DNA from: Acidobacteriota bacterium
GTDB taxonomy: Bacteria; Acidobacteriota; Terriglobia; Terriglobales; Acidobacteriaceae
Direction of reading: 5' to 3'
NCBI GenBank assembly: GCA_013289765.1
Contig: JABCZI010000001.1
Coordinates: 248,001 to 312,000 of the forward strand
DNA length: 64,000 nt
Shown here: positions 1-64,000 of the stretch, in pieces
How the letters are laid out: each line of letters begins with the position of its first letter
How positions within the stretch are numbered: position 1 is the stretch's first letter
The notes under the pieces: generated by a model
Told to the model about the DNA's origin: nothing
Databases searched by the model: none
The model's input: only the letters and a program-made list of their open reading frames with translations
Program-made: the position numbers and the translations under genes

Positions 1-1
1 T

Positions 2-1393
<1,392 letters not shown>

Positions 1394-1424
1394 CCCGGAA
1401 GACTGACGTGGAGGATTAACGAGG

Positions 1425-1480
1425 AGAGCTAACGTGGAAGAGCTAACGTGGAAGAGCTAACGTGGAAGAGCTAACGTGGA
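1425..1480 (+). repeat. Four tandem copies of a 14-bp unit
   Basis: The unit AGAGCTAACGTGGA occurs four times head to tail at 1425-1438, 1439-1452, 1453-1466 and 1467-1480, and runs directly into the GC-rich hairpin at 1483. The unit resembles the left edge of that two-hairpin element (ACGTGGAAGAGC), so the array looks like local expansion of the element's edge. Confidence 0.9.
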
Positions 1481-1541
1481 AGAGCGGCGCTTCAGCGCCG
1501 CTTAAAGCGTCCAGATGATTTGGGGCTTTAGCCCCCGAGGT
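1474..1541 (+). repeat. Two-hairpin intergenic repeat (family D), copy 1
   Basis: Left hairpin AGCGGCGC / TTCA / GCGCCGCT at 1483-1502, then about 20 nt, then right hairpin GGGGC / TTTA / GCCCC at 1522-1535 followed by CGAGGT. Related copies are at 9769-9787, 24213-24276 and, inverted, at 55598-55670. It lies between the hybrid kinase and sodA and is oriented toward sodA. Confidence 0.85.
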
Positions 1542-1658
1542 TCCTAAAACTTCTGCTCACAACCACTCCACGATTCCCGTCAACAAACCTCCAGCCCCTT
1601 TCGCCTGAATCTGTACCCCCGATCTCATCATCAGTACAATAAGACACTGGAGGAAATC

Positions 1659-2309
1659 ATGGCTCACGAACTACCAGCCCTTCCCTACGACTACGCAGCG
1701 CTTGAACCCGTCATCGACAAGCAGACGATGACCCTGCACCACGACATGCACCACGGTGCCTACGTTAAGAATCTCAACGGGGCCATCGAAAAGCATCCCG
1801 AGCTGTCCAAGAAAAGTCCGGAAGATTTACTTCGCAACCTCAATTCGATTCCCGAAGACATTCGCGCCACAGTCCGCAACAACGGAGGCGGCCACGTCAA
1901 TCACTCCATGTTCTGGAAGATCATGAAGCCCAAAGGCGGAGGCGACCCCAACGGCCCCATCGCGCAAGTCATCAGCAAAACTTTCGGCAACTTCAAAGAC
2001 TTTCAAACTAAATTCAACGACGCCGGCGTAAAACAATTCGGCTCCGGATGGGTCTGGCTCGCCGGTAAGCAAGGCGGCGAAGTCCAAATCATCTCGACGC
2101 CCAATCAGGACAATCCAATTTCGCAAGGCCTCTTCCCCATCTTCGGCAACGACGTCTGGGAGCACGCCTACTACCTCAAATACAATAACCGCCGTCCGGA
2201 ATATCTAGCCGCCTGGTGGAACGTAATCAACTGGGACGAAATCAACGCTCGCTTTGAAGCATTCAAATCAGGCAAGTCCGTAGAAGAGGCAGCACTAGCC
2301 CATCGCTAG
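1659..2309 (+). CDS. sodA: Superoxide dismutase (Mn/Fe family)
   Basis: A 216-residue protein of the iron/manganese superoxide dismutase family, which converts superoxide to oxygen and hydrogen peroxide. Expected metal ligands are visible: His27 in the LHHDMHH stretch, the His of NHSMFW, and the Asp and His of NDVWEHAYY. The [11 protein letters not shown] and NQD signatures are those of the Mn-type subgroup, but metal preference cannot be fixed from sequence. There is no signal peptide, so it is cytosolic. The ATG is preceded by GGAGGA at a good distance, and a TACAAT hexamer at 1635-1640 could be a -10 box. A strong bidirectional terminator follows. Confidence 0.96.
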
Positions 2310-2316
2310 AAGCCGC

Positions 2317-2342
2317 GTGTGGGTCGGACACTCCTGTCCGAC
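2317..2342 (+). repeat. Covarying hairpin repeat (family A), copy 1
   Basis: Conserved GTGTGG head, then arm GTCGGACA, loop CTCC and perfect complementary arm TGTCCGAC. It starts 8 nt after the sodA stop, on the same strand. Other copies are at 16994-17019, 22577-22602 and 24149-24174. Confidence 0.85.
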
Positions 2343-2381
2343 TCCCTTATTCTTGAACTTGCTCTTGATCTCGACAAAACA

Positions 2382-2414
2382 AAAAGCCCTGAGCGCCAAG
2401 CTCAGGGCTTTTCT
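2382..2414. terminator. Bidirectional rho-independent terminator between sodA and the YHS gene
   Basis: A 13-bp perfect stem (AAAAGCCCTGAGC paired with GCTCAGGGCTTTT) around a GCCAA loop, with an A-tract on one side and a T-tract on the other. It lies between convergent genes and can terminate both. Confidence 0.9.
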
Positions 2415-2436
2415 TCTTCCTCGCTACTCAGAGCAA

Positions 2437-2592
2437 CTAAGCCGCTGCAGCCGCCGCATATTCGTCCGGATCGGCCTGGAATTCCTGCCGGCACTCCTCC
2501 GAACAGAAGAAATATTTCTTCCCCGCAAACTGCGTCTCAAATTCCGACCGCTTCTCATCCACTCTCATTCCACAAACCGGATCAACCGTCAT
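2437..2592 (-). CDS. YHS-domain metal-binding small protein
   Basis: A 51-residue protein that is essentially a single YHS domain: the N-terminal MTVDPVCGMRVDE motif, then KKYFFCSEECRQEF, with an alanine tail. YHS domains occur in copper and other heavy-metal ATPases and as free-standing proteins, and are thought to bind metal through the paired cysteines (here Cys in DPVCG and the CSEEC pair). The ATG at 2592 is chosen because AGGAGG lies just upstream; an upstream in-frame start at 2631 lacks such a site. Its position beside a metalloenzyme gene (superoxide dismutase) is suggestive, but the two are convergent and not co-transcribed. Confidence 0.85.
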   Translation of the reverse strand: MTVDPVCGMRVDEKRSEFETQFAGKKYFFCSEECRQEFQADPDEYAAAAAA

Positions 2593-3063
2593 GATTCCTC
2601 CTAATGGAATTCGTTCGCTGTCAAAGATCATTGCTCAGCAAAAACCTTACCGTTCTCGGCTGAACTCCAAGTAACTGATCCCAAGCGCTTTCTCCTACGG
2701 CCACTTTTCTTCCTCTCGAATCCCCGGAAAATAATTCCCCTCCCGTGCACCTTCTACCCGGCAAAACTCATGTGGAAAAAACGGAACCCACGCGGAGACA
2801 GCCGCCTCAGCCTGCCCTGAGCGAAGTCGAAGGGGCTGTCCCGCGAAGCGAAGCGAGCGGCCCCGGGAACGGGCGTTCTTGAGACTACTAACAGTTCCAG
2901 GTGTGGGGAACCCGGTTATTAAGGCACAATCGACACATGGGTCACGCTGCCTCTCGGGTCCCGGCCTTCTGACAGAAGGCCATTACACTCAAAAACCCAG
3001 GCGATGCTACCGCAACCGCCGCTTACTTAATCAATTTCCCAGGTAATACAGTCTCAGTTCTTG
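2593..3063. other. Intergenic region with nested palindromic repeat
   Basis: No convincing gene. Around 2791-2860 is a composite repeat: GGAGACAGCC starts a family B hairpin whose other half GGCTGTCC comes only after an inserted CCTGAGCGAAGTCGAAGG segment (family C), followed by a run of GCGAAGCGAAGCGAGCGG. The rest shows no feature I can support. Confidence 0.6.
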
Positions 3064-4284
3064 TTAGTACGGCCCGATAATTCCCGCTATTGGCCGCGAC
3101 GCGGGCGAGGGCGCTCGCGCTACACGAGACGTGTCCAACACATCCAGGTATTTCAGTCCCGTTCCAGTGTTGAAGAGCACCACGGTATCGTCTTCGTTAA
3201 AGAATTTATTGGCCAGCAACTTTCGATAGGCAGCCAGCGACGCCGCGCCTTCCGGAGCCGCGAATACGCCTTCCACCTTCGCCCAGTGCCGCGTGGCATC
3301 CAGAATTTCCGCGTCGGTCACGGCGAGAGCGACGCCACCACTCTTCTTCAGGATTTCTAAAATCAAGTAATCCCCATAAGGCTTTGGAACCCGCAATCCT
3401 GCCGCCACCGTGGACGCATTCACCCACATCTCCGCCGTCGCCTTGCCTTCGTCCCAAGCTTTTACGATGGGCGCGCAGCCTGCTGCCTGCACGCTGATCA
3501 TTTTCGGCCGCTCGGGACCGATCAGTCCCAGTTCCTCCATCTCCTCAAATGCCTTCCACATTCCCAGCAAGCCGACGCCGCCGCCCGTCGGATAGATAAC
3601 GCCTTGCGGAAGCTTCCATTTCAGTTGCTCGGCGACCTCATAGCCCATCGTCTTCTTGCCTTCGACGCGATAGGGTTCTTTCGTCGTAGAAACGTCGAAC
3701 CATCCTTCTTTCTGCCATGCAGGTTTCTCTTTCAGCTCGGCCACTCGGCGGGCGCAATCGGATATCAGCCCATCGACCAGCGTGACGTGCGCGCCATAGT
3801 AGTCACACTCGATGCGATTTGCTATCGGCACATCTTTCGGCATGAAGATGTGCGCTTCGAGCGAAGCGGCGGCCACATAGGCGGCGAGGGCTCCGGCGGC
3901 GTTTCCAGCGGAAGGGATCGCAAGCTTCTTCAGCCCGAAATGCCGCGCCATGGTGACAGCAGCAGATAGTCCGCGAGCTTTGAAAGATCCCGTTGGATTC
4001 AGGCCTTCGTCCTTGATGAACACATTGCGATAGTCCCGGCTTCGCAGCATGGGCGTGAATCCTTCGCCAAGCGATATTGGCGCCGCCTCAGGGAGAACGG
4101 CCGCATAACGCCACATGGTGGGAGCGAGCGGGAGCAGCGATGCAGGCGTGAAGGTCTTTCTAATACCGGGAAGATCGTAGCGCGCATACAGGATGCCGCC
4201 ATCTTTTGTACAAACTGTTTGAGGACGGTCCGCCGGATAGTGCTCGCCGCAGCGAGTGCATTCGAGATAAGTAAGTCGGGACAC
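3064..4284 (-). CDS. thrC: Threonine synthase
   Basis: A PLP-dependent enzyme that converts O-phosphohomoserine to threonine, the last step of threonine synthesis. The N-terminus has a zinc-ribbon-like motif (ECTRCG, then VCTKDG); three cysteines (9, 12, 25) are present and the usual fourth is missing. The PLP-binding lysine is Lys102 in NPTGSFKARG, and the phosphate-binding glycines are in PTGGGVGLLG. The start is uncertain: GTG at 4284 gives VSRLTYLECT, close to what the family usually shows, while another GTG at 4350 directly follows the stop of the upstream gene and would add 22 residues. Either way it is probably co-transcribed with the membrane protein gene upstream. Confidence 0.93.
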   Translation of the reverse strand: MSRLTYLECTRCGEHYPADRPQTVCTKDGGILYARYDLPGIRKTFTPASLLPLAPTMWRYAAVLPEAAPISLGEGFTPMLRSRDYRNVFIKDEGLNPTGSFKARGLSAAVTMARHFGLKKLAIPSAGNAAGALAAYVAAASLEAHIFMPKDVPIANRIECDYYGAHVTLVDGLISDCARRVAELKEKPAWQKEGWFDVSTTKEPYRVEGKKTMGYEVAEQLKWKLPQGVIYPTGGGVGLLGMWKAFEEMEELGLIGPERPKMISVQAAGCAPIVKAWDEGKATAEMWVNASTVAAGLRVPKPYGDYLILEILKKSGGVALAVTDAEILDATRHWAKVEGVFAAPEGAASLAAYRKLLANKFFNEDDTVVLFNTGTGLKYLDVLDTSRVARAPSPASRPIAGIIGPY

Positions 4285-4350
4285 GATGAAAAGTTTAACA
4301 GGCAGGTAAGCATTTCGATGAACCCGCGAGAAACGGAATTGCAACCGCAC

Positions 4351-5997
4351 TTACCGGCCGGCAGGTCGAACTCGGACGAATACTCGCGCTACGTCGTCGC
4401 CATAGATCGGCTGCCAGCCGGCGGTTTCGGCCAACATATTCGCCAGCGCCGAGTCCTTGGGCACGATCACGCCTGCGGGCTGATATTGGTTGAGAAAGTC
4501 GTCCCAGCCCGGTTCCAGGTAAATCATCTTTAAGTACGACTTTAAAAACGTTTCGCCGTAGAAATCGTGGCGATCATCGATCACCACTTTTGTTCGCGGA
4601 TAAAGGCGGTAGATAAGATAACCTCCCCAGGCATCAGGACTGAGCAAAGGTCCGTGCACATTGTGCGTCTCAAGATAATTCACCGCCGCAGCCGGGAAAC
4701 GCCTGGCATCGAAGTGCGCATCCATCAGCCGCATTCCGCCGAAGTTGCCGCCATGAGCCGCAACGAAGCAAGCAAACACGAAGGCAAACATGGGCCAGAT
4801 GTGGCCCTGCAAGCTCAACTCGATCACCTTCATGCGCTGCAAGAATGGTGAAGAGTGAGAGGGCTTGGGCGGTTCAGTTTTCGCGCCTCGCCGGCCGAAT
4901 CTTGATGCCAGGCTCTCCATGGCATCGGACAATGGAGGCCCAATGATCAGTATCAGCAACAACGACGACACTGGAATATTGCGCGAGGCGTACAAACCGG
5001 AATACACCGCGAAGAAGACGACCAAGAGTTGGCTCAAACTCGGCTTGCGCTTTTTTGCCGCCAAAGCCACCAGCGTAAGCATCAGCAATCCCGCAAAACA
5101 TTTTTGTGCCACATAATGAAAATTCGGGGATTGAAACTCGTCAATGTGATTCATCAGGAAGCGATTCGAGAGATAACGGTAAATATGAATATGCAACGTG
5201 AATCCGTACGGATTCACGACCGTCATCGCGGCACTCAGAATGCCAGCCAGTGTCAGCGTACGAAGGCGCCGGCGCGTGCGAATTTTTTGCAAAGCTTCTT
5301 CAAACTCGCCCTCCGTTAGTTTGAAATACAGTCTTCCCCATTCCCCCGCGGCGCTGAACCAATAGATCGCCAGCAGCACAAAACCTACCAGGAATCCCCC
5401 ATGAACATTCACCCAAACCAGCATGGTCGGCGGGAGAAGCCATGGAAGAAAACTTGATTGCCACCCGGACTTACCCTCTTTCTCCGCTGACTCCAGCGCC
5501 CAAAACCACAGGACCGTAAACAGCCAGCTCACCACGTGCGGGCGCGCGAAAAAATGAATCATAGCGGCGGATGCCGCCAGCAGCACCAGAACCAGCGCCA
5601 GCAGAATATTCGTTTCCCGCCGCACCAGCAGGCGGAACGTCCAGGAAAAAACTGCGGCGATGATCACTGCGGTAAACAGCACCACAGCGTTCAGCCCAGC
5701 GGCGCTGTCCAGCCAGCCGGCAAGCGTGTCGTATAACCACTCCCAGGCAAACCAGGGCTGGCCCGACATGCTTGAGGAAAACGGATCGGCGCGCGGAATC
5801 GCGTGCGTTGACAGAATCAGTTGGCCGGTGCGAATATGCCAGCCAATTCCGGCATCGCCGAGCAACCGCAAGGAAAGATTTGTGAACGCCAGCAGCCCCA
5901 GCAGCGCGACGAAAAGCAGATCGCCGATCGACGGCACCAGCCATCGCACCCACGCCGGATTTCGATTCGCATCGGAACTTCTGGAGCCCATTGCCAT
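4351..5997 (-). CDS. Multi-pass membrane protein, possible GT-C-like glycosyltransferase
   Basis: About 548 residues with roughly ten hydrophobic segments, starting at LLFVALLGLLAF, and a soluble C-terminal domain of about 120 residues. An early extramembrane loop with GDAGIGWHIRTG and the large C-terminal domain (LLSPDAWGGYLIYRL, KVVIDDRHDFYG) resemble uncharacterised membrane proteins distantly related to dolichyl-phosphate-mannose transferases. I see no decisive catalytic motif, so substrate and even enzymatic activity are open. The ATG at 5997 is preferred over a TTG at 6048, which would overlap the divergent ndh start. Its stop abuts the possible GTG start of thrC. Confidence 0.85.
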   Translation of the reverse strand: MAMGSRSSDANRNPAWVRWLVPSIGDLLFVALLGLLAFTNLSLRLLGDAGIGWHIRTGQLILSTHAIPRADPFSSSMSGQPWFAWEWLYDTLAGWLDSAAGLNAVVLFTAVIIAAVFSWTFRLLVRRETNILLALVLVLLAASAAMIHFFARPHVVSWLFTVLWFWALESAEKEGKSGWQSSFLPWLLPPTMLVWVNVHGGFLVGFVLLAIYWFSAAGEWGRLYFKLTEGEFEEALQKIRTRRRLRTLTLAGILSAAMTVVNPYGFTLHIHIYRYLSNRFLMNHIDEFQSPNFHYVAQKCFAGLLMLTLVALAAKKRKPSLSQLLVVFFAVYSGLYASRNIPVSSLLLILIIGPPLSDAMESLASRFGRRGAKTEPPKPSHSSPFLQRMKVIELSLQGHIWPMFAFVFACFVAAHGGNFGGMRLMDAHFDARRFPAAAVNYLETHNVHGPLLSPDAWGGYLIYRLYPRTKVVIDDRHDFYGETFLKSYLKMIYLEPGWDDFLNQYQPAGVIVPKDSALANMLAETAGWQPIYGDDVARVFVRVRPAGR

Positions 5998-6037
5998 CGC
6001 GCTGAATCTTATAGAGTAGAAGAGTGAACCGCAAGAA

Positions 6038-7426
6038 ATGAACGGCAAGACGGCACATCACGCGTCACCTGCAGCCGCGCATCGCGTGGTAATCGTGGGA
6101 GCAGGCTTCGGTGGCTTGAACGCCGCCGAGAAACTGGCGAGCGCTCCGGTAAAAATTACGGTAATCGATCGAAAAAACTATCACACCTTCCAGCCTCTTC
6201 TTTACCAGGTGGCAACGGCTGGGCTTTCTCCGGGAGAGATTGCCGCACCCATCCGTTCGATTCTGCGGCATCACGCCAATGTCGAGGTTCTGATGGCCGA
6301 GGTTACGGGCTTCGATTTGGAACGCCGCGTGGTGAAAACGGAAGATCAGGAAGTGCCTTACGATTCGCTGATCGTCGCCGCCGGCGCCAGCCATGCTTAT
6401 TTTGGCCACGAAGAGTGGGAACCATTCGCACCCGGCCTTAAGACGATTGAGGACGCGATTGAAATCCGCCGCCGGGTTCTGCTGGCGTTCGAACTTGCGG
6501 AGCGCCGCGCTGCCGCGGGTGAAGGTAACGATCCACTGAATTTTGTGGTTGTGGGGGCGGGACCAACCGGTGTCGAACTTGCCGGAACCCTCGCCGAAAT
6601 CTGCCGCCATGCTCTCGCCAAAGATTTTCGCATGATTGATCCGAGCCGCGCTCGCATCCATCTCCTGGAGGGCGGAGCGCACGTGCTGCCGGCATATCCC
6701 GAAGATCTTTCGCGCAGCGCCGTCAAACAACTGCGCCGACTGGGCGTCGATGTGGCCACTTCCACCATGGTCACGAAGATTGAGCCCGGGGTCATCTACG
6801 CGGGCGAGACCAGGATGGACGCGGCCGTTATTCTATGGGCCGCTGGCGTAGCGGCTTCACCGCTGGGCAAAAAATTAGGCGTTCCTACGGATCGCGCCGG
6901 ACGCGTATTGGTTGCGGCGGACCTCAGCATTCCCAAACATCCCGAAGTTTTTGTCATTGGAGATCTCGCCGCGTTGAAAGATGCATCGGGGAACCTGTTG
7001 CCCGGCGTCGCACCCGTAGCCATCCTCGAAGGGCGATATGTCGCTAAGCTTATTCGGAGTGAAATTCACGCGGTCGCGGCAGCCGGCGTGAACTCGACTT
7101 CACTGGTCCAATCGGCGCCCCGAAAGGCTTTTCACTACCACGATAAAGGCAGTCTCGCCACCATAGGCCGCGCCGCCGCAATTGCCCAGTTCGGCAGGAT
7201 CCACATCTCTGGCTTTCTGGCTTGGCTAGCCTGGCTCTTCGTCCACATTCTTTTTTTGATCGGTTTCCGTAATCGCGTGCTGGTTTTTATCCAGTGGGCC
7301 TGGTCGTATTTCACTTACGAGCGCAGTGCTCGGCTGATTACCGGCGGCACTGATCTTCCCGGCTGGAGCAATGCGCCCACCGTTAATTCCAGTGACAGCC
7401 CGCCTGACAAAAAATCTCTCCCATGA
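6038..7426 (+). CDS. ndh: Type II NADH:quinone oxidoreductase
   Basis: A 462-residue single-subunit NADH dehydrogenase that passes electrons from NADH to quinone without pumping protons. It has an N-terminal FAD-binding Rossmann motif (VVIVGAGFGGLNAA), a second dinucleotide motif for NADH (FVVVGAGPTGVELAG), the quinone-site region YQVATAGLSP, and the FAD-binding VFVIGDLA segment. A C-terminal hydrophobic stretch (FLAWLAWLFVHILFLIGF) probably anchors it to the inner membrane. It is transcribed divergently from the membrane protein gene with only about 40 bp between starts. The stomatin/NfeD genes follow on the same strand. Confidence 0.95.
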   Translation: MNGKTAHHASPAAAHRVVIVGAGFGGLNAAEKLASAPVKITVIDRKNYHTFQPLLYQVATAGLSPGEIAAPIRSILRHHANVEVLMAEVTGFDLERRVVKTEDQEVPYDSLIVAAGASHAYFGHEEWEPFAPGLKTIEDAIEIRRRVLLAFELAERRAAAGEGNDPLNFVVVGAGPTGVELAGTLAEICRHALAKDFRMIDPSRARIHLLEGGAHVLPAYPEDLSRSAVKQLRRLGVDVATSTMVTKIEPGVIYAGETRMDAAVILWAAGVAASPLGKKLGVPTDRAGRVLVAADLSIPKHPEVFVIGDLAALKDASGNLLPGVAPVAILEGRYVAKLIRSEIHAVAAAGVNSTSLVQSAPRKAFHYHDKGSLATIGRAAAIAQFGRIHISGFLAWLAWLFVHILFLIGFRNRVLVFIQWAWSYFTYERSARLITGGTDLPGWSNAPTVNSSDSPPDKKSLP

Positions 7427-7470
7427 TCGGCAATTAAGAGCGAGAATATGGTTGAGGGGACCGGCATTTT

Positions 7471-8790
7471 ATGAAAAACTCTCTGCCTTCACGAATACTT
7501 TTCAGCCTGGCGGCCCTTCTGGTTCTAAGTCTTCCCTCGCGCGCCGAGATTCTGAAGATCGTCATCAACGACACCATTCAGCCGATCACCGAAGAATACA
7601 TCTCCCGCGCCATCGACGAAGCGCAGCGGCGCAACGACCAGGCTGTATTGATCGAAATCAATACACCTGGAGGTCTCCTCGAATCGACCCGCCAGATTAT
7701 CGAGAAGATTACGAACTCCTCCGTTCCCGTCATCATCTACGTGACGCCCAGCGGCAGCCGCGCCGCATCTGCCGGATTTTTCATTCTGGAATCGGCGGAC
7801 ATCGCCGCTATGGCGCCGGGAACCAATACTGGCGCGGCGCATCCGGTGATCCTCAACGGCGGCAAAGTCGACGACGTAATGAAGGAAAAGATGGAGAACG
7901 ACGCGGCTGCACTGATGCGCTCGGTCGTTGCCCGGCGCGGCCGCAACGTCGAGGTCGCAGAGAGCACGGTACGCCAGTCAAAATCCTTCACCGAGCAGGA
8001 AGCTCTTTCGCAACATCTCATCGACTACGTTGCTTCCAACGAAGAGGATCTCTTCCGCCAGATGGCGGGAAAAGGTTTCAAGCGTTTCAACGGCCAGCAA
8101 GTCGCTCTCACACTGTCCGGCCAGCCCATCGCGCTGTTCGGCATGACGCTCAAGGAACGTATCCTCGGCCATTTGATGGACCCGAACATTTCCTTCATTT
8201 TTCTGGCCATCGGCGCCCTGGCTCTCTATGCGGAATTCAATCATCCCGGCGCGGTAGTTCCCGGAACCGTGGGCGTAGTTTTTATTTTGATCGCGGCCTT
8301 TGCTCTCAATCTTCTGCCAACCCGCTTCGCGGCGCTGGTGCTCATTCTGGGAGCATTCACACTTTTCGCTGCTGAAGCGAAATTTGCCAGCCACGGCGTA
8401 CTCACGGTTGGCGGCATCGTTTTGCTTACGCTCGGTGGATTGCTGCTGGTTGATTCTCCCATTCCGGAGATGCGCGTTCACCTGCTCACCGCTCTCGCCG
8501 TTAGCGTTCCGCTGGGAGCGATTACGGCATTCCTGATGAGCATTGCGCTGAAAGCTCGCCGTAACAAAATTGTTTCCGGCGCACAAGGATTGGTGGGCGA
8601 GACTGGCATTGCACAGACCGCACTCTCTCCGCGCGGCAAGATATTCGTCCATGGCGAATTGTGGGACGCAGTCTCCTCCTCAAATGTAGCTGCAGGCCAG
8701 GTGGTCGTGGTCCGCCGGGTGGATGGCCTCCTGCTTCAGGTCGAGCCTTTGTCCGTGCCGCGGCCCGCCGCGGCGCTGGCTGTTCCATAA
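7471..8790 (+). CDS. NfeD-type membrane serine protease
   Basis: A 439-residue protein with a signal peptide (to about residue 25), an N-terminal ClpP-like serine protease domain, four or five membrane helices and a C-terminal NfeD OB-fold domain. The likely catalytic serine is Ser100 in RAASAGFF, matching the nucleophile of the archaeal 1510-N protease; the partner lysine is probably Lys138 or Lys140. Proteins of this family typically pair with stomatin/SPFH proteins, which they may cleave or stabilise; the next gene here is exactly that. GAGGGG upstream of the ATG is a plausible ribosome binding site. Frequent leucine-rich helices lie between residues 230 and 370. Confidence 0.93.
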   Translation: MKNSLPSRILFSLAALLVLSLPSRAEILKIVINDTIQPITEEYISRAIDEAQRRNDQAVLIEINTPGGLLESTRQIIEKITNSSVPVIIYVTPSGSRAASAGFFILESADIAAMAPGTNTGAAHPVILNGGKVDDVMKEKMENDAAALMRSVVARRGRNVEVAESTVRQSKSFTEQEALSQHLIDYVASNEEDLFRQMAGKGFKRFNGQQVALTLSGQPIALFGMTLKERILGHLMDPNISFIFLAIGALALYAEFNHPGAVVPGTVGVVFILIAAFALNLLPTRFAALVLILGAFTLFAAEAKFASHGVLTVGGIVLLTLGGLLLVDSPIPEMRVHLLTALAVSVPLGAITAFLMSIALKARRNKIVSGAQGLVGETGIAQTALSPRGKIFVHGELWDAVSSSNVAAGQVVVVRRVDGLLLQVEPLSVPRPAAALAVP

Positions 8791-8949
8791 TCGTCCCGCG
8801 CGAGACTCTGGCGCACGAGATTCTGGCGCGCAGCCTCTGGCGCACCAGCGCAAGCAACCGCGCGCAAGCGAATTCCGCAGTCCTCGTCGCGCCATTGGGT
8901 TACAATCCGCCTCAGCAGCGCTTTGGGTTCGAGTAAGTGGAGGCATTCT

Positions 8950-9744
8950 ATGGAACTCGGTTTCGGTTTCGGCACCGTTGTCGTCATCATTGTCGTCCTA
9001 TACTTGCTCAGTTCCGTCAAGATATTGGCTGAGTACGAACGCGGAGTAATTTTTCGTCTTGGCCGTCTTTTGAGCGCCGCCAAAGGCCCTGGCGTTATCC
9101 TTGTGTTTTCACCGATTGATCGCATGGTGCGGGTTTCGCTGCGCCAGGAAGCTCTTGAAGTTCCGCCTCAAGACATCATCACCCGCGATAACGTCACGCT
9201 CAAAGTGAACGCAGTTATTTTTCTGCGTGTCATCGATCCCAGCAAGGCCGTGGTGGAAGTCTCCAATTACGTGTACCAGACTTCGCAATTCGCCCAGACC
9301 ACTCTGCGCTCCGTACTCGGCGAACAGGAACTCGACGAACTTCTGGCGCATCGGGAAAAAATCAACCTGCGCCTGCAAAGCATTCTCGACCAGCACACTT
9401 CGCCATGGGGCGTGAAAGTGACGAACGTCGAAGTGAAACAAGTCGACATGCCGGAATCGATGCTGCGCGCCATGGCAAAGCAGGCGGAAGCCGAGCGTGA
9501 AAAGCGATCTAAAATTATTCATGCGGAAGGCGAGTTCTCCGCCGCGCAGCGCCTGGTGGATGCGGCGCACCTGCTGGCCACAGAGCCAGTGAGCGTGCAA
9601 CTCCGTTACCTGCAGACTTTGACCGAAATCGGCGTCGAGAAAAATACCACTGTCATCTTCCCAGTGCCTGTGGATTTTTTCTCCGGCCTGCAGAAGATGC
9701 TGGGAAGATCTGACGAAACGTTGCCGGTGCCGAAGGCCGTATAA
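8950..9744 (+). CDS. Stomatin/SPFH-domain membrane protein
   Basis: A 264-residue member of the SPFH (band 7) family: a short N-terminal membrane anchor ([13 protein letters not shown]), the stomatin core ([32 protein letters not shown]) and a C-terminal coiled region rich in Ala, Glu and Arg ([20 protein letters not shown]). Such proteins oligomerise at membranes and organise microdomains. Pairing with the upstream NfeD protease is a conserved arrangement. The ATG at 8950 is preceded by GTGGAGG, favouring it over an upstream alternative at 8923. The 160-bp gap upstream carries several imperfect CTCTGGCGCAC repeats. Confidence 0.94.
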
Positions 9745-9768
9745 CGGATCTTTGCGAGAGATGAACGC

Positions 9769-9787
9769 GGGCTTTAGCCCACGAGGT
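9769..9787 (+). repeat. Partial family D repeat upstream of the SPOR gene
   Basis: GGGC / TTTA / GCCC hairpin at 9769-9780 followed by ACGAGGT, the same right half as at 1522-1541. The GAGG lies three bases before the ATG at 9790 and nine before an in-frame GTG at 9796, so the repeat may supply the ribosome binding site. Confidence 0.7.
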
Positions 9788-9789
9788 AT

Positions 9790-10428
9790 ATGGTTGTGAA
9801 TTCCTCACAGGACACGGAAATTACATTAGGTACGGCGAAACTGCTGGGCCTGTTCTTTGGCCTGGTCATGGTGTGCGCGGTTTTTTTCGCGCTGGGCTAC
9901 ACGCTCGGCCGCAAGTCAGAGGCCGGACTCGGTTCGCTCAGCCCAACTACCGCGCCTCTGACGGCATCCAACCACGGCAAACCCGCCGGCGCAGCCTCCG
10001 GCCAATCGGCCGCGCCAATGACCTTTTATAAATCGGTCGAACAAAAAGACAGCAATGCGCAACTGACACCAGCCACTGCCGAGGCGGGGTCCAGCGCCCC
10101 CGCGGCTCCGTCTGAATCTTCTTCCAGCGGCGCTTCCAGCAATGCGTCACAAACGCAACCGTCGCAGGCGGCCAATCCGCCCGACCCCATGGCACCCATT
10201 CCTGCGGGCGGATACTTCGTGCAGGTCGCGGCGGTCAGTAAACAGGAAGACGCGGAGACCTTGGTGGACGCGCTCAAGAAAAAGCAATATCCCGCTTTCG
10301 TCGCGAGCAATTCTTCCACTGACAAGCTGTTTCGCATTCAGCTTGGCCCCTTCGGCGATATCAAAGAGGCGGAAAGTATGCGCTCGCGACTCGTCAATGA
10401 CGGATATAACCCGATTCTCAAGAAGTGA
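9790..10428 (+). CDS. SPOR-domain membrane protein
   Basis: A 212-residue protein with one N-terminal membrane helix (LLGLFFGLVMVCAVFFALGY), a low-complexity Ala/Ser/Pro/Thr linker (about residues 45-135) and a C-terminal SPOR domain (GGYFVQVAAVSKQEDAETL and LFRIQLGPFGDIKEAESM). SPOR domains bind denuded glycan strands at division septa, so a periplasmic role in cell division or envelope turnover is likely. It follows the stomatin gene on the same strand; the next small gene starts 9 nt after the stop. The ATG at 9790 or the GTG at 9796 could be the start. Confidence 0.9.
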   Translation: MVVNSSQDTEITLGTAKLLGLFFGLVMVCAVFFALGYTLGRKSEAGLGSLSPTTAPLTASNHGKPAGAASGQSAAPMTFYKSVEQKDSNAQLTPATAEAGSSAPAAPSESSSSGASSNASQTQPSQAANPPDPMAPIPAGGYFVQVAAVSKQEDAETLVDALKKKQYPAFVASNSSTDKLFRIQLGPFGDIKEAESMRSRLVNDGYNPILKK

Positions 10429-10437
10429 AATCCCCCT

Positions 10438-10662
10438 ATGAAGCGTGAGCCTCTTTTGAACCGCCGTGTCATCTTCAAGCTGCACGGAATGGATCCCCTC
10501 GACTCAACTATTCTCAAACAGGATGCAACCGGTTATTGGATCCGCGGCGGTACGCTCGCCCTTCAACTCGAACCGTCCAATTGTTCGCGGCCGGAGAGCG
10601 ATGTACGTTATCTTGAGTTCACCCGAATCGAATGGCTGCGGGCGCCTCGGCAGCGCTCCTGA
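10438..10662 (+). CDS. Small conserved-looking hypothetical protein
   Basis: A 74-residue protein that I do not recognise. It begins 9 nt after the SPOR gene on the same strand, suggesting an operon. It has an RRVIFKLHG start, a GYWIRGGTLA centre and an aromatic/basic end (YLEFTRIEWLRAP), consistent with a small beta-rich fold. There is no signal peptide or membrane helix. The clear reading frame and tight spacing support a real gene, but function cannot be inferred. Confidence 0.55.
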   Translation: MKREPLLNRRVIFKLHGMDPLDSTILKQDATGYWIRGGTLALQLEPSNCSRPESDVRYLEFTRIEWLRAPRQRS

Positions 10663-10719
10663 CGGGCCCTATCTGCACATTGACAAGCGTCGATTTAGCG
10701 GATATTCCTAATCCAACTG

Positions 10720-11058
10720 ATGACCCAGACGATGACCAAGACAATGACCACGCCTTCCACGTTTCTCAATCAGGCGCTGCATGCGATCACAGATCCGACA
10801 CGGCGGCGTATTTTGCAATCACTGAAACAACGCGGCGCCGCCACATCAAGCGTGACCCCTGCCGGAAAGCACACTGGCCTTTGCGCGGGAGATATCGAGG
10901 AGCGGGTTCACTTGTCGCAATCGACCATCTCGCATCACATGGCGATCCTTACCAAAGCTGGACTGATCGACGCCGTTAAGCAGGGTCAGTGGCGGTGGTA
11001 TAAGCGCAACGAAAAAGCGCTTCGCCGATTGGTGAAAAGCTTGCGCGCGCAACTGTGA
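10720..11058 (+). CDS. ArsR-family transcriptional regulator
   Basis: A 112-residue winged-helix repressor of the ArsR/SmtB type. The hallmark ITDPTRRRILQSLKQ helix is followed by a recognition helix region (HLSQSTISHHMAILTKAGL) and a wing (VKQGQWRWYKRNEKAL). The typical CxC metal site of arsenic or zinc sensors is absent; the single Cys in GLCAGDI is the only one, so the signal may not be a metal. A 13-residue insertion (AATSSVTPAGKHT) lies between the first helices. The N-terminus MTQTMTKTMTT is encoded by a short ATGACC repeat that offers three ATG starts (10720, 10732, 10744), so the true start is uncertain. The target may be the operon upstream. Confidence 0.9.
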   Translation: MTQTMTKTMTTPSTFLNQALHAITDPTRRRILQSLKQRGAATSSVTPAGKHTGLCAGDIEERVHLSQSTISHHMAILTKAGLIDAVKQGQWRWYKRNEKALRRLVKSLRAQL

Positions 11059-11092
11059 TGAGCTTCTAAAACCCGCTGATAATTCCGACTGA

Positions 11093-11122
11093 TTGTCATC
11101 TCTCGCTGCGCTCGGGATGACA
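11093..11122. repeat. Short palindromic repeat (family C)
   Basis: TTGTCATCTCTCGCTGCGCT followed by CGGGATGACA forms a hairpin from TGTCATC and GATGACA arms. It sits between convergent genes (ArsR and the large kinase). A related but expanded element is at 15949-16010. Confidence 0.6.
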
Positions 11123-11154
11123 GAAGCGTTTGACAGGGCGTCTTCTGAAAATAT

Positions 11155-14100
11155 CTAATCTGCCGAAGATGTCGCCGCATGGGCCTTTTGCAGCAGGCGT
11201 CTGGCTTGCGAAATCAACTCCGCTACTTCGAAAGGTTTCACCAGGAAAGGCACGCCGCGTTCCTGCAGAAATGCGCGCTCATCCCCCTGCTCTACGCCAT
11301 TCGAGAACGTGAACAGAACGTGCTTCTCCATTTCGGCGCAGTTCTGTGCGAGCCAGAGATACGCTTCTTTCGCGTTCCAATCTGCCGGCATTTTGCCGTT
11401 CATAATCAGCAAGTCGAAGGGTTCGGAGAGCAGTCGCGTCTTAACATCGTCGCTGCGCGAAGCGGTCACCACGTTGGCGCCGGCGCCCGCGAGCACATCG
11501 CGCTCAAACTCCTGCACAGCTTCTTCGTCCTCCACCAATAGTACCCGGCCTTGAATGGCGCCTTCGCGTCGCGGAGGCGCAACCGGAGCGGCTTCCAGCA
11601 CGGTGTCCGCCGCCGCTGCCATGGGCAGCCGAACCTCGATTACGGCTCCGCCGCCGGAGGCGTTGTGAGCCGTGATATCGCCGCCATGCTCTTTCACGAT
11701 CCCATAACAGATGCTCAAACCCAGCCCCGTTCCTTTGCCCACGCTTTTTGTGGTGTAGAACGGATCGAAAATTCTCTTGGGATCCTTGATCCCGGGCCCG
11801 TCATCGGCAAACTGCGCACATACTTCGTTTCTCTGGCAGTAGACGTGGATTTTCAGCTTGCCCGAGCGTCCAGTCTCGAGCACGGCGTCCACGGCGTTGT
11901 TGATGATGTTTAAAAATACCTGTTCGAGCTGGTGAGGATCGGCCACCACTCGCGCGGGCTGCGTGCCCAAATCTTTTTCCACCACGATGTTGTTGACTTT
12001 CAGATCGTAGTCGCGGAGGGTCAGGGTCTCATCCAGCACCTTCCGGATATCGACTTCTGCCCGCTCCGGCTTCCGCTGCCGCGCAAACGAAAGCAGATTC
12101 TGTACTACACGGTGGGTGCGCTGCGCTTGTTTGAACATCTTCGCCACGTAGTCTTGCGCGCGCTCGTTTAAGCCTTCGCTCTCCAAGAGCTGGGCATAGC
12201 CTAGAATCGCGGTCAGCGGGTTGTTGAGTTCGTGCGCCACCCCTGCAATCAACTGTCCCACCGCCGACATTTTTTCGCTCTGTAAAAGTTGTTCCTGGGT
12301 GCGTCGCAGGTCTTCGTAGGCTTTGCAAGTCTCTTCATACAGACGAACTTTTTCAATGGTGGTCGCCAACTGCCGGCTGATCGCCACCATTAAGTTCTCT
12401 TCGCCGCTAGAGTATTCGTATTGCGTCTGGCAGCGCAATCCCATCATGCCGATCGGACTATCCTTGCCCCAGAACAGTACCCAGATCCAGGATCCATCGC
12501 TGTCGGATCGGATGAACTGGGCAACGGCGCCTTTAAGGTGCGGAAGATACTCCGCCGTAATCACCTCCGCTCGCGATCGCATCACCAAATCTCCGAACCC
12601 CTCAGCGAAACTGATTTCCGCAGGGCGGGATTTGTCGCGGCTGCGCGGCCCCCAGGCGGCGCGGCGGCGGAAGGTAGGCGCATCTGAATCGGAGAGATAC
12701 ACCGTTCCACTCTCCGCCCCAAAGAGAGAAACTACCTGGCGCAGCGTCAGGTTCAGGATTTCATCCAGATCAAAGGACTGCGTCGCCACCACAGCCATCG
12801 CATTCAGAGCATTCAGTTCGCGGTTGCGACGCCGCATTTCGTCTTCGGTGCGGCGCTTCTCCGTTACGTCCAGCACAAAACCTTGAAAGCGTTCGATTTT
12901 TCCCGCCGCATCCCGCGTCGCGAAACTACTTTCGGACGAAAGCAGCAGCGTCCCATTCTTGCGCCGCATCGTGACTTCGAAGTTGCGCACGTAACTGTGT
13001 TGCTCAATATCTTTACGGAAGGCTTCGCGCTGTCCCGCATCCACACGGATGTCTTCGTCCAGATTCAAGGTCAGCAACTCTTCCCGCCGGTCGTACCCGA
13101 GCATGCGAACAAATGCATCGTTGCAATCGAGCAATCGCCCATTCGGCGTGGCGACATACACACCTTCCTGCACCTGCTCGAACAGCAGACGGTATTTCTC
13201 TTCCGCCGATCTCCGTTCAGTGATATCGCGAACAATGTGGATCGTCCCTTTCTGTTTGCTCCCCTGCTCGCTGTAGGAAGAAGTAGAAACCATCGAGTAA
13301 CCGCCGAAACATGGGTCGGCCCCTTCGCTGATTTCTTCGCCTCCCCGCGCGCAGTAAGGGCAACCCGTCCACTCGCCAAGACGGTGAGGCAGAACCGATT
13401 CGCAGGTGCTCCCAATCACATCGGCCGAGGACATTTCCACTTGCTCCAGCAGAATCTGATTGGCCTTGATGATGCGGAATTCAGCATCGTGCGCCACGAT
13501 GATATCGTGCACCGAATCGAACGTATTTCTCCACTGCCGCTGCGAACGCAATGCTTGTTCCAGCAGACGGAAATTCTCAAGGGCAAGTCCCAGATGCCGC
13601 CCGAAAGTCTCCAGGAATTCCAGTTCCTCGACAGTGAGTTGTCTCGAGTGAGTACTTCCCAGCACCAGCAGTCCGATCGGAGACTTCTTCCCCAGTACCG
13701 GCACCATGACTACATACAAAATCTTTTCCGGCTTCAGCCACCTGGCGTCTTCCGGCGTCGCTCCCGCGCGATGCGCTATCACCGGCTTTCCACCCGACAG
13801 CGTCTGAGATGCGCTCTCGCTCAACTCGGCCAGGCTTGCGTCGCGCAAAAAGTCGGTCGAAACACCCACAGCATGGGTCGCAACCAGGTGTCCGCCCTCG
13901 ATCATGCGGAACCACGCGGCCTTGCTCCCCATCAGCCGCTGCAATTGCCCGAGCGCTTCATCCATCATTCCGCCCTGTTGTTGCGCCAGCACGATGCTCT
14001 CGGTCAAAGCCTGTAATACTTTCAAGCGTCTGCGGCGAGCGCCTGCGTCCTCCAACGCAACCAACAGCATGCTGAGCCCCAGCAGCATGTTTGCGGCTAG

Positions 14101-14664
14101 AACAATTTCCGAGGGAATGCGGTTGGTGAAAGGTGGCCAACTGAGATGCTGGAACAGGAGGCATGCAGACAGCAACCAAGGGGAAAGTTCCCAACGGCCG
14201 CGCCGGGCGCGCAGCAACACAATCACCGCTGCCAATAGAATGATTCGGTAGGAAACTTCAAGAGCAACTCGCAAAACCAATGCATCCGGCCACAACATGA
14301 CCCGGACTGCGGAAAATGCCGCGACGCTGACCGCAATCGCAGCCAGAGGACCAAACAAACTTCTGGCGCGGACGTAAAGAAAAACCGCGCCGGCAAATAA
14401 GGCCATCGCCAGCACGAACGTCGCTTGCTCCGCCGCAGGGACATAGCGCAAAGGCATTCGCAGTCTGGCCCCATGCTCCCCAGCCAAACCCGACGCCAAC
14501 AGCATGGCCCACCCCGCCGTCCAAATCAGAAGATAGCGCTCGCGCAGGGCGGAGAACATCAGTAACGCCGCCCCCAGCACAATGAGCAGCGCCCACTCCC
14601 CGGCCGTCAAACCGGCGAGCGCAACCTGTGCGGTATTCCAGATGGACCACAAGGAAGCGTTCAT
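11155..14664 (-). CDS. Large membrane-bound multi-PAS/GAF hybrid histidine kinase with degenerate receiver
   Basis: A 1169-residue kinase. Residues 1-205 contain about seven hydrophobic helices. Then come a GAF domain (about 215-375), a PAS with a cysteine cluster (GCPYCARGG then DPCFGG, about 440-470), a second PAS/PAC (about 490-610), a second GAF (about 640-800), a HisKA domain with H-box GVAHELNNPLTAILG, and a HATPase domain (NAVDAV, DDGPGIK, GTGLGLS). The C-terminal receiver has the acidic patch EDEE and Lys1143, but the phosphoacceptor position is Asn1089 (LLIMNGKMP), so it probably cannot be phosphorylated conventionally. It is divergent from the HD-GYP regulator gene at 14812, a likely functional partner. 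ATG at 14664. Confidence 0.94.
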   Translation of the reverse strand: MNASLWSIWNTAQVALAGLTAGEWALLIVLGAALLMFSALRERYLLIWTAGWAMLLASGLAGEHGARLRMPLRYVPAAEQATFVLAMALFAGAVFLYVRARSLFGPLAAIAVSVAAFSAVRVMLWPDALVLRVALEVSYRIILLAAVIVLLRARRGRWELSPWLLSACLLFQHLSWPPFTNRIPSEIVLAANMLLGLSMLLVALEDAGARRRRLKVLQALTESIVLAQQQGGMMDEALGQLQRLMGSKAAWFRMIEGGHLVATHAVGVSTDFLRDASLAELSESASQTLSGGKPVIAHRAGATPEDARWLKPEKILYVVMVPVLGKKSPIGLLVLGSTHSRQLTVEELEFLETFGRHLGLALENFRLLEQALRSQRQWRNTFDSVHDIIVAHDAEFRIIKANQILLEQVEMSSADVIGSTCESVLPHRLGEWTGCPYCARGGEEISEGADPCFGGYSMVSTSSYSEQGSKQKGTIHIVRDITERRSAEEKYRLLFEQVQEGVYVATPNGRLLDCNDAFVRMLGYDRREELLTLNLDEDIRVDAGQREAFRKDIEQHSYVRNFEVTMRRKNGTLLLSSESSFATRDAAGKIERFQGFVLDVTEKRRTEDEMRRRNRELNALNAMAVVATQSFDLDEILNLTLRQVVSLFGAESGTVYLSDSDAPTFRRRAAWGPRSRDKSRPAEISFAEGFGDLVMRSRAEVITAEYLPHLKGAVAQFIRSDSDGSWIWVLFWGKDSPIGMMGLRCQTQYEYSSGEENLMVAISRQLATTIEKVRLYEETCKAYEDLRRTQEQLLQSEKMSAVGQLIAGVAHELNNPLTAILGYAQLLESEGLNERAQDYVAKMFKQAQRTHRVVQNLLSFARQRKPERAEVDIRKVLDETLTLRDYDLKVNNIVVEKDLGTQPARVVADPHQLEQVFLNIINNAVDAVLETGRSGKLKIHVYCQRNEVCAQFADDGPGIKDPKRIFDPFYTTKSVGKGTGLGLSICYGIVKEHGGDITAHNASGGGAVIEVRLPMAAAADTVLEAAPVAPPRREGAIQGRVLLVEDEEAVQEFERDVLAGAGANVVTASRSDDVKTRLLSEPFDLLIMNGKMPADWNAKEAYLWLAQNCAEMEKHVLFTFSNGVEQGDERAFLQERGVPFLVKPFEVAELISQARRLLQKAHAATSSAD

Positions 14665-14811
14665 TTATTTCAGGCATGCGTCCAAACGTAACTATGCCCT
14701 GCTTCTGAATACCACGCCCCACCCCCTAGGCGATGCGTTTTCCGGACCTTGATGGTTACTTTCGGTACTTATGCAAAACGCTAAAATCGCCGAGAGTATA
14801 CTTGCACAGCC

Positions 14812-15903
14812 ATGCCCGACCGCATTCTTGTCGTTGACGACGAAGAAGCAATCCGTGAAATTGTCTGCGCCATTCTGGCCGCCGCCGGTTACCGGTGGAA
14901 GCAGGCCAGTTCCGGCATGGAAGCCCTAGCCCTGCTCAACTCCGGGGAAGTATTCGAACTCATGCTTTCCGACCTGATGATGGCCGACCTGGATGGCATC
15001 GGTTTGCTTGAGCGCACCAAGGAACGGTTTCCGGACATGCCGGTAGTAATGGTCACGGCTGTCCACGATATTTCCGTCGCCCTTGCCGCTATCCGCAACG
15101 GCGCCTACGACTACCTGCTCAAGCCGTTCGAGCGCGAGCAGTTGCTCAACGCGGTCGCCCGTGCTCTGGAGAATCGCCGGCTCAAGGTGGAAAATCGTAC
15201 CTACCAAACGAATTTGGAGTCGCTGGTTGAAGCCCGCACCGACCAACTGCAGGCGGCTATGGCTGATCTCGAGCGCTCCTACGACATTACGTTACAGGCT
15301 TTGGGCGACGCGCTCGATTTAAAAGACGCGGAAACCGAAGGCCACTCCCGCCGCGTGACCGCTTTTACGATTGCCATCGCGCGCGCCATGGGCGTGCCCC
15401 GCGAACAAATTCTTATCATCGCCCGCGGCGCTTTCCTTCACGATATCGGCAAGATGGCCATCCCCGACAACATCCTCCGTAAGCCCGGAAAACTCGACGA
15501 CGACGAACGCGCCATCATGAAAGAGCACTGCTACCACGGCTACCAGATGCTCAAAAAAATTCCCTTCCTCGCCGAAGCCTGTGACATTGTTTATTCTCAC
15601 CAGGAACACTTCAACGGCAGTGGCTATCCTCGCGGCCTCAAGGGAAATGAAATTCCCCTGGGCGCGCGCATCTTCTCCGTCGCTGACACTCTCGACGCCA
15701 TTATCTCCGATCGTCCTTATCGCCCCGCCAGAACTCTCACGGAAGCTCGCACAGAGATCCAGGCTTGGGCTGGACGCCAATTCGATCCCGAAGTCGTTGA
15801 AATATTTTCCAAGATGCCCGACGACATCTTCGAAGACCTGCGCCGCGAGATCAACGCCCAAAGCTATCCGTTCAGCTATTCCGCCAGCGCAAAAGGCTCT
15901 TAA
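14812..15903 (+). CDS. Response regulator with HD-GYP phosphodiesterase domain
   Basis: A 363-residue protein. Residues 1-120 are a receiver (phosphoacceptor Asp54 in LSDLMMADLDG, Lys104 in LLKPF). A coiled linker (about 125-160) leads to an HD-GYP domain with HD at 210-211 (FLHDIGKMAIPD) and the GYP motif at 271-273 (HFNGSGYPRGL). HD-GYP domains hydrolyse cyclic-di-GMP, so this protein probably lowers the second messenger when phosphorylated. It is divergently transcribed from the large hybrid kinase; the 147-bp shared region has a TATACT hexamer at 14795-14800 that could serve this gene. Two PilZ proteins near 61 kb are possible downstream receptors. Confidence 0.95.
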   Translation: MPDRILVVDDEEAIREIVCAILAAAGYRWKQASSGMEALALLNSGEVFELMLSDLMMADLDGIGLLERTKERFPDMPVVMVTAVHDISVALAAIRNGAYDYLLKPFEREQLLNAVARALENRRLKVENRTYQTNLESLVEARTDQLQAAMADLERSYDITLQALGDALDLKDAETEGHSRRVTAFTIAIARAMGVPREQILIIARGAFLHDIGKMAIPDNILRKPGKLDDDERAIMKEHCYHGYQMLKKIPFLAEACDIVYSHQEHFNGSGYPRGLKGNEIPLGARIFSVADTLDAIISDRPYRPARTLTEARTEIQAWAGRQFDPEVVEIFSKMPDDIFEDLRREINAQSYPFSYSASAKGS

Positions 15904-16252
15904 TGGAGTAGCGACGAAATATCGCAAACTCACGCAGAAAAATACGACTTGTCATCCTGAGCAAAGTAAATGCTTCGCGAACGCGAAGCATTTACGGAGT
16001 CGAAGGATCCCTTTCAGTTTTCTCAACGTGCGGCCTCGCAACGCGTTCCTATAAGTGTCCGCTCCCTTGACTTCGCATGTGCTGTCCTCCGACCGCAAGT
16101 TCCCTCCGCCGCCTCGTTCTATTAAGTAATCTAATGCGTTTCCGCCTTTGGGTGGCGCAGCCCTTCTGCGCGGCGCTTGCTTCACAACAACGCAGGCCTT
16201 CAGCCCCCTGCGGGACTTATAATTGAACACCAGACTTACCAGAGACACTTCT
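15904..16252. other. Intergenic region with expanded family C hairpin
   Basis: No gene is supported. At 15949-16010 is GTCATCCTGAGC ... GGAGTCGAAGGATCC, a family C repeat carrying an inserted perfect hairpin: GTAAATGCTTCGCG at 15966-15979, two bases, then its complement at 15982-15995. A weaker GCGCAG/CTGCGC hairpin lies near 16155. Confidence 0.65.
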
Positions 16253-16966
16253 ATGAAACTAGCCCTCGTTCTTTTCGCGCTCTGCCTATTCACCACTGCG
16301 TCCCTCGCGCAAGACCATCCCGCCGTCACGGCACTTCCAAATTCCATTTACGTCGGCGCCGACGGCAAATTTGAAGCCGCGCCCGATACCGCCGTCATCC
16401 AGTTCAACATCTCGGTGCAAGAAAATACTTCTCAAGCGGCTTACGATCATGCCGCCAAAGAGGCCGAGCAGGTTCGCCAAGTCCTGCGTGCCAATGGCAT
16501 CGAACCCAAAGCGGCCAATATCGGATTCCTCTCTGTTCAGCCAGTGTATGAGTGGAAGCCCAAGCAAAAAGTCATCGGATACCGCGTCACCACCGATGTC
16601 AGCCTCAAGTTGAAAGATTTCTCCAAGATCGGACCCATCACGCAACAACTCGCCGACGCCAACGTGAGCGAGACGCAAACTCTTAACTACATTTTGGAAA
16701 ATATGGACGAGGCCAAGAACAAAGCCGTGGAAGACGCCTACCGCCGTGCCCGCAATTCCGCCGATGCCATTGCACGCGCCAGCGACCGCACGGTCGGAGA
16801 ACTCTCTTACGCTTCCGTCGACACTTTCGAAAACCAGCGGATCATTGCCCCCCGCATGGCCCGCGCCATGTCCGCCATGGCCAACGCCCCCGCGCCCACT
16901 GAAGAATTCACGCCGCAAACCGTGACAGTAACAGCCCACGTGAACGCCTTATTCAATTTGAAATGA
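16253..16966 (+). CDS. Secreted SIMPL-domain (DUF541) protein
   Basis: A 237-residue protein with a signal peptide (MKLALVLFALCLFTTASLA) and a SIMPL/DUF541 domain: YVGADGKFEAAPDTAVIQF, a helix with QVLRANGIEP, the SVQPVYEW turn and a C-terminal QTVTVTAHVNALF strand. The family forms periplasmic or outer-membrane-associated oligomers and its biochemical role is unsettled; some members are linked to oxidative stress or membrane protein handling. The ATG at 16253 is chosen because it begins the signal peptide; an upstream TTG at 16223 would bury it. A family A hairpin follows the stop at a distance of 28 nt. Confidence 0.9.
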   Translation: MKLALVLFALCLFTTASLAQDHPAVTALPNSIYVGADGKFEAAPDTAVIQFNISVQENTSQAAYDHAAKEAEQVRQVLRANGIEPKAANIGFLSVQPVYEWKPKQKVIGYRVTTDVSLKLKDFSKIGPITQQLADANVSETQTLNYILENMDEAKNKAVEDAYRRARNSADAIARASDRTVGELSYASVDTFENQRIIAPRMARAMSAMANAPAPTEEFTPQTVTVTAHVNALFNLK

Positions 16967-16993
16967 TATGAAAAGACGACCGAGGTATTGCCC

Positions 16994-17019
16994 GTGTGGA
17001 GCGGACACTCTTGTCCGCT
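16994..17019 (+). repeat. Covarying hairpin repeat (family A), copy 2
   Basis: GTGTGG head, arm AGCGGACA, loop CTCT, complementary arm TGTCCGCT, pairing perfectly. It lies 28 nt after the stop of the SIMPL gene on the same strand. Confidence 0.85.
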
Positions 17020-17061
17020 GCTTTTGACTTTGTTGTCTTTGTTCTTCCTTGACTTCTGCTT

Positions 17062-17811
17062 TCAGGGCGCCGCCCGCGCCACCGCAATCCGTCTCGCATC
17101 CACCGTGATTGCCCGCTGAATCTCCATCTCAATCGACGTTCCCACATCCAGCTTCACATCGTTCCCGCGCTTCAACAGTGCCCATCCAATTCCCGCAGCT
17201 GCGCCAGCTCCCGCTCCAATCCGCGCCCCATTCAGTCCGCCCGCAAGCCCGCCCGCCAGCGCTCCTCCTGACCCGCCATACACTCCGCCCTTCGCCGCAT
17301 CCTCAATCTTTTTCCCTGTGTCTTTATCCTGCTGAATCGTCCCTTCCGAATCCTTCACCGATTTATTATCCGCGCCCGGCGTATTCTCAACGGACCCCGG
17401 CAGCATCACAGTGTAACCACTGGGATAAATCATCGATGTGAAATGCATTAGTATCTCCGCCCGCCCCTTCAACCGCCCCCCGCGCTCGACGTGCGAAATC
17501 TTTCCCTGAATGTATGACCCTGCCGGCACGATCACGCGATTATCCACCACAAACGGAAAAGCCGTCTCCGCATAAACCGCATCGCCCTCGCGGGCATTCT
17601 TCGTCGAAATCGCTTGCTTCAACGACAAAGGAATCTTCGTCCCGGCGGGAATCGTAACGATATTAGGATCGACCACCGATGAAGGAGCGCCCGGAGCCGC
17701 ACTGGTCACACTTGAGTTGGAACTCTGTCCGGGGTTATCCGTCTTCGGCGCGCTTGCCGTCTGCCCCAGCGCAATCGCAGAAACAAAAGGAACTATCAGA
17801 AGCCAGCGCAT
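17062..17811 (-). CDS. Secreted TrbI/VirB10-like protein with glycine zipper
   Basis: A 249-residue protein with an N-terminal signal peptide (to about residue 20), a Ser/Pro-rich linker and a domain reading VTIPAGTKIPLSLKQAISTKN ... VIVPAGSYIQGKISHVE, which resembles the beta-barrel core of TrbI/VirB10-type proteins. A glycine zipper (GGSGGALAGGLAGG and IGAGAGAAAGIG) near residues 180-215 may insert in a membrane. No conjugation genes are nearby, so it is more likely an envelope protein. A second TrbI-like protein is encoded at 50853-52130. The start is the ATG at 17811. Confidence 0.8.
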   Translation of the reverse strand: MRWLLIVPFVSAIALGQTASAPKTDNPGQSSNSSVTSAAPGAPSSVVDPNIVTIPAGTKIPLSLKQAISTKNAREGDAVYAETAFPFVVDNRVIVPAGSYIQGKISHVERGGRLKGRAEILMHFTSMIYPSGYTVMLPGSVENTPGADNKSVKDSEGTIQQDKDTGKKIEDAAKGGVYGGSGGALAGGLAGGLNGARIGAGAGAAAGIGWALLKRGNDVKLDVGTSIEMEIQRAITVDARRIAVARAAP

Positions 17812-17962
17812 CGTCCACCTCCCGAGCGGTTAACAATCAAGCCGAGAATACACCCGTACGAGCTAAGATGCGGATCTCAGCCCGACAAGCTGCTTCCGCG
17901 CCTCTCCGCGGGCCTTCTTCGCAGACTCCGCGATAAGCTTTGTCTGACCCCGGCAAGTCCCT

Positions 17963-20431
17963 TCAATAAATCAAATACTTCTTCCTCACCACCTCAAACT
18001 TTTCCAACTCCTCCTGCCAATCCTGCGCAATCCGACGCGGATCCTTCCCCGCCATCAGCCCATCGTAAGCCGCCTGGTTCACCAGCAACTCCATAAGCCG
18101 GTCCATCTTGTAATCCGCCGGATACAACTTCCTCAACGCCGCCGCCAGCTCAATTCCCAACTCCGGCCCATCCAGTGCATTCCGCTCAGTCAAAACCAAA
18201 TTCACGCCCTCACACTTCTGCCCCGCGTAATTGCTCGCGAAAGGCGTAAACGTTACCGGCACAAATCTCACTCCCGCAATCCCACGTCCATTCAAGTACG
18301 CCGCGGCTTCCTTGCCCTTCATCCAAGGCGCGCCCAGCAACTCAAATGGAGTATCCGTCCCCCGCCCCACCGAAACATTCGTTCCTTCGATCAGCCCCAC
18401 TCCCGGATACAAACCCGCCTCCGTCACGCTCCGCAAATTCGGAGACGGATTCACCCACACCAGCCCGGTCGAATCAAACCAGTCTCCGCGCTGCCACCCT
18501 TCCATCGGAACTACAGTCAGCTTGGCGTTGATATTTCGCTCCGCATTAAACATTTTCGCCAACTCGCCAATCGTCATTCCATGGCGCACCGGCGCGCTCC
18601 AATAACTCGTGAAACTCTCGTGCCCCACATCGGCAACCGGGCCTTGCACGAACGCCCCGGTTATCGGATCAGGCCGGTCCAGCACAATCATCTCAATCCC
18701 CGCCTGAGCCGCGCCCTCGAGGAAATATCCCAGCGTCGTCTCGTACGTGTAGAAGCGCACCCCCGCATCCTGAATATCAAACACAACAGCATCCAGAGTC
18801 TTCATCACATCCGGCGGGGGTCGGCGCATTGCATCCTTCGCCCCATACACGCTATAGACCGGAATCCCGGTCGCGGCATCTTTTGAATTCGCAACGTCGG
18901 TCGTATCCAGCGTCCCAGTCACTCCGTGCTCTGGACTGAAAATTGCCTCGAGCGAAACTCCCGGAGCCTGCGCAAGCACATCGATCGTCCTTCGCCCGTC
19001 TCCATCGATCCCTGTCTGATTGGTCACCAGACCGATTTTTTTCTTTCGTCCAGCGACCTGCAGCACATCAAAGCCATGCTCTTCCAGAACATCAATCCCG
19101 CTTTTCACGCTGCCATTGCGCGAACTCATCCGCCGCGCCGCGCTCTGGGCCTCGTTGTAGCCCGTAATGCTCTGCCAGCGCAACGCCTCTTTCTCGCTGG
19201 TGGTCAGCGGCATCGCCGCAGCCAGCGCCGTCGCTACCTTCGACCTTAAGGCAATCGCATTGGACTTCCCCCGCGGATGCACCGCATTGGTCAGCAAAAT
19301 AATGTAAGTCTTGGTCGTTGGATCGATCCACATCGATGTACCGGTGAACCCGGTATGCCCATATCCACCCACTGGCAATAAGTCTCCGCGATTCGACGAA
19401 AACGGAGAATCAATGTCCCATCCAAACCCGCGCAATACCGGCGCCGACGGAGGCTGTTCCGGCCGCGTCATCTTTTCCACCGACATCGCCGACAAAATTC
19501 CGTCGCCCCCATTCAGCAGCGCCTGCGCAAACTTCGCCAGATCGTCTCCCGTCGAAAACAGTCCCGCATGCCCTGCCACACCGCCCATGCGCCGCGCCGT
19601 CGGATCATGCACCACCCCGCGCAGCATGTGCTCATTCTCGTCATACTGCGTGGGCGCAATCTTTTCTATCCACCCAGCCCGCCGCGCCACCGGAGGCAGA
19701 TACCGCGTGCGCAACATCTTCAGCGGCGCAAAAATGTGCCGCGTCGCATACTCATCCAGCGTCTCCCCGGAAACCCGCTCCACAATTTCCCCGAGCACAA
19801 TGAAGTTCACATCGCTATAAGAAAATTTCGATCCCGGCGGATCCACCGGTGTCTCCGCCCACGCCATCTGATAGGCCGTCTGCTTCCCTTCCCACTTAAT
19901 CTTCAAATCCAGATCCGGCTCCAGCCCCGAATAATGCGTCAGCAATTGCCGCACCGTGATATCGTCTTTCCCGTTCTGTGCAAACTCCGGCAAATATTTC
20001 GCCACCGGATCATTCAACCGCACCTTCCCCTTCTCCACCAACTGCATCACCGCCGTCGAAGTCACAATCACCTTGGTCAGCGACGCCACATCAAAAATCG
20101 TATCCAGCGTCATCACTTCGCGCCGCGGCTCCAAAGCCCGCGCCCCGTAAGCCTTTCGATAAATCACTCTCCCATCGTGCCCGACGACTAGAACCGCCCC
20201 CGGAATCGTTCCATCCAGAGCCGCCGCATTGATCACCGCATCAACCGCCTTGAAACGAAGACTGGAAGACGAAGAAGAAGATGTGGAAGATGTGGGGACA
20301 GCCGCCCTCGGCTGTCCGTCCGGGCGTAGCCCGGAAGTCTCTCCACGAGCACCACCACTCGCAGCGAACGAAATCCCCACCATCAAAACAGCTGCGAATG
20401 AAGTAAGAAGCGGGAACCGCCCCGCTCCCAT
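17963..20431 (-). CDS. Secreted fusion of AmiE-like serine hydrolase and NamZ-type exo-N-acetylmuramidase (DUF1343)
   Basis: An 822-residue predicted exported protein: signal peptide (1 to about 24), a Ser-rich linker, a beta-lactamase-fold serine hydrolase (about 60-420; nucleophile Ser117 and Lys120 in ASLTK, SYSDVN, GHTGFTGTSMW) and a C-terminal DUF1343 domain (about 445-822; EAIFSPEHGV, FDIQDAGVRFYTYETTLGY, NPSPNLRS). In Bacillus subtilis the separate homologues AmiE (muropeptide amidase) and NamZ (exo-N-acetylmuramidase) act in MurNAc recovery; here they are one polypeptide. Residues about 29-47 are encoded by a family B repeat. It is divergent from the membrane protein and serine hydrolase genes; murQ lies about 3 kb away. 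Confidence 0.92.
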   Translation of the reverse strand: MGAGRFPLLTSFAAVLMVGISFAASGGARGETSGLRPDGQPRAAVPTSSTSSSSSSSLRFKAVDAVINAAALDGTIPGAVLVVGHDGRVIYRKAYGARALEPRREVMTLDTIFDVASLTKVIVTSTAVMQLVEKGKVRLNDPVAKYLPEFAQNGKDDITVRQLLTHYSGLEPDLDLKIKWEGKQTAYQMAWAETPVDPPGSKFSYSDVNFIVLGEIVERVSGETLDEYATRHIFAPLKMLRTRYLPPVARRAGWIEKIAPTQYDENEHMLRGVVHDPTARRMGGVAGHAGLFSTGDDLAKFAQALLNGGDGILSAMSVEKMTRPEQPPSAPVLRGFGWDIDSPFSSNRGDLLPVGGYGHTGFTGTSMWIDPTTKTYIILLTNAVHPRGKSNAIALRSKVATALAAAMPLTTSEKEALRWQSITGYNEAQSAARRMSSRNGSVKSGIDVLEEHGFDVLQVAGRKKKIGLVTNQTGIDGDGRRTIDVLAQAPGVSLEAIFSPEHGVTGTLDTTDVANSKDAATGIPVYSVYGAKDAMRRPPPDVMKTLDAVVFDIQDAGVRFYTYETTLGYFLEGAAQAGIEMIVLDRPDPITGAFVQGPVADVGHESFTSYWSAPVRHGMTIGELAKMFNAERNINAKLTVVPMEGWQRGDWFDSTGLVWVNPSPNLRSVTEAGLYPGVGLIEGTNVSVGRGTDTPFELLGAPWMKGKEAAAYLNGRGIAGVRFVPVTFTPFASNYAGQKCEGVNLVLTERNALDGPELGIELAAALRKLYPADYKMDRLMELLVNQAAYDGLMAGKDPRRIAQDWQEELEKFEVVRKKYLIY
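20291..20334 (+). repeat. Two-hairpin repeat (family B) inside the serine hydrolase-NamZ gene
   Basis: GGACAGCCG / CCCT / CGGCTGTCC at 20296-20317, then CCGGGC / GTA / GCCCGG at 20320-20334. It lies in frame in the region encoding the linker after the signal peptide. Related copies are at 29005-29049 and 39672-39697. Confidence 0.8.
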
Positions 20432-20562
20432 CGACTTTGATTGTGAAGTAATGATCCTCTGACTCTAACAACCCCCGCGCCCCGACTCAAGAAACTGAAG
20501 TAAGGGAGTACCCTCCCTGCCACATGCCTGCCGCCGCTTCCCGGTGCTACCATTTTCTCGGC

Positions 20563-21792
20563 ATGGAGACTGAACTTCCCCCGCTCGACCTTGAAATTCC
20601 CCTGTTTGATCCCTCGCTCTATCCCCGCACCTACCGCGTCTCGACCGCCTACGGCCTCCTTTTTTTTGTTATCGGCGCGATCACTTTCGTCGCTGGTTGC
20701 CTGGGGGCTTGGTACTTCGGAACCGGCCACGAAATGAACTCTCCGCGGCAGGCAGCTTTCATGGCTGCCGGTTCGTTCTTGTTCGTGCTGCTCGGGATCT
20801 ATCTCATCGCCTTCATCGTGCGATTCAAAGTAGTCCTCAATCCTGACTCCATCGCCGTTCAGGAACTCTTTTCATCGCGTACGCTTCTTCGCTCCGATAT
20901 CGGCGGACGCCGCCTCCTGCCCACTAAATATGTCTCAACCCTCGTACTGGTCCCACGTTCCGAACTTCAGAAGAAGCTCAAAGTCGGGCTCGCCATGCGC
21001 ATTGACTCAGCCTTCAAGCATTGGCTGACCGATATTCCCAACCTCGACGCCGAAGAACTCGCGCAATCGCAGAGCGAACTGTTACGCGACCCAGACCTGG
21101 GTTTCGAATCCGAAGAACGTTCCGCGAGCGTCGTACGTGCCAAAAAACTCTCGACTCCGCTCAATACCTTCGCTACGATTTCATCTTTCCTGGGCTATCT
21201 TTTCCCTCGCCCTCCGATAATCGCCATACTTTGCGCTCTGCCGCTGCTGGCTTTGGCGCTCCTGGTCCGGTTTCGCGGCATTTATGACATTGAAGGTCGC
21301 CGCATCGACGCTCGCCCCAGCCTCGCGCCGCTCTTTCTTTTTCCGGGATTGGTGCTGGCCCTGCGCGCCCTCCTCGATTTCAACCTGCTTCACTGGACGC
21401 CGCTGCTCACCATCTCCCTCGTACTTACCGCCGCCATCATGTTCGTAGTCTCCAATGCGGATCGGAGCGTCGGAAGTCGACCCGCCACTCTGCTCTTGAT
21501 CTCCTTGTTTGCAGCGTGCTACTCCTACGGCCTCGCTGCCCACGGCAACAGTTTCCTTGACCATTCCACCCCGCAAACATTTCCAGTCCCCGTCGTCGGC
21601 AAGCACGTTTCCGATGACAGATCTCCCACGTACTACCTTCATCTCGATCCCTGGGGACCGCAAACCGCCCCCACCGAAGTCTCGGTCCCTTCGTCGCTCT
21701 ACGCCTCGATCTCTCCTGGCCGGCAAGTCTGCGTCTATCTCCATTCTGGCGCGCTTCGAATTCCGTGGTATGTGGTGGCGCAATGCCTTTGA
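20563..21792 (+). CDS. Unknown multi-pass membrane protein
   Basis: About 409 residues with two N-terminal helices (LLFFVIGAITFVAGCLGAW, AAFMAAGSFLFVLLGIYLIAF), a soluble segment with an RFKVVLNPDSIAVQEL start like bacterial PH-like domains, then four or more helices and a C-terminal soluble tail (LHLDPWGPQ, SPGRQVCVYLHSGALRIPWY). I do not recognise the family. Its 3' end overlaps the start of the next serine hydrolase gene by 10 nt, so the two are probably translationally coupled, and it is divergent from the NamZ fusion. The ATG at 20563 is preferred over the first ATG at 20524, because the latter's extension reads like non-coding sequence. Confidence 0.75.
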   Translation: METELPPLDLEIPLFDPSLYPRTYRVSTAYGLLFFVIGAITFVAGCLGAWYFGTGHEMNSPRQAAFMAAGSFLFVLLGIYLIAFIVRFKVVLNPDSIAVQELFSSRTLLRSDIGGRRLLPTKYVSTLVLVPRSELQKKLKVGLAMRIDSAFKHWLTDIPNLDAEELAQSQSELLRDPDLGFESEERSASVVRAKKLSTPLNTFATISSFLGYLFPRPPIIAILCALPLLALALLVRFRGIYDIEGRRIDARPSLAPLFLFPGLVLALRALLDFNLLHWTPLLTISLVLTAAIMFVVSNADRSVGSRPATLLLISLFAACYSYGLAAHGNSFLDHSTPQTFPVPVVGKHVSDDRSPTYYLHLDPWGPQTAPTEVSVPSSLYASISPGRQVCVYLHSGALRIPWYVVAQCL

Positions 21793-23093
21793 TCGCAGCC
21801 TTCGACCATCAGGATAAAATCTTCGCCTCCGCCTTCTCGATCCTCGAATCCGCGATCGCCGCCCACGCCTTCCCCGCTGCCTCCGTCGCAGTTACGCACC
21901 GCGGACGACTCGTCGCACTGAAAGCCTTTGGCCACTTCACCTACGACAACGAAATTACAAACGAACCCACGGTTGCCCCGTCCTTCTCGCGTTCTTCGCG
22001 AGAGGGCGGGGATTCTGATCTCCCGTTCGACAAACGAGAAGAGGGTGCCCCATTTCTCGCGTCCTTTGCGAGAAGTGGGCAATCTACTGTCCATCCCTCC
22101 ACCCTCTTCGATCTAGCCTCCTTAACCAAAGTCGTCGCCACCACCCCAATGGCGATGATCCTCTATGACCGTGGCCTGCTCGACCTCGACGCCCTCGTCG
22201 CCGCGATCATTCCAGAATTCACGACGGATGCCGAAAAAGATCCTCGCCGCCGCAACGTAACCCTTCGCCAACTCCTAATCCACTCCTCCGGTCTGCCCGC
22301 GTACGAAAAATTATTCCTGAAAGCCCGCACGCGCGACGAACTCTTGCACGCGGCATTCAATATTCCGCTCAGAGCCGACCCCGCCACCCGGAACGAATAC
22401 AGCGACATCGGATTCATCATCCTCGGCGTCGCTCTCGAACGCCTCGCCGACGAACCTCTCGACCGCTTCTGCCGGCGAGAGATCTTCGCCCCACTCGCGA
22501 TGACAAACACCACCTTCAATCCTCCCATAGACCTTCGCTCTCAAATCCCTCCCACCGCCGATGAACGAGACGAATTGTGTGGGGCAGACACTCTTGTCCG
22601 CCAACCGCCTGAAGCACAATCACCGCCAAGCGTAAACCACCAAACCCGCAGCACCTTTCGCGAAAAAATAATCCAAGGCGAAGTCCAGGACGAAAACGCC
22701 TACATCCTCGGCGGAGTATCCCCTCACGCCGGACTTTTCTCTACAGCGGAAGACCTCGCAAAATACGCCCACGCTCTTTTGTCCGGCGGGTCTCCGATTC
22801 TCCGCCCCGAAACCATCGCACTCTTCACCACCCGCGAATCCACGCCCTCCGGCACCTCCCGCGCCCTTGGCTGGGATACCCCGTCCGTCCCATCGCAATC
22901 CGGAAAATATTTCTCCCCGCAATCCTACGGTCACCTCGGCTACACCGGCACCTCTCTGTGGATCGACCCCACTCGCCAGCTCTCCATCACTCTGCTCACC
23001 AACCGCACCTGGCCCGACTGCTCAAATCACGCTATAAAAACAATCCGCCCCAAATTTTACGACGCTGTAATCGAAGGACTAGATGCGATCTAA
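21783..23093 (+). CDS. Serine hydrolase of the beta-lactamase/AmiE family with repeat-derived insertions
   Basis: A 436-residue protein with the class C beta-lactamase fold: nucleophile Ser113 and Lys116 in DLASLTK, tyrosine motif in EYSDIGF, and GHLGYTGTSLWID near the C-terminus. There is no obvious signal peptide, so it may be cytosolic. In Bacillus subtilis a related enzyme (AmiE) removes peptides from muropeptides; the neighbours NamZ fusion and murQ support that reading over penicillinase. Two stretches look foreign: residues about 59-102, from a double palindromic repeat, and residues about 265-275, from a family A hairpin. The start ATG lies inside the end of the upstream gene. Confidence 0.9.
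   Translation: MPLIAAFDHQDKIFASAFSILESAIAAHAFPAASVAVTHRGRLVALKAFGHFTYDNEITNEPTVAPSFSRSSREGGDSDLPFDKREEGAPFLASFARSGQSTVHPSTLFDLASLTKVVATTPMAMILYDRGLLDLDALVAAIIPEFTTDAEKDPRRRNVTLRQLLIHSSGLPAYEKLFLKARTRDELLHAAFNIPLRADPATRNEYSDIGFIILGVALERLADEPLDRFCRREIFAPLAMTNTTFNPPIDLRSQIPPTADERDELCGADTLVRQPPEAQSPPSVNHQTRSTFREKIIQGEVQDENAYILGGVSPHAGLFSTAEDLAKYAHALLSGGSPILRPETIALFTTRESTPSGTSRALGWDTPSVPSQSGKYFSPQSYGHLGYTGTSLWIDPTRQLSITLLTNRTWPDCSNHAIKTIRPKFYDAVIEGLDAI
21975..22084 (+). repeat. Double palindromic repeat (family E) inserted in frame
   Basis: First hairpin CCCCGTCCTTCTCGCG / TTCTT / CGCGAGAGGGCGGGG (about 21976-22011), second TGCCCC ... TTCTCGC / GTCCTTT / GCGAGAA ... GGGCA (about 22045-22083). Both are variants of one unit. 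They interrupt the coding region of the serine hydrolase without breaking the frame. Confidence 0.8.
22577..22602 (+). repeat. Covarying hairpin repeat (family A), copy 3, inside a gene
   Basis: GTGTGG head, arm GGCAGACA, loop CTCT, arm TGTCCGCC with one mismatch. It lies inside the serine hydrolase gene in frame, encoding part of DELCGADTLVRQ. Confidence 0.75.
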
Positions 23094-23232
23094 ACTCCCC
23101 TTCGCGATCTCTGCGGAGTTTCTCCGCGCCCTCCGCGATAAAGGTTTTCGCTGCCGCTAAACCACTCCATCAGTTCCAAAACGCAGAAGAAGCTAGAATA
23201 AACAGTCCCTTAGATCCCGAAAGGCTCCAACT

Positions 23233-24144
23233 TTGAAACGCAACCCACCTCTTCGCCGCCTGCGTACCGAACAACCCAACGACGCCGCCCTCGACCTCGA
23301 CCAAAAATCTTCCCTCGAAATCGCCGCTCTGATTAACTCCGAAGATCTCACCGTCGCTCTCGCCGTCACCCGCGTTCTTCCCCAAATCGCGCGCGCCATC
23401 GATCTCGTCGCCGCCGCCCTCCGCCGCGGCGGACGCCTCATATACGTCGGCGCCGGAACCAGCGGCCGCATTGCCGCCCTCGACGCTGTCGAGTGCCCGC
23501 CCACTTTCAACACTGACCCCCGCTCCGTCCAGTTCATCCTCGCCGGAGGCAACAAAGCTCTCGCCTCTGAATCCGAAACCAGCGAAGACGATGCCCCCGC
23601 CGGACGCAAAGAAATGTCCGCCCGCAAGCCAAATAAGAATGATGTCGTCCTCGGCATCGCCTCCAGCGGACGCACCCCCTTCACCGTCTCCGCCATCGCC
23701 GAAGCCCGCCGCCGCGGCGCCCGCACCATTGCCCTCACCTGCAATCCGAATTCGCCTCTCGAACGCGCCGCCCATCTCGCCATCGTGACGCAAGTCGGCC
23801 CCGAAGTCCTCGCCGGATCATCGCGCATGAAAGCCGGCACCGCCCACAAAATGGTTCTCAACATGATCTCCACGGGCGCTATGACGCGCCTTGGCTACGT
23901 CTACGGCAACCTGATGGTGAACGTCGCTCCGAAAAATGAAAAGCTGAAGCAGCGCGCGGTTGCGATCCTGGAACGCGCCACCGGCGCCGACCACGCCTCC
24001 GCCACCGAAGCGCTGAAAGCCTCCGGCAATCGCACTCCGGTGGCGCTCGTCATGCTGGCGGCGAATGTAACCCGCGGTGATGCTGTCTCGGCTTTGAACA
24101 GAGCCGACGGCAACGTCCGGCAAGCGATCACGTTAGCGAAATAA
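23233..24144 (+). CDS. murQ: N-acetylmuramic acid 6-phosphate etherase
   Basis: A 303-residue SIS-domain enzyme that cleaves the lactyl ether of MurNAc-6-phosphate to give GlcNAc-6-phosphate and D-lactate, feeding cell-wall sugars back to metabolism. Family signatures are YVGAGTSGRIAALDAVECPP (catalytic glutamate Glu87), the second acidic site near Glu118 (SETSEDDAPAG), GIASSGRTPF and SSRMKAGTAHKMVLNMIST. The start is a TTG at 23233; no in-frame ATG fits and a stop lies at 23194. No MurNAc phosphotransferase system or AnmK/MurK kinase is in the window, so the phosphate donor step must be elsewhere. A family A hairpin starts 5 nt after the stop. Confidence 0.95.
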   Translation: MKRNPPLRRLRTEQPNDAALDLDQKSSLEIAALINSEDLTVALAVTRVLPQIARAIDLVAAALRRGGRLIYVGAGTSGRIAALDAVECPPTFNTDPRSVQFILAGGNKALASESETSEDDAPAGRKEMSARKPNKNDVVLGIASSGRTPFTVSAIAEARRRGARTIALTCNPNSPLERAAHLAIVTQVGPEVLAGSSRMKAGTAHKMVLNMISTGAMTRLGYVYGNLMVNVAPKNEKLKQRAVAILERATGADHASATEALKASGNRTPVALVMLAANVTRGDAVSALNRADGNVRQAITLAK

Positions 24145-24148
24145 GACC

Positions 24149-24174
24149 GTGTGGCGCGGGCACTCCTGCCCGCG
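24149..24174 (+). repeat. Covarying hairpin repeat (family A), copy 4
   Basis: GTGTGG head, arm CGCGGGCA, loop CTCC, complementary arm TGCCCGCG. It starts 5 nt after the murQ stop on the same strand. Arms differ from copies 1 and 2 but still pair perfectly. Confidence 0.85.
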
Positions 24175-24212
24175 ACTGTGTAAAGCGAATCAACCCCGGA
24201 GTTGAGCAAAAA

Positions 24213-24276
24213 TGGGAAGGCCACGACTTTAGTCGTGCCGTAAAGCATCAAAACAATCCGGGCTTCTGCCCCTGAG
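24213..24276 (+). repeat. Two-hairpin repeat (family D), copy 3
   Basis: Left hairpin CACGAC / TTTA / GTCGTG at 24222-24237, right hairpin GGGC / TTCT / GCCC at 24260-24271 followed by CTGAGG. It ends just before the predicted vapBC promoter. Confidence 0.75.
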
Positions 24277-24280
24277 GCCT

Positions 24281-24309
24281 TGGACAGACGCCCCAATATG
24301 GCATATACT
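24281..24309 (+). promoter_or_regulatory. Predicted vapBC promoter
   Basis: TGGACA (24281-24286), 17-bp spacer, TATACT (24304-24309), close to the sigma-70 consensus. A start 7-8 nt downstream would fall on the vapB ATG at 24317, giving a leaderless mRNA. The position is inference from sequence only. Confidence 0.5.
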
Positions 24310-24321
24310 CTTGTATATGCC
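24300..24321. promoter_or_regulatory. Inverted repeat, likely VapBC operator
   Basis: Perfect 9-bp inverted repeat GGCATATAC / TCTT / GTATATGCC. It overlaps the proposed -10 box and the vapB start codon, as expected for autorepression by a VapBC complex, which commonly binds palindromes over its own promoter. Confidence 0.65.
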
Positions 24322-24544
24322 GCGCCGAGCCAAGATATTCATGAACAATCGCAGCCAGGCAGTGCGGCTGCCAAAAGACTTTCAGTTCAACGTGGAAGAA
24401 GTTTTCATCCGCAAAGAAGGCAGCGACGTGGTTCTCTCTCCCCGGCCTACGGACTGGTCGTCCTATCTATCCGAAGCTCCAGTCGCGTCCGCATCTTTCA
24501 TGGAGAACGTCGAAGATCTGCCCGTCCAAGATCGCGAGCGCTAA
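24317..24544 (+). CDS. vapB: VapB-type antitoxin
   Basis: A 75-residue antitoxin with the AbrB-like swapped-hairpin DNA-binding N-terminus (KIFMNNRSQAVRLPKDFQF) and a C-terminal region that should wrap the toxin. It overlaps vapC by one base (TAATG). The ATG at 24317 lies inside the 9-bp inverted repeat; a TTG at 24311 is also in frame, and an ATG at 24341 would give MNNRSQAVRL. Its role is to neutralise VapC and repress the operon. Confidence 0.93.
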   Translation: MPRRAKIFMNNRSQAVRLPKDFQFNVEEVFIRKEGSDVVLSPRPTDWSSYLSEAPVASASFMENVEDLPVQDRER

Positions 24545-24954
24545 TGCCCCGCTACATGCTCGACACCGACACCTGTTCCTACATCATGCGGCGCTCGCCC
24601 GAGTCGGTTATAAAAAAGCTCGCAAAGGTCCCCGTCAGCGACGTGTGCATCTCGGTAATCACCAAGTCGGAATTGTTGTATGGAGTCGAAGTATCTCCAA
24701 AGCACCGGCAGGACGAAGCGGCCCTCGCCGCCTTCCTGCCCTACGTCGAAGTCCTCGATTTTCCCGACATCGCATCTCCGCACTACGCAAAGATTCGCGC
24801 AGATCTCAAAGCACGCGGCACGATGATCGGCGCCAACGATCTGCTGATCGCCGCCCACGCCCGCAGCCTGGGCCTGACTCTGATCACGAACAACACCCGC
24901 GAGTTCCGCCGAGTCCGCAATTTATTCATCGATAATTGGACCATCAACTCCTAG
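24544..24954 (+). CDS. vapC: VapC-type PIN-domain ribonuclease toxin
   Basis: A 136-residue PIN-domain protein with acidic residues Asp7 (MLDTDTCSYIM), Glu43 (KSELLYGV) and Asp99 (GANDLLIAAHA), the expected metal-binding set for endoribonuclease activity; the fourth position falls in the TNNTREF segment. Known VapC toxins cleave tRNA or rRNA. It is translated directly after vapB, whose stop overlaps its ATG. The next gene is murA, about 100 bp away on the same strand, with no clear terminator between. Confidence 0.94.
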   Translation: MPRYMLDTDTCSYIMRRSPESVIKKLAKVPVSDVCISVITKSELLYGVEVSPKHRQDEAALAAFLPYVEVLDFPDIASPHYAKIRADLKARGTMIGANDLLIAAHARSLGLTLITNNTREFRRVRNLFIDNWTINS

Positions 24955-25050
24955 CTCACTCCTTAGCCCCACAAGGCCGTGCCCTCCCGATTACCCTCCC
25001 TCACTCGAATTCCCCGCTAAAATAAACGATTACCTCATACTCGAAGTCTC

Positions 25051-26325
25051 ATGGATAAACTCGTAATCCGCGGCGGCTCCCCGCTTCTCGGCACAGTCCG
25101 CGTCAGCGGCGCGAAAAACGCTGCGCTTCCCTGCATGGCCGCCGCTTTACTTACCGACGAGCCAGTCATCCTCGAAAACATTCCTCAAGTCCGCGACATT
25201 CAAACTACGCGCAACCTGCTCGCCGCCATGGGCGCCGAGGTCGAACTCGGCTACGGAGTGGCGCGGCACCGCACCACCATCCACTGCAAAAATCTCTCCG
25301 CGCCCGAAGCCTCCTACGAATTAGTAAAAACCATGCGCGCCTCCACCCTCGTCCTCGGACCGTTGGTCGCCCGCTGCGGCCGCGCCCGCGTCTCGCTCCC
25401 CGGCGGCTGCGCCATTGGACAGCGCCCCATCGACCTCCACATCAAAGGACTCGAACTTCTCGGCGCAAAAATCACGCAGGAGCACGGCTACGTCGAAGCC
25501 ACCGCCACCCGCCTCCGCGGCGCGGAAATCGTCTTCGATAAAATCACCGTCACCGGCACCGAAGACTTGCTCATGGCCGCCACTCTCGCCGAAGGCGAAA
25601 CCATTCTGCAGAACGCCGCCCGCGAACCCGAAGTCGCCGACCTCGCCGCTCTCCTCAACAAAATGGGAGCCCACATCGAAGGCGCCGGAACCGCCACCAT
25701 CCACGTGCAGGGCGTGAGCAAGCTGAATGGCGCAAAACACCGCATCATCCCCGACCGCATCGAAGCCGGCACCTTCCTCATCGCCGGAGCCCTCACCGGC
25801 GGCGACCTCAACATCTCCGGCTGCGATCCCGCTCACCTGGACGCGATCCTGGCAAAACTGAAAGCCGCCGGAGTCAAAACCAAATCGAGCAAAGACTCCG
25901 TCCGCGTCATGGGAGACAATCCCTTCACCGCCTCCGATCTCAGTACCGAAGAATATCCTGGCTTCCCCACCGACATGCAGGCGCAATTCATGGCCCTCGC
26001 CACCCAAGCCGAAGGCACCAGCATCATCAGGGAAAATATTTTCGAGAACCGCTTCATGCACGCTCAGGAATTAGTCCGCATGGGCGCGAACATAAAAATC
26101 GAAGGCCGCCGCGCCGTAGTCGTCGGCAAGACTCCGCTCAGCGCCGCCGCCGTCCTCGCCTCCGACCTGCGAGCCAGCGCGTCTCTAGTCCTCGCCGCTC
26201 TGGTCGCTGACGGCGAAACCATCATCGACCGCGTCTACCACCTCGACCGCGGCTACGAAAAAATCGAAGAGAAATTAAAAGCCGTCGGAGCCCAAATTCG
26301 CCGCATCGGCAACATGCTCCCGTAA
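25051..26325 (+). CDS. murA: UDP-N-acetylglucosamine 1-carboxyvinyltransferase
   Basis: A 424-residue enzyme for the first committed step of peptidoglycan synthesis, transferring enolpyruvate from PEP to UDP-GlcNAc. Signatures: GAKNAALP near the N-terminus (Lys22, Asn23), the catalytic Cys120 in [15 protein letters not shown] (fosfomycin target position is Cys, not the resistant Asp), and [12 protein letters not shown]. Full length for the family. Starts at ATG 25051. Its closeness to the MurNAc recycling genes may be functional, but vapBC lies between. Confidence 0.97.
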
Positions 26326-26574
26326 GAAATCTGCGTGCTCAGCGGAGAAGCCCGTACTGCAAGAGGTATCGCGGTGCTCAAGCCAGAAACGTCCCCAAAA
26401 TACGAGCGCCTCGAATCTCTTTCGAGATCGAGGCGCCCGGGCAGCCCTCCCCCAGAACTGCTCACTCGGAAAATTAAACGCTACGCGGAATTTTGCAAAT
26501 GGCACTCCCGTGCCAAACGGATTGCCACAAAGTGCCGCCCTGGCTTTGTTGGTCGGCCCGGGAAAGGTCTCGAT

Positions 26575-26883
26575 TTAAATCTCAATCAGCACTTCGCCAT
26601 TCTGAATCTTCAGCGGATACACCGCAACCTTCACGCCGGGATTTTGCTCGGCCGCCCCAGTCTTCACATCCCACGCCCAGCCGTGCCAGGGGCAAATAAC
26701 TTTGCCGCCCTCAATCATTCCCTGCCCCAGCGGTCCTCCGCGATGCAGGCAAACATTATCCATTGCACTGAATGTGCCATTCACATTGGCCACACAAATA
26801 GTTTTACTGCCGCAGGGGAACTCCTTGGCTTCGTCGGATGCTGGAAGTTCGGATTCGGTGGTGAGTTTAGTGACGGTTGACAT
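26575..26883 (-). CDS. Rieske-type [2Fe-2S] ferredoxin
   Basis: A 102-residue protein carrying one Rieske cluster motif: Cys45 and His47 in NVCLHRGGPLG, Cys64 and His67 in VICPWHGWAWD. Size and the absence of other domains match small ferredoxins of the NirD or dioxygenase-ferredoxin type. It has no membrane helix or signal, so it is soluble. ATG 26883 is chosen because it starts MSTVTKLTT; the longer frame from 26955 reads as junk. The nuoB gene lies about 100 bp upstream on the same strand. The partner oxidoreductase is not in the window. Confidence 0.93.
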   Translation of the reverse strand: MSTVTKLTTESELPASDEAKEFPCGSKTICVANVNGTFSAMDNVCLHRGGPLGQGMIEGGKVICPWHGWAWDVKTGAAEQNPGVKVAVYPLKIQNGEVLIEI

Positions 26884-26984
26884 GGGTCGTTGAGTCCTTG
26901 AGAAAAATCTACCGAACTCCGGTCGGCGGACGGTCGAGGGCGACCTGTCCCACATGGATCGGGCTGATCGATGAGAGCTGATAG

Positions 26985-27545
26985 CTATTTCGGTTGCAAC
27001 GTCTGCGCAATCATTACCTGGCGTTTGAAGTTCTCCAGCATGTTGGGATCGAGACGAACTTCCGTGGGCCTCTTCGCCAGCGTCATGGTGTCGATTTTGT
27101 CCTGCAACTTAAGCAGCGCATAGAAAAGATTTTCTGGGCGCGGAGGGCAGCCGGTGACGTAAACATCCGTAGGCACGATTTTGTCCACGCCCTGCAGCAC
27201 TGCATAAGTATTGAACGGTCCGCCCACCGACGAGCACGCGCCCATCGAGATCACCCACTTCGGGTCGGGCATCTGGTCGTAAATTCGCTTGACGACGGGC
27301 GCCATTTTCAGGGTCACGGTGCCGGCGACGATCATCAAGTCGCTTTGCCGCGGGCTGGGACGGAACACCTCCGAACCGAAGCGCGCAATATCGAACCGCG
27401 CCGTCGAGGAAGCAATCATTTCGATCGCACAGCAAGCCAAGCCAAACGTCATTGGCCACACGGCAGATTTCCGCGCCCAATTGAAGACGTAGTCCACCGT
27501 GCTGATCATGAAATTCTTTTCGAATTTATTTTGCAGCCAGCCCAT
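26985..27545 (-). CDS. nuoB: NADH-quinone oxidoreductase subunit B
   Basis: A 186-residue complex I subunit B, which holds the terminal N2 [4Fe-4S] cluster next to the quinone site. The ligands are visible: Cys38 and Cys39 (LACCAIEM), Cys104 (GACSSVGGP) and Cys133 (TGCPPRPE). It is unusual that no other nuo genes lie beside it; the neighbours are a Rieske ferredoxin and, convergently, nothing of complex I. It could belong to a complex whose other genes are elsewhere or be an extra copy. ATG at 27545. Confidence 0.95.
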
Positions 27546-27698
27546 GAGGTGCCCTCAGTCGCTACGATTATACAGTTGAAGCACAGGCAAATGGAGCGCG
27601 AGCATGTCAGTGTAGGTGTATGGTTGGCGGTCGTCAACAGTTCCAGCACAAGTCGGAGTTGCCGCATCTCCGACTCTCAGCTACAAATAGGATCATCC

Positions 27699-29000
27699 AT
27701 GGATTCAAATCCCGCCGTGGTTACCGAACGCGAACGCATCCCCAACGGGCTCGTCAGCGCCTGGCTCGACATCCGCACATCGCGGTTTTGGATGGTCGCC
27801 ATCGCCCTCTTTCTGCGCGTGGGATGGATTCTCGCCGGTCATACTTACAAATTCAAAAGCGCGGAAAATAACTTCGGCTTTGGCTGGGAGATGGGACGGA
27901 TCGGCGCTTCCATCGCCTCCGGTCACGGCTTCAGCAATCCTTTTGGCGCGCAAACCGGGCCTACGGCCTGGGAGTCGCCGTTGTACCCGTATCTCATTGC
28001 CGGCGTTTTTCAAATATTTGGAATCTACTCGCGCGCGTCTGCTTTCGTGCTGCTCGCCATCAACAGCTTGTTTTCGGCGCTGACCTGCATCCCCATTTTT
28101 CTCATTGGCCGCCGGATGTTTTCCGAAAAAGTCGGCGTCGGAGCAGCCTGGACCTGGGCGCTGCTTCCCTACGTAATGTTCTGGTGCACCCGGTGGGTAT
28201 GGGAAACAAGTTTTTCGGCCTTCCTGATGGCCGTTATTTTTTGGTTGACGCTTACGATGGAAGAACGTGATGGGCTGAAACCGTGGCTGTGGTTTGGCTT
28301 GCTATGGGGCGTGGCCGCAGTGGACAGCACGGTACTGCTTTCGTTTCTGCCGGCCTCGGGATTGTGGGCTTGGTATCACCGCGCCGAGCGAGGCAAGCCA
28401 TCATTCGCCGGAGTGACATTGGCCTCGCTAATCTTCATCGCTTGCATCAGCCCGTGGATTGCGCGCAACTATCAAACCTTCGGCAAGTTCATTTTCATCC
28501 GCGACAATTTTGGCGCCGAGTTGCGTCTCGGCAACGGCCCAGGCGCCGACGGAACCTGGATGCAGTATCTGCATCCGACGCAAGATGTGTACGCCATGCG
28601 CCAGTACACGGCGATGGGCGAACTCTCTTATGTGGCACTGCGCAAGCGGCAGGCAGTCGATTACATCCGGGCCGATTATGCACGGTTTGCCGTCCTCTGC
28701 CTGAAGCGCTTCATCTATTTTTGGGCTGGACCGCCGCGGCTGGCAAAAACCTGGTGGCTGGCGCAAGTGAAGAATTCTCTGTTCCTGGCATCTTCTGTGC
28801 TGATGTTCTGGGGCCTGGGACGAGCCTTGCGAAAGCACATACCTGGCGCATGGCTCCTATTCTGGCTGATCTTGCTGTATCCCGTCATCTTCTATTTTGT
28901 ATTTCCCGGACCACGCTACAGGCATCCAATCGAGCCGGAGATGACGATTCTTGGTGTTTACTTGTTGACTGAAGCAGGCAAGAAGAATGCGACCGGATGA
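27699..29000 (+). CDS. GT-C-fold membrane protein (possible polyprenyl-phosphate-sugar transferase)
   Basis: A 433-residue membrane protein with about nine to eleven helices. An early periplasmic loop (GWEMGRIGASIASGHGFSNPFG, then TAWESPLYPYLIAGV) matches the catalytic loop region of ArnT/PMT-type glycosyltransferases, which take sugars from lipid-phosphate carriers. A second loop (DNFGAELRLGNGPGADGTW) follows later, and the C-terminus ends in FPGPRYRHPIEPEM, also typical. Substrate unknown. The frame runs open far upstream across the nuoB complement; the ATG at 27699 is the first start that begins a sensible N-terminus (MDSNPAVVTER). Confidence 0.85.
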   Translation: MDSNPAVVTERERIPNGLVSAWLDIRTSRFWMVAIALFLRVGWILAGHTYKFKSAENNFGFGWEMGRIGASIASGHGFSNPFGAQTGPTAWESPLYPYLIAGVFQIFGIYSRASAFVLLAINSLFSALTCIPIFLIGRRMFSEKVGVGAAWTWALLPYVMFWCTRWVWETSFSAFLMAVIFWLTLTMEERDGLKPWLWFGLLWGVAAVDSTVLLSFLPASGLWAWYHRAERGKPSFAGVTLASLIFIACISPWIARNYQTFGKFIFIRDNFGAELRLGNGPGADGTWMQYLHPTQDVYAMRQYTAMGELSYVALRKRQAVDYIRADYARFAVLCLKRFIYFWAGPPRLAKTWWLAQVKNSLFLASSVLMFWGLGRALRKHIPGAWLLFWLILLYPVIFYFVFPGPRYRHPIEPEMTILGVYLLTEAGKKNATG

Positions 29001-29004
29001 TACA

Positions 29005-29049
29005 TGTGGAGACAGCCGCCCTCCGCCGTCCAGTCGAGCCAAGCTCGAC
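29005..29049 (+). repeat. Two-hairpin repeat (family B), degraded first hairpin
   Basis: GAGACAGCCGCCCTCCGCCG then GTCC (imperfect), followed by GTCGAGC / CAA / GCTCGAC at 29033-29049, a perfect second hairpin with arms different from those at 20320-20334. Confidence 0.65.
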
Positions 29050-29150
29050 GTTTCTTCTCGCAGACGCCAAACTGAGCCACCACTTTCTTCTGCTTTCTCC
29101 TTCTCACTAATTGCTGTCTACCACGTCTAAGTTTTGAACGGAGGAATGCC

Positions 29151-30029
29151 ATGAAATACCTACGCCAATTTCCAGTCCGGATGAGTGCAGTCTTGGGTAC
29201 GACCTGCGCACTGCTCGTTCTTACTCTGGCTGCGCACGCTTCCGATCATCGGGGCCCTTTCACCGAAGAATTCCATCAGACCTACGCTCTTACGCCTGAT
29301 GGCCGCGTGGAACTCGACAACATCAACGGCTCGGTTCACATCTCGACGTGGGAAGAGAATGCCGTCAAGGTGGATGCAGTGAAATACGCCGACTCAAAAG
29401 AGCGCCTCGATGAGGTTCATATTGAGGTTGACTCGGGCAAAGAATATGTCTCGATTCGCACTAAGTATCCCGACCACGATCACACGTTCAACTGGGGCTC
29501 GCACGACAATCCAGCCGGCGTTGAGTACACGCTGACCGTACCGCGCGGCGCGCGCCTCGACGAAATTAAGTTGATCAATGGTTCGCTGGACGTGACCGGC
29601 GTGAAGGGCGAGGTGCGTGCCTCGTGCATCAACGGCCGACTGGAAGCGCATAATCTAGCGGGCCGCGCTGATCTCTCGACGATCAACGGGCATCTGGACG
29701 CGCGCTTCGATGAGCTGTCGGGATCCTCCGTCGAGCTGAAATCGGTGAATGGTTCTCTTGCATTGACGATCCCTTCCGATTCCAAAGCGCAAATTGAAGC
29801 GAGCACGGTCTCCGGTGGAATTGAGAACGACTTCGGACTGCATGTGAATCATCATCGCTTCGTCGGGCATGATCTGCGCGGCGAGTTGGGCAACGGCGGC
29901 GCCCGGATCAGACTGGAAAACGTGAACGGCAGAATCGATATCCGTCACGCTTCGGATGGCCGCACTCTGAGCCCGGCGAAGGACTTGAGCCATCACGATC
30001 GCGACGATGATGACAATGACGAAATCTAA
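29151..30029 (+). CDS. Secreted DUF4097-type beta-repeat protein
   Basis: A 292-residue protein with a signal peptide (to about residue 31) and a repetitive beta-strand region of the DUF4097 (adhesin-like) type: repeated INGS/VNGS turns (DNINGSVHIS, INGSLDVTG, SCINGRLEAH, STINGHLDARF, KSVNGSLALTI, ENVNGRIDIR), predicting a right-handed solenoid. The tail is highly acidic and His-rich (SHHDRDDDDNDE), possibly metal-binding. The family function is not settled. GGAGG precedes the ATG. It is convergent with the methyltransferase gene, 16 nt away. Confidence 0.88.
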   Translation: MKYLRQFPVRMSAVLGTTCALLVLTLAAHASDHRGPFTEEFHQTYALTPDGRVELDNINGSVHISTWEENAVKVDAVKYADSKERLDEVHIEVDSGKEYVSIRTKYPDHDHTFNWGSHDNPAGVEYTLTVPRGARLDEIKLINGSLDVTGVKGEVRASCINGRLEAHNLAGRADLSTINGHLDARFDELSGSSVELKSVNGSLALTIPSDSKAQIEASTVSGGIENDFGLHVNHHRFVGHDLRGELGNGGARIRLENVNGRIDIRHASDGRTLSPAKDLSHHDRDDDDNDEI

Positions 30030-30045
30030 GACTTGGTAACAACCA

Positions 30046-30795
30046 TCAATAAATCGTGTATCCGGGGCCCGGGGCGCGCAGATCGGGCTTCGAAGCCATC
30101 AGCAGCAGCGCGCCTTCACGCTTGAACGCCCGCAGATCGTCCAGACTGTGGAAGGATTTCGTTTTGTAGTCATCCGGCGTGGGCGTGTCATCCGGAATGC
30201 GGCACGCCTCCACATTTTCGAAGGCATGTTTCTTCAGCAGGTCGACGTATTCGGCCTCGGATCGCACATGCACCGGCACTTTAAGCTTGTCCACCCACTG
30301 CAGTGAGTACTGATTGTCCTTGTAAAGATTGATCAAGATGAATAATCGTCCCCGCGGCGCCATCACGCGAAACAACTCCATCAAGGCGCGGTCCTGATCG
30401 GCGTAATAGTAAAACGATTCTACTGACAACACTTTGTCGAAGAAGTTTTCTTCCCACGGAATCTGCTGCGCCGATCCCCAGACGTACAGAACATTGTCGA
30501 AGTCTTTCGAGGCGGCGCGAGCCTCGCGAATCATTTCGTCGGAAACATCGAGGCCGACCACCTGGCCGAATCCATCTGGTCCATCGCCCACCAGCCGCGC
30601 CAGCAGCCGCGTCGCCCAACCGGAGCCGCAACCCAGGTCGAGAACGCGCTCGCCGGGGCGGAGGTCCATCTTGCGAATCGTCTTTGAGGTGATGTCGAGA
30701 TGATGGTTCTCCATCTTTGGGCCTTCGCCGGCCGCGGCCCAGCGGTTGAACTCCTGCTGCAGTTTCTCGTCGGAGGATATTGGTTTCTGTGGCAA
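30046..30795 (-). CDS. Class I SAM-dependent methyltransferase
   Basis: A 249-residue methyltransferase with motif I (RVLDLGCGSGWAT), an acidic end of the second strand (VVGLDVSDEM), and the loop GSAQQIPWEENFFDKVLS typical of Ubi/Methyltransf_11 proteins. Substrate unknown. The likely start is TTG at 30795, preceded by GGAGAG at a suitable distance; the first in-frame ATG (30714) would remove a helix before motif I. No signal or membrane segment. It is divergent from the zinc-ribbon/permease pair. Confidence 0.9.
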   Translation of the reverse strand: MPQKPISSDEKLQQEFNRWAAAGEGPKMENHHLDITSKTIRKMDLRPGERVLDLGCGSGWATRLLARLVGDGPDGFGQVVGLDVSDEMIREARAASKDFDNVLYVWGSAQQIPWEENFFDKVLSVESFYYYADQDRALMELFRVMAPRGRLFILINLYKDNQYSLQWVDKLKVPVHVRSEAEYVDLLKKHAFENVEACRIPDDTPTPDDYKTKSFHSLDDLRAFKREGALLLMASKPDLRAPGPGYTIY

Positions 30796-30873
30796 GGTCT
30801 AGCTCTCCAGCTCGTACAGTGTAAACTCGGCTTCGGACGCTACTACGTCTTCTATGCTACAGTTTTTCTCTTC

Positions 30874-31044
30874 ATGGCAACACGTCCTCAAGGTGATCCA
30901 CCCGAACCTGATCCGGCAGCGTTGTACTGCCCGAACTGCGCCGAAGAGGTGAACGATCCGCTGACCTGCGGCGATTGCTCGTCCGTCATCTGCCGGCGCT
31001 GCGGGACGGCTCTGGAATCCTCCGACGAACTCGGAATCGGATAA
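30874..31044 (+). CDS. Zinc-ribbon microprotein coupled to the permease gene
   Basis: A 56-residue protein with three CxxC-type pairs: CPNC, CGDC and CRRC, plus VNDPL between, consistent with one or two structural zinc sites. The sequence is MATRPQGDPPEPDP then ALYCPNCAEEV. Its stop overlaps the ATG of the APC permease gene (TAATG), so translation is probably coupled. I do not recognise a named family; a regulatory or assembly role for the permease is possible but unproven. A TACAGT hexamer lies near 30858 upstream. Confidence 0.7.
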   Translation: MATRPQGDPPEPDPAALYCPNCAEEVNDPLTCGDCSSVICRRCGTALESSDELGIG

Positions 31045-32456
31045 TGGACGCCGCCGCTCCCGCCGAACCCGCAGCCCTCGCGCCGAAGAACACACCGACC
31101 CAACCGACTCTGGTTCGCGGACTCAGCCTGCTCGATTCCATTCTGCTGCTGGTCAGCGGCATCATCGGCTCTTCCATTTTTCTTACCGCTAAAGACATCG
31201 CCGGCCCGTTGCCTCATCCCATGCTGTTTTTGCTGGTGTGGGTGATCGGCGGCGTCATCTCTCTGTTCGGATGCGTGGCCTTCGCCGAACTTGGTTCAAT
31301 GTTCCCCGAGTCTGGGGGACAGTACGTTTATCTTCGCGAAGCGTATGGCGATCTGGTCGCATTTCTTTATGGATGGATGTTGTTCTCGGTGGCCAACGGC
31401 GGCACGATTGCGGCGCTCTCCGTGGCTTCGGCCGCTTATACAGGGCAGGTGTTCCCGATGGTTTCGCAAGAGCACGTGATCCTTTCGCTCTTCGGCATCA
31501 CTCTTACGCGTGCGCATGTGTTCGCCTTATTCCTCATTGCAGCGCTTACTTACGCCAACGTCGTGGGTTTGCGTTGGGGAGCACTGCTGCAGAATGTTTC
31601 GACATGGGCCAAGTTTGCCGCGATGGCCGCGTTCGTCGTGCTTGGATTCGCCATCGGTAAAGGGGACTGGTCGCACTTTCACGCCCATGGCACGGGGCTC
31701 AGCATGGGACTTCATCCGGGACAGTTTCTCTCCGCCTTCGGCGTCGCGTTGATTGCGGTGTACTTCGCTTACGACGGATGGGTATACATCACGTGGGTGG
31801 CGGGCGAAGTGAAAGAGCCGCGCCGCAATGTGCCGTTGGCGATGGTGCTGGGAGTGATTGTGGTCGGCGTGATTTACATGGCCATGAACATGACCTATCT
31901 CTACGCGATGCCGCTGGGCGCGATTGCACAACATGAAACCATCGCGCATGCGGCGGCGGTGGCGCTGTTTTCTCCGCGAGTGGCGGTGTGGCTGTCGCTG
32001 CTGATTGCGGTTTCGTGCTTCAGCGCGGCCGCTACTTGCACGCTGTCGGGCGCGCGCGTCTATCTTGCGATGGCGCAGGATGGTGTGTTCTTCAAGCGGA
32101 TGGCGGTGATCCATCCCAAGTGGCGGACGCCAGCGTTCAGCCTGATTGGACAAGGCATCTGGGCTGCGGTGCTCACCATCAGCGGCCGCTACGATCAGCT
32201 CTACACGTATGTGATCTTCGGCATGGTGCTCTCTTACACGCTGACTGTTATCGGCATGTTTCTGTTGCGGTGGAGGCGGCCTGAAATTCCGCGTCCGTAC
32301 CGGTGTACGGGATATCCGTGGCTGCCGGCGATCTATGTGCTGGTCGGCGTGGCGTGGACGCTGAACACCATCATCACTCGACCGACAGAGGCGTTGTGGG
32401 GAGCGGGGATCGTGCTTGCCGGGGTGCCGGGGTATCTTTATTGGAAGCGGAGCTAG
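31044..32456 (+). CDS. APC-family amino acid permease
   Basis: A 470-residue, twelve-helix transporter of the amino acid-polyamine-organocation superfamily. The first helix carries the unwound glycine motif (LLVSGIIGSSIFLT), and the VFPMVSQEHV and YDGWVYITWVAGEVKEPRRN segments match the LAT-like subgroup of bacterial permeases. Substrate cannot be assigned. The start is the ATG at 31044 overlapping the stop of the zinc-ribbon gene; an upstream frame extension would overlap that gene completely. No partner gene on the other side. Confidence 0.93.
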   Translation: MDAAAPAEPAALAPKNTPTQPTLVRGLSLLDSILLLVSGIIGSSIFLTAKDIAGPLPHPMLFLLVWVIGGVISLFGCVAFAELGSMFPESGGQYVYLREAYGDLVAFLYGWMLFSVANGGTIAALSVASAAYTGQVFPMVSQEHVILSLFGITLTRAHVFALFLIAALTYANVVGLRWGALLQNVSTWAKFAAMAAFVVLGFAIGKGDWSHFHAHGTGLSMGLHPGQFLSAFGVALIAVYFAYDGWVYITWVAGEVKEPRRNVPLAMVLGVIVVGVIYMAMNMTYLYAMPLGAIAQHETIAHAAAVALFSPRVAVWLSLLIAVSCFSAAATCTLSGARVYLAMAQDGVFFKRMAVIHPKWRTPAFSLIGQGIWAAVLTISGRYDQLYTYVIFGMVLSYTLTVIGMFLLRWRRPEIPRPYRCTGYPWLPAIYVLVGVAWTLNTIITRPTEALWGAGIVLAGVPGYLYWKRS

Positions 32457-32772
32457 CAGCCGAGATCCGGATTAAAAATAAGACGGATCGAACCTGTAAA
32501 ATATCTGGAATCAGTTAGTTGCGGACTCGACATCCTCGCGAATCCGGCTAAAATATTGAAAGCAAATAACTTGCTCGCAAAATATAGATTTTACAGGACT
32601 TAGGCGACTGCCTTCTAAGAAACCGCCCGAAAATCAAAGGCTTGGCTCGCAAAATATTGCAGTTGCTGGAGTTATCTTATTGCTATTCGAATTTCAAAGA
32701 GCTGATGCGTAGAGAAATAGGCTTTCAGGTTGAAGAGTGGGAGTCAAGGGAATTCTGGAGGGTGGCGGATAC
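32457..32772. other. Intergenic region, AT-richer, with short repeats
   Basis: No gene is supported. A 13-bp direct repeat GCTCGCAAAATAT occurs at about 32572 and 32645. The motif TATCTGGAATC followed by TTGCGG near 32500-32525 also occurs near 53268-53293. Otherwise nothing recognised. Confidence 0.5.
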
Positions 32773-33255
32773 CTACCTGCAATCGACTTTGTTGTCCTGC
32801 GCGGCCGCGATCTGCCACTTACCATCGCGCTTCAACCGGGTATCGGTCCAAACCTGGCACTGCTTCGCATCTGGATGCGTTTTGTCTTTGCCGGTGGCGT
32901 GCTCGCTGCCGTAGATGATGGCTACGTCTTCCCCGAAGAAGCGCACCTTGGCATCGTCGAGTGCGCAGCCGTGCGCCGAGTGTGGGCCTTTTTCATCGCG
33001 TAGTTCGTCCACCTTGTTGTAGCGCTCGCCGCCAGTGCTGGTGCCCTGGAAATCGTCGGCCAACAACTCAGAAATCACTCCATTATTCGTGCAAAAGCCT
33101 TCGGCCCACTTGCGCTCCATGTCGACCATGAACTTCGCGGTTTTGTCGTCGGGTGTGGCCCAATGGCTTTGTTGGGCTTGCTGGGCATAGGCGGCGGTCA
33201 TAAGGACTACGACGCACATTACGAGGCACATCAGGCGCAGGATTCGGTGACGCAT
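32773..33255 (-). CDS. Secreted SnoaL/DUF4440-like protein
   Basis: A 160-residue protein with a signal peptide (ending near AYAQQ) and a nuclear transport factor 2-like fold of the DUF4440 type: EGFCTNNGVISELLADDFQG, a central KVRFFGEDVAIIYGSE strand and the closing DGKWQIAAAQDNKV. These domains bind small hydrophobic molecules or act as enzymes of diverse type; nothing fixes the activity here. ATG at 33255. Transcribed alone. Confidence 0.85.
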   Translation of the reverse strand: MRHRILRLMCLVMCVVVLMTAAYAQQAQQSHWATPDDKTAKFMVDMERKWAEGFCTNNGVISELLADDFQGTSTGGERYNKVDELRDEKGPHSAHGCALDDAKVRFFGEDVAIIYGSEHATGKDKTHPDAKQCQVWTDTRLKRDGKWQIAAAQDNKVDCR

Positions 33256-33379
33256 CGTCCCTCCGGGATTCGAATCACTATACAGCTAACTCACGCACGT
33301 GGTTGGAAACGCGAGTTTTCCTATCTAAACGCAGTGGGCTATCATCGTAATTCGGGGTGTTCGCCAAGACGGGTGACAG

Positions 33380-34768
33380 ATGGCGTACCCATGTAGAACA
33401 CGCGAAAATCGAGTCTCTGGCTCGTGGCTGGGCCGTGTGCGTCGCTTTGCCCACGGAGGGGTTTGTCTCCTCGTCCTCTTTGGGATGCAAGCCTGCCACA
33501 AGACCAACCCGTCTGCACCTGTGAAAACGCTCGCTCTCATTGATCAGGCATGGTCGAGCAGGGACTATCAGCTTCGCCTCAACGGAGAACTAGCCCAGTT
33601 CACACGGGAGACTGGAATTCGGGTGGAGTTCCTTCCTGGACCCGAGACAACGACGGAACAGCTGGCAACCTATCGCAAACTTCTGGAGGCCCGAGCAAAA
33701 GTACCAGATGTTTACGGCATCGATGTGATCTGGCCTGGCATTCTCGCCGAAAACCTTCTCGACCTGAGGGCCTATATTCCGGAACAAGAGATTCAGGCGC
33801 ACTTTCCTGAGCTCATTGCGAACAACACGGTGAACGGCCGGCTCGTAGCTCTGCCGGCTAACTTGAACGAAGGAATGTTGTTTTATCGCGTGGATCTGCT
33901 GCGAAAATACGGGTATCGAGCACCGCCGAAGACATGGGAAGAGCTCGAAGTTATGGCGCGGCGGATTCAGTCGGGCGAGCGCGCGAGCGGGAACAAAGAT
34001 TTTTGGGGTTTCGTTTGGGAAGGAGCACCTTCCGAGGCGCTGACCTGCAACGCGCTGGAATGGCAAGTGTCAGAGGGCGGCGGGACAATTCTCGACGAGA
34101 CCGGCAAGGTCACGGTAAACAACCCGCAGAGCATTCGTGCCTGGGAGAGAGCGGCGCGTTGGGTAGGCTCCATTTCACCTCCCGGAGTCGTCGTGTTTAA
34201 GGAATGGGATGCGGGTAACATGTGGCAAGCGGGAAAAGCGGCGTTCCTGCGCAGCTGGGCAAGTGAGTATATCGCCGATCGCGGCCCAACCTGTTTAATA
34301 AGAGACCGGTTTGACATAGCTCCGCTTCCTGGCGGGGCCAGGACGCCCGCAACTTTAGGAGGATCTGGTTTCGGGGTTTCGCGATATTCGCTGCATCCAC
34401 GTGAGGCAGCAATGTTGGTTCGCTATCTGTCGGGCCGCGAGGAGCAGGTCACTAGATGCCGGAATACGACGGATGCGCCAAGCATCGCCCAGCTCTATGA
34501 CGACCCAGAGCTCTTGCCGGCCAATCCGCAGTTCCCGCGTGTTCGGGAAGTATTTCGTAAGGGCATAGTCCTGCGACCGTCGAGAGCCGCAGGAAAGATG
34601 TATCCGGACGTGTCGCGCGCCTACTGGGAAGCAGTACACGCAGTTCTCACACGAAAAAAATCTGCGATACAAGCAGCCGACGAATTGCAAGACGAATTAG
34701 AGCGAATGCTGGAAACACCAGCTGTTGGCGTGAATGCGCAATTCGATAAAACGGCTGCTCAAAGGTAG
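33380..34768 (+). CDS. Extracellular solute-binding lipoprotein, sugar-type
   Basis: A 462-residue periplasmic binding protein of the carbohydrate ABC class (SBP_bac_1/8): FLPGPETTTEQLATYRKLLE, VYGIDVIWPGILA, LVALPANLNEGMLFYRVDLL, KTWEELEVMARRI. A signal segment ends at Cys39 (LFGMQAC), so it may be lipid-anchored, though the lipobox is imperfect. No ABC permease or ATPase gene is next to it. Instead the gene overlaps the downstream histidine kinase by 35 nt (kinase ATG at 34734) or is 43 nt from an alternative kinase start (34812). The arrangement suggests that the binding protein serves ligand sensing. Confidence 0.9.
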   Translation: MAYPCRTRENRVSGSWLGRVRRFAHGGVCLLVLFGMQACHKTNPSAPVKTLALIDQAWSSRDYQLRLNGELAQFTRETGIRVEFLPGPETTTEQLATYRKLLEARAKVPDVYGIDVIWPGILAENLLDLRAYIPEQEIQAHFPELIANNTVNGRLVALPANLNEGMLFYRVDLLRKYGYRAPPKTWEELEVMARRIQSGERASGNKDFWGFVWEGAPSEALTCNALEWQVSEGGGTILDETGKVTVNNPQSIRAWERAARWVGSISPPGVVVFKEWDAGNMWQAGKAAFLRSWASEYIADRGPTCLIRDRFDIAPLPGGARTPATLGGSGFGVSRYSLHPREAAMLVRYLSGREEQVTRCRNTTDAPSIAQLYDDPELLPANPQFPRVREVFRKGIVLRPSRAAGKMYPDVSRAYWEAVHAVLTRKKSAIQAADELQDELERMLETPAVGVNAQFDKTAAQR

Positions 34769-34811
34769 AGTAAGCGGACGTCACGGCTCATCGTCGCACG
34801 AAAACGTCAAC

Positions 34812-36782
34812 ATGGAAACGAATGCGATCAAGGTGGTCCAAGCAACGCGCGGCGGGATTCGAAGCCTGTTTCGCCGAACCGACCTGAGCATTCGCTTCCA
34901 TCTGATCGCAGGCTTCATATTGATCGTTTTTTTTATTATCGCTGCGGATGCAGTAGCTGTATGGCAATACTGGCAAATAGACGCTCCCGCGCAGCGCGTA
35001 CGTGAGACGGATCAGGTATCTGACGCCGTTGTCCGCGTTCACCTCGACGTCTATAGCTTCCAGAGTAGGATGGCTGCACTGGCCAGCGGTCATGACACTC
35101 GCCAATTTTCCACCGAAGCGGCCGCGATCCGACGCTCATTCCTGGACCGCGTCGATCATGCCGAGCAGATGCTCAGGGCCACCCCCGACATCGAGCAAGA
35201 CGCACCCATAACCGAGGCACTCGAAAGTCTGCGAGTGACACTGCTGTCGCAACTCGACACAGCGGTCCGACTGGCGATCGCGGGGGAATGGAACGCCGTT
35301 CAGCTCCGGGCGGCAATCGAGATCCCAGCCCTGATCGAGTTCAGTTCGTCCCTGGTGGAGAAAGTCGACGAAGAAGCACAGCGGCAGCGAACAAGAGCCA
35401 TCGAAGATGCCCAGAAGGCGCGCCAACGCTTTTTCATAATCGTTCCGATTGCCGCTTTGCTGACATTGCTCGCGGCCGCGGCACTTGGCTGGTACGTCAC
35501 TTGGACCATCACGGGTCCGCTTTCCGAACTCACTGCGTGCGCACAGGCCCTGGCCAGAGGCGACTTTCAGCACCAGATCCATTTACGCGGGAAAAATGAG
35601 CTGGCTGTCTTGGGGAACGCCTTCAACTATGCCGCCCAGCAGCTCCAGAAGGTCTATGAGGACCTCCGGCTGAGTGAACGAGAGCTTCGGGACGTCATCG
35701 AAGCGCTGCCGACGATGGTGTGGATCGCGGGGACTGATGGGTCGAATGAGTTCGGGAATCGCCGCTGGCAGGAATATACGGGTTTGTCCCACGAGAGGAC
35801 GGTCGGCCCGGGTTGGCAAGACGCCGTTCACCCCACCGACCTAAAACAACACTGGGAGAAATGGTGCGCGTCTCTGGCGAGTGGCGAGCCTTTCGAAAAT
35901 GAAGTGCGCTATCGGCGGGCAGACGGTGAATACCGTAGGTTCCTGTCTCGTGCCGTTCCGCTACGCGATGAACACGGAAAAATTCTCAGGTGGTACGGTG
36001 TTTCAACCGATATCGAAGATCGCAAGCGCGCTGAAGAAGAGCGCGAGCGGCTAAGGGCAGACCTCGCACACGTGAACCGGGTCAGCATGTTGGGAGAGCT
36101 GGCTGCCTCGGTATCCCACGAGCTGAAACAGCCGATCGCCGCGGCTATGACAAACGCCAAGACCTGCATGCGATGGCTCAAGCGCGACCAGCCCGATGTG
36201 GATGAAGCGCTCGACGCAACAAGCAGAATCGTGAATGACGGGACTCGCGCAACCGAGATCATCGAACGCTTGCGTTCGCTGTACAAGAAATCTGCTCCAC
36301 AACGTGAGCTGGTCGAGGTAAACGAAATCATCCGCGAAATGGGCGAACTGCTGCGCGCCGAGGCCAACCAGTATGCGGTCTCGATCCGCACCGATCTTGC
36401 TGCCGATCTTCCAAAGGCCGGGGCAGATCGTGTGCAACTCCAGCAGGTGTTCATGAACCTCATGCTCAACGCCATCGAGGCCATGAAGGAAACAGGTGGC
36501 GTTCTTACAGTCAAGACGCAACTGGACGAGAATGGTCAACTGCTGATCTCGGTCAGCGACACTGGCGTGGGGCTGCCCAAGGAAAAAATCGACCAGATCT
36601 TTGATGCCTTCGTTACCACCAAACCTCAAGGCAGCGGCATGGGCCTGTCAATCAGCCGATCCATTGTGGAATCGCACGGAGGCCACTTGTGGGCCACGGC
36701 GAATAATGGACGGGGCGCAACATTTCATTTCACTTTGCCGACCACAACTGAAACCCTGCGAATGCCTGCAACTGGAACGTGA
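34812..36782 (+). CDS. Membrane histidine kinase coupled to a solute-binding protein gene
   Basis: About 656 residues: TM1 (about 29-51), a helical periplasmic sensor of about 155 residues with repeated Arg/Glu/Ala heptads (CHASE3- or four-helix-bundle-like), TM2 (about 207-233), HAMP (about 234-280), PAS/PAC (about 295-400), HisKA with His436 in SVSHELKQPIAAAMTNAK and a HATPase domain (NAIEAMKETGG, DTGVGLPK, GMGLSISRSI). An earlier ATG at 34734 overlaps the binding-protein gene and is also possible. There is no receiver domain and no response regulator gene beside it. The periplasmic helices could contact the binding protein. Confidence 0.92.
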   Translation: METNAIKVVQATRGGIRSLFRRTDLSIRFHLIAGFILIVFFIIAADAVAVWQYWQIDAPAQRVRETDQVSDAVVRVHLDVYSFQSRMAALASGHDTRQFSTEAAAIRRSFLDRVDHAEQMLRATPDIEQDAPITEALESLRVTLLSQLDTAVRLAIAGEWNAVQLRAAIEIPALIEFSSSLVEKVDEEAQRQRTRAIEDAQKARQRFFIIVPIAALLTLLAAAALGWYVTWTITGPLSELTACAQALARGDFQHQIHLRGKNELAVLGNAFNYAAQQLQKVYEDLRLSERELRDVIEALPTMVWIAGTDGSNEFGNRRWQEYTGLSHERTVGPGWQDAVHPTDLKQHWEKWCASLASGEPFENEVRYRRADGEYRRFLSRAVPLRDEHGKILRWYGVSTDIEDRKRAEEERERLRADLAHVNRVSMLGELAASVSHELKQPIAAAMTNAKTCMRWLKRDQPDVDEALDATSRIVNDGTRATEIIERLRSLYKKSAPQRELVEVNEIIREMGELLRAEANQYAVSIRTDLAADLPKAGADRVQLQQVFMNLMLNAIEAMKETGGVLTVKTQLDENGQLLISVSDTGVGLPKEKIDQIFDAFVTTKPQGSGMGLSISRSIVESHGGHLWATANNGRGATFHFTLPTTTETLRMPATGT

Positions 36783-37425
36783 TTTCGGTGTCCCTGGGGC
36801 TGCTCACTGTGATACAGGTCGAGACCAGGGCAAGCCGACCGCAAAAAAGTAGTTGCCCTCCATCACGCCAAATTCGGAAAGTATGTGCGAGAGTAACCCA
36901 AGATCGGGTGCCATCCATTTATGAGATAGGTTCTAGTTCGAATCGCAACCCAGAGAGAAGCGCAGAGCAGCGCACACTTCATTCATTCGTGCGGAGCTAA
37001 GCTGGGCCACGCGTTTCCCCAGGCGCTGTTGCGACACCGGTAACTGCAGTGGAATGTGGGGACAGACGGTCCCGCTTCGCACACTTAGTCTGCTGTGACA
37101 CCTCACCGCGGCGACCCTCCCCTGACCCCTCTCCGCTCAGTGAGGCCAGGGTAAGGGCGCTGCAGTTCTGCCGCATACTTGGATGCCGTTTCAGTCGAGG
37201 GGTTGCCGTTGGAAAAAAGCTTGGGCTGCGTGCAAGCCGCCGGTTGTCGAGAGTGCGTCCCGCCCTCGCAGATGTTAAGTGGCAAACAGCACCGGAGTTG
37301 TTGAAAAACTTCCTAGTGATTTCCCGCCCTTCAGACAGCGGACGGGGGACGCCCGCTGGACAGCCGCTGGGGACGGCGGCGCTACCAAACCTGCTACACT
37401 TTTTCGTTTGCCGAGGATATCTCCC
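36783..37425. other. 643-bp intergenic region
   Basis: No gene is supported. Around 37339-37386 lies a repeat-like GC-rich segment (GGACGGGGGACGCCCGCTGG, then ACAGCCGCTGGGGACGGCGG), similar in style to family B. TACACT at 37395-37400 could be a -10 box for the S9 peptidase. Confidence 0.5.
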
Positions 37426-39642
37426 ATGCGCCGTTTGTTTTTAGCTCTTCTTGCACTCAGCGCTCTCAATTTCTCCGCCATCGCTCAAGCTAAACATCCC
37501 TTCACCTTCGAAGACATGATGAAGCTCAGACGCGTTGGTGAGCCGGAAGTTTCTCCAGACGGCAAATGGGTGATCTTCAGTGTGGTCGACGTGAATCTCG
37601 AGGCCAACACGAAGACGCCGCACATCTGGATCGTGCCAACGGCCGGCGGTGGATCGAACGAAAAAGAGCGCGAGATCATCGCCGATCAGGATGCCGACCG
37701 GCCGCGCTGGGCGCCGGATGGGAAGCGCTTTGCATTTCTCTCAACAAAAACAAGTGGCTCACAAGTTTGGATCGCCGGGTTCGACAGTGCTACGGGGACA
37801 GTGCCCTCGGTCCATAGGTTGACCAGCATGCCAACCGAGGCCGGCGGCGAGCTTTGGTCGCCCGACGGCAAGAACATCCTATTCATCTCTGATGTGTATC
37901 CCGAATGCGATGGTGCGGCGCTAGATGAGCAAGCCTGCAACGCGAAGAAGTTGGAGGAACACGAAAAATCGAAAGTCAAAGCTCTAATCTTCGACCATCT
38001 GCTCTATCGGCATTGGAACGCCTACAAAGAAGGGAAGCGAACACATATCTTCGTTGTGGCAGCCGCCCTTCCTTCGCCAACGTACGAAGATCAGCCGCAA
38101 GTCACGGGCTCCGCGATCGCGGCAGCGCCGCCTCGCGACCTCACGCCCGGCGACTACGACGCGCCGGTATTCTCCCTCGGAGGGCAGGACAACTATGCCT
38201 TCTCGCCTGACGGCCAGGAGATTTGTTACACCTCGAATCACGATAAGAACGAAGCCGCCTCTACCAATAACGATCTCTGGATTGTCCCGGTCAGCGGCGG
38301 ACCGGCAAAGAACATCACCGCCGACAATCCCGCCAGCGACTCGACCCCGCTCTATTCGCCCGACGGCAAGTACATCGCCTATCGCGCCCAACAGCGTCCG
38401 GGATACGAGAGCGACCGCTTCCGCCTGATGCTGTATGACCGCAAGACGGGCGAGAAGAAGAACCTGTCGGAAAAGCTCGATTCGTGGGTTGGTACGTTCG
38501 TGTGGTCGCCGGATTCCAAACGAATTTACTTCGCGCATCAGTGGCAAGACAAATCTCCAGTGGAATCATTCACGATTGACCGGCCTTTTGATCAGACAGT
38601 CACCGTGGACGGTGACGCCAAGGAGGCAGCCCGCTATAACGCTTTCGCAGCTGTTCGGGATGGTTACAACGACGATTTGGCCGTAACTGGTGACGGTAAG
38701 ATCATGCTCGCCACAAGAATGTCTCTGAATTCGCCAATCGAGATACGCCGGTTCGTGTGTCTGGAATTCACGCGCACCTGCGGACTTCCCGACGGAAAAC
38801 AGCTCACCCACCTCAACGACACTCTCCTCTCGCAAGTCGTTATGTCGCCGCTGGAATCCTTCTGGTTCACCGGCGCTCACGGGGATAAAGTCGAGGGCTT
38901 CCTGGTCAAACCTCCGAACTTCGATGCCAGCAAGAAATATCCCGTGAAGTTCCTCATCCACGGCGGGCCGCAGGGCGCCTGGGGAGACGATTGGAGCTAC
39001 CGCTGGAATCCGGAACTCTTCGCCGCACCAACATCTTCGACGAGCAGCGGCTACGTGGTCATCATGATCAACTTCCACGGCTCGACCGGCTACGGGCAGA
39101 AATTCATCGACGCCATCAACGGCGACTGGGGCGGCGCTCCGTTTGAAGACCTGATGAAGGGACTCGACTACGCTGAGCAGACTTATCCGTTCATCGACAA
39201 AAACCGCGAATGCGCGCTGGGCGCCAGCTACGGCGGATACATGGCCAACTGGATCCTCGGCCACACCGACCGCTTCAAGTGCATCGTGTCGCACGACGGC
39301 ATGTTCAACGCCGAATCCGCCTGGGGCAGCACCGAAGAACTCTGGTTCAACGACTGGGAGTTCAAAGGCACTCCTTACGACAACCGCGCCAGCTATCAGA
39401 AATGGTCGCCGCACCAGTATGCGAAGAGTTTCAAGACGCCCACTCTCGTAATTCACGGCCAGCGCGATTACCGTCTTGACGTCAGCGAAGGTCTGCAACT
39501 TTTCACCACGCTCCAGATGGAAGGCGTTCCTTCGAAGATGCTGTACTTCCCCGACGAAGGCCACTGGGTCCTGAAGCCGCAGAATTCCCAACTCTGGTAT
39601 AAAACGGTCAATGACTGGGTGGATCAGTGGACGAAGAAGTAA
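37426..39642 (+). CDS. Secreted S9-family prolyl-oligopeptidase-type peptidase
   Basis: A 738-residue peptidase with a signal peptide (MRRLFLALLALSALNFSAIAQA), an N-terminal beta-propeller with repeated SPDGK blades and a C-terminal alpha/beta hydrolase. Nucleophile serine in LGASYGGYMANW, oxyanion region LIHGGPQGAWGD, Asp in IHGQRDYRL, His in DEGHWVLKPQ: the full triad. This is the acylaminoacyl-peptidase (S9C) subgroup, releasing dipeptides or acyl-amino acids from oligopeptides, likely in the periplasm. ATG 37426 is preceded by CCGAGGA and starts the signal peptide; the longer frame from 37279 does not. Confidence 0.95.
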   Translation: MRRLFLALLALSALNFSAIAQAKHPFTFEDMMKLRRVGEPEVSPDGKWVIFSVVDVNLEANTKTPHIWIVPTAGGGSNEKEREIIADQDADRPRWAPDGKRFAFLSTKTSGSQVWIAGFDSATGTVPSVHRLTSMPTEAGGELWSPDGKNILFISDVYPECDGAALDEQACNAKKLEEHEKSKVKALIFDHLLYRHWNAYKEGKRTHIFVVAAALPSPTYEDQPQVTGSAIAAAPPRDLTPGDYDAPVFSLGGQDNYAFSPDGQEICYTSNHDKNEAASTNNDLWIVPVSGGPAKNITADNPASDSTPLYSPDGKYIAYRAQQRPGYESDRFRLMLYDRKTGEKKNLSEKLDSWVGTFVWSPDSKRIYFAHQWQDKSPVESFTIDRPFDQTVTVDGDAKEAARYNAFAAVRDGYNDDLAVTGDGKIMLATRMSLNSPIEIRRFVCLEFTRTCGLPDGKQLTHLNDTLLSQVVMSPLESFWFTGAHGDKVEGFLVKPPNFDASKKYPVKFLIHGGPQGAWGDDWSYRWNPELFAAPTSSTSSGYVVIMINFHGSTGYGQKFIDAINGDWGGAPFEDLMKGLDYAEQTYPFIDKNRECALGASYGGYMANWILGHTDRFKCIVSHDGMFNAESAWGSTEELWFNDWEFKGTPYDNRASYQKWSPHQYAKSFKTPTLVIHGQRDYRLDVSEGLQLFTTLQMEGVPSKMLYFPDEGHWVLKPQNSQLWYKTVNDWVDQWTKK

Positions 39643-39671
39643 GTACGGCCTCCGGCTCCCGGAACAACACA

Positions 39672-39697
39672 CGTGGGGACAGCCGCCTCGGCTGTCC
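39672..39697 (+). repeat. Family B hairpin
   Basis: CGTG then GGGGACAGCCG / CCT / CGGCTGTCC, a perfect 9-bp stem. It lies between convergent genes, 29 nt after the S9 peptidase stop. The second hairpin of the family is not evident here. Confidence 0.7.
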
Positions 39698-39736
39698 GAG
39701 CGGAGTTTCTACAGACCTCGCACAGAATATTAGGGC

Positions 39737-42700
39737 TCACCGATCATCGATGCGCCGGTCTTCGACGCGTCCCTCCTGGAAGCCTGGGTCCCACGGCGTT
39801 CCCCGCGCAGCGGAAACACCTCCGCGCCACGGGCTTCTCGTGGGTGCGGAAGTGTTCCCGCCGATGCCGGATGGAAATATCTCCATTTGACCTTGCAGCG
39901 TGGCGGTGGCTCCAGCCGCAACCTGAATCTCGACCTCGAGTGGGCCAGTAAAAGATCCAATCGAAGGAACGAAAGTGGCCAAGCCGTTGACGTCGCTTTG
40001 CACGGAGCTTTGACTCTCACTCAAGATGGCCGGGATCGCGGAGGGATCGCCCGCAGTCTGCGTTAAGCCGTTTTCCAGCGGACGCATCACTGTGGATTGA
40101 AACAACACAATCTCCCCCAGGACACCATTCGGCGGGGTAGAAAAATCGGTCACGCGCACCGTCATTGGCTGGAACGAAAGTCCCGCGACGAACTGTTCCT
40201 CGCCTCCCACGGCCTGCAGATTTACCATGTTAGCCGCGACTGGGTTCCCGGCGATCGTTTGGCACGGATTGTTTCCCGGCGCCACGCAAGCGCTGACTTG
40301 CACAGCGGAGTTGAAGTTCGTCAGGGCAAGAGTGACCGAGGCGTACCCAGCGCTATTCGTCACCGCGCTTGCGGCACTCAGAGTTCCTATCCCCTGCATA
40401 ATCGCAAAGTTCACGGTCGATCCACTTTTCGGTAAACCGAGAGTTACGACTCGCGCGGTGAGCGGCACGCTCAGAGACGCGCCGGAGGCAACCCAGAGAT
40501 ATGGTGTAGTAACTCCGATGTCCAAAGAGGAAGACGTCGCTGTGACTACCGTACTCACCGATTTAGGCGGATTATAGGCAGAGGGTGCGAGCGCTGCGGT
40601 AACTACTGCATTTCCGGTTGCGGCGGGCGTCACCCAAGTGGTAGCCATGCCGCTTTCATCGCTGATCGCCGAGCATGCGGAAGCTCCTCCGCAAGCGGAA
40701 AGTATCGCGCCGTTGGTGGTTGTCCATCCCACAGTTGCGCCATTTACTGGAGTAACGCCGTCCGAAGCGAGCACTCGCACCATCACCGGATTGGTCGCCT
40801 GCGTTCCTACCGGAGCAGCAGGATGCACTCCGGGCAATAGGACGATCTGATCGGAGGCAGCGGCTCCGAACGTGACCGCATTCGTCATGGTGGAGAACGC
40901 GCCGCTAACCGGGTCGGTGATGGTGATCGTCTGCGTTCCATCAATCTGACCCGAAGCCGCCGCAATCATCTGACCGGCGCTAGTCGAAAGCAAGGGCGCG
41001 CCGCTACTGCCAATGGTCACGGTGAGCCCGGGCGCAAAGCCAATGCCCTTCAAAGTTATCGCACTGCCATTGACCGGGACGCGCGCCGGGCTCACCGAGT
41101 CTCCGTAGAGCACGTGCGCATGGTAGTGGTAGTCGGGACGCCCGTCCCCGCGCAAATCCGAGATTCCGATGATGAAGCCGTTCGCAATCAAGACTTGCGC
41201 ATCCAGACGGCTCATGCCGAAAGTCCCCGAGTTGAATGCAGTCGGAGTAAGAGCGGGAGGCAGAGTTCCGAGGGGATCGCCAAGGGTCCACATGCCAACC
41301 ACTGGAGCGGCTTTGGATTCGCTCGGCACACCCTTTTCGTCCAGCGCCGTGACGGCAACTGACAAAGTTCGGTTTGCCTGGGCTGCTACTAAGAAGTAAT
41401 CAACATCGCCGTAGCCGCTCAAGGAACCAATCCAATCTCCGGGAGCAGGAACCGTCGCCGGCGCACTCCAGGTTTCCGACGCAGCCCACGAAGGCACAGC
41501 CTGAGCGCTCCCCGTCATGAGAATGTCCTTGTCGAAATCGCCGCCGGCGCCCACAGTCACCACCATCGATGGAGAAACTCCTGACGGTGCAACCTGGAAC
41601 ACTTCATAGGGGCACACTCCCGCTGACCACAGAGGATCCAGCGCTTCCACACTGAGTTGGTATTGCGCCGTGCTTCCGCCATTCGGAATCGGCAGTCCAC
41701 CCAGATCGAAGAAGCCTTCCACGGTTTGATCGGATGATCCGAATTCACTGTAGAGATTACCTAGAGGATCGGTCCACCCCGTAATGGGATTACCCGCATT
41801 GCCGGTGAATAGAAATCCAGAGACTGACGAGACTGTATACCGGTGCGACGCCAGCCCTGAGGAAGGATCAATCCACCGCGCGAAAACATTCACGCCCTGC
41901 ATGGGTTGAGCAGGGGCGCCCACATGGTCCACGAAATAAACTCTGCCGTGGATCCGAGCGCTGGCATTTGAGCTGGCAGGATACAGGCGGGACAGCGCGG
42001 CCACATCATCCGAAGCCAGCAAATAGGGATTTGCATAACAGGTCGTGATCGGCACACAGCTAGACAAATCCGTCTCGTGCATAACCGGGAAACCCGTACG
42101 GTCGTCGGAGGTCGGTGGCGGCTTACCCGTAATCACGTTGATATTTACCTGCGACCAACCCAGGCCGAGCACGTTGCCGAGCACTCGCACCAGCCGGTAC
42201 TCAACATCTGTAAGTTGCGACGATTGCAGGGCACACTGTCCGTTGATGACCACCAGCGCATGCCGGAAATTTGCCCCCGTTCCGAAGCTGTCAGCGCCCC
42301 CGTAAACTGCGTTCCAAAAGCATTGTGAGGGATCTCCGGCCCCCGTTCCCAGCAAGGCATCCGTAACTGTTCCGTCGTAGTCGTAAACAATGCCAATTGG
42401 GGTCTGAACGGCTGAAGAAGTAATGTCGGCCGGAGCATTGACCGTACCGTTTGAATCAACGCCGATATTGCCGCCGTTAACGTCTTCGGCGAATTGGCCA
42501 GCATTGATAGCCGTCAGTGACGCTGTGGATACCGAAGTCCATTGGCTGAAGGCGTTGGCAACAAATGCATTTGCAGAAGCGTTCGGCAGAATTGGACTGA
42601 GATCCCCCTGATCGGTGTAGTAGTTCACCTGACCCAGTGGCCACGTGATGGGCTGACCCATGGTCGTGAAATAACTGGAGCCTGCTACATATTTCGGTCC

Positions 42701-42787
42701 GCCGGCGCGGGCGACCATAGCGAAAAAAATCACTAAGGCCAGGGCTGCGGCCAGGCGAAATAAGAACGAACGGACGCTAAACGCCAT
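39737..42787 (-). CDS. Large secreted protein with degenerate metzincin domain and TIG/Ig-like domains
   Basis: A 1016-residue secreted protein: signal peptide (1-29), a matrixin-like N-terminal region (about 40-265), then TIG/Ig-like modules (IPT/TIG at about 565-640; big-1/invasin-like at about 665-735; another at about 750-830). At residues 201-212 the sequence RVLGNVLGLGWS aligns with the zinc motif HELGHVLGLGHS of matrixins, but all three zinc ligands and the catalytic Glu are replaced, so it should not be a zinc protease. The C-terminal about 35 residues look repeat-derived. It follows the small secreted gene at 42828-43469 by 40 bp on the same strand, forming an operon. ATG 42787 has a GGAAAG site. 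Confidence 0.85.
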   Translation of the reverse strand: MAFSVRSFLFRLAAALALVIFFAMVARAGGPKYVAGSSYFTTMGQPITWPLGQVNYYTDQGDLSPILPNASANAFVANAFSQWTSVSTASLTAINAGQFAEDVNGGNIGVDSNGTVNAPADITSSAVQTPIGIVYDYDGTVTDALLGTGAGDPSQCFWNAVYGGADSFGTGANFRHALVVINGQCALQSSQLTDVEYRLVRVLGNVLGLGWSQVNINVITGKPPPTSDDRTGFPVMHETDLSSCVPITTCYANPYLLASDDVAALSRLYPASSNASARIHGRVYFVDHVGAPAQPMQGVNVFARWIDPSSGLASHRYTVSSVSGFLFTGNAGNPITGWTDPLGNLYSEFGSSDQTVEGFFDLGGLPIPNGGSTAQYQLSVEALDPLWSAGVCPYEVFQVAPSGVSPSMVVTVGAGGDFDKDILMTGSAQAVPSWAASETWSAPATVPAPGDWIGSLSGYGDVDYFLVAAQANRTLSVAVTALDEKGVPSESKAAPVVGMWTLGDPLGTLPPALTPTAFNSGTFGMSRLDAQVLIANGFIIGISDLRGDGRPDYHYHAHVLYGDSVSPARVPVNGSAITLKGIGFAPGLTVTIGSSGAPLLSTSAGQMIAAASGQIDGTQTITITDPVSGAFSTMTNAVTFGAAASDQIVLLPGVHPAAPVGTQATNPVMVRVLASDGVTPVNGATVGWTTTNGAILSACGGASACSAISDESGMATTWVTPAATGNAVVTAALAPSAYNPPKSVSTVVTATSSSLDIGVTTPYLWVASGASLSVPLTARVVTLGLPKSGSTVNFAIMQGIGTLSAASAVTNSAGYASVTLALTNFNSAVQVSACVAPGNNPCQTIAGNPVAANMVNLQAVGGEEQFVAGLSFQPMTVRVTDFSTPPNGVLGEIVLFQSTVMRPLENGLTQTAGDPSAIPAILSESQSSVQSDVNGLATFVPSIGSFTGPLEVEIQVAAGATATLQGQMEIFPSGIGGNTSAPTRSPWRGGVSAARGTPWDPGFQEGRVEDRRIDDR

Positions 42788-42827
42788 CTTCTTTCCTAAT
42801 GTCACATTTTCTAGGGTCACGCCTCGT

Positions 42828-43469
42828 TCACTCCTCGCGGCCGGAACGCCGCACGGCCACTACAAAATCCCGGTAAGGGACCACCGTTTTTCTGCCGAGA
42901 ATCGGATCTGTCATGAAGCTTTCGCTGTGTTGCTGGTTCAGCAGAATTCTGCCTTGTGCATCCAAGACAAATCTTCCCATCGCGCCCGCCACCGGGCTGG
43001 TGAGCCCCAGTTTGCTCGGGGAATATAAGAACAGCATGACGCGCTCCCCGACGCGATAACGCTCACCCCTGTCCCAAAGGCCCGCCCACTCGTGGATCGT
43101 CAAGTTCTGCCCGGGAAGGACGCCACGAACGGCCTGATCAACCTGGAAAGTGACCGCGGTGGAAGGAGGGCTTTCTCCCGTCGGCAATGGTGTGCGGCTG
43201 ACGGAGGTAACGCGACCAGAAAAAATGATGCCAGCGGCGCTCACCACGCGATCGAACGCGATCGTCCCAGGCGCAACGGGTGAGTGCCGTGGCATCACCG
43301 GAGGTAGATAGAACGGTCCCGGCCGGTTGGGCGCGAACGATCGCGACATGCCCAATTCGGGCGAGAACGCAGGATTCCAATTATTAGCCCGGTCCTGCCC
43401 GCGCGCCAACGCAGGCGCCGAAAAGATCACCGATAAAGCGGCGAGCAGACGCCAGTACTTCCCGGCCAT
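42828..43469 (-). CDS. Secreted protein of unknown function
   Basis: About 213 residues with a signal peptide (to about residue 24), a Pro-rich segment (PNRPGPFYLPPVMPRHSP) and a C-terminal domain reading AAGIIFSGRVTSVSRT ... VTFQVDQAVRGVLPGQNLTIHEW ... YRVGERVMLFLYSPS. That pattern resembles a small OB-like or NTR-like beta barrel, but I do not recognise a family. It is the first gene of an operon with the degenerate metzincin protein; the two may act together at the surface. ATG at 43469; a GTG at 43478 is an alternative. Confidence 0.75.
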   Translation of the reverse strand: MAGKYWRLLAALSVIFSAPALARGQDRANNWNPAFSPELGMSRSFAPNRPGPFYLPPVMPRHSPVAPGTIAFDRVVSAAGIIFSGRVTSVSRTPLPTGESPPSTAVTFQVDQAVRGVLPGQNLTIHEWAGLWDRGERYRVGERVMLFLYSPSKLGLTSPVAGAMGRFVLDAQGRILLNQQHSESFMTDPILGRKTVVPYRDFVVAVRRSGREE

Positions 43470-43778
43470 ACCTATCACCTGGATCGGTTGTCTGCTCGGA
43501 GGATTCTGGGAAACCGAGGCTATCCTACTCGGTCGTTACAAAGCGCGCAGTGACGGATGTCACAAAGACCCTGTGGATTTCGCGGCAGCCGGTATCGATA
43601 AGGTTTTGCTCTCTTCTTAGTTTGCTGACCGTTAGTTTGCTGACCGCTCGTGTGCTGACCAAAGCGCGGATAGCCCGAGACAGGATACCAAGGGCCATAG
43701 AGCTGGCCCCTGGCCTCCTGAAGAGCTCGCGAAAATGCGCGCGCCTCGGTATTCAGTGCGACAGGGTTGATGACCTGT
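43470..43778. other. 309-bp intergenic region with tandem 15-bp repeat
   Basis: No gene is supported. A 15-bp unit TTAGTTTGCTGACCG repeats at 43617-43631 and 43632-43646 with a diverged third copy to about 43661. The rest shows nothing recognised. Confidence 0.6.
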
Positions 43779-45545
43779 CTACGGTACCAGGGTAGCTGCC
43801 AACACAAGAACGTGCGCATCATTGGGCAGGCTGACGCTCTGCACAATTTTTGCCGGATTCAAAGCCAACCGGTAAGCATACAAATTGAATGTCCTCTTGT
43901 CCTTGGTGCCGTTGTCGAAATTCCGGTAGGCCATTGCAACACCTTCAAACTCGCCGTGGAATTTCTGTGGGGAGAACCAGTCGCTGAAGCTTTGGACAAA
44001 TTGCGAACTCGTTCCGTCGGTGTAGTTAACAGTGAGGGTTTGAGAGGCTTGGCTTCCCTCCACGCCAGTCGCCAATAGCTCGAGATAGGAGAACTGGCCG
44101 GCTGGCAAAGAAACCGATTGCCCACTGCAACTGACGGCGTCAGGTTGATTCGCGGGTCCAAAATCGAACAGCACCTTGTTTAAGACTCGCGACGTAGTGA
44201 GCAGGTTCGATGAATACGAGTATCCAGTGCCATCAAGGCCCCCGGTCGTATACTTCGTGCCGTCCGTGTAGATTCCGTCAATGTTGAATTCGGAAGACAG
44301 CGGTACCTGCGTTCCACTTCCGGTTGTGCCGACGCCAGCACTTACGGCCAAAGTCAAAGCGAGGGTTTGTGTGAAGGTGCCCGACGTCCCGGTAACGGTC
44401 ACAGAGGTGAATCCCGTACTGGCAGAAGGAATGGCTCTGAATACCACCTTTTGTTTATTCCCTTGGCCTTCGACTATTGATTGCACGCCTTTCGGCAGGC
44501 TCGAGACACTCAGAGTCACCGTACCGTTGAACCCTCCAAAATCCGTGATCGTGATGAAGGCGCCAGCGGTTGAATTTTGGTTCAAGAAAACGTTGGTTGG
44601 TCCCGAAAGAGTAAAACCGCTGCTGCTGACCGCGTTGTTGATCGCGCTCGCATATTGCGCCGCAAGACCATTGCCGACAAAGTCGTCATAGAGCCACATG
44701 AATCCGCCGGTAATGCCACATTGGCTGCGCCAGCCGCTCATAATGCTCTGAACCTGGCTGGGCGTGTAGTTGAGATCCCACAGGCCAGGAAACACTGGAA
44801 CACTGCCGAAATTCCATCCTGAGCACGGACTATTTCCGCTGCCTCCGGAGTATGCCTGCAAGTGAACTCCATCCACCGTGCCGGGAAGCTGGGTGTTGAT
44901 TTGTGAAACCAGGCTCGTCCAATAACTGTTGTTCGTGTAAGGGTCGGGCATCACGTGATAACCCAGTTGGCCGAGCATCACCGCAAAAGCAACCGAGGTC
45001 GGCGCGTTGTAGCTGTTCTCATCGTCAAAATCGATCGCGTCCAGAGCCGGGATGGCGGCTTTCAGCGCTTGAAAGTCTTTATAAAGGATGCTGCTCGGGC
45101 CAGTCCCCTGCGAGTTCACCAGGGCGGTGATGTTTTCCCAGTCTCCATAGTTAGATGAACCGACGGCGAACGTAACTCTCTTGACCGTCCCTTGTTTCAG
45201 GAGTGCCATGTTTCCGGCAAAATCGGAGTGAGTCTGGTTGCCGATATAAACGCCGGCGGAGGTTAAGGGGAACTCTCCGTTCAAATTCAAGTCACCGACA
45301 CTGTTGACCTCAACACTCCAGACAATGGCTTCGGTAAAACCGGAATGCTCTATTTCGGTAATGTTATTGGCCGCATTCTTGTAAAACGGACCCCCGCCAA
45401 AGATCCCGGTGAATCCCGATTGAGCGGACGCTGCTTGGACTGAGAATGCCACTGCAAAAAGCACGAGAAGAAGAATGGCGTTGACGCGGACAACAGTTGG
45501 CTGTTGGGAAGACAAGACGCACGGCGACTTTATTGAATGCTCCAC
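43779..45545 (-). CDS. Secreted GH18-like glycoside hydrolase with Ig-like C-terminal domains
   Basis: A 588-residue secreted protein: signal peptide (about 1-41), a TIM-barrel-like region (about 45-300) and C-terminal beta-rich domains (about 310-588). The segment DAIDFDDE (residues 169-176) matches the GH18 catalytic signature DxxDxDxE, with Glu176 as the proton donor; LQAYSGG (229-235) and GGFMWLYDDF (280-289) match later barrel strands of chitinase-like enzymes. Chitin or another GlcNAc polymer is plausible but unproven. It starts at a GTG (45545) with AGGAGA upstream; no ATG fits as well. Divergent from the response regulator gene. Confidence 0.75.
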   Translation of the reverse strand: MEHSIKSPCVLSSQQPTVVRVNAILLLVLFAVAFSVQAASAQSGFTGIFGGGPFYKNAANNITEIEHSGFTEAIVWSVEVNSVGDLNLNGEFPLTSAGVYIGNQTHSDFAGNMALLKQGTVKRVTFAVGSSNYGDWENITALVNSQGTGPSSILYKDFQALKAAIPALDAIDFDDENSYNAPTSVAFAVMLGQLGYHVMPDPYTNNSYWTSLVSQINTQLPGTVDGVHLQAYSGGSGNSPCSGWNFGSVPVFPGLWDLNYTPSQVQSIMSGWRSQCGITGGFMWLYDDFVGNGLAAQYASAINNAVSSSGFTLSGPTNVFLNQNSTAGAFITITDFGGFNGTVTLSVSSLPKGVQSIVEGQGNKQKVVFRAIPSASTGFTSVTVTGTSGTFTQTLALTLAVSAGVGTTGSGTQVPLSSEFNIDGIYTDGTKYTTGGLDGTGYSYSSNLLTTSRVLNKVLFDFGPANQPDAVSCSGQSVSLPAGQFSYLELLATGVEGSQASQTLTVNYTDGTSSQFVQSFSDWFSPQKFHGEFEGVAMAYRNFDNGTKDKRTFNLYAYRLALNPAKIVQSVSLPNDAHVLVLAATLVP

Positions 45546-45760
45546 AATTTCTCCTGGACTAAGGGGCTGCTCGCAATCGCGGACGAGGGTTCTGTCTCAT
45601 ATCCCACGTCAGCGAAATTGTCGCGACATCGTCCCCTTAAAAGTGGCACCGATTATACACGGCAGCCCGAAACCCTCGTCTGGCGGGCATTCTGGCCCCA
45701 CGCTAAATTTAATGCTTTCCTCCTGAAAAGCCGATAGTGAAGTTAAGGGGGGTAGACTGC

Positions 45761-46183
45761 GTGAAAATTCTCTTAGTCGACGACAGCAAGGCCCTCTTGC
45801 ACGAGCACGAGCGAGTCCTGCACAAAGCGGGCTATGACGTAATCTGTGCCGAAGATGGGATCACCGCTCTCAAAATGGCTCAGTCGCAAAAACCTCAGCT
45901 CATTTTGTTGGATATGATCTTGCCCCAGATGAGCGGACCAGAAGTGCTCGAACATCTGAAGCAGGACCCCGCTACGGCGGATATCCCGGTGGTAGTCTTG
46001 AGCAGCCTGAGCGATAAGAACCGGGAAAAACTGATTGGAGCCGGTGCCGAAGAGTACGTGGAGAAAAACTCGTTGACGTCGCCGACAGGAATCAATCTCT
46101 TGCCCAAGCTGCTGGAAGACATCATTTGCCGGATCAATCGCAAGCGCGGCATCGCCTTCAGAGACACTCCGACGACCATTTAA
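45761..46183 (+). CDS. Single-domain response regulator (CheY-like)
   Basis: A 140-residue receiver without an output domain: VKILLVDDSK, phosphoacceptor Asp51 in LILLDMILPQMSG, Thr/Ser in VVLSSLSD, and Lys in EYVEKNSL. The C-terminal part (TGINLLPKLLEDIICRINRK) extends the last helix. Such proteins pass phosphate between kinases or to phosphotransfer proteins. The start is probably GTG 45761 (AAGGGGGG upstream) rather than GTG 45737. No kinase is adjacent; the receiver-less kinase at 34812 is one possible partner. Confidence 0.9.
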   Translation: MKILLVDDSKALLHEHERVLHKAGYDVICAEDGITALKMAQSQKPQLILLDMILPQMSGPEVLEHLKQDPATADIPVVVLSSLSDKNREKLIGAGAEEYVEKNSLTSPTGINLLPKLLEDIICRINRKRGIAFRDTPTTI

Positions 46184-46249
46184 GGCCGGCCCTCCGATTT
46201 ACGCGACGCGCCCGTCGATAGAGCCGGTCCCACCGAGATCCTCTGATTT

Positions 46250-46282
46250 TTGACAAGCCAGATTTGACAAACCTGCTATACT
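46250..46282 (+). promoter_or_regulatory. Possible promoter of the RRM protein gene
   Basis: Two TTGACA hexamers (46250-46255 and 46264-46269) precede TATACT (46277-46282). Neither spacing (21 or 7 bp) is ideal, so this is only a candidate. A start near 46289 would leave a leader of about 107 nt. Confidence 0.3.
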
Positions 46283-46395
46283 TCGTGCCGCATTCGACTG
46301 TTCGCCAGCTTCGGTCTCGATTTTCAGGGAGGTAATCCCGACCTGGCAGTCCGCCATTCAGCTCGCACTTCGACAGATCAATGCAGAGGAAACGC

Positions 46396-46749
46396 TTGAA
46401 GAATATTTTTGTGGGTAACTTGAGCTTTAACACGTCGGAAGATGAACTACGCCAGATGTTTGCACCCTTCGGACAAGTGGACCGGGTGAGCATCATGACC
46501 GATCGTGATACCGGGCGCTCGCGCGGATTCGGTTTTGTGGAAATGGCCAGCAATGAAGAGGGCGACAAGGCCATCACGGCGTTGAACGGCTCCCAAGTAG
46601 GCGGACGCACGCTCAACGTAAATGAGGCGCGTCCCAAGACTGAACATGGCGGAGGCGGTGGACGCGACCGCGGAGGCCGTGGTGGAGACCGCGGCGGAGA
46701 TCGCGGTGGCCGCGGCGGTGGGGGTGGCGGCGGACGCGGACGTTACTAA
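46396..46749 (+). CDS. RRM-domain RNA-binding protein with Gly-rich tail
   Basis: About 117 residues: a single RNA-recognition motif with RNP2 (IFVGNLSF) and RNP1 (GFGFVEM), followed by a Gly/Arg/Asp-rich RGG tail (RGGDRGGDRGGRGGGGGGG). Bacterial RRM proteins of this kind (Rbp type) bind RNA nonspecifically and are often cold-inducible. The start is ambiguous: ATG 46381 has no ribosome binding site, whereas TTG 46396, which begins LKNIFVGNLS, has AGAGGAA seven nt upstream, so TTG is preferred. Confidence 0.93.
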   Translation: MKNIFVGNLSFNTSEDELRQMFAPFGQVDRVSIMTDRDTGRSRGFGFVEMASNEEGDKAITALNGSQVGGRTLNVNEARPKTEHGGGGGRDRGGRGGDRGGDRGGRGGGGGGGRGRY

Positions 46750-46935
46750 GCTAGCAGCTTTTGGGCGAGCGTTCGTCCTTCGCATCCATGCGGCGCAGCA
46801 TTCGGTTGCTCCGCACGCTATGGGCTGCGCACGACCTTGCATCTTGTGGCGAACGGTCCAGACCGTTTCTCTGGAAACGCCAAATGCTTGCATTGATGGT
46901 TCTCAACCCCGCATGTAAACTGAAAAGACTGGAGT

Positions 46936-47012
46936 GCGCCCGTAGCTCAGATGGATAGAGCGATTGCCTCCGGAGCAATAGGTCGGGAGTTCGAATCTCT
47001 CCGGGCGCACCA
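46936..47012 (+). tRNA. tRNA-Arg (anticodon CCG)
   Basis: Full cloverleaf, 77 nt with encoded CCA. Acceptor stem GCGCCCG pairs with CGGGCGC, D-arm AGCTCAGATGGATAGAGC, anticodon stem ATTGC/GCAAT around loop CTCCGGA (anticodon CCG at 46970-46972), T-arm with GTTCGAATC. It reads CGG arginine codons. No tandem tRNA and no integrase gene flanks it. Confidence 0.98.
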
Positions 47013-47226
47013 GATTTCAATCACTTCTATCACTGGTGCGATCCAAGTCACCGTAGCGCCGAACACCTCATACTCGACCGTCACAAACTTCAAAGTGCTC
47101 CCCTGAATCGCACGAGCCCCATTTCTACAGGCGGGCATCCGCAAGCAGCACCGAGAATTGGCCGATCCCGATCGATGAGTGCAATCGCGATATTTCGGCA
47201 GTTAATCTTCTGATGAATTCCTACTG

Positions 47227-47919
47227 TCAGTTCACACGAGGGGTACTCGACGGACAATTACGCCAATCCTCACTCGCAAAGAACCTCACGGCGTACCACT
47301 GCTTCTCAAGGCGGAAAACACCAAGCACTTCGCAGGGAATCCCACTAAACCGCACCGGCACTGTTGACTTCGCGGCGTTCGCGAGCGAATCGGTCGGATC
47401 AAAGACGAGATAAGTAGTGGTGAAGCCAGTAGGCACGAATCCCCACCTGTCCCATACAGAGTGCTTGAATTCGCCGTTGGCGGCGTCCGGCTGACCCATA
47501 ACTTCGGCCTTGTACTGGCGCGACCACAGAAACCACCTGACGAAAGGTCGCAGTGTTTCCTCGTTTCTTTCCAAACTCGCCGAAATGGCTACAAAGCCGA
47601 GCAGTGCCAGCAACACCGAAACAAACTGATGTGGTCTCTTGCGAATGGCAGCGACCAGCAGCCCGAGAAGGCATATCAAACAGGCGGCTGGGACGATAAA
47701 GACGACAAAAAGAATGTGGAGTCGCGAGTCAACCGCACCGTGGATTATCAGCCAGAGCAAGGTTCCGCCTGCCACAAGTACAACGAATAGGGGCAGCCAC
47801 CAGATCATGCGGTCTCGCGATATAGGCGGTCGATTAGAACTGCGGCGCGCGATCACAACTGGTGCCAGGACTGAGACTAGAGCGGTGGTGGTGGTAATGA
47901 CGGTTACTGCGTCAATCAC
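47227..47919 (-). CDS. Hypothetical membrane protein
   Basis: A 230-residue protein with four hydrophobic segments (AVTVITTTTALVSVLAPVVIA, WWLPLFVVLVAGGTLLWLII, LHILFVVFIVPAACLICLLG, FVSVLLALLGFVAISA) and a soluble C-terminal domain of about 110 residues (FVRWFLWSRQYKAEVMGQ, GFVPTGFTTTYLVFDPTD, LEKQWYAVRFFASEDW). I do not recognise the family. It starts at a GTG (47919). Base composition is a little less GC-rich than the neighbours. Transcribed alone. Confidence 0.7.
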   Translation of the reverse strand: MIDAVTVITTTTALVSVLAPVVIARRSSNRPPISRDRMIWWLPLFVVLVAGGTLLWLIIHGAVDSRLHILFVVFIVPAACLICLLGLLVAAIRKRPHQFVSVLLALLGFVAISASLERNEETLRPFVRWFLWSRQYKAEVMGQPDAANGEFKHSVWDRWGFVPTGFTTTYLVFDPTDSLANAAKSTVPVRFSGIPCEVLGVFRLEKQWYAVRFFASEDWRNCPSSTPRVN

Positions 47920-48065
47920 TGGAACAGTTTACGCGTGATCGTTGAACTACGGGTTAATCCGGAGAGTATCTACGGAGTCGCCGACAACAACCGGCTACAA
48001 ACCGGAGGGCATCCGAATTCCTGTTTGTCCGGTTTCTAATTCCCTCAGTGAATGTGGAAGGTTGT

Positions 48066-49217
48066 ATGTCTCACAGAATCTTGGTTTGGTTTGCAACTTT
48101 GTCAGCGATCTGCGCCAGTTCAGTTCTGGCGTCTGCTCAGGTCACGTCGTCACCAACTGAAATCGTGCCTCCACAATCTACCTCTGGCCCTGTAGCTTAT
48201 ATCTATGTCTCGAGCTTAGTTAGTAACACAAAGTATCAAGTCGTCGGCTATGAAGCCGCCACCAATGGAACGCTTACCCCGATTCCGGGATCGCCGTTCG
48301 CCGACAATATCAATTGGCTCGCATTAAACGGAGCCTGGCTCTTCGGAGTGGATCCGACAGGAACGTATATCGATTCGTTTTCGATCGGCTCGAATGGCGC
48401 ACTCACTTACAAGGACAAGTACACTACGAACCTGAATGGCGGAACGCTCTACGACCTTTTTCTGGATCACACGGGAGCGTCGCTCTATGCGATTGACTAC
48501 ACCACGAACAATGACTATCTCTCGCAGAGCGTCAACCAGGAAACGGGACAACTCTCGTTCCTGAACGATCTCTCCGGAGGGCCCGATAAGAATGTTCAGC
48601 TGAGCTTCATCGGGAACAACAAATTCGCGTATGCCTCGAGCTGCTACCACTACACGAACGAGATCTTCGGAGTTGAGCGGGCCAGCAATGGAACTCTCTC
48701 GTATCTGAACATCAATCCGCCATTCCCCGCTGAGAAGTCAGGAGGATTCTATTGCCCGTGGGCGGCCGCCGCCGATCCAACGAATCATCTGGCGATCGCG
48801 CTGACTCCCTTGAACTCCAACTGGGGCAGCGATGGACCGACGCAGCTCGCGGTTTACACGGCCGACAGCGCGGGAAACCTGACCACCACCAGCACCTACC
48901 AGAACATGCCGTCAGTGCTGACGCAGGGTGCTCAAACCTACTGGATGTCTCCAACGGGCAAGTACCTGGCGGTGGGAGGGGCCGGATTGCAGATCTTCCA
49001 TTTCAACGGCGCGAACCCGATCACGCACTTTACGGGCTTGCTAACCACCGACACGATCGATCAGGTCTATTGGGACAACGCCAATCACTTGTATGCGATC
49101 AGCCGAAGCGCCGGCAAGTTGTATGTATTCAGTGTGACGTCCACGGGAGTGACGCAGGCTTCGGGCTCGCCACACAAAATCCAGAGTCCGGAAAGTTTGA
49201 TCGTGCTTCCCAAGTAA
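48066..49217 (+). CDS. Secreted beta-propeller (lactonase-like) protein
   Basis: A 383-residue protein with a signal peptide (to about residue 25) and a seven-bladed beta-propeller of the 6-phosphogluconolactonase/YVTN type: AYIYVSSL, VVGYEAATNGTLTPIPGSPF, FGVDPTGTYIDSFSIGSNGALTY and repeated NGTL or GNLT blade turns. In Acidobacteria many such proteins are secreted and not involved in the pentose phosphate pathway; no activity can be assigned. ATG at 48066 begins the signal peptide and is preceded by GGAAGG. A strong terminator follows. Confidence 0.85.
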   Translation: MSHRILVWFATLSAICASSVLASAQVTSSPTEIVPPQSTSGPVAYIYVSSLVSNTKYQVVGYEAATNGTLTPIPGSPFADNINWLALNGAWLFGVDPTGTYIDSFSIGSNGALTYKDKYTTNLNGGTLYDLFLDHTGASLYAIDYTTNNDYLSQSVNQETGQLSFLNDLSGGPDKNVQLSFIGNNKFAYASSCYHYTNEIFGVERASNGTLSYLNINPPFPAEKSGGFYCPWAAAADPTNHLAIALTPLNSNWGSDGPTQLAVYTADSAGNLTTTSTYQNMPSVLTQGAQTYWMSPTGKYLAVGGAGLQIFHFNGANPITHFTGLLTTDTIDQVYWDNANHLYAISRSAGKLYVFSVTSTGVTQASGSPHKIQSPESLIVLPK

Positions 49218-49252
49218 CAATAGCAAAAGATTAAAGATAAACCTCCGGGAAA

Positions 49253-49298
49253 GCCCCCCTTCCTCGTCAGTGGTAGCGACGAGGAAGGGGGCATTTTT
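49253..49298. terminator. Strong terminator between convergent genes
   Basis: A 14-bp perfect stem (CCCCCTTCCTCGTC at 49255-49268 paired with 49278-49291) around AGTGGTAGC, followed by ATTTTT. It terminates the propeller gene and possibly, on the other strand, the MFS gene. Confidence 0.88.
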
Positions 49299-49355
49299 CT
49301 GGATAGTGGTGGGCTAAGCTCCTCCATCGAGCTAACCCATTCCGTAAGGACTTCT

Positions 49356-50573
49356 TCAAAGCGCCGCCAAGCGCCGTTGTACGAACAGGAAGTACAGAGC
49401 CAGCAGGACAAGCAATATCCCGTTCACGCCCACGATCACTGGCGCGCTGAACACGGGAACCAGCCATCCTGAAAGCAGATTGCCCATGGGCATCCCGCCG
49501 CGAAAGGCGAAGTTGTATACACTCATCACACGGCCGCGCATTTCGTTGGTCGTGATCAACTGCACCAGAGAGTTCACCGTGGCGAAGACCGCCATCATCG
49601 AAGCTCCCACCAGGACCAGAAGTACGCTGCTGACCGGAACCAATTTCGAGATTGCGAACCCGGCGATTCCGGCCCCAAGACAAAGAAGCGCACACAGGGC
49701 AACGATTCCCTTCCGTCGCATATTCCCCGCAGTGGCAATGGTTAGCGAGCCCAGAATCGAACCCAGTCCCATGAGCGAAAGTAGATTGCCGTAAGTTTCA
49801 GGACCACGGTGGAAGATGTCTTTCACGAATACAGGAATGTATGTACGCATCGGCATGCTCAAGGCAGTCATGCAAAAGGCGAGGACGATGAGCGCTTCCA
49901 TCGAATTCTGTTTGCGGGCGAATTGGATTCCCTGCTTCAGGCTGCTGAACATGGACTCTGTGGTCTTCACCGGCAGGAAACGGGCGGTGATGATTGACAG
50001 CGAAATAATCGGCGCGAGGAAGGAAATCGCGTTCAAGCCAAAGCACCACTTCTCTCCCAATTTCGCCAGTGCTTGTCCCGCAAGAGCCGGACCCACCATG
50101 ACCGCAACATTAAACTGAATCGAATTCAGCGCGATGGCGTTCGGCATGTCATCTTTTTCGACCAACGTGGGAATGAGCGCCTGGTAAGCGGGACCGCCGA
50201 AAGCCTGAGCGAATCCCGAGATGAAGGACAAACAAAGGATGTGCCAGACCCGCACCACATCCGTCGCTACCAGAACGGTGAGTATTGCGGCGGTAGCCAT
50301 CTGCAGATATTGCGAACCGAGCAAAATTTTGCGGCGCTCTACACGGTCGGCTACTACTCCGCCGATCAGAGAAAAAAGAAAGATGGGAATGCCGCCTAGA
50401 AATTGATCCAGCGCCAGCAAGAATGCGGAATGGCTGAGCCGGTAGATGAGCCAGCCCTGCGCCACGATCTGCATCCAGGTACCGATGCTGGAGGTGCAGG
50501 CGCCAAACCACATCAGGCGAAAATCGCGATATTGAAATGCTTTGAAGACGCGGCGAACAACGTTAACGGGCAT
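49356..50573 (-). CDS. MFS transporter, EntS/MFS_3-like exporter
   Basis: A 405-residue, twelve-helix major facilitator. The N-terminal RRVFKAFQYRDFRLMWFGAC, the GTWMQIVAQGWL first-helix motif and GGVVADRVERRKIL loop 2-3 motif match the MFS_3 (enterobactin-exporter-like) family. A siderophore or toxic metabolite may be exported; the actual substrate is unknown. ATG 50573 begins the typical MPVNVVRRVFKAF; ATG 50654 upstream would add an atypical segment. No siderophore biosynthesis gene lies nearby. A convergent terminator lies at its end. Confidence 0.9.
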   Translation of the reverse strand: MPVNVVRRVFKAFQYRDFRLMWFGACTSSIGTWMQIVAQGWLIYRLSHSAFLLALDQFLGGIPIFLFSLIGGVVADRVERRKILLGSQYLQMATAAILTVLVATDVVRVWHILCLSFISGFAQAFGGPAYQALIPTLVEKDDMPNAIALNSIQFNVAVMVGPALAGQALAKLGEKWCFGLNAISFLAPIISLSIITARFLPVKTTESMFSSLKQGIQFARKQNSMEALIVLAFCMTALSMPMRTYIPVFVKDIFHRGPETYGNLLSLMGLGSILGSLTIATAGNMRRKGIVALCALLCLGAGIAGFAISKLVPVSSVLLVLVGASMMAVFATVNSLVQLITTNEMRGRVMSVYNFAFRGGMPMGNLLSGWLVPVFSAPVIVGVNGILLVLLALYFLFVQRRLAAL

Positions 50574-50852
50574 AGTCCCAGCAAAAGCGTAACATGCGGC
50601 GATTCCGCGGAGCGCCCTCCGTCGCCCTGTTGCGGATTGTCCGATTGTATTCATTTGTTGACAAACTCGAGCGGGCACCTCGTCATGCAGGGACCGCCAA
50701 CCTTAATGACGAATTGGCGCCCCTTACGTTAGTGCTAAACTAGCGAATCTTAGTGCCCACGCCACCCCCGGATTGGCATAAGCTGAATCTTCCACAGGGC
50801 AAACCTTGCTTCGACGCGGGAATACCCGATTTTGAGGCGACCGGAGTTGAAT

Positions 50853-52130
50853 ATGAGCAGCAGCAGGATTTCGACAGTAGTCCACGGCCTTTTGATGGGC
50901 ATAGTGTTGACCGGTTTCGCGATCAGTTGTGCCGCGGACGAGTCACCCGCTTCCGTGCCATCCGCAAATTCGGGCCTTTACGTGAAGGTACAGCTTGATC
51001 ATCCGGTGAAACTATCGAAACTCAAGCCCGGCGATATTATTCAAGGCAAGCTGGCTCGGGACGTCTATTCCGCGGATCGCGAACTGTATCCTGCGCAAAG
51101 TGCCGTGCGCCTGACAGTCGACCACATGGAAAAAAGACACCGGCCCTCGGACGACCATTGGCCGTGGGTGGTGAAGGTTTTCACGCCTCGCCACGAAAAG
51201 TATCCCGTGTTTAAGACCGCCGCAGTTTCTGGACCTAACGGTGAAAGCGCTCTGCAGGTAGCAGTACTATCGGTCAGCCGGAGACGCGAAGTGCATGCTC
51301 AGGCCAAGCGCAAACAATCGGGGAAACATGCGAACGAAGCCGGATCGGTTGAGGTAGGGAAATCTGGCGGGCTGTACGGATCGAAAAATCTAGCGGCGCC
51401 CATCATGGTTTTAGAGGCCTCCGCCGTAGACGGCAAATCGCCTTCTGAAGAAACCAATCCCCAGCCGTCCACCGGGATTGATCTGCCGGCCCTGGAAGAG
51501 CTTCCGGCCGGCACAGGATTCAAGATTCTTCTATTGGGAGACGTGAGTGCTTCGAAGAACAGGCCCGGCGACAAGATTCAGGCGCGTTTGCTTGAACCTG
51601 TATTCTTGAAGTCGCGGATCGCACTGCCCGCAGGCAGTGTGTTTGAAGGCAAAGTGATCAAGCAGACTCCACCCCGTTGGGGGAGCCGCGCCGGATCACT
51701 GTCTCTGACGTTTACGGGAGTGACCCTTCCGGGCGGGAACTTTATTCCTATCGCGGCCTCGCTTGCTGGAGCGGAATTGGACCGGGGTTCGCATACTAAG
51801 ATTGATGCGGAAGGTCAACTGCGGGGTGAGCGTCCGGGGAAAGCATGGATGGCCATTAACCTTGGTGTCACTGCGGGCCTGGCGAAAGAAGTGGACGACG
51901 GAACCCAGTTGATTGTGGAAGCCCTGATCTCGACAGCCACCGACGCTTCAACGGCGGGAACCGCCAGGATCGTATCGAGCTGCATCTCTGGGATTTATAT
52001 GGTGACGCGGCACGGGCGCGATGTCGTGCTGCCTCGATTCACCGAGATGGATATCGCATTGGACCGGCCGTTATCCTTGACCAAGAACGCTCAGTCTGCG
52101 CTTCCAGTCGCAATGGTGCATGGCAACTGA
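50853..52130 (+). CDS. Secreted TrbI-like beta-barrel protein, second copy
   Basis: About 425 residues with a signal peptide (to about residue 27) and two regions that resemble the TrbI-like domain of the protein at 17062: an N-terminal one (KLSKLKPGDIIQGKLARDVY) and a C-terminal one (FLKSRIALPAGSVFEGKVIK, then LTFTGVTLPGG). A linker contains many Glu, Ser and Pro. No transfer machinery is nearby. ATG 50853, with GGAG upstream, begins MSSSRIS. The ferrochelatase gene starts about 54 bp after the stop, so the two may be co-transcribed. Confidence 0.75.
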   Translation: MSSSRISTVVHGLLMGIVLTGFAISCAADESPASVPSANSGLYVKVQLDHPVKLSKLKPGDIIQGKLARDVYSADRELYPAQSAVRLTVDHMEKRHRPSDDHWPWVVKVFTPRHEKYPVFKTAAVSGPNGESALQVAVLSVSRRREVHAQAKRKQSGKHANEAGSVEVGKSGGLYGSKNLAAPIMVLEASAVDGKSPSEETNPQPSTGIDLPALEELPAGTGFKILLLGDVSASKNRPGDKIQARLLEPVFLKSRIALPAGSVFEGKVIKQTPPRWGSRAGSLSLTFTGVTLPGGNFIPIAASLAGAELDRGSHTKIDAEGQLRGERPGKAWMAINLGVTAGLAKEVDDGTQLIVEALISTATDASTAGTARIVSSCISGIYMVTRHGRDVVLPRFTEMDIALDRPLSLTKNAQSALPVAMVHGN

Positions 52131-52184
52131 TCAGACGCGCGGGCAGTGCAGCCGCTGTTAACATTGTCCAGCAGAAATTGTGAG

Positions 52185-53228
52185 ATGAACTACGACGCCA
52201 TTCTGGTGGTTTCTTTCGGTGGTCCTGAATCGAAAGAAGAGGTGATCCCTTTTCTCGAAAATGTTCTGCGCGGGCGCGGCGTTCCGCGCGAGCGCATGCT
52301 TGCGGTGGCGGAGCACTACTACCACTTCGAAGGCAAGAGCCCGATCAACCAGCAAACGCGGGACTTGATAACGGCGCTGGAATCGGAGTTGGAAAAGAAT
52401 GGGCCGAGGCTTCCAATCTATTGGGGAAACCGGAACTGGCATCCGCTACTGACTGACACGCTGCGAAAGATGAAGGACGACGGGATTCAACGAGCGGTGG
52501 CTTTCGTCACTTCGGCCTACAGTTCCTACTCTGGCTGCCGGCAATATCGGGAAGACATCGCGCGGGCGCAAAACGAAGTTGGACTGGGCGCACCGCAGGT
52601 GGATAAGTTACGGGCATTCTTCAACCATCCCGGATTCGTTGAAGCGACGGTAGAGCGAGTTGGTGAAGCGCTGCGCGCCATTCCAGAGAACGCCAGACAA
52701 AATGTGCAGATCATTTATACGGCGCACAGTATTCCGATGTCGATGGCCAACACCAGTGATTACGTGATGCAGTTAGAGGAAGTGCGGCGATTGGTTTCCG
52801 CTGCGCTTGGACAAACCAATGACGCATTGGTCTACCAGAGCCGCAGTGGCGCTCCGGGACAGCCGTGGCTGGAACCGGACATTCTGGATTACTTGCGCCT
52901 CGATCACTTGCGCGAAGTGAAGGCGAACAAGCGCGCGTCGGCGGTGGTCGTAGCGCCGATCGGCTTCATCTCCGATCACCTGGAAGTGGTGTACGACTTA
53001 GATGTGGAAGCGCAGCAGCTTTGTAACGAGCTGGGTTTGCCCATGACGCGCGCTAAGACGGTTGGAGTGCATCCCAAGTTTATCGGAATGATTCGAGAGT
53101 TGATTCAGGAGAGAATGAATCCGCAGTTACAGCGGCGAGCGATGGGATCGCTGGGTCCGCGGATCGATGTTTGTGCGGAAGACTGCTGCCCCGCCGGGCA
53201 AAGGCACCGAGCGAAATCCCTAACCTAA
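52185..53228 (+). CDS. hemH: Ferrochelatase, coproporphyrin-type, with likely [2Fe-2S] ligands
   Basis: A 347-residue ferrochelatase that inserts iron into a porphyrin at the end of heme synthesis. Active-site His181 (YTAHSIPMSM) and Glu267 (GFISDHLEVVYD) are in place. Cys118 (SGCRQY) and the C-terminal Cys330, Cys334 and Cys335 (DVCAEDCC) match the four-cysteine pattern of actinobacterial ferrochelatases with a [2Fe-2S] cluster. The overall sequence (LVVSFGGPE, HYYHFEGKSPIN) fits the coproporphyrin-dependent clade (CpfC/HemH), which uses coproporphyrin III. ATG at 52185. A short arginine- and lysine-rich tail follows the cysteines. Confidence 0.93.
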   Translation: MNYDAILVVSFGGPESKEEVIPFLENVLRGRGVPRERMLAVAEHYYHFEGKSPINQQTRDLITALESELEKNGPRLPIYWGNRNWHPLLTDTLRKMKDDGIQRAVAFVTSAYSSYSGCRQYREDIARAQNEVGLGAPQVDKLRAFFNHPGFVEATVERVGEALRAIPENARQNVQIIYTAHSIPMSMANTSDYVMQLEEVRRLVSAALGQTNDALVYQSRSGAPGQPWLEPDILDYLRLDHLREVKANKRASAVVVAPIGFISDHLEVVYDLDVEAQQLCNELGLPMTRAKTVGVHPKFIGMIRELIQERMNPQLQRRAMGSLGPRIDVCAEDCCPAGQRHRAKSLT

Positions 53229-53386
53229 TCAGTACTGATCCAGGCTAAAAAAACAGTCTTGTCTCATAAAGTATCTGGAATCGACGACTTGCGGCGGAAA
53301 TAACTACGTTGACTAACCCAGAACGCTTCGGTTGGTAAGCTTAAAATGGAGACGTGCCACCAGCCGCCGTCAATATTATTGCTACT

Positions 53387-54151
53387 TCAGAAGAGCAACA
53401 ATCTGAACGCCTGAACTGTGCGCGTAACTTCTTCGGCGATCCGCGTCAGCGATACGACAACAGACTCCGACTCGAACGGCACTCCTGTATCGAAAATTAT
53501 CGCAGCGGTAACATGGCCCTTGTCCTTCACTGTCACTCTGATGTCATCGGCCTCGCGCAATCTGATGCTTCCGGATTCGTCCGTGAACCAGACTTGGTTC
53601 TCGTAAACCGGGACACCCTGGTCATCTTCAAGGCGGACGCCAACGAGGGCGGAAACTTGCAGCACTGGGATGAGCAACTTATGTTTGTCCCTAATATTAA
53701 GGTCGTCAAGGGACCAGATGAGTGGATTCCCAGTCGTGTAGGGTTTTATGTCATCCAAAACAAAGTTTTTAATGTCGAGCGTGATTTGCTCTTGTTCCAA
53801 AGCGCTATTCAAGGGGGCTATAAGTTCTTGCCTAGTATCGCGCACTGGGAATCTGGTCCACTTTGTCGGGGTTCCGTTACACTCCAAAACCACTTGGTAC
53901 CACAACAAGTCGAGGGCGCTTCTGAGGTTGTGCAACACATCGCCAATCGTGAGGGCAATGTCGTCGGCGGGAAAACGCGAAGTGAGCATATCGACGCGCA
54001 AATGATTTGTTCGCTGCCTTTCGTCGTACTCGATACTGACGGAATGAAAGTCGTCAGATTGAGTGAAGGCGCTAACCAGCGAAACCATGTCGCCGAGGTG
54101 CTTTTCGGCCCATTCAATCTTCAGCCTTGAGCTTGCGAACGGATGTGCCAT
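53387..54151 (-). CDS. Hypothetical protein of unknown family
   Basis: A 254-residue soluble protein. It begins MAHPFASSRLKIEWAEKHL, has a central helix with IGDVLHNLRSALDLLWYQV and an IRDKHKLLIPVLQ segment, and ends in a helical SLTRIAEEVTRTVQAFRLLLF. I have a sense of it as a recurrent hypothetical in environmental bacteria but cannot name a domain. No signal or membrane helix. A long open frame on the opposite strand (53354-54130) is a shadow. Its ATG is 12 nt from the divergent small gene at 54163. GC content is lower than in the surroundings, so transfer is possible. Confidence 0.7.
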   Translation of the reverse strand: MAHPFASSRLKIEWAEKHLGDMVSLVSAFTQSDDFHSVSIEYDERQRTNHLRVDMLTSRFPADDIALTIGDVLHNLRSALDLLWYQVVLECNGTPTKWTRFPVRDTRQELIAPLNSALEQEQITLDIKNFVLDDIKPYTTGNPLIWSLDDLNIRDKHKLLIPVLQVSALVGVRLEDDQGVPVYENQVWFTDESGSIRLREADDIRVTVKDKGHVTAAIIFDTGVPFESESVVVSLTRIAEEVTRTVQAFRLLLF

Positions 54152-54162
54152 ATGATGAGCGC

Positions 54163-54414
54163 ATGAAGTCTAGACTCGATCCTCAAACGACGCCAGAGCA
54201 AAAGTTCGCACGCTTCCAGAATGCGCTCCGCCGTGTGCTGCGCGTCTCGAAGGAAGATTTAAACCAAATGGTTGAGGATGACGAGAAAATACGTCGCCAA
54301 ACAAAGCAGAAGCCCGGTCCTAAACCGCGCTCTTCCGCTTCGATTTGCCAACCGGCACCATTACGGTGCGTTTTCTATTTCAACGCGGAGAAACTACATA
54401 CGGAACAGTTGTGA
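54163..54414 (+). CDS. Small basic protein, unknown
   Basis: An 83-residue protein: MKSRLDPQTTPEQKFARFQN, then a helix NALRRVLRVSKEDLNQMVEDDE and a basic, Pro-rich end (KQKPGPKPRSS). The pattern resembles small conserved proteins found beside unknown ORFs, with no named function. It is divergent from the 254-residue gene, 12 nt between starts. The last 25 residues (CVFYFNAEKLHTEQL) look out of place and may result from a frameshift. Confidence 0.5.
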   Translation: MKSRLDPQTTPEQKFARFQNALRRVLRVSKEDLNQMVEDDEKIRRQTKQKPGPKPRSSASICQPAPLRCVFYFNAEKLHTEQL

Positions 54415-54660
54415 TCAGCTGGAATGAGAAACGAAAGCCTGTCGGACACCTGCTAAATAGGTCTGGCAGAGGATGGATCGGATTTATGGAAGATTGTTCG
54501 GAGGGCGGAGGGGACGTTCCGGGGGTCGCGTACCGAGGGAGAACGAAGCGAAATTATCCGCACGACGATCATCAGCGGCGAATAGTCAGATCTAAACGAC
54601 CTGATGCGCCTTTACATCAAGCTCATGTTCAGAAGGGAAACTGCCTTGAAGAGGGATCGC

Positions 54661-54870
54661 TCAGCGGCCCTCAATGTTCTTGAGCCGGTCTGACAGAGCC
54701 TCAACCTCGGTATCCAGCGCGCGAATCGCTGCGGCATGGCTCCGCTGACGCAATTCTACCGGCGACGCCCACTTGTGAAACTCGGAGAGAAGAGTGGTTT
54801 CCACCTTCTCTAACCGATCACTAATCCACTGTTTGTCTTCTTCGGTTAGCACATCCCAATTATAGAGCAA
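54661..54870 (-). CDS. Small helical hypothetical protein
   Basis: A 69-residue protein: MLYNWDVLTEEDKQWISDRL, then KVETTLLSEFHKWASPVELRQRSHAAAIRAL and a C-terminal helix TEVEALSDRLKNIE. The heptad pattern predicts a coiled coil. It resembles small unnamed proteins common in Acidobacteria. Transcribed alone; the region 54415-54660 upstream of its stop has no other gene I can support. Confidence 0.6.
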   Translation of the reverse strand: MLYNWDVLTEEDKQWISDRLEKVETTLLSEFHKWASPVELRQRSHAAAIRALDTEVEALSDRLKNIEGR

Positions 54871-54923
54871 AGGCCGAATTTGGTCGCAGAGTTTTCCCGA
54901 GCCCGACGGTTACGAGGTCGTTT

Positions 54924-55586
54924 CTAAACAGAACTGGGAATCTTCGCAGGTTCGTATCCGGTTGCCTTAGGGCGGCCCTGGTCAACGCGCATGGTGTGCA
55001 GGATTGTTTCGATGACGGATTCATCGCCGACTGCGGTATTGATCATTAAGTGATAAAGCGAGCGGGTGGGCCAGTCGGCGCCGAAATAGTGTTTGACGAA
55101 GGCGATGCGCTGGCGGTCGACGGAATCGACGAGATCCTCCGCCTCTGCTGTGGTAGAGCCATCCTGAAGCAGGCGACGTATTTTTTCGGCGCGCGGGGCG
55201 TAGAGAAAAACGTGAAAGGCGTCCGGCTGTTCCCGTAAGAAGAAAGGCGCTCCGCGGCCGACGACGACGGCATTCCCTTCCCGAGCAATTTTGGGAGCGA
55301 TCTGCTCCATCATCGAGACCATGCAGTCGGAATCGAAGATCTGGTTTTCGAGAGTCGAGCCGCGCTCATAACTGCCGCGCCAAAAGGCTTTGGCCAAGCG
55401 ATGGAAGCGGCTGTCCATGCGCTCATCGCAGCGCATGACGGCGGAACACTCGACGTTGGCCATGCGGGCGATTTCTTCGGTGAGGCGGTGATCCCACAAT
55501 TCCCAGCCGAGATGATCGGCTAGTTGGGAGGCGATGGCAGGGGCGCCACAGCCGTACTCCCGTTCGATGGTGATGATGCGAAACAT
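54924..55586 (-). CDS. Cytidylate-kinase-like protein
   Basis: A 220-residue protein of the cytidylate kinase-like family. The N-terminal P-loop is unusual: REYGCGAPAIASQLADHLG, where a canonical Walker A has more glycines and a Lys. A second region GNAVVVGRGAPFFLREQPDAFHVFLYAP is typical of the family. Some members phosphorylate CMP or act in unknown salvage pathways. ATG at 55586. A two-hairpin repeat (family D, inverted) lies just upstream of the start. No regulator or partner is evident. Confidence 0.82.
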   Translation of the reverse strand: MFRIITIEREYGCGAPAIASQLADHLGWELWDHRLTEEIARMANVECSAVMRCDERMDSRFHRLAKAFWRGSYERGSTLENQIFDSDCMVSMMEQIAPKIAREGNAVVVGRGAPFFLREQPDAFHVFLYAPRAEKIRRLLQDGSTTAEAEDLVDSVDRQRIAFVKHYFGADWPTRSLYHLMINTAVGDESVIETILHTMRVDQGRPKATGYEPAKIPSSV

Positions 55587-55597
55587 GGTCTCTACAG

Positions 55598-55670
55598 CAC
55601 CTCAGCGGCTAAAGCCCGAACAGATTCGACAGGCCTTACGCGGCGCTGAAAGCGCCGCTCTTCCACGTCA
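55598..55670 (-). repeat. Two-hairpin repeat (family D), inverted copy
   Basis: On the minus strand: ACGTGGAAGA, hairpin GCGGCGCT / TTC / AGCGCCGC (55640-55658), then a linker, hairpin GGGC / TTTA / GCCG and CTGAGGT. It reads toward the cytidylate-kinase-like start at 55586, with about 12 nt between. Confidence 0.8.
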
Positions 55671-55727
55671 CTGCATGCATTCGTAGTTGTTCCCCAACCT
55701 CAGAAGCCGTGCCCTTCCCAAAACCAG

Positions 55728-55799
55728 TTATGAGACAGCTTCCAATTGCTGCCAGCCAAAACTTATGAGACAGCTTCCGATTGCTGCGCCAGCCAAAAC
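55728..55799. repeat. Tandem direct repeat of about 36 bp
   Basis: TTATGAGACAGCTTCC then AATTGCTGCCAGCCAAAAC (55728-55762), repeated with GATTGCTGCGCCAGCCAAAAC at 55763-55799. It lies between the kinase-like gene start and the emrB stop. No other copy is in the window. Confidence 0.8.
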
Positions 55800-55842
55800 C
55801 AATAGGCGCCAGCCAACCGCCGTAGCCTTATTTTACCGCGCA

Positions 55843-57432
55843 CTAGTGTACCGCGATTCCGCCTCCGGGCTTGCTTTTTTTCATCAGGAAGACGATGGGA
55901 ACCATGGCCATGATGACCAATCCGAGAAGGCGGAAGTTATCAATGTAAGCCAGCATGGTGGCTTCCCGCTGTACCGTACCTTGAATCAAGGCATAGGCCT
56001 GGCGGGTAGCGAATGCCGCACTGGCTCCGTGCGCCTGCATGGTGCGGGTGGCGCCTTGCAGCATGGAACGGAACGCGGGATTTCCAGAGCTGAGATTGCG
56101 GGATAAGTCGTTCAGGTGAACCTGGGAGCGGCGATCCAGCATGGTAGTGACCAGCGAAATGCCGACACTTCCGCCGATATTGCGGGCGAGGTTCATCAGG
56201 CCGGACGCGGCATTGTTCTTATCCCGGGGAAGAAATGCGTAGGCCGCCGTATTGATTGGAACGAACAGGAAGGCCATACCTACGGCCTGAAATACACGGG
56301 CAGTGGCGGCCGTGCGGAAATCGATTCCCAGGTCAAAACCCGCCATGTGAAATAACGATCCGGAAAGCACGACTAGACCAAAGACCAGCAGCCAGCGCGG
56401 GCTGTAGCGCGAAAGCAAGAATCCCACCAGAGGCAGCAAGAGCATGATGGTGAAGCCGCCGGGCATCAAGGCCAAGCCTGATTGCTCGGCGGAATATCCC
56501 AACAGAGTCTGCATGAATAAAGGCAGGAGCAGGGTGCTGCCGAGGAGAGCAAACCCCAGCATAAACATCAACAAGTTAGAGATGCCGAAAGTTCGGTCGC
56601 GGAATAAGTGCAGGTCGATGATGGGATCCTTGTGCCGCCATTCCCATATCACGACGAAGATCAGAGAAGCGACAGCGATCAAGGTGAGGATCACGATGAA
56701 GTGCGACTCAAACCAATCATCGCGCTGCCCTTTATCGAGTACAACTTGCAAAGTTCCCAGGCCCAAGGCCACAAACCCCAGACCGATATAGTCGATCTTG
56801 GTCTCGCTCAGCTTCCTGCGCCTAAGATACGGCGGGTCCTGAATCAGGCGCGAAGTGAGCAGCAGAGAAATGATACCGACAGGAATATTGATAAAGAAAA
56901 TCCAGCGCCAGGTGAAGTTGTCAGTGATCCATCCCCCGAGCGTAGGTCCGATGGCCGGCGCGGTAACAACAGCAACGCCGTAAACAGCGAAGGCCATGCC
57001 GCGCTTGGCGGGCTCGAAAGTGTCGGCGAGTATGGCCTGCTCGCTGGGCTGCAGGCCACCTCCGCCCGCACCTTGCAGCACGCGGCAAATGATCAGCGTG
57101 GCGAGGTTTGGAGCCAATCCGCACAAGAAAGAGCTGATGGTGAACAGCGCTACGCAACTCATGTAGAAATTCTTGCGGCCAATGATCGACGACAGCCATC
57201 CGCTGAGCGGCAGTACGATGGCATTCGAGACCAGGTAAGAGGTGAGCACCCAGGTGCTTTCGTCCTGGCCGGCGGAGAGGCTGCCGGCAATGTGAGGGAG
57301 GGCGACGTTGGCGATAGAAGTGTCGAGCACTTCCATGAAAGTTGCCAGCGTTACGGTTATCGCGATGATCCACGGATTGACTGCCGGACGCCAAATATTG
57401 GCATTCTCCAGCGGGGGAGCAGCAGCGCTCAT
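55843..57432 (-). CDS. emrB: DHA2-family drug:proton antiporter
   Basis: A 529-residue, 14-helix MFS exporter of the DHA2 (EmrB/QacA) type. Motif A-like loop (GWLSSIIGRKNFYM), the first helix motif (LATFMEVLDTSIANVALPHI) and the conserved GAGGGGLQPSEQAILADTF match. It works with the membrane fusion protein and TolC-like channel encoded just upstream. Start ATG 57432 overlaps the upstream stop (ATGA). The C-terminus ends SKPGGGIAVH. Substrates are typically hydrophobic drugs, detergents or fatty acids. Confidence 0.95.
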   Translation of the reverse strand: MSAAAPPLENANIWRPAVNPWIIAITVTLATFMEVLDTSIANVALPHIAGSLSAGQDESTWVLTSYLVSNAIVLPLSGWLSSIIGRKNFYMSCVALFTISSFLCGLAPNLATLIICRVLQGAGGGGLQPSEQAILADTFEPAKRGMAFAVYGVAVVTAPAIGPTLGGWITDNFTWRWIFFINIPVGIISLLLTSRLIQDPPYLRRRKLSETKIDYIGLGFVALGLGTLQVVLDKGQRDDWFESHFIVILTLIAVASLIFVVIWEWRHKDPIIDLHLFRDRTFGISNLLMFMLGFALLGSTLLLPLFMQTLLGYSAEQSGLALMPGGFTIMLLLPLVGFLLSRYSPRWLLVFGLVVLSGSLFHMAGFDLGIDFRTAATARVFQAVGMAFLFVPINTAAYAFLPRDKNNAASGLMNLARNIGGSVGISLVTTMLDRRSQVHLNDLSRNLSSGNPAFRSMLQGATRTMQAHGASAAFATRQAYALIQGTVQREATMLAYIDNFRLLGLVIMAMVPIVFLMKKSKPGGGIAVH

Positions 57433-58706
57433 TGCCGGATCCAAACCTTGGGAGTAACCGACATGCCGGGGCGCAGCGAGTGATCTTTGTTTTCGCCCGG
57501 GTCCAGCACGATCTTTACCGGGATGCGCTGCACCACCTTCACGTAGTTACCGGTAGCATTCTCGGGTGGGAGCAGGCTGAAACGTGCGCCACTAGCGCCG
57601 GCAATACTATTTACTTTTCCGCGATACTTGCGGCCATTAGCGTCCACTTCCAGTGTGACGGGCTGACCTACCTTCATGTCGCGAAGCTGAGTCTCTTTGA
57701 AATTGGCGGTGATCCAGACATCGTTGAGAGGAATGATCTTCATCAATTCCTGTCCGGGAGCGACGTTTTGACCGACTTCGACGGTGCGGTCGCTAACTTC
57801 TCCCTCGACCGGGGCAGTGATTTTTGTATATTGCAGATTGAGTTGTGCCTGGTCCAGATCAGCTTTCTTCTGCTGTGCTAATGCCTCCGCCGATGCTGCT
57901 CTGGAACGAATCACCTGCATTTGCTTGGGAGCGGTTTGAGCGTTGCGCCAGTTAGCCTCGGCATCCGCCAGCTTTCCCTGAGCTTGAGTCACTTGTGACT
58001 GAGCGGCATCGGCCAGGGAGCGGGCAGACTGAACCGAAGCCTCATTGGCTCTCGCAGAAGCTACGGCTTGATCGTATTGCTGCTGGGAGATTTCCTGTTT
58101 ATCGACCAGCTGTTTGTAACGACCCAGATCATTTTGGGCCTTAACGTTGTTGGCCTCGGCCTGGTCGCGCTGCGCCTTGGCCGCTTCAAACTGTTGCCTT
58201 GCTGCAGCAATTCCGGCACGAGCGCTCGCCACATCGGCCTCGCTGGAAGAGACCTGGCTGGTGGTGCTGACCGAAGTGATAGGGACGTTCACGCCGGCGC
58301 CGGCGGCAGCGGCCTGCGCTTCCTCAAAATCCGCCTTGGCATGCTCGTAGGCGACCTGGTAGTCAGCGGGATCGATTTGCACGAGAACGGTTCCCGCCTG
58401 AACGTACTGGTTGTCCTCGATATTGAGCTTTACGACATGACCTGAAATCCTGGCGCTGACGGAGTTAATGTGGCCGTCGACCTGAGCGTCGTCGGTGGAT
58501 TCATAGCTCGCAACGTAGCGATAGACGAAAAACACCACCAGCAGCAGCACTACTGCCCCGATAATTGCAGCAATGCGGAAGCCAGGACTGGCCGTGCGCG
58601 AAGGACGAGTGCGGAAATCCCGCTCGGTGGAGGGTAGCGGCTTGGTGCGAGTTTCAGATTGATCCGTCAGAGGGGGAGCGGACGGAGTTTGGGTCGTCGG
58701 TTCCAT
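57429..58706 (-). CDS. emrA: EmrA-type membrane fusion protein (HlyD family)
   Basis: A 425-residue adaptor: cytoplasmic N-terminus (Thr/Pro-rich), one membrane helix (IAAIIGAVVLLLVVFFVYRYV), barrel-sandwich and lipoyl-like domain (DDAQVDGHINSVSARISGHV) and a long coiled-coil with many Ala/Gln residues, then the second half of the lipoyl domain (ITAPVEGEVSDRTVEVGQNV). It links the DHA2 pump in the inner membrane to an outer-membrane channel. It overlaps emrB by four nt and lies 10 nt from the TolC gene, forming one operon. Confidence 0.95.
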   Translation of the reverse strand: MEPTTQTPSAPPLTDQSETRTKPLPSTERDFRTRPSRTASPGFRIAAIIGAVVLLLVVFFVYRYVASYESTDDAQVDGHINSVSARISGHVVKLNIEDNQYVQAGTVLVQIDPADYQVAYEHAKADFEEAQAAAAGAGVNVPITSVSTTSQVSSSEADVASARAGIAAARQQFEAAKAQRDQAEANNVKAQNDLGRYKQLVDKQEISQQQYDQAVASARANEASVQSARSLADAAQSQVTQAQGKLADAEANWRNAQTAPKQMQVIRSRAASAEALAQQKKADLDQAQLNLQYTKITAPVEGEVSDRTVEVGQNVAPGQELMKIIPLNDVWITANFKETQLRDMKVGQPVTLEVDANGRKYRGKVNSIAGASGARFSLLPPENATGNYVKVVQRIPVKIVLDPGENKDHSLRPGMSVTPKVWIRQ

Positions 58707-58716
58707 AAATTTGAGT

Positions 58717-60231
58717 TTAGTGTTCGCCTTTCAAGAATCGTTTCACTCCCTGTTCGGCATCCCCAATGGCGTACGCAAGTTCCACCTTGGCTAGATTATG
58801 CGCGTACAGGCTTTGGATGTAACTTTCATGAGCGCTGGCAACAGATTCTTGTGCCTGGACGACTTCGAGGTTGTCGGTAACGCCGGCGGCAAAACGGTCC
58901 TTGGATTGATTGAAAGCCTCTTCCGCCAGTTCGACGGAACTGCGCGCGACTTCGACTTGCTCGGCGGCGGCGGTGAGATCCAGCAATGCAGTGCGCACTT
59001 CATAGTCGATGCGGCCGCGGAGATCGCCTAATTGGGAGCGCGCCTGCTTTAACTGGGCGTCGGCCTCGAGCAAGTCGCTGTGAACTTTACCTCCCTGAAA
59101 AATTGGAATACTGATCCCGCCGTTCACCTGCCAGGTTCCGTTCGATTGGGCAGGAGTGACACCGATATCGCCGAAGTTTGCGCTGAGGTCGGCGGTGGGA
59201 TAGCGCCCGGCGGCGGCGGCGCGGTGGGTGAGTTCCGCGGAAAGAACTTGCGCCTGCGCCGCGTGGTAATCCGGGCGCGATACATAGGCGCGTTGCAGGT
59301 AACTTTCCAAGGGAAGAGGCGTGAGGGCCTGATAGGGAGCTTTCTCGGTCAACTGAAATTCCTGACCGGGTGGGAGGCCGATGATGCGAGACAGGGACAA
59401 TTTCTGTTTGGCATAGTCGTTGCGCGCGACAATGAGCTGTTGCTGGCGCGTCTGCAATTCGACTTGGGAGCGCAGGGTATCAATCGCAGGACTGAGTCCG
59501 GCGTTTTGTTGGTCGAGTGCCTTGTTATACAGAGCTTGAGCGTTGGCAACCTGAGCGGTTGTCGTCTCAATGCGAGCGGCGGTGGCAATCGCCACGAGAT
59601 AGGCATTGCCCACGGCGAGCACCACCACTTCTCTTGCATCTTTATAGCTGTATTGCGCGGATTTCAGGCTTGCGGAGGCTGCCCGTTCCTTTTCGAGATC
59701 ATGGAAATTGAAAATAGATTGAGTCAGCGAAGCGCGGGCGTCAAAGTAATTGAAGGGGCCGATCACCCGTGGAATTGGAAATGGAAAAACATTGGTCTTG
59801 AGACCTAATGCCGTCAGACTCTCAGTCTGCACGTTTTCCTGGATTCTGGCGGTGAGGTTGGGCAGAAGATTGCTGAGTTCTTTCCATCTTTCGCCGCGAG
59901 CCATAAGGGTCTGATCGCCAGAAAGGAGCAGGCCGAGGTTATTCCGCAGACCGCGCTCGATGGCATCCTGGAATCCGATCTGAAGGACTTCCTGGGTGAC
60001 TTTGCCTTCCGGTTCGCTACCGGTAAAGGGACTTTGCGATCCTGGCAACGTGATGGAAGGCGTGGAGGCGGAATTCTGAGCCACAACAAATGTCACGCTG
60101 AACATGCTGCAGCACAAGAGTATTATCACCGTGTGCAGGCAGCGGATTGGGCGAGGTGAAGAACGGGGCATTTTCGCTGGTGAAAAGTCCCGCCGTAACA
60201 GATAGTCTTCGGGACGACCTTTCTCATTCAT
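58717..60231 (-). CDS. TolC-like outer membrane efflux protein
   Basis: A 504-residue outer-membrane channel of the TolC family: signal region (around CLHTVIILLCCSMFSVTFVVA), then two related coiled halves rich in Ala/Gln/Leu, with GNAYLVAIATAARIE and RPDYHAAQAQVLSAEL typical of the helices. Three such chains should form the tunnel through the periplasm and outer membrane. It is the first gene of the efflux operon. ATG 60231 is used; ATG 60171 (MPRSSPRPI) would shorten the leader. No TetR regulator is evident beside it. Confidence 0.93.
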   Translation of the reverse strand: MNEKGRPEDYLLRRDFSPAKMPRSSPRPIRCLHTVIILLCCSMFSVTFVVAQNSASTPSITLPGSQSPFTGSEPEGKVTQEVLQIGFQDAIERGLRNNLGLLLSGDQTLMARGERWKELSNLLPNLTARIQENVQTESLTALGLKTNVFPFPIPRVIGPFNYFDARASLTQSIFNFHDLEKERAASASLKSAQYSYKDAREVVVLAVGNAYLVAIATAARIETTTAQVANAQALYNKALDQQNAGLSPAIDTLRSQVELQTRQQQLIVARNDYAKQKLSLSRIIGLPPGQEFQLTEKAPYQALTPLPLESYLQRAYVSRPDYHAAQAQVLSAELTHRAAAAGRYPTADLSANFGDIGVTPAQSNGTWQVNGGISIPIFQGGKVHSDLLEADAQLKQARSQLGDLRGRIDYEVRTALLDLTAAAEQVEVARSSVELAEEAFNQSKDRFAAGVTDNLEVVQAQESVASAHESYIQSLYAHNLAKVELAYAIGDAEQGVKRFLKGEH

Positions 60232-60471
60232 AGCACAGGATCATCAACTTCTGATTCGACTTACGGGCCAGGGGATGCAAAAACCGTACGCTACGGCCTG
60301 GCATTGGATGCCATACCAAGTCCGTGCGCACTCCAATTTTGACACGAGACCGGCAAATCGTCGGCAAAATCGAATGAATGTGGGGACTGCCAAGCGAAAT
60401 AAGAATCCGTTTGGGATTCGTTACTTTAGGTACTTTCTTGAAGCACATGACCGAGATAAAGTGAAAAAGGA

Positions 60472-60825
60472 ATGATCCCCCCCATCAGTCGAACTGGCGC
60501 ATTAGTCATTACCGTGGCAATATATGCCGGGCTTTCAACCCCTGTCAGCGTGGCGCAGAAGCAGGACCAGGCGGAACATGCGGAACGAAAGATCCTAACC
60601 AAAGTTGAGCCGGTTTATCCGGACTTAGCGAAACGCATGCACCTTGGTGGCGTGGTGAAAGTTGAAGCGATTGTTCGAGCGAACGGGAACGTGAAGTCGA
60701 CCAGAGTCGTAGGGGGAAATCCGGTACTGATTGAATCGGCCACTGACGCAATACGTAAATGGAAATTTCAAACCGCATCGTCTGACAGCACGGAGATTGT
60801 GCAGCTCACATTTGAACCCCGATGA
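60472..60825 (+). CDS. Secreted TonB C-terminal-domain protein
   Basis: A 117-residue protein with an N-terminal hydrophobic segment (ALVITVAIYAGLSTPVSVAQ) and a TonB-type C-terminal domain (VEPVYPDLAKRMHLGGVVKVEAIVRANGNVKSTRVVGG, then IRKWKFQTA). Unlike classical TonB it has no long proline-rich spanner, so it could be a small partner of a receptor or a free-standing periplasmic protein. ATG at 60472 has AAGGA upstream. Divergent from the efflux operon. Confidence 0.85.
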   Translation: MIPPISRTGALVITVAIYAGLSTPVSVAQKQDQAEHAERKILTKVEPVYPDLAKRMHLGGVVKVEAIVRANGNVKSTRVVGGNPVLIESATDAIRKWKFQTASSDSTEIVQLTFEPR

Positions 60826-60859
60826 GTATGGCGGTTAAGCCTCCCAAACGCACTCCTCT

Positions 60860-61225
60860 ATGCCTGCGTCAAATTCAAAAAGCGCGCCAACGAAACAGAT
60901 TGATCGTCGACATAGACGACATCCTAGATACCTGGGCGATTTTGGGGTCGTGGTTACAGTTCTGTTAGGAAACCACTACGAGAAGCTCGAGGGACATTGC
61001 AAGGATCTTTCCGAAGCCGGCATCGGAATACTGTTGGCGGCAGAGGTAAATGTTGGGGAGGTAGCGGGTTTGAGCTTTACGCTTCCTGAAGCGACTCCCT
61101 GGGAGGTTCGAGCGGTACTCCGCTTTCGCCGCGGATACCATTACGGCTTTGAGTTTCTATCGCTTTTCGCTGAGCAACAGCAATCGCTGAAAGAGTATCT
61201 CAAGCGGCTGACGCCAATCGATTGA
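60860..61225 (+). CDS. PilZ-domain protein
   Basis: A 121-residue single PilZ domain: the arginine patch RRHRRHPRYLG followed by DLSEAGIGILL (the D/NxSxxG motif), the signature of cyclic-di-GMP binding. No other domain is present. It follows the TonB-domain gene by 34 nt and may be co-transcribed. Downstream, a second PilZ protein lies about 140 bp away. Binding of the nucleotide is strongly suggested; the effector is unknown. Confidence 0.9.
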   Translation: MPASNSKSAPTKQIDRRHRRHPRYLGDFGVVVTVLLGNHYEKLEGHCKDLSEAGIGILLAAEVNVGEVAGLSFTLPEATPWEVRAVLRFRRGYHYGFEFLSLFAEQQQSLKEYLKRLTPID

Positions 61226-61272
61226 AATCCATTTGCGGGACAGACGTAAGGCATTGTTGCGGAGGCTCTCCG

Positions 61273-61294
61273 GATGACTTCGGTCATCTTGTTT
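61273..61294 (+). terminator. Possible weak terminator with TTCG loop
   Basis: GATGAC / TTCG / GTCATC stem, followed by TTGTTT. The stem is short (6 bp), so this is only a candidate terminator after the first PilZ gene. Confidence 0.35.
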
Positions 61295-61362
61295 AGGGGT
61301 TACTGATCGGTCAATCTCAGGCGAGGAAACACGCACGCGCAAGAAAAGGAAAGACTCAATCA

Positions 61363-62025
61363 ATGAGTGACGATCAGAACGCGGCGCCGGGTACTGACTG
61401 GACGGGATTACTGGCCGATCCTGACCTGGCACGCAATCTCGGAAGGCTGCTGCAGACGTATCGCGATGCGCCGCCGGAGCGCCGCGAACAGGCACTGCTA
61501 GCGGCCATGCGCGAGATTAAGCGGAAAACCACTACCGGCATCGAGGGCTGCAGCAAATCGAAAGGGACAACCGAACCTCCGCCCCATCCAGTTCCGACCG
61601 CGGCCGCAGCCACGCCTCCGTTCGAGCCGGACATTTTCAGTGCTACCTGGGGACAGGATAGGCGGCGGCACCCTAGAATCAAATGTTTTGTGGCAGTGGA
61701 ACTACATGTCAACGATGCCCTCTCCCCGCTATGGGGAAATCTTTCCAACACCAGCATGGGCGGATGCCAGGTGGAAACGGCAAACCAGATCAGCGGCGGC
61801 GCAAAAGTAGAAATCGGACTTTGGGTCGCGAGTGGCAAAATATGGGTAAAAGGGATGGCGCTGAACGGAGTCGTTATCCGGAGCGCGCCTGCCGCCGGAG
61901 TGCGCATTCGATTCTCAACTCTGGATCCCACTGAAAAAGAAAATCTCCGGCAATTTCTTAAGTATGTCCAAGACACGACCAGAGCCTCGAAGAGCGAAAA
62001 AAGTTATCTCCAGTTGTTGAAGTAA
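61363..62025 (+). CDS. PilZ-domain protein with N-terminal helical extension
   Basis: A 220-residue protein. The N-terminal about 65 residues are helical (LARNLGRLLQTYRDAPPERREQALLAAMREIKRK), followed by a Pro/Ala linker and a PilZ domain with RRRHPRIKC and NLSNTSMGGCQV, the arginine and NxSxxG motifs for cyclic-di-GMP. It is a second candidate receptor for the pathway that the HD-GYP regulator would tune. ATG at 61363. About 200 bp separate its stop from the transketolase start; nothing recognised lies there. Confidence 0.88.
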   Translation: MSDDQNAAPGTDWTGLLADPDLARNLGRLLQTYRDAPPERREQALLAAMREIKRKTTTGIEGCSKSKGTTEPPPHPVPTAAAATPPFEPDIFSATWGQDRRRHPRIKCFVAVELHVNDALSPLWGNLSNTSMGGCQVETANQISGGAKVEIGLWVASGKIWVKGMALNGVVIRSAPAAGVRIRFSTLDPTEKENLRQFLKYVQDTTRASKSEKSYLQLLK

Positions 62026-62232
62026 AGATCCTCCAGCCCTTTCTTTCTTCGCCCCTGCCTTTCATCAAGCCTTCCCCAATTTTTCACAGGGCCCGTGACA
62101 TGGGTTCACAGGAAATTGATACACTCGGGGCGTGTATGAAACCCTTTCTGTTCTCCGAACTCTAATAGGTCTGAGGTCGGCGTAACGGCTTGGGTAGGAG
62201 AGGATTTTTTTCTTTTAAGGAGCGCGCATCGC

Positions 62233-64000
62233 ATGGTTGCCAGTGAACAGGCGGTAGTGACCGGAAAGCAATTGGATACGCTGTCGATTAACACGATTCG
62301 GACCTTGGCGATCGACGCGGTGCAGCAGGCTAACAGCGGGCATCCAGGCGCGCCGATGGGATTGGCTCCTGTGACGTATTGCCTCTGGCAGGAATTTCTG
62401 CGCTACGATCCAGAGGATCCGAAGTGGCTGAACCGCGATCGCTTCGTGCTGTCGAATGGCCACGCTTCCATGCTGCTCTACGCCATGCTTCATCTCACAG
62501 GCGTGCGTGAAGTTGCTGAGAACGGCGAGGTGCTGAAAGAGCTGGCAGTTCCGATGGAAGAGATCAAGCGCTTCCGGCAGCTGGGGAGCCGGACACCGGG
62601 GCATCCAGAGTCTCACGTCACGACCGGTGTTGAAACGACAACCGGGCCGCTGGGGCAGGGCGTTGGAAACAGTGTAGGAATGGCCATGGGGAGCAAGTGG
62701 TTAGCGGCGAATTTCAACCGGCCGGGCTTCGAGGTTTTCGATTTCAATGTTTACGCGATGTGCTCCGATGGCGATCTGATGGAGGGCGTTGGTGGCGAGG
62801 CCGCGTCGCTGGCTGGACATCTCAAACTTTCGAATCTGTGCTGGATGTACGACCACAACGGCATTACTCTGGATGGCCCCGCGAGCTGGTCGTTCAGTGA
62901 AGACGTGGCCACCCGCTTCATCGGATGCGGATGGAATGTGACGCGCGTCGCCGATGCCAACGATTTGGAAATGCTGGGCCGCGCTTTCGAAACGTTCCAG
63001 AAAACTACGGACCGGCCTACGCTGATCATCGTGGACAGCCACATCGGCTATGGATCGCCGCACAAACAAGACAGCAATGCAGCGCACGGAGAGCCGCTAG
63101 GCGAAGAGGAAGTGCGCCTGGTGAAAAAGTTTTATGGCTGGCCCGAAGACGCCAAGTTTCTGGTGCCTGAGGGAGTGCGCGAACACTTTCAGGATGGCAT
63201 TGGAAAGCGTGGGCGTGACGCGCGTGCGCAATGGTCGAAAATGTTCGGGGAGTACTCGAAGAAATATCCGGAATTGGCTGACCGGCTACATCGCATGCAG
63301 CGCCGCGAGCTTCCCGAAGGATGGGATAAGAAGCTCCCGACATTCCCCGCGGACGCGAAGGGAATAGCAACCCGCGAGAGCTCCGGGAAAGTGCTGAACG
63401 TGGTGGCGGAAAATATTCCATGGCTGATCGGTGGCTCGGCCGACCTGGCTACGTCAAATAAGACGACGCTGAAGTTTGAAGGGGCCGGCGACTTTCAGGC
63501 GGGCAACTACGCTGGACGCAACCTGCATTTTGGGGTGCGCGAACACGTGATGGGCGCGAGCGTGAATGGCCTTACCGTCACTGGCATCCGGGCATTCGGC
63601 GCAACGTTCTTTAATTTCAGCGACTACATGCGCGCCAGCATCCGGCTTTCGGCGCTGATGGAAGCTCCTTCCATTTTCATTTTCACGCACGATTCGATCG
63701 GAGTAGGAGAAGACGGGCCGACGCATCAGCCGATCGAGCAACTTGCGTCGTTGCGGGCGATGCCGAATCTTATTGTGCTGCGTCCCGGCGATGCCAATGA
63801 AGTGGTCGAGGCATGGAAGATCATCGCGCAGTTGCGGCACCAACCCGTAGCTCTTGTGCTGACGCGGCAGGCACTGCCAACCTTCGACCGCACGAAATTT
63901 GGAGCGGCTTCGGGCACGGCAAAGGGCGCGTACATTCTCGCCGGCACTCCGGGCGAAAAGCCGGAAGTGATTCTGATGGGGACTGGCAGCGAGGTTTCGC
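62233..64000 (+). CDS. tkt: Transketolase (3' truncated by window)
   Basis: The frame runs open from ATG 62233 to the window end (589 residues visible), so the C-terminus is missing. It begins MVASEQAVVTGKQLDTLSI and shows the thiamine-diphosphate motif CSDGDLMEG, the N-terminal HPGAPMGLAPVTYCL, the GHASMLLYAML segment and the pyrimidine-binding region HDSIGVGEDGPTHQP. Transketolase moves two-carbon units in the pentose phosphate pathway. AAGGAG lies about ten nt upstream of the ATG, a somewhat long spacing. Confidence 0.96.
   Translation, partial: MVASEQAVVTGKQLDTLSINTIRTLAIDAVQQANSGHPGAPMGLAPVTYCLWQEFLRYDPEDPKWLNRDRFVLSNGHASMLLYAMLHLTGVREVAENGEVLKELAVPMEEIKRFRQLGSRTPGHPESHVTTGVETTTGPLGQGVGNSVGMAMGSKWLAANFNRPGFEVFDFNVYAMCSDGDLMEGVGGEAASLAGHLKLSNLCWMYDHNGITLDGPASWSFSEDVATRFIGCGWNVTRVADANDLEMLGRAFETFQKTTDRPTLIIVDSHIGYGSPHKQDSNAAHGEPLGEEEVRLVKKFYGWPEDAKFLVPEGVREHFQDGIGKRGRDARAQWSKMFGEYSKKYPELADRLHRMQRRELPEGWDKKLPTFPADAKGIATRESSGKVLNVVAENIPWLIGGSADLATSNKTTLKFEGAGDFQAGNYAGRNLHFGVREHVMGASVNGLTVTGIRAFGATFFNFSDYMRASIRLSALMEAPSIFIFTHDSIGVGEDGPTHQPIEQLASLRAMPNLIVLRPGDANEVVEAWKIIAQLRHQPVALVLTRQALPTFDRTKFGAASGTAKGAYILAGTPGEKPEVILMGTGSEVS

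Follow-up and report, generated by a model that had tools for sequence, protein, structure and literature searches.

The closest described systems are the REP/RAYT (TnpAREP) pairs known as REPtrons, in which, according to the accessible portions of PMC6006769, PMC3733652 and PMC8266576, a GT[AG]G foot immediately precedes a short hairpin on its 5' side, intergenic copies are numerous near gene 3' ends, copies flank the RAYT gene, and each RAYT lineage has its own hairpin class. The acidobacterial hairpin family described here is alike in all these respects; it differs in having an extended GTGTGG head, a CTCY loop, and a T-rich, hexamer-like tail, it was matched within one Terriglobia genus only, and it is known here from sequence. 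Furthermore, it shares with REPINs and BIMEs the occurrence of head-out inverted pairs (among the matches listed, 30 of 134 unique copies have a partner at most 230 nt downstream), whereas about half of its copies in co-directional gaps (50 of the 104 listed) are solitary. The TIRYTs of Acidobacteria belong to the same transposase superfamily and come from the same phylum, but TIRYT genes are flanked by terminal inverted repeats unrelated to GTAG REPs (PMC3733652), and here the flanking elements are GTGG-footed hairpins. The ends of IS200/IS605 elements are comparable in the HUH/Y1 enzyme and in the same-orientation hairpins on both sides of the gene; in the present case, the enzyme belongs to a RAYT lineage, and the repeats occur as dozens of free copies per genome. 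Lastly, Rho-independent terminators also show a GC-rich hairpin after the stop codon, sometimes with a T-rich tail, while the hairpins under study have a conserved head and loop sequence, a mostly weak T run, and a transposase of their own.

In the portions of the literature at hand, acidobacterial transposases with inverted-repeat flanks are listed and REPs near gene 3' ends and within ORFs are already reported (PMC3733652), the coevolution of TnpAREP and REP and strand-specific binding are treated (PMC8266576), and the acidobacterial members that come up have inverted repeats or atypical structures (PMC3733652, PMC6006769). The search for REP/RAYT in Acidobacteria returned only the latter two papers as relevant, and the GTGTGG family was not found in those portions of them; the search for palindromes in Sulfotelmatobacter retrieved no literature.

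According to our data, the hairpins are very probably a Terriglobia REP family dispersed by a cognate RAYT/TnpAREP, that is, a single-strand HUH transposase. The foot, the stem, the loop, the copy number, and the RAYT link fit the published REP rules (PMC6006769, in the portions cited above), and therefore the elements are assigned to a new family of REPs that has a cognate RAYT and occurs in a group of soil Acidobacteria. They represent a known element type rather than a new RNA signal. An earlier note on this DNA had mentioned a mobile REP-like element as an alternative, which turned out to be the best identification, since the elements stand on both sides of a RAYT gene and the hairpin class tracks the RAYT lineage.

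The window, i.e., the whole stretch of 64 kb that was analysed, harbors four copies of a unit composed of GTGTGG, an 8-bp stem, and a CTCC/CTCT loop, all on the + strand; three of them are intergenic and the fourth is inside a PF00144 gene. The features are the following (the genes were called with a purpose-made dicodon caller, a non-standard program whose training set consisted of 29 long window ORFs):

1659..2309, + strand: sodA (Fe/Mn superoxide dismutase, PF02777/PF00081), 7 nt from its stop to copy 1
2317..2342, + strand: REP copy 1; head GTGTGG 2317-2322, arms GTCGGACA/TGTCCGAC at 2323-2330 / 2335-2342, loop CTCC 2331-2334; covariance model score 54.6 bits
2382..2412: terminator-like hairpin of the ordinary type, on both strands, 40 nt 3' of copy 1
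16253..16966, + strand: SIMPL-domain gene (PF04402), its stop 27 nt 5' of copy 2
16994..17019, + strand: REP copy 2; arms AGCGGACA/TGTCCGCT; 66.6 bits; followed by the family tail GCTTTTGACTTTG...
21783..23093, + strand: PF00144 (beta-lactamase fold) gene, carrying the copy 3 insert
22577..22602, + strand: REP copy 3; stem degenerate (one mismatch); 24.7 bits; within an in-frame insert of 28 codons
23233..24144, + strand: SIS-domain gene, 5' of copy 4
24149..24174, + strand: REP copy 4, of the CGCGGGCA subfamily; arms CGCGGGCA/TGCCCGCG; 47.8 bits; 4 nt past the stop of the SIS-domain gene

The tail of copy 1 is degenerate and T-rich and reaches to about 2370. The SIS-domain gene is presumably MurQ-like, a name that we take over from the earlier note. 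That note had described four copies with a shared head and loop, and the coordinates and arms it gave for the three intergenic ones are correct; the copy that it had left unplaced is the one at 22577-22602 (+). As for the spacing after the stops, it was right in setting these three copies near stop codons and on the coding strand, but its values of 8, 28, and 5 nt are offsets, the intervening bases being 7, 27, and 4. When up to three mismatches were allowed, the pattern matched the window five times versus 0.08 expected by chance. The fifth match (40324-40346, − strand) was dropped, as it had no covariance-model match at E ≤ 1. The Rfam scan of the window retrieved only tRNA at the gathering score and no family match for the hairpin copies; in the stretches L001, L002, L003, and L036, the sole Rfam hit was weak and away from the hairpin copies.

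The same window also contains other repeats. Additional palindromic repeats, e.g., CCCATTTCTCGC...GCGAGAAGTGGG, occupy positions 21977-22079 of the PF00144 gene, and this segment matches 31 further places in the genome, two of which (C1:239058-239097 and C1:239732-239768) flank another Y1 transposase gene (C1:239304-239600), while a third (C5:252734-252770) adjoins the Y1 genes at C5:251674-253022. Since copies flank or adjoin those genes, these repeats may belong to the C1 and C5 Y1 transposases. Moreover, the hairpin repeat CACGACTTTAGTCGTGCC at 24222-24239 gave, with at most one mismatch, 30 matches over both strands, corresponding to 15 palindromic sites in the genome.

The identity of the elements as repeats is shown by the search on the host genome (4.8 Mb, 18 contigs), which holds 31 exact matches to the strict pattern (16 forward, 15 reverse) versus none to the reversed pattern used as a control. 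From 30 of these 31 copies, a covariance model (R1) was built, which retrieved at least 55 matches at E ≤ 1 and at least 44 at E ≤ 0.001 among the best 150 of 2458 candidates scored. Among the 51 model matches that were placed relative to the called genes, 49 are intergenic and two lie within genes, so that the copies are dispersed and mostly intergenic, as REPs are. The stem consists of 8 bp and the loop of 4 nt, inside the REP ranges of a perfect stem of 7-20 bp and a loop of 2-5 nt, although both are partly fixed by the pattern. Likewise, GTGG stands directly at the foot of the hairpin, as expected for a GT[AG]G located 0-2 nt 5' of it, although it is fixed by the pattern in the aligned copies; support for the foot that does not depend on the pattern comes from the hairpins beside the RAYT genes, which were listed irrespective of the foot and most of which carry GT[AG]G. 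The sequence upstream of the head shows just a weak preference, namely for G at −4 (0.54-0.57) and for C at −1 (0.50-0.55).

The earlier note had also claimed that the arms differ and still pair through compensatory changes, and the stem does covary, both in the 30 host copies and in the 145 pattern matches listed from the 116 stretches of named genomes. In the alignment of the 30 copies, 99.2% of the stem cells are paired, and the covariation score is 0.330 versus a shuffled mean of 0.100, with none of 500 shuffles as high; both-side changes occur in three of the eight stem pairs, a count that was also reached by 112 of the 500 shuffles. In the 145 matches, 416 of 435 outer-pair cells are Watson-Crick versus a shuffled mean of 274 and a maximum of 301. 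Since the head, the loop, and most inner bases of the stem are given by the search pattern, variation is possible only at the outer three pairs and at pair 6. The matches listed fall into few outer-stem classes (CGC 45, GGC 30, GTC 23, GAC 16, AGC 11, others rare), and thus much of the arm variation is between subfamilies; that it marks subfamilies with their own transposases follows from the RAYT tree discussed below, on which the seven hairpin classes need so few changes. The tail GCCTTTGACYTTGA... follows the stem in many copies, and the CGCGGGCA hairpins beside RAYT genes carry a different, AACTCTAACCACGA-like tail; these subfamily-specific tails suggest that the tail is part of the unit. 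It was also observed that the tails, e.g., at 17020-17050 of the window, are often imperfect hexamer repeats (TTTGAC CTTGAT TTTGCT ...) whose length varies by copy.

The genome of the window (G000) has six Y1_Tnp loci at E ≤ 0.001, only one of which is a close RAYT:

C8:211549-212034, − strand: RAYT gene, 162 aa

Three copies flank this gene, one upstream, one downstream in the same orientation, and one inverted further downstream; the flanks of the five other Y1 loci gave no R1 match at E ≤ 1. The protein passes the NCBIfam model NF047646 REP_Tyr_transpos (88.6 bits, cut-off 80) and narrowly misses Pfam Y1_Tnp (PF01797; 22.2 bits versus a cut-off of 23). Its sole sequence match in the PDB at E ≤ 0.001 is E. 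coli TnpArep (4er8), and in the alignment the HUH motif, the catalytic Tyr, and the foot-contact residues correspond, with HVH on HMH, WQ on WQ, DH..R on EH..R, and Y...NP on Y...NP; the roles of the aligned TnpAREP residues are those given in the accessible portion of PMC6006769. Homologues of this RAYT were found at E ≤ 1e-10 in 36 of the 61 genomes searched, and R1 matches at E ≤ 1e-4 stand beside 10 of the 30 homologue loci that were fetched (an eleventh, L227, has a weak match, 0.0039). At the level of sequence, these data show the link between repeat and transposase; by analogy with the studied systems, the RAYT at C8:211549-212034 would also carry out the cleavage and the transposition.

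Other RAYT lineages are flanked by different hairpins with GTGG- or GTAG-like feet, namely GACGGACA, CGCGGGCA, CGCGGGCG, GACCGGGTC, GGACAGCC, and CCCCGGAC, so that the published REP rule of a flanking tnpAREP/RAYT gene holds class by class. On a tree of 35 rows, the 18 labelled RAYTs with their seven hairpin classes require six changes, the minimum possible; the labels were set by hand, L224 (an R1 match, with no perfect footed hairpin) and L234 (another family) were left out of them, the classes GTCGGACA and GACGGACA differ little, and several forks of the tree have a support below 95. In these sequences, hairpin class follows RAYT lineage, which shows their co-inheritance.

Within the window's genus, 33 of the 37 genomes gave R1 matches at E ≤ 0.001, compared with none of the 24 genomes from outside it (with stricter filters). 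The scan of named genomes gave at least 116 stretches with matches, which represent a sample, and every listed title is an acidobacterial assembly. Three high-copy genomes, G034, G031, and G028 (32, 33, and 23 model matches, respectively), have no close RAYT, which speaks against the dispersal by a cognate RAYT: at E ≤ 1e-10, none was found in G028 and G034 and only distant ones in G031. In these genomes the transposase may have been lost, or it may be missing from the assembly.

The comparison of orthologous sites shows that the elements are absent from many of them. The script used for the sites behind the genes needs perfect 7-bp stems and misses imperfect hairpins (sodA L248, SIMPL L307, murQ L276 and L278); it left out five SIMPL loci lacking the gene as well as two SIMPL loci and one murQ locus cut by contig ends. 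Of the 23 rows that could be assessed behind the SIMPL gene, 20 lack a perfect REP-like hairpin within 70 nt, two have a sense one (one being that of the window), and one has an antisense one. By eye, no hairpin was recognized in L306, L313, L314, and L319, and imperfect REP-like hairpins were seen in L307 (sense) and in L324, L327, and L331 (antisense); since the script misses imperfect hairpins, the count of 20 of 23 overstates how empty the SIMPL site is. Behind sodA, the coding strand carries REP families that differ by species, the script scoring 12 of 30 rows as sense and none as antisense; four of these 12 (L250, L251, L252, and L259) are doubtful, as they contain another repeat whose GTAG is possibly incidental. 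More in general, the repeat families at the site after the sodA stop (L245-L274) vary by species, and those four rows carry TGTCATCCTGAGCGTAGTGGCC... Behind the SIS-domain gene, the script, which sees perfect stems only, found a hairpin in three of 29 rows, and two near relatives, the genomes G018 (L276) and G026 (L278), have a similar imperfect hairpin in the same place with another loop. Lastly, copy 3 lies in an insert of 28 codons placed in frame between IPPTADER and TFR of the PF00144 protein, which is absent in 12 of 22 aligned relatives (three of 25 with ORFs shorter than 300 aa were left out); the remaining relatives carry inserts, several of which are related in sequence. In this loop (window 22577-22602 and L276, L278, L285, L288, L291, and L294), in-frame REP-derived peptides vary by species (GADTLVR, GADTPVR, GAGAPAR, GAGTPAR), as if the hairpin family had been exchanged in place.

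The copies are biased in position. Among the 143 listed copies of the named genomes, 71 turn their head to a gene 3' end, and in 44 of them at most 15 nt separate the head from the stop (the median being 9 nt, and 12 copies standing exactly 3 nt away), versus two of the 63 that turn their tail to a 3' end; 14 of the 143 fall within called genes, seven per orientation. Copies with less than two thirds of the outer pairs were dropped from these counts, and loci shorter than 2500 bases were dropped both here and from the counts given below on other footed hairpins, on the strand, and on exact and degenerate copies. After nine of the 143 copies with similar upstream flanks had been merged, leaving 134, the matches listed were compared with uniform placement (copies lacking a called gene on both sides do not enter the expected counts): within 15 nt, we found 36 of 58 copies versus 7.7 expected for head to 3' end, 2 of 52 versus 7.1 for tail to 3' end, and 0 of 45 versus 3.5 for tail to 5' start. 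Head to 5' start is also somewhat above expectation, with 7 of 39 versus 3.0. The deficit on the tail side may come in part from the tail itself or from a partner copy occupying the site. Moreover, the trend is shared by other GT[AG]G-footed hairpins of the same stretches, with 12 of 37 head-to-3'-end cases within 15 nt versus 3 of 32 tail-to-3'-end cases; these hairpins number 249 in 1.21 Mb versus two in the reversed sequence, a count in which some places are doubled (L183 and L184 overlap the window) and the stretches had been chosen for their R1 copies.

Regarding the strand, the window genome has, in co-directional gaps, 18 copies on the strand of the genes and four on the other one (counted by hand). 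Among the matches listed, the solitary copies show the same preference (38 on the coding strand versus 12 on the opposite one, p = 0.0003), whereas the 54 of 104 that have another match within 250 nt show no strand bias (26 versus 28). The bias to positions near stops, with the head facing the stop, is hence supported at both the genome and the genus level, but the coding-strand claim of the earlier note is too strong beyond the window.

Such strict spacing to the stop codon goes beyond what mobility alone explains. If exact copies are taken as young and degenerate ones as old, the two are similarly near stops: 49 of 94 and 18 of 42 of the matches listed, respectively, lie within 15 nt (Fisher p = 0.36, with a test of limited power). 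For this reason, insertion targeting seems the likelier source of the near-stop bias, and slow selection the less likely one.

In principle, we can depict other scenarios. The first one, which we consider possible but not the more probable course, is a secondary host role, in which hairpins within about 15 nt of the stop would reduce the translation of the upstream gene, by analogy with E. coli, where REPs less than 16 nt from the stop downregulate translation (work cited in PMC12306157, in its accessible portion). Besides this precedent, the 36 of 58 copies within the critical distance are in line with it, but exact and degenerate copies are biased alike, and therefore there is no sign of selective retention.

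The second scenario, somewhat less probable than the first, is a safe-harbour effect, where the bias would come only from the purging of insertions elsewhere, in genes and promoters. It agrees with the few copies within called genes and with the finding that in 0 of 49 cases the tail comes to within 15 nt of a start codon downstream; however, it predicts neither the clustering within 15 nt in long gaps, nor the coding-strand orientation of 38 of 50 solitary copies, nor the equal bias of exact copies.

In the third scenario, the hairpins would serve above all as RNA devices, terminating transcription or protecting the 3' ends of mRNAs, and would be kept behind stops by selection; the earlier note had found a role in termination or in the stability of mRNA 3' ends to be fitting. 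The strong coding-strand bias to within 15 nt of stops speaks for it, and so do the many T-rich tails and the sodA copy, which scores weakly terminator-like in a lax scan. The four copies of the window fold at −13.6 to −17.2 kcal/mol, and copies 1 and 2 are clearly below the shuffles, with z-scores of −2.40 and −2.67 (4/200 and 3/200 shuffles folding as low); the copies at 22577 and 24149 are not, with z-scores of −0.97 and −1.10 (35/200 and 26/200, respectively). On the other hand, the canonical bidirectional terminator at 2382-2412 comes after the sodA copy, 9 of 35 near-stop copies show at least six T among the 12 nt that follow the stem, copies also stand within genes in both orientations, the full bias is already present in exact copies, and the transposase linkage is left unexplained. 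A further canonical terminator follows none of the 35 near-stop copies versus 20 of the 378 gene ends taken as controls (9 when the first 35 nt are skipped), numbers so small that they speak neither for nor against a replacement of terminators by the copies. Single copies may act as terminators, but termination or mRNA protection as the primary role is very unlikely.

Coming back to a REP family dispersed by its RAYT, the unit comprises the 5' GTGG foot inside GTGTGG, the 8-bp stem, the CTCY loop, and a subfamily-specific tail. As in the studied REPs, the transposase would act on a single DNA strand, where it would recognize the foot together with the folded hairpin, cut, and paste the unit elsewhere. 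Insertions are located mostly between genes, very often just 3' of a stop codon and with the head toward it, and this position bias would result from insertion targeting; any effect on the mRNA of a hairpin placed 2-15 nt past the stop would then be a side effect or a later co-option. A more speculative proposal, to which we assign a rather low probability, is a coupling between RAYT insertion and the end of transcription, in which the single-stranded REP would be pasted into the non-template strand exposed just behind the stop, where RNA polymerase slows or leaves.

Overall, the analysis adds to the Acidobacteria a lineage-restricted REP/RAYT system with several cognate pairs, and the pairs of hairpin class and transposase lineage represent a ready set for testing hairpin recognition. 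The similar near-stop bias of exact and degenerate copies, in turn, makes the placement of REPs behind stops testable in terms of targeting versus selection. If the coupling to the end of transcription were true, it would determine the spacing of 2-15 nt and the coding-strand orientation alike, in several REP families simultaneously, and sites such as the 3' end of sodA would be recurrent landing sites, taken by different REP families in each species.
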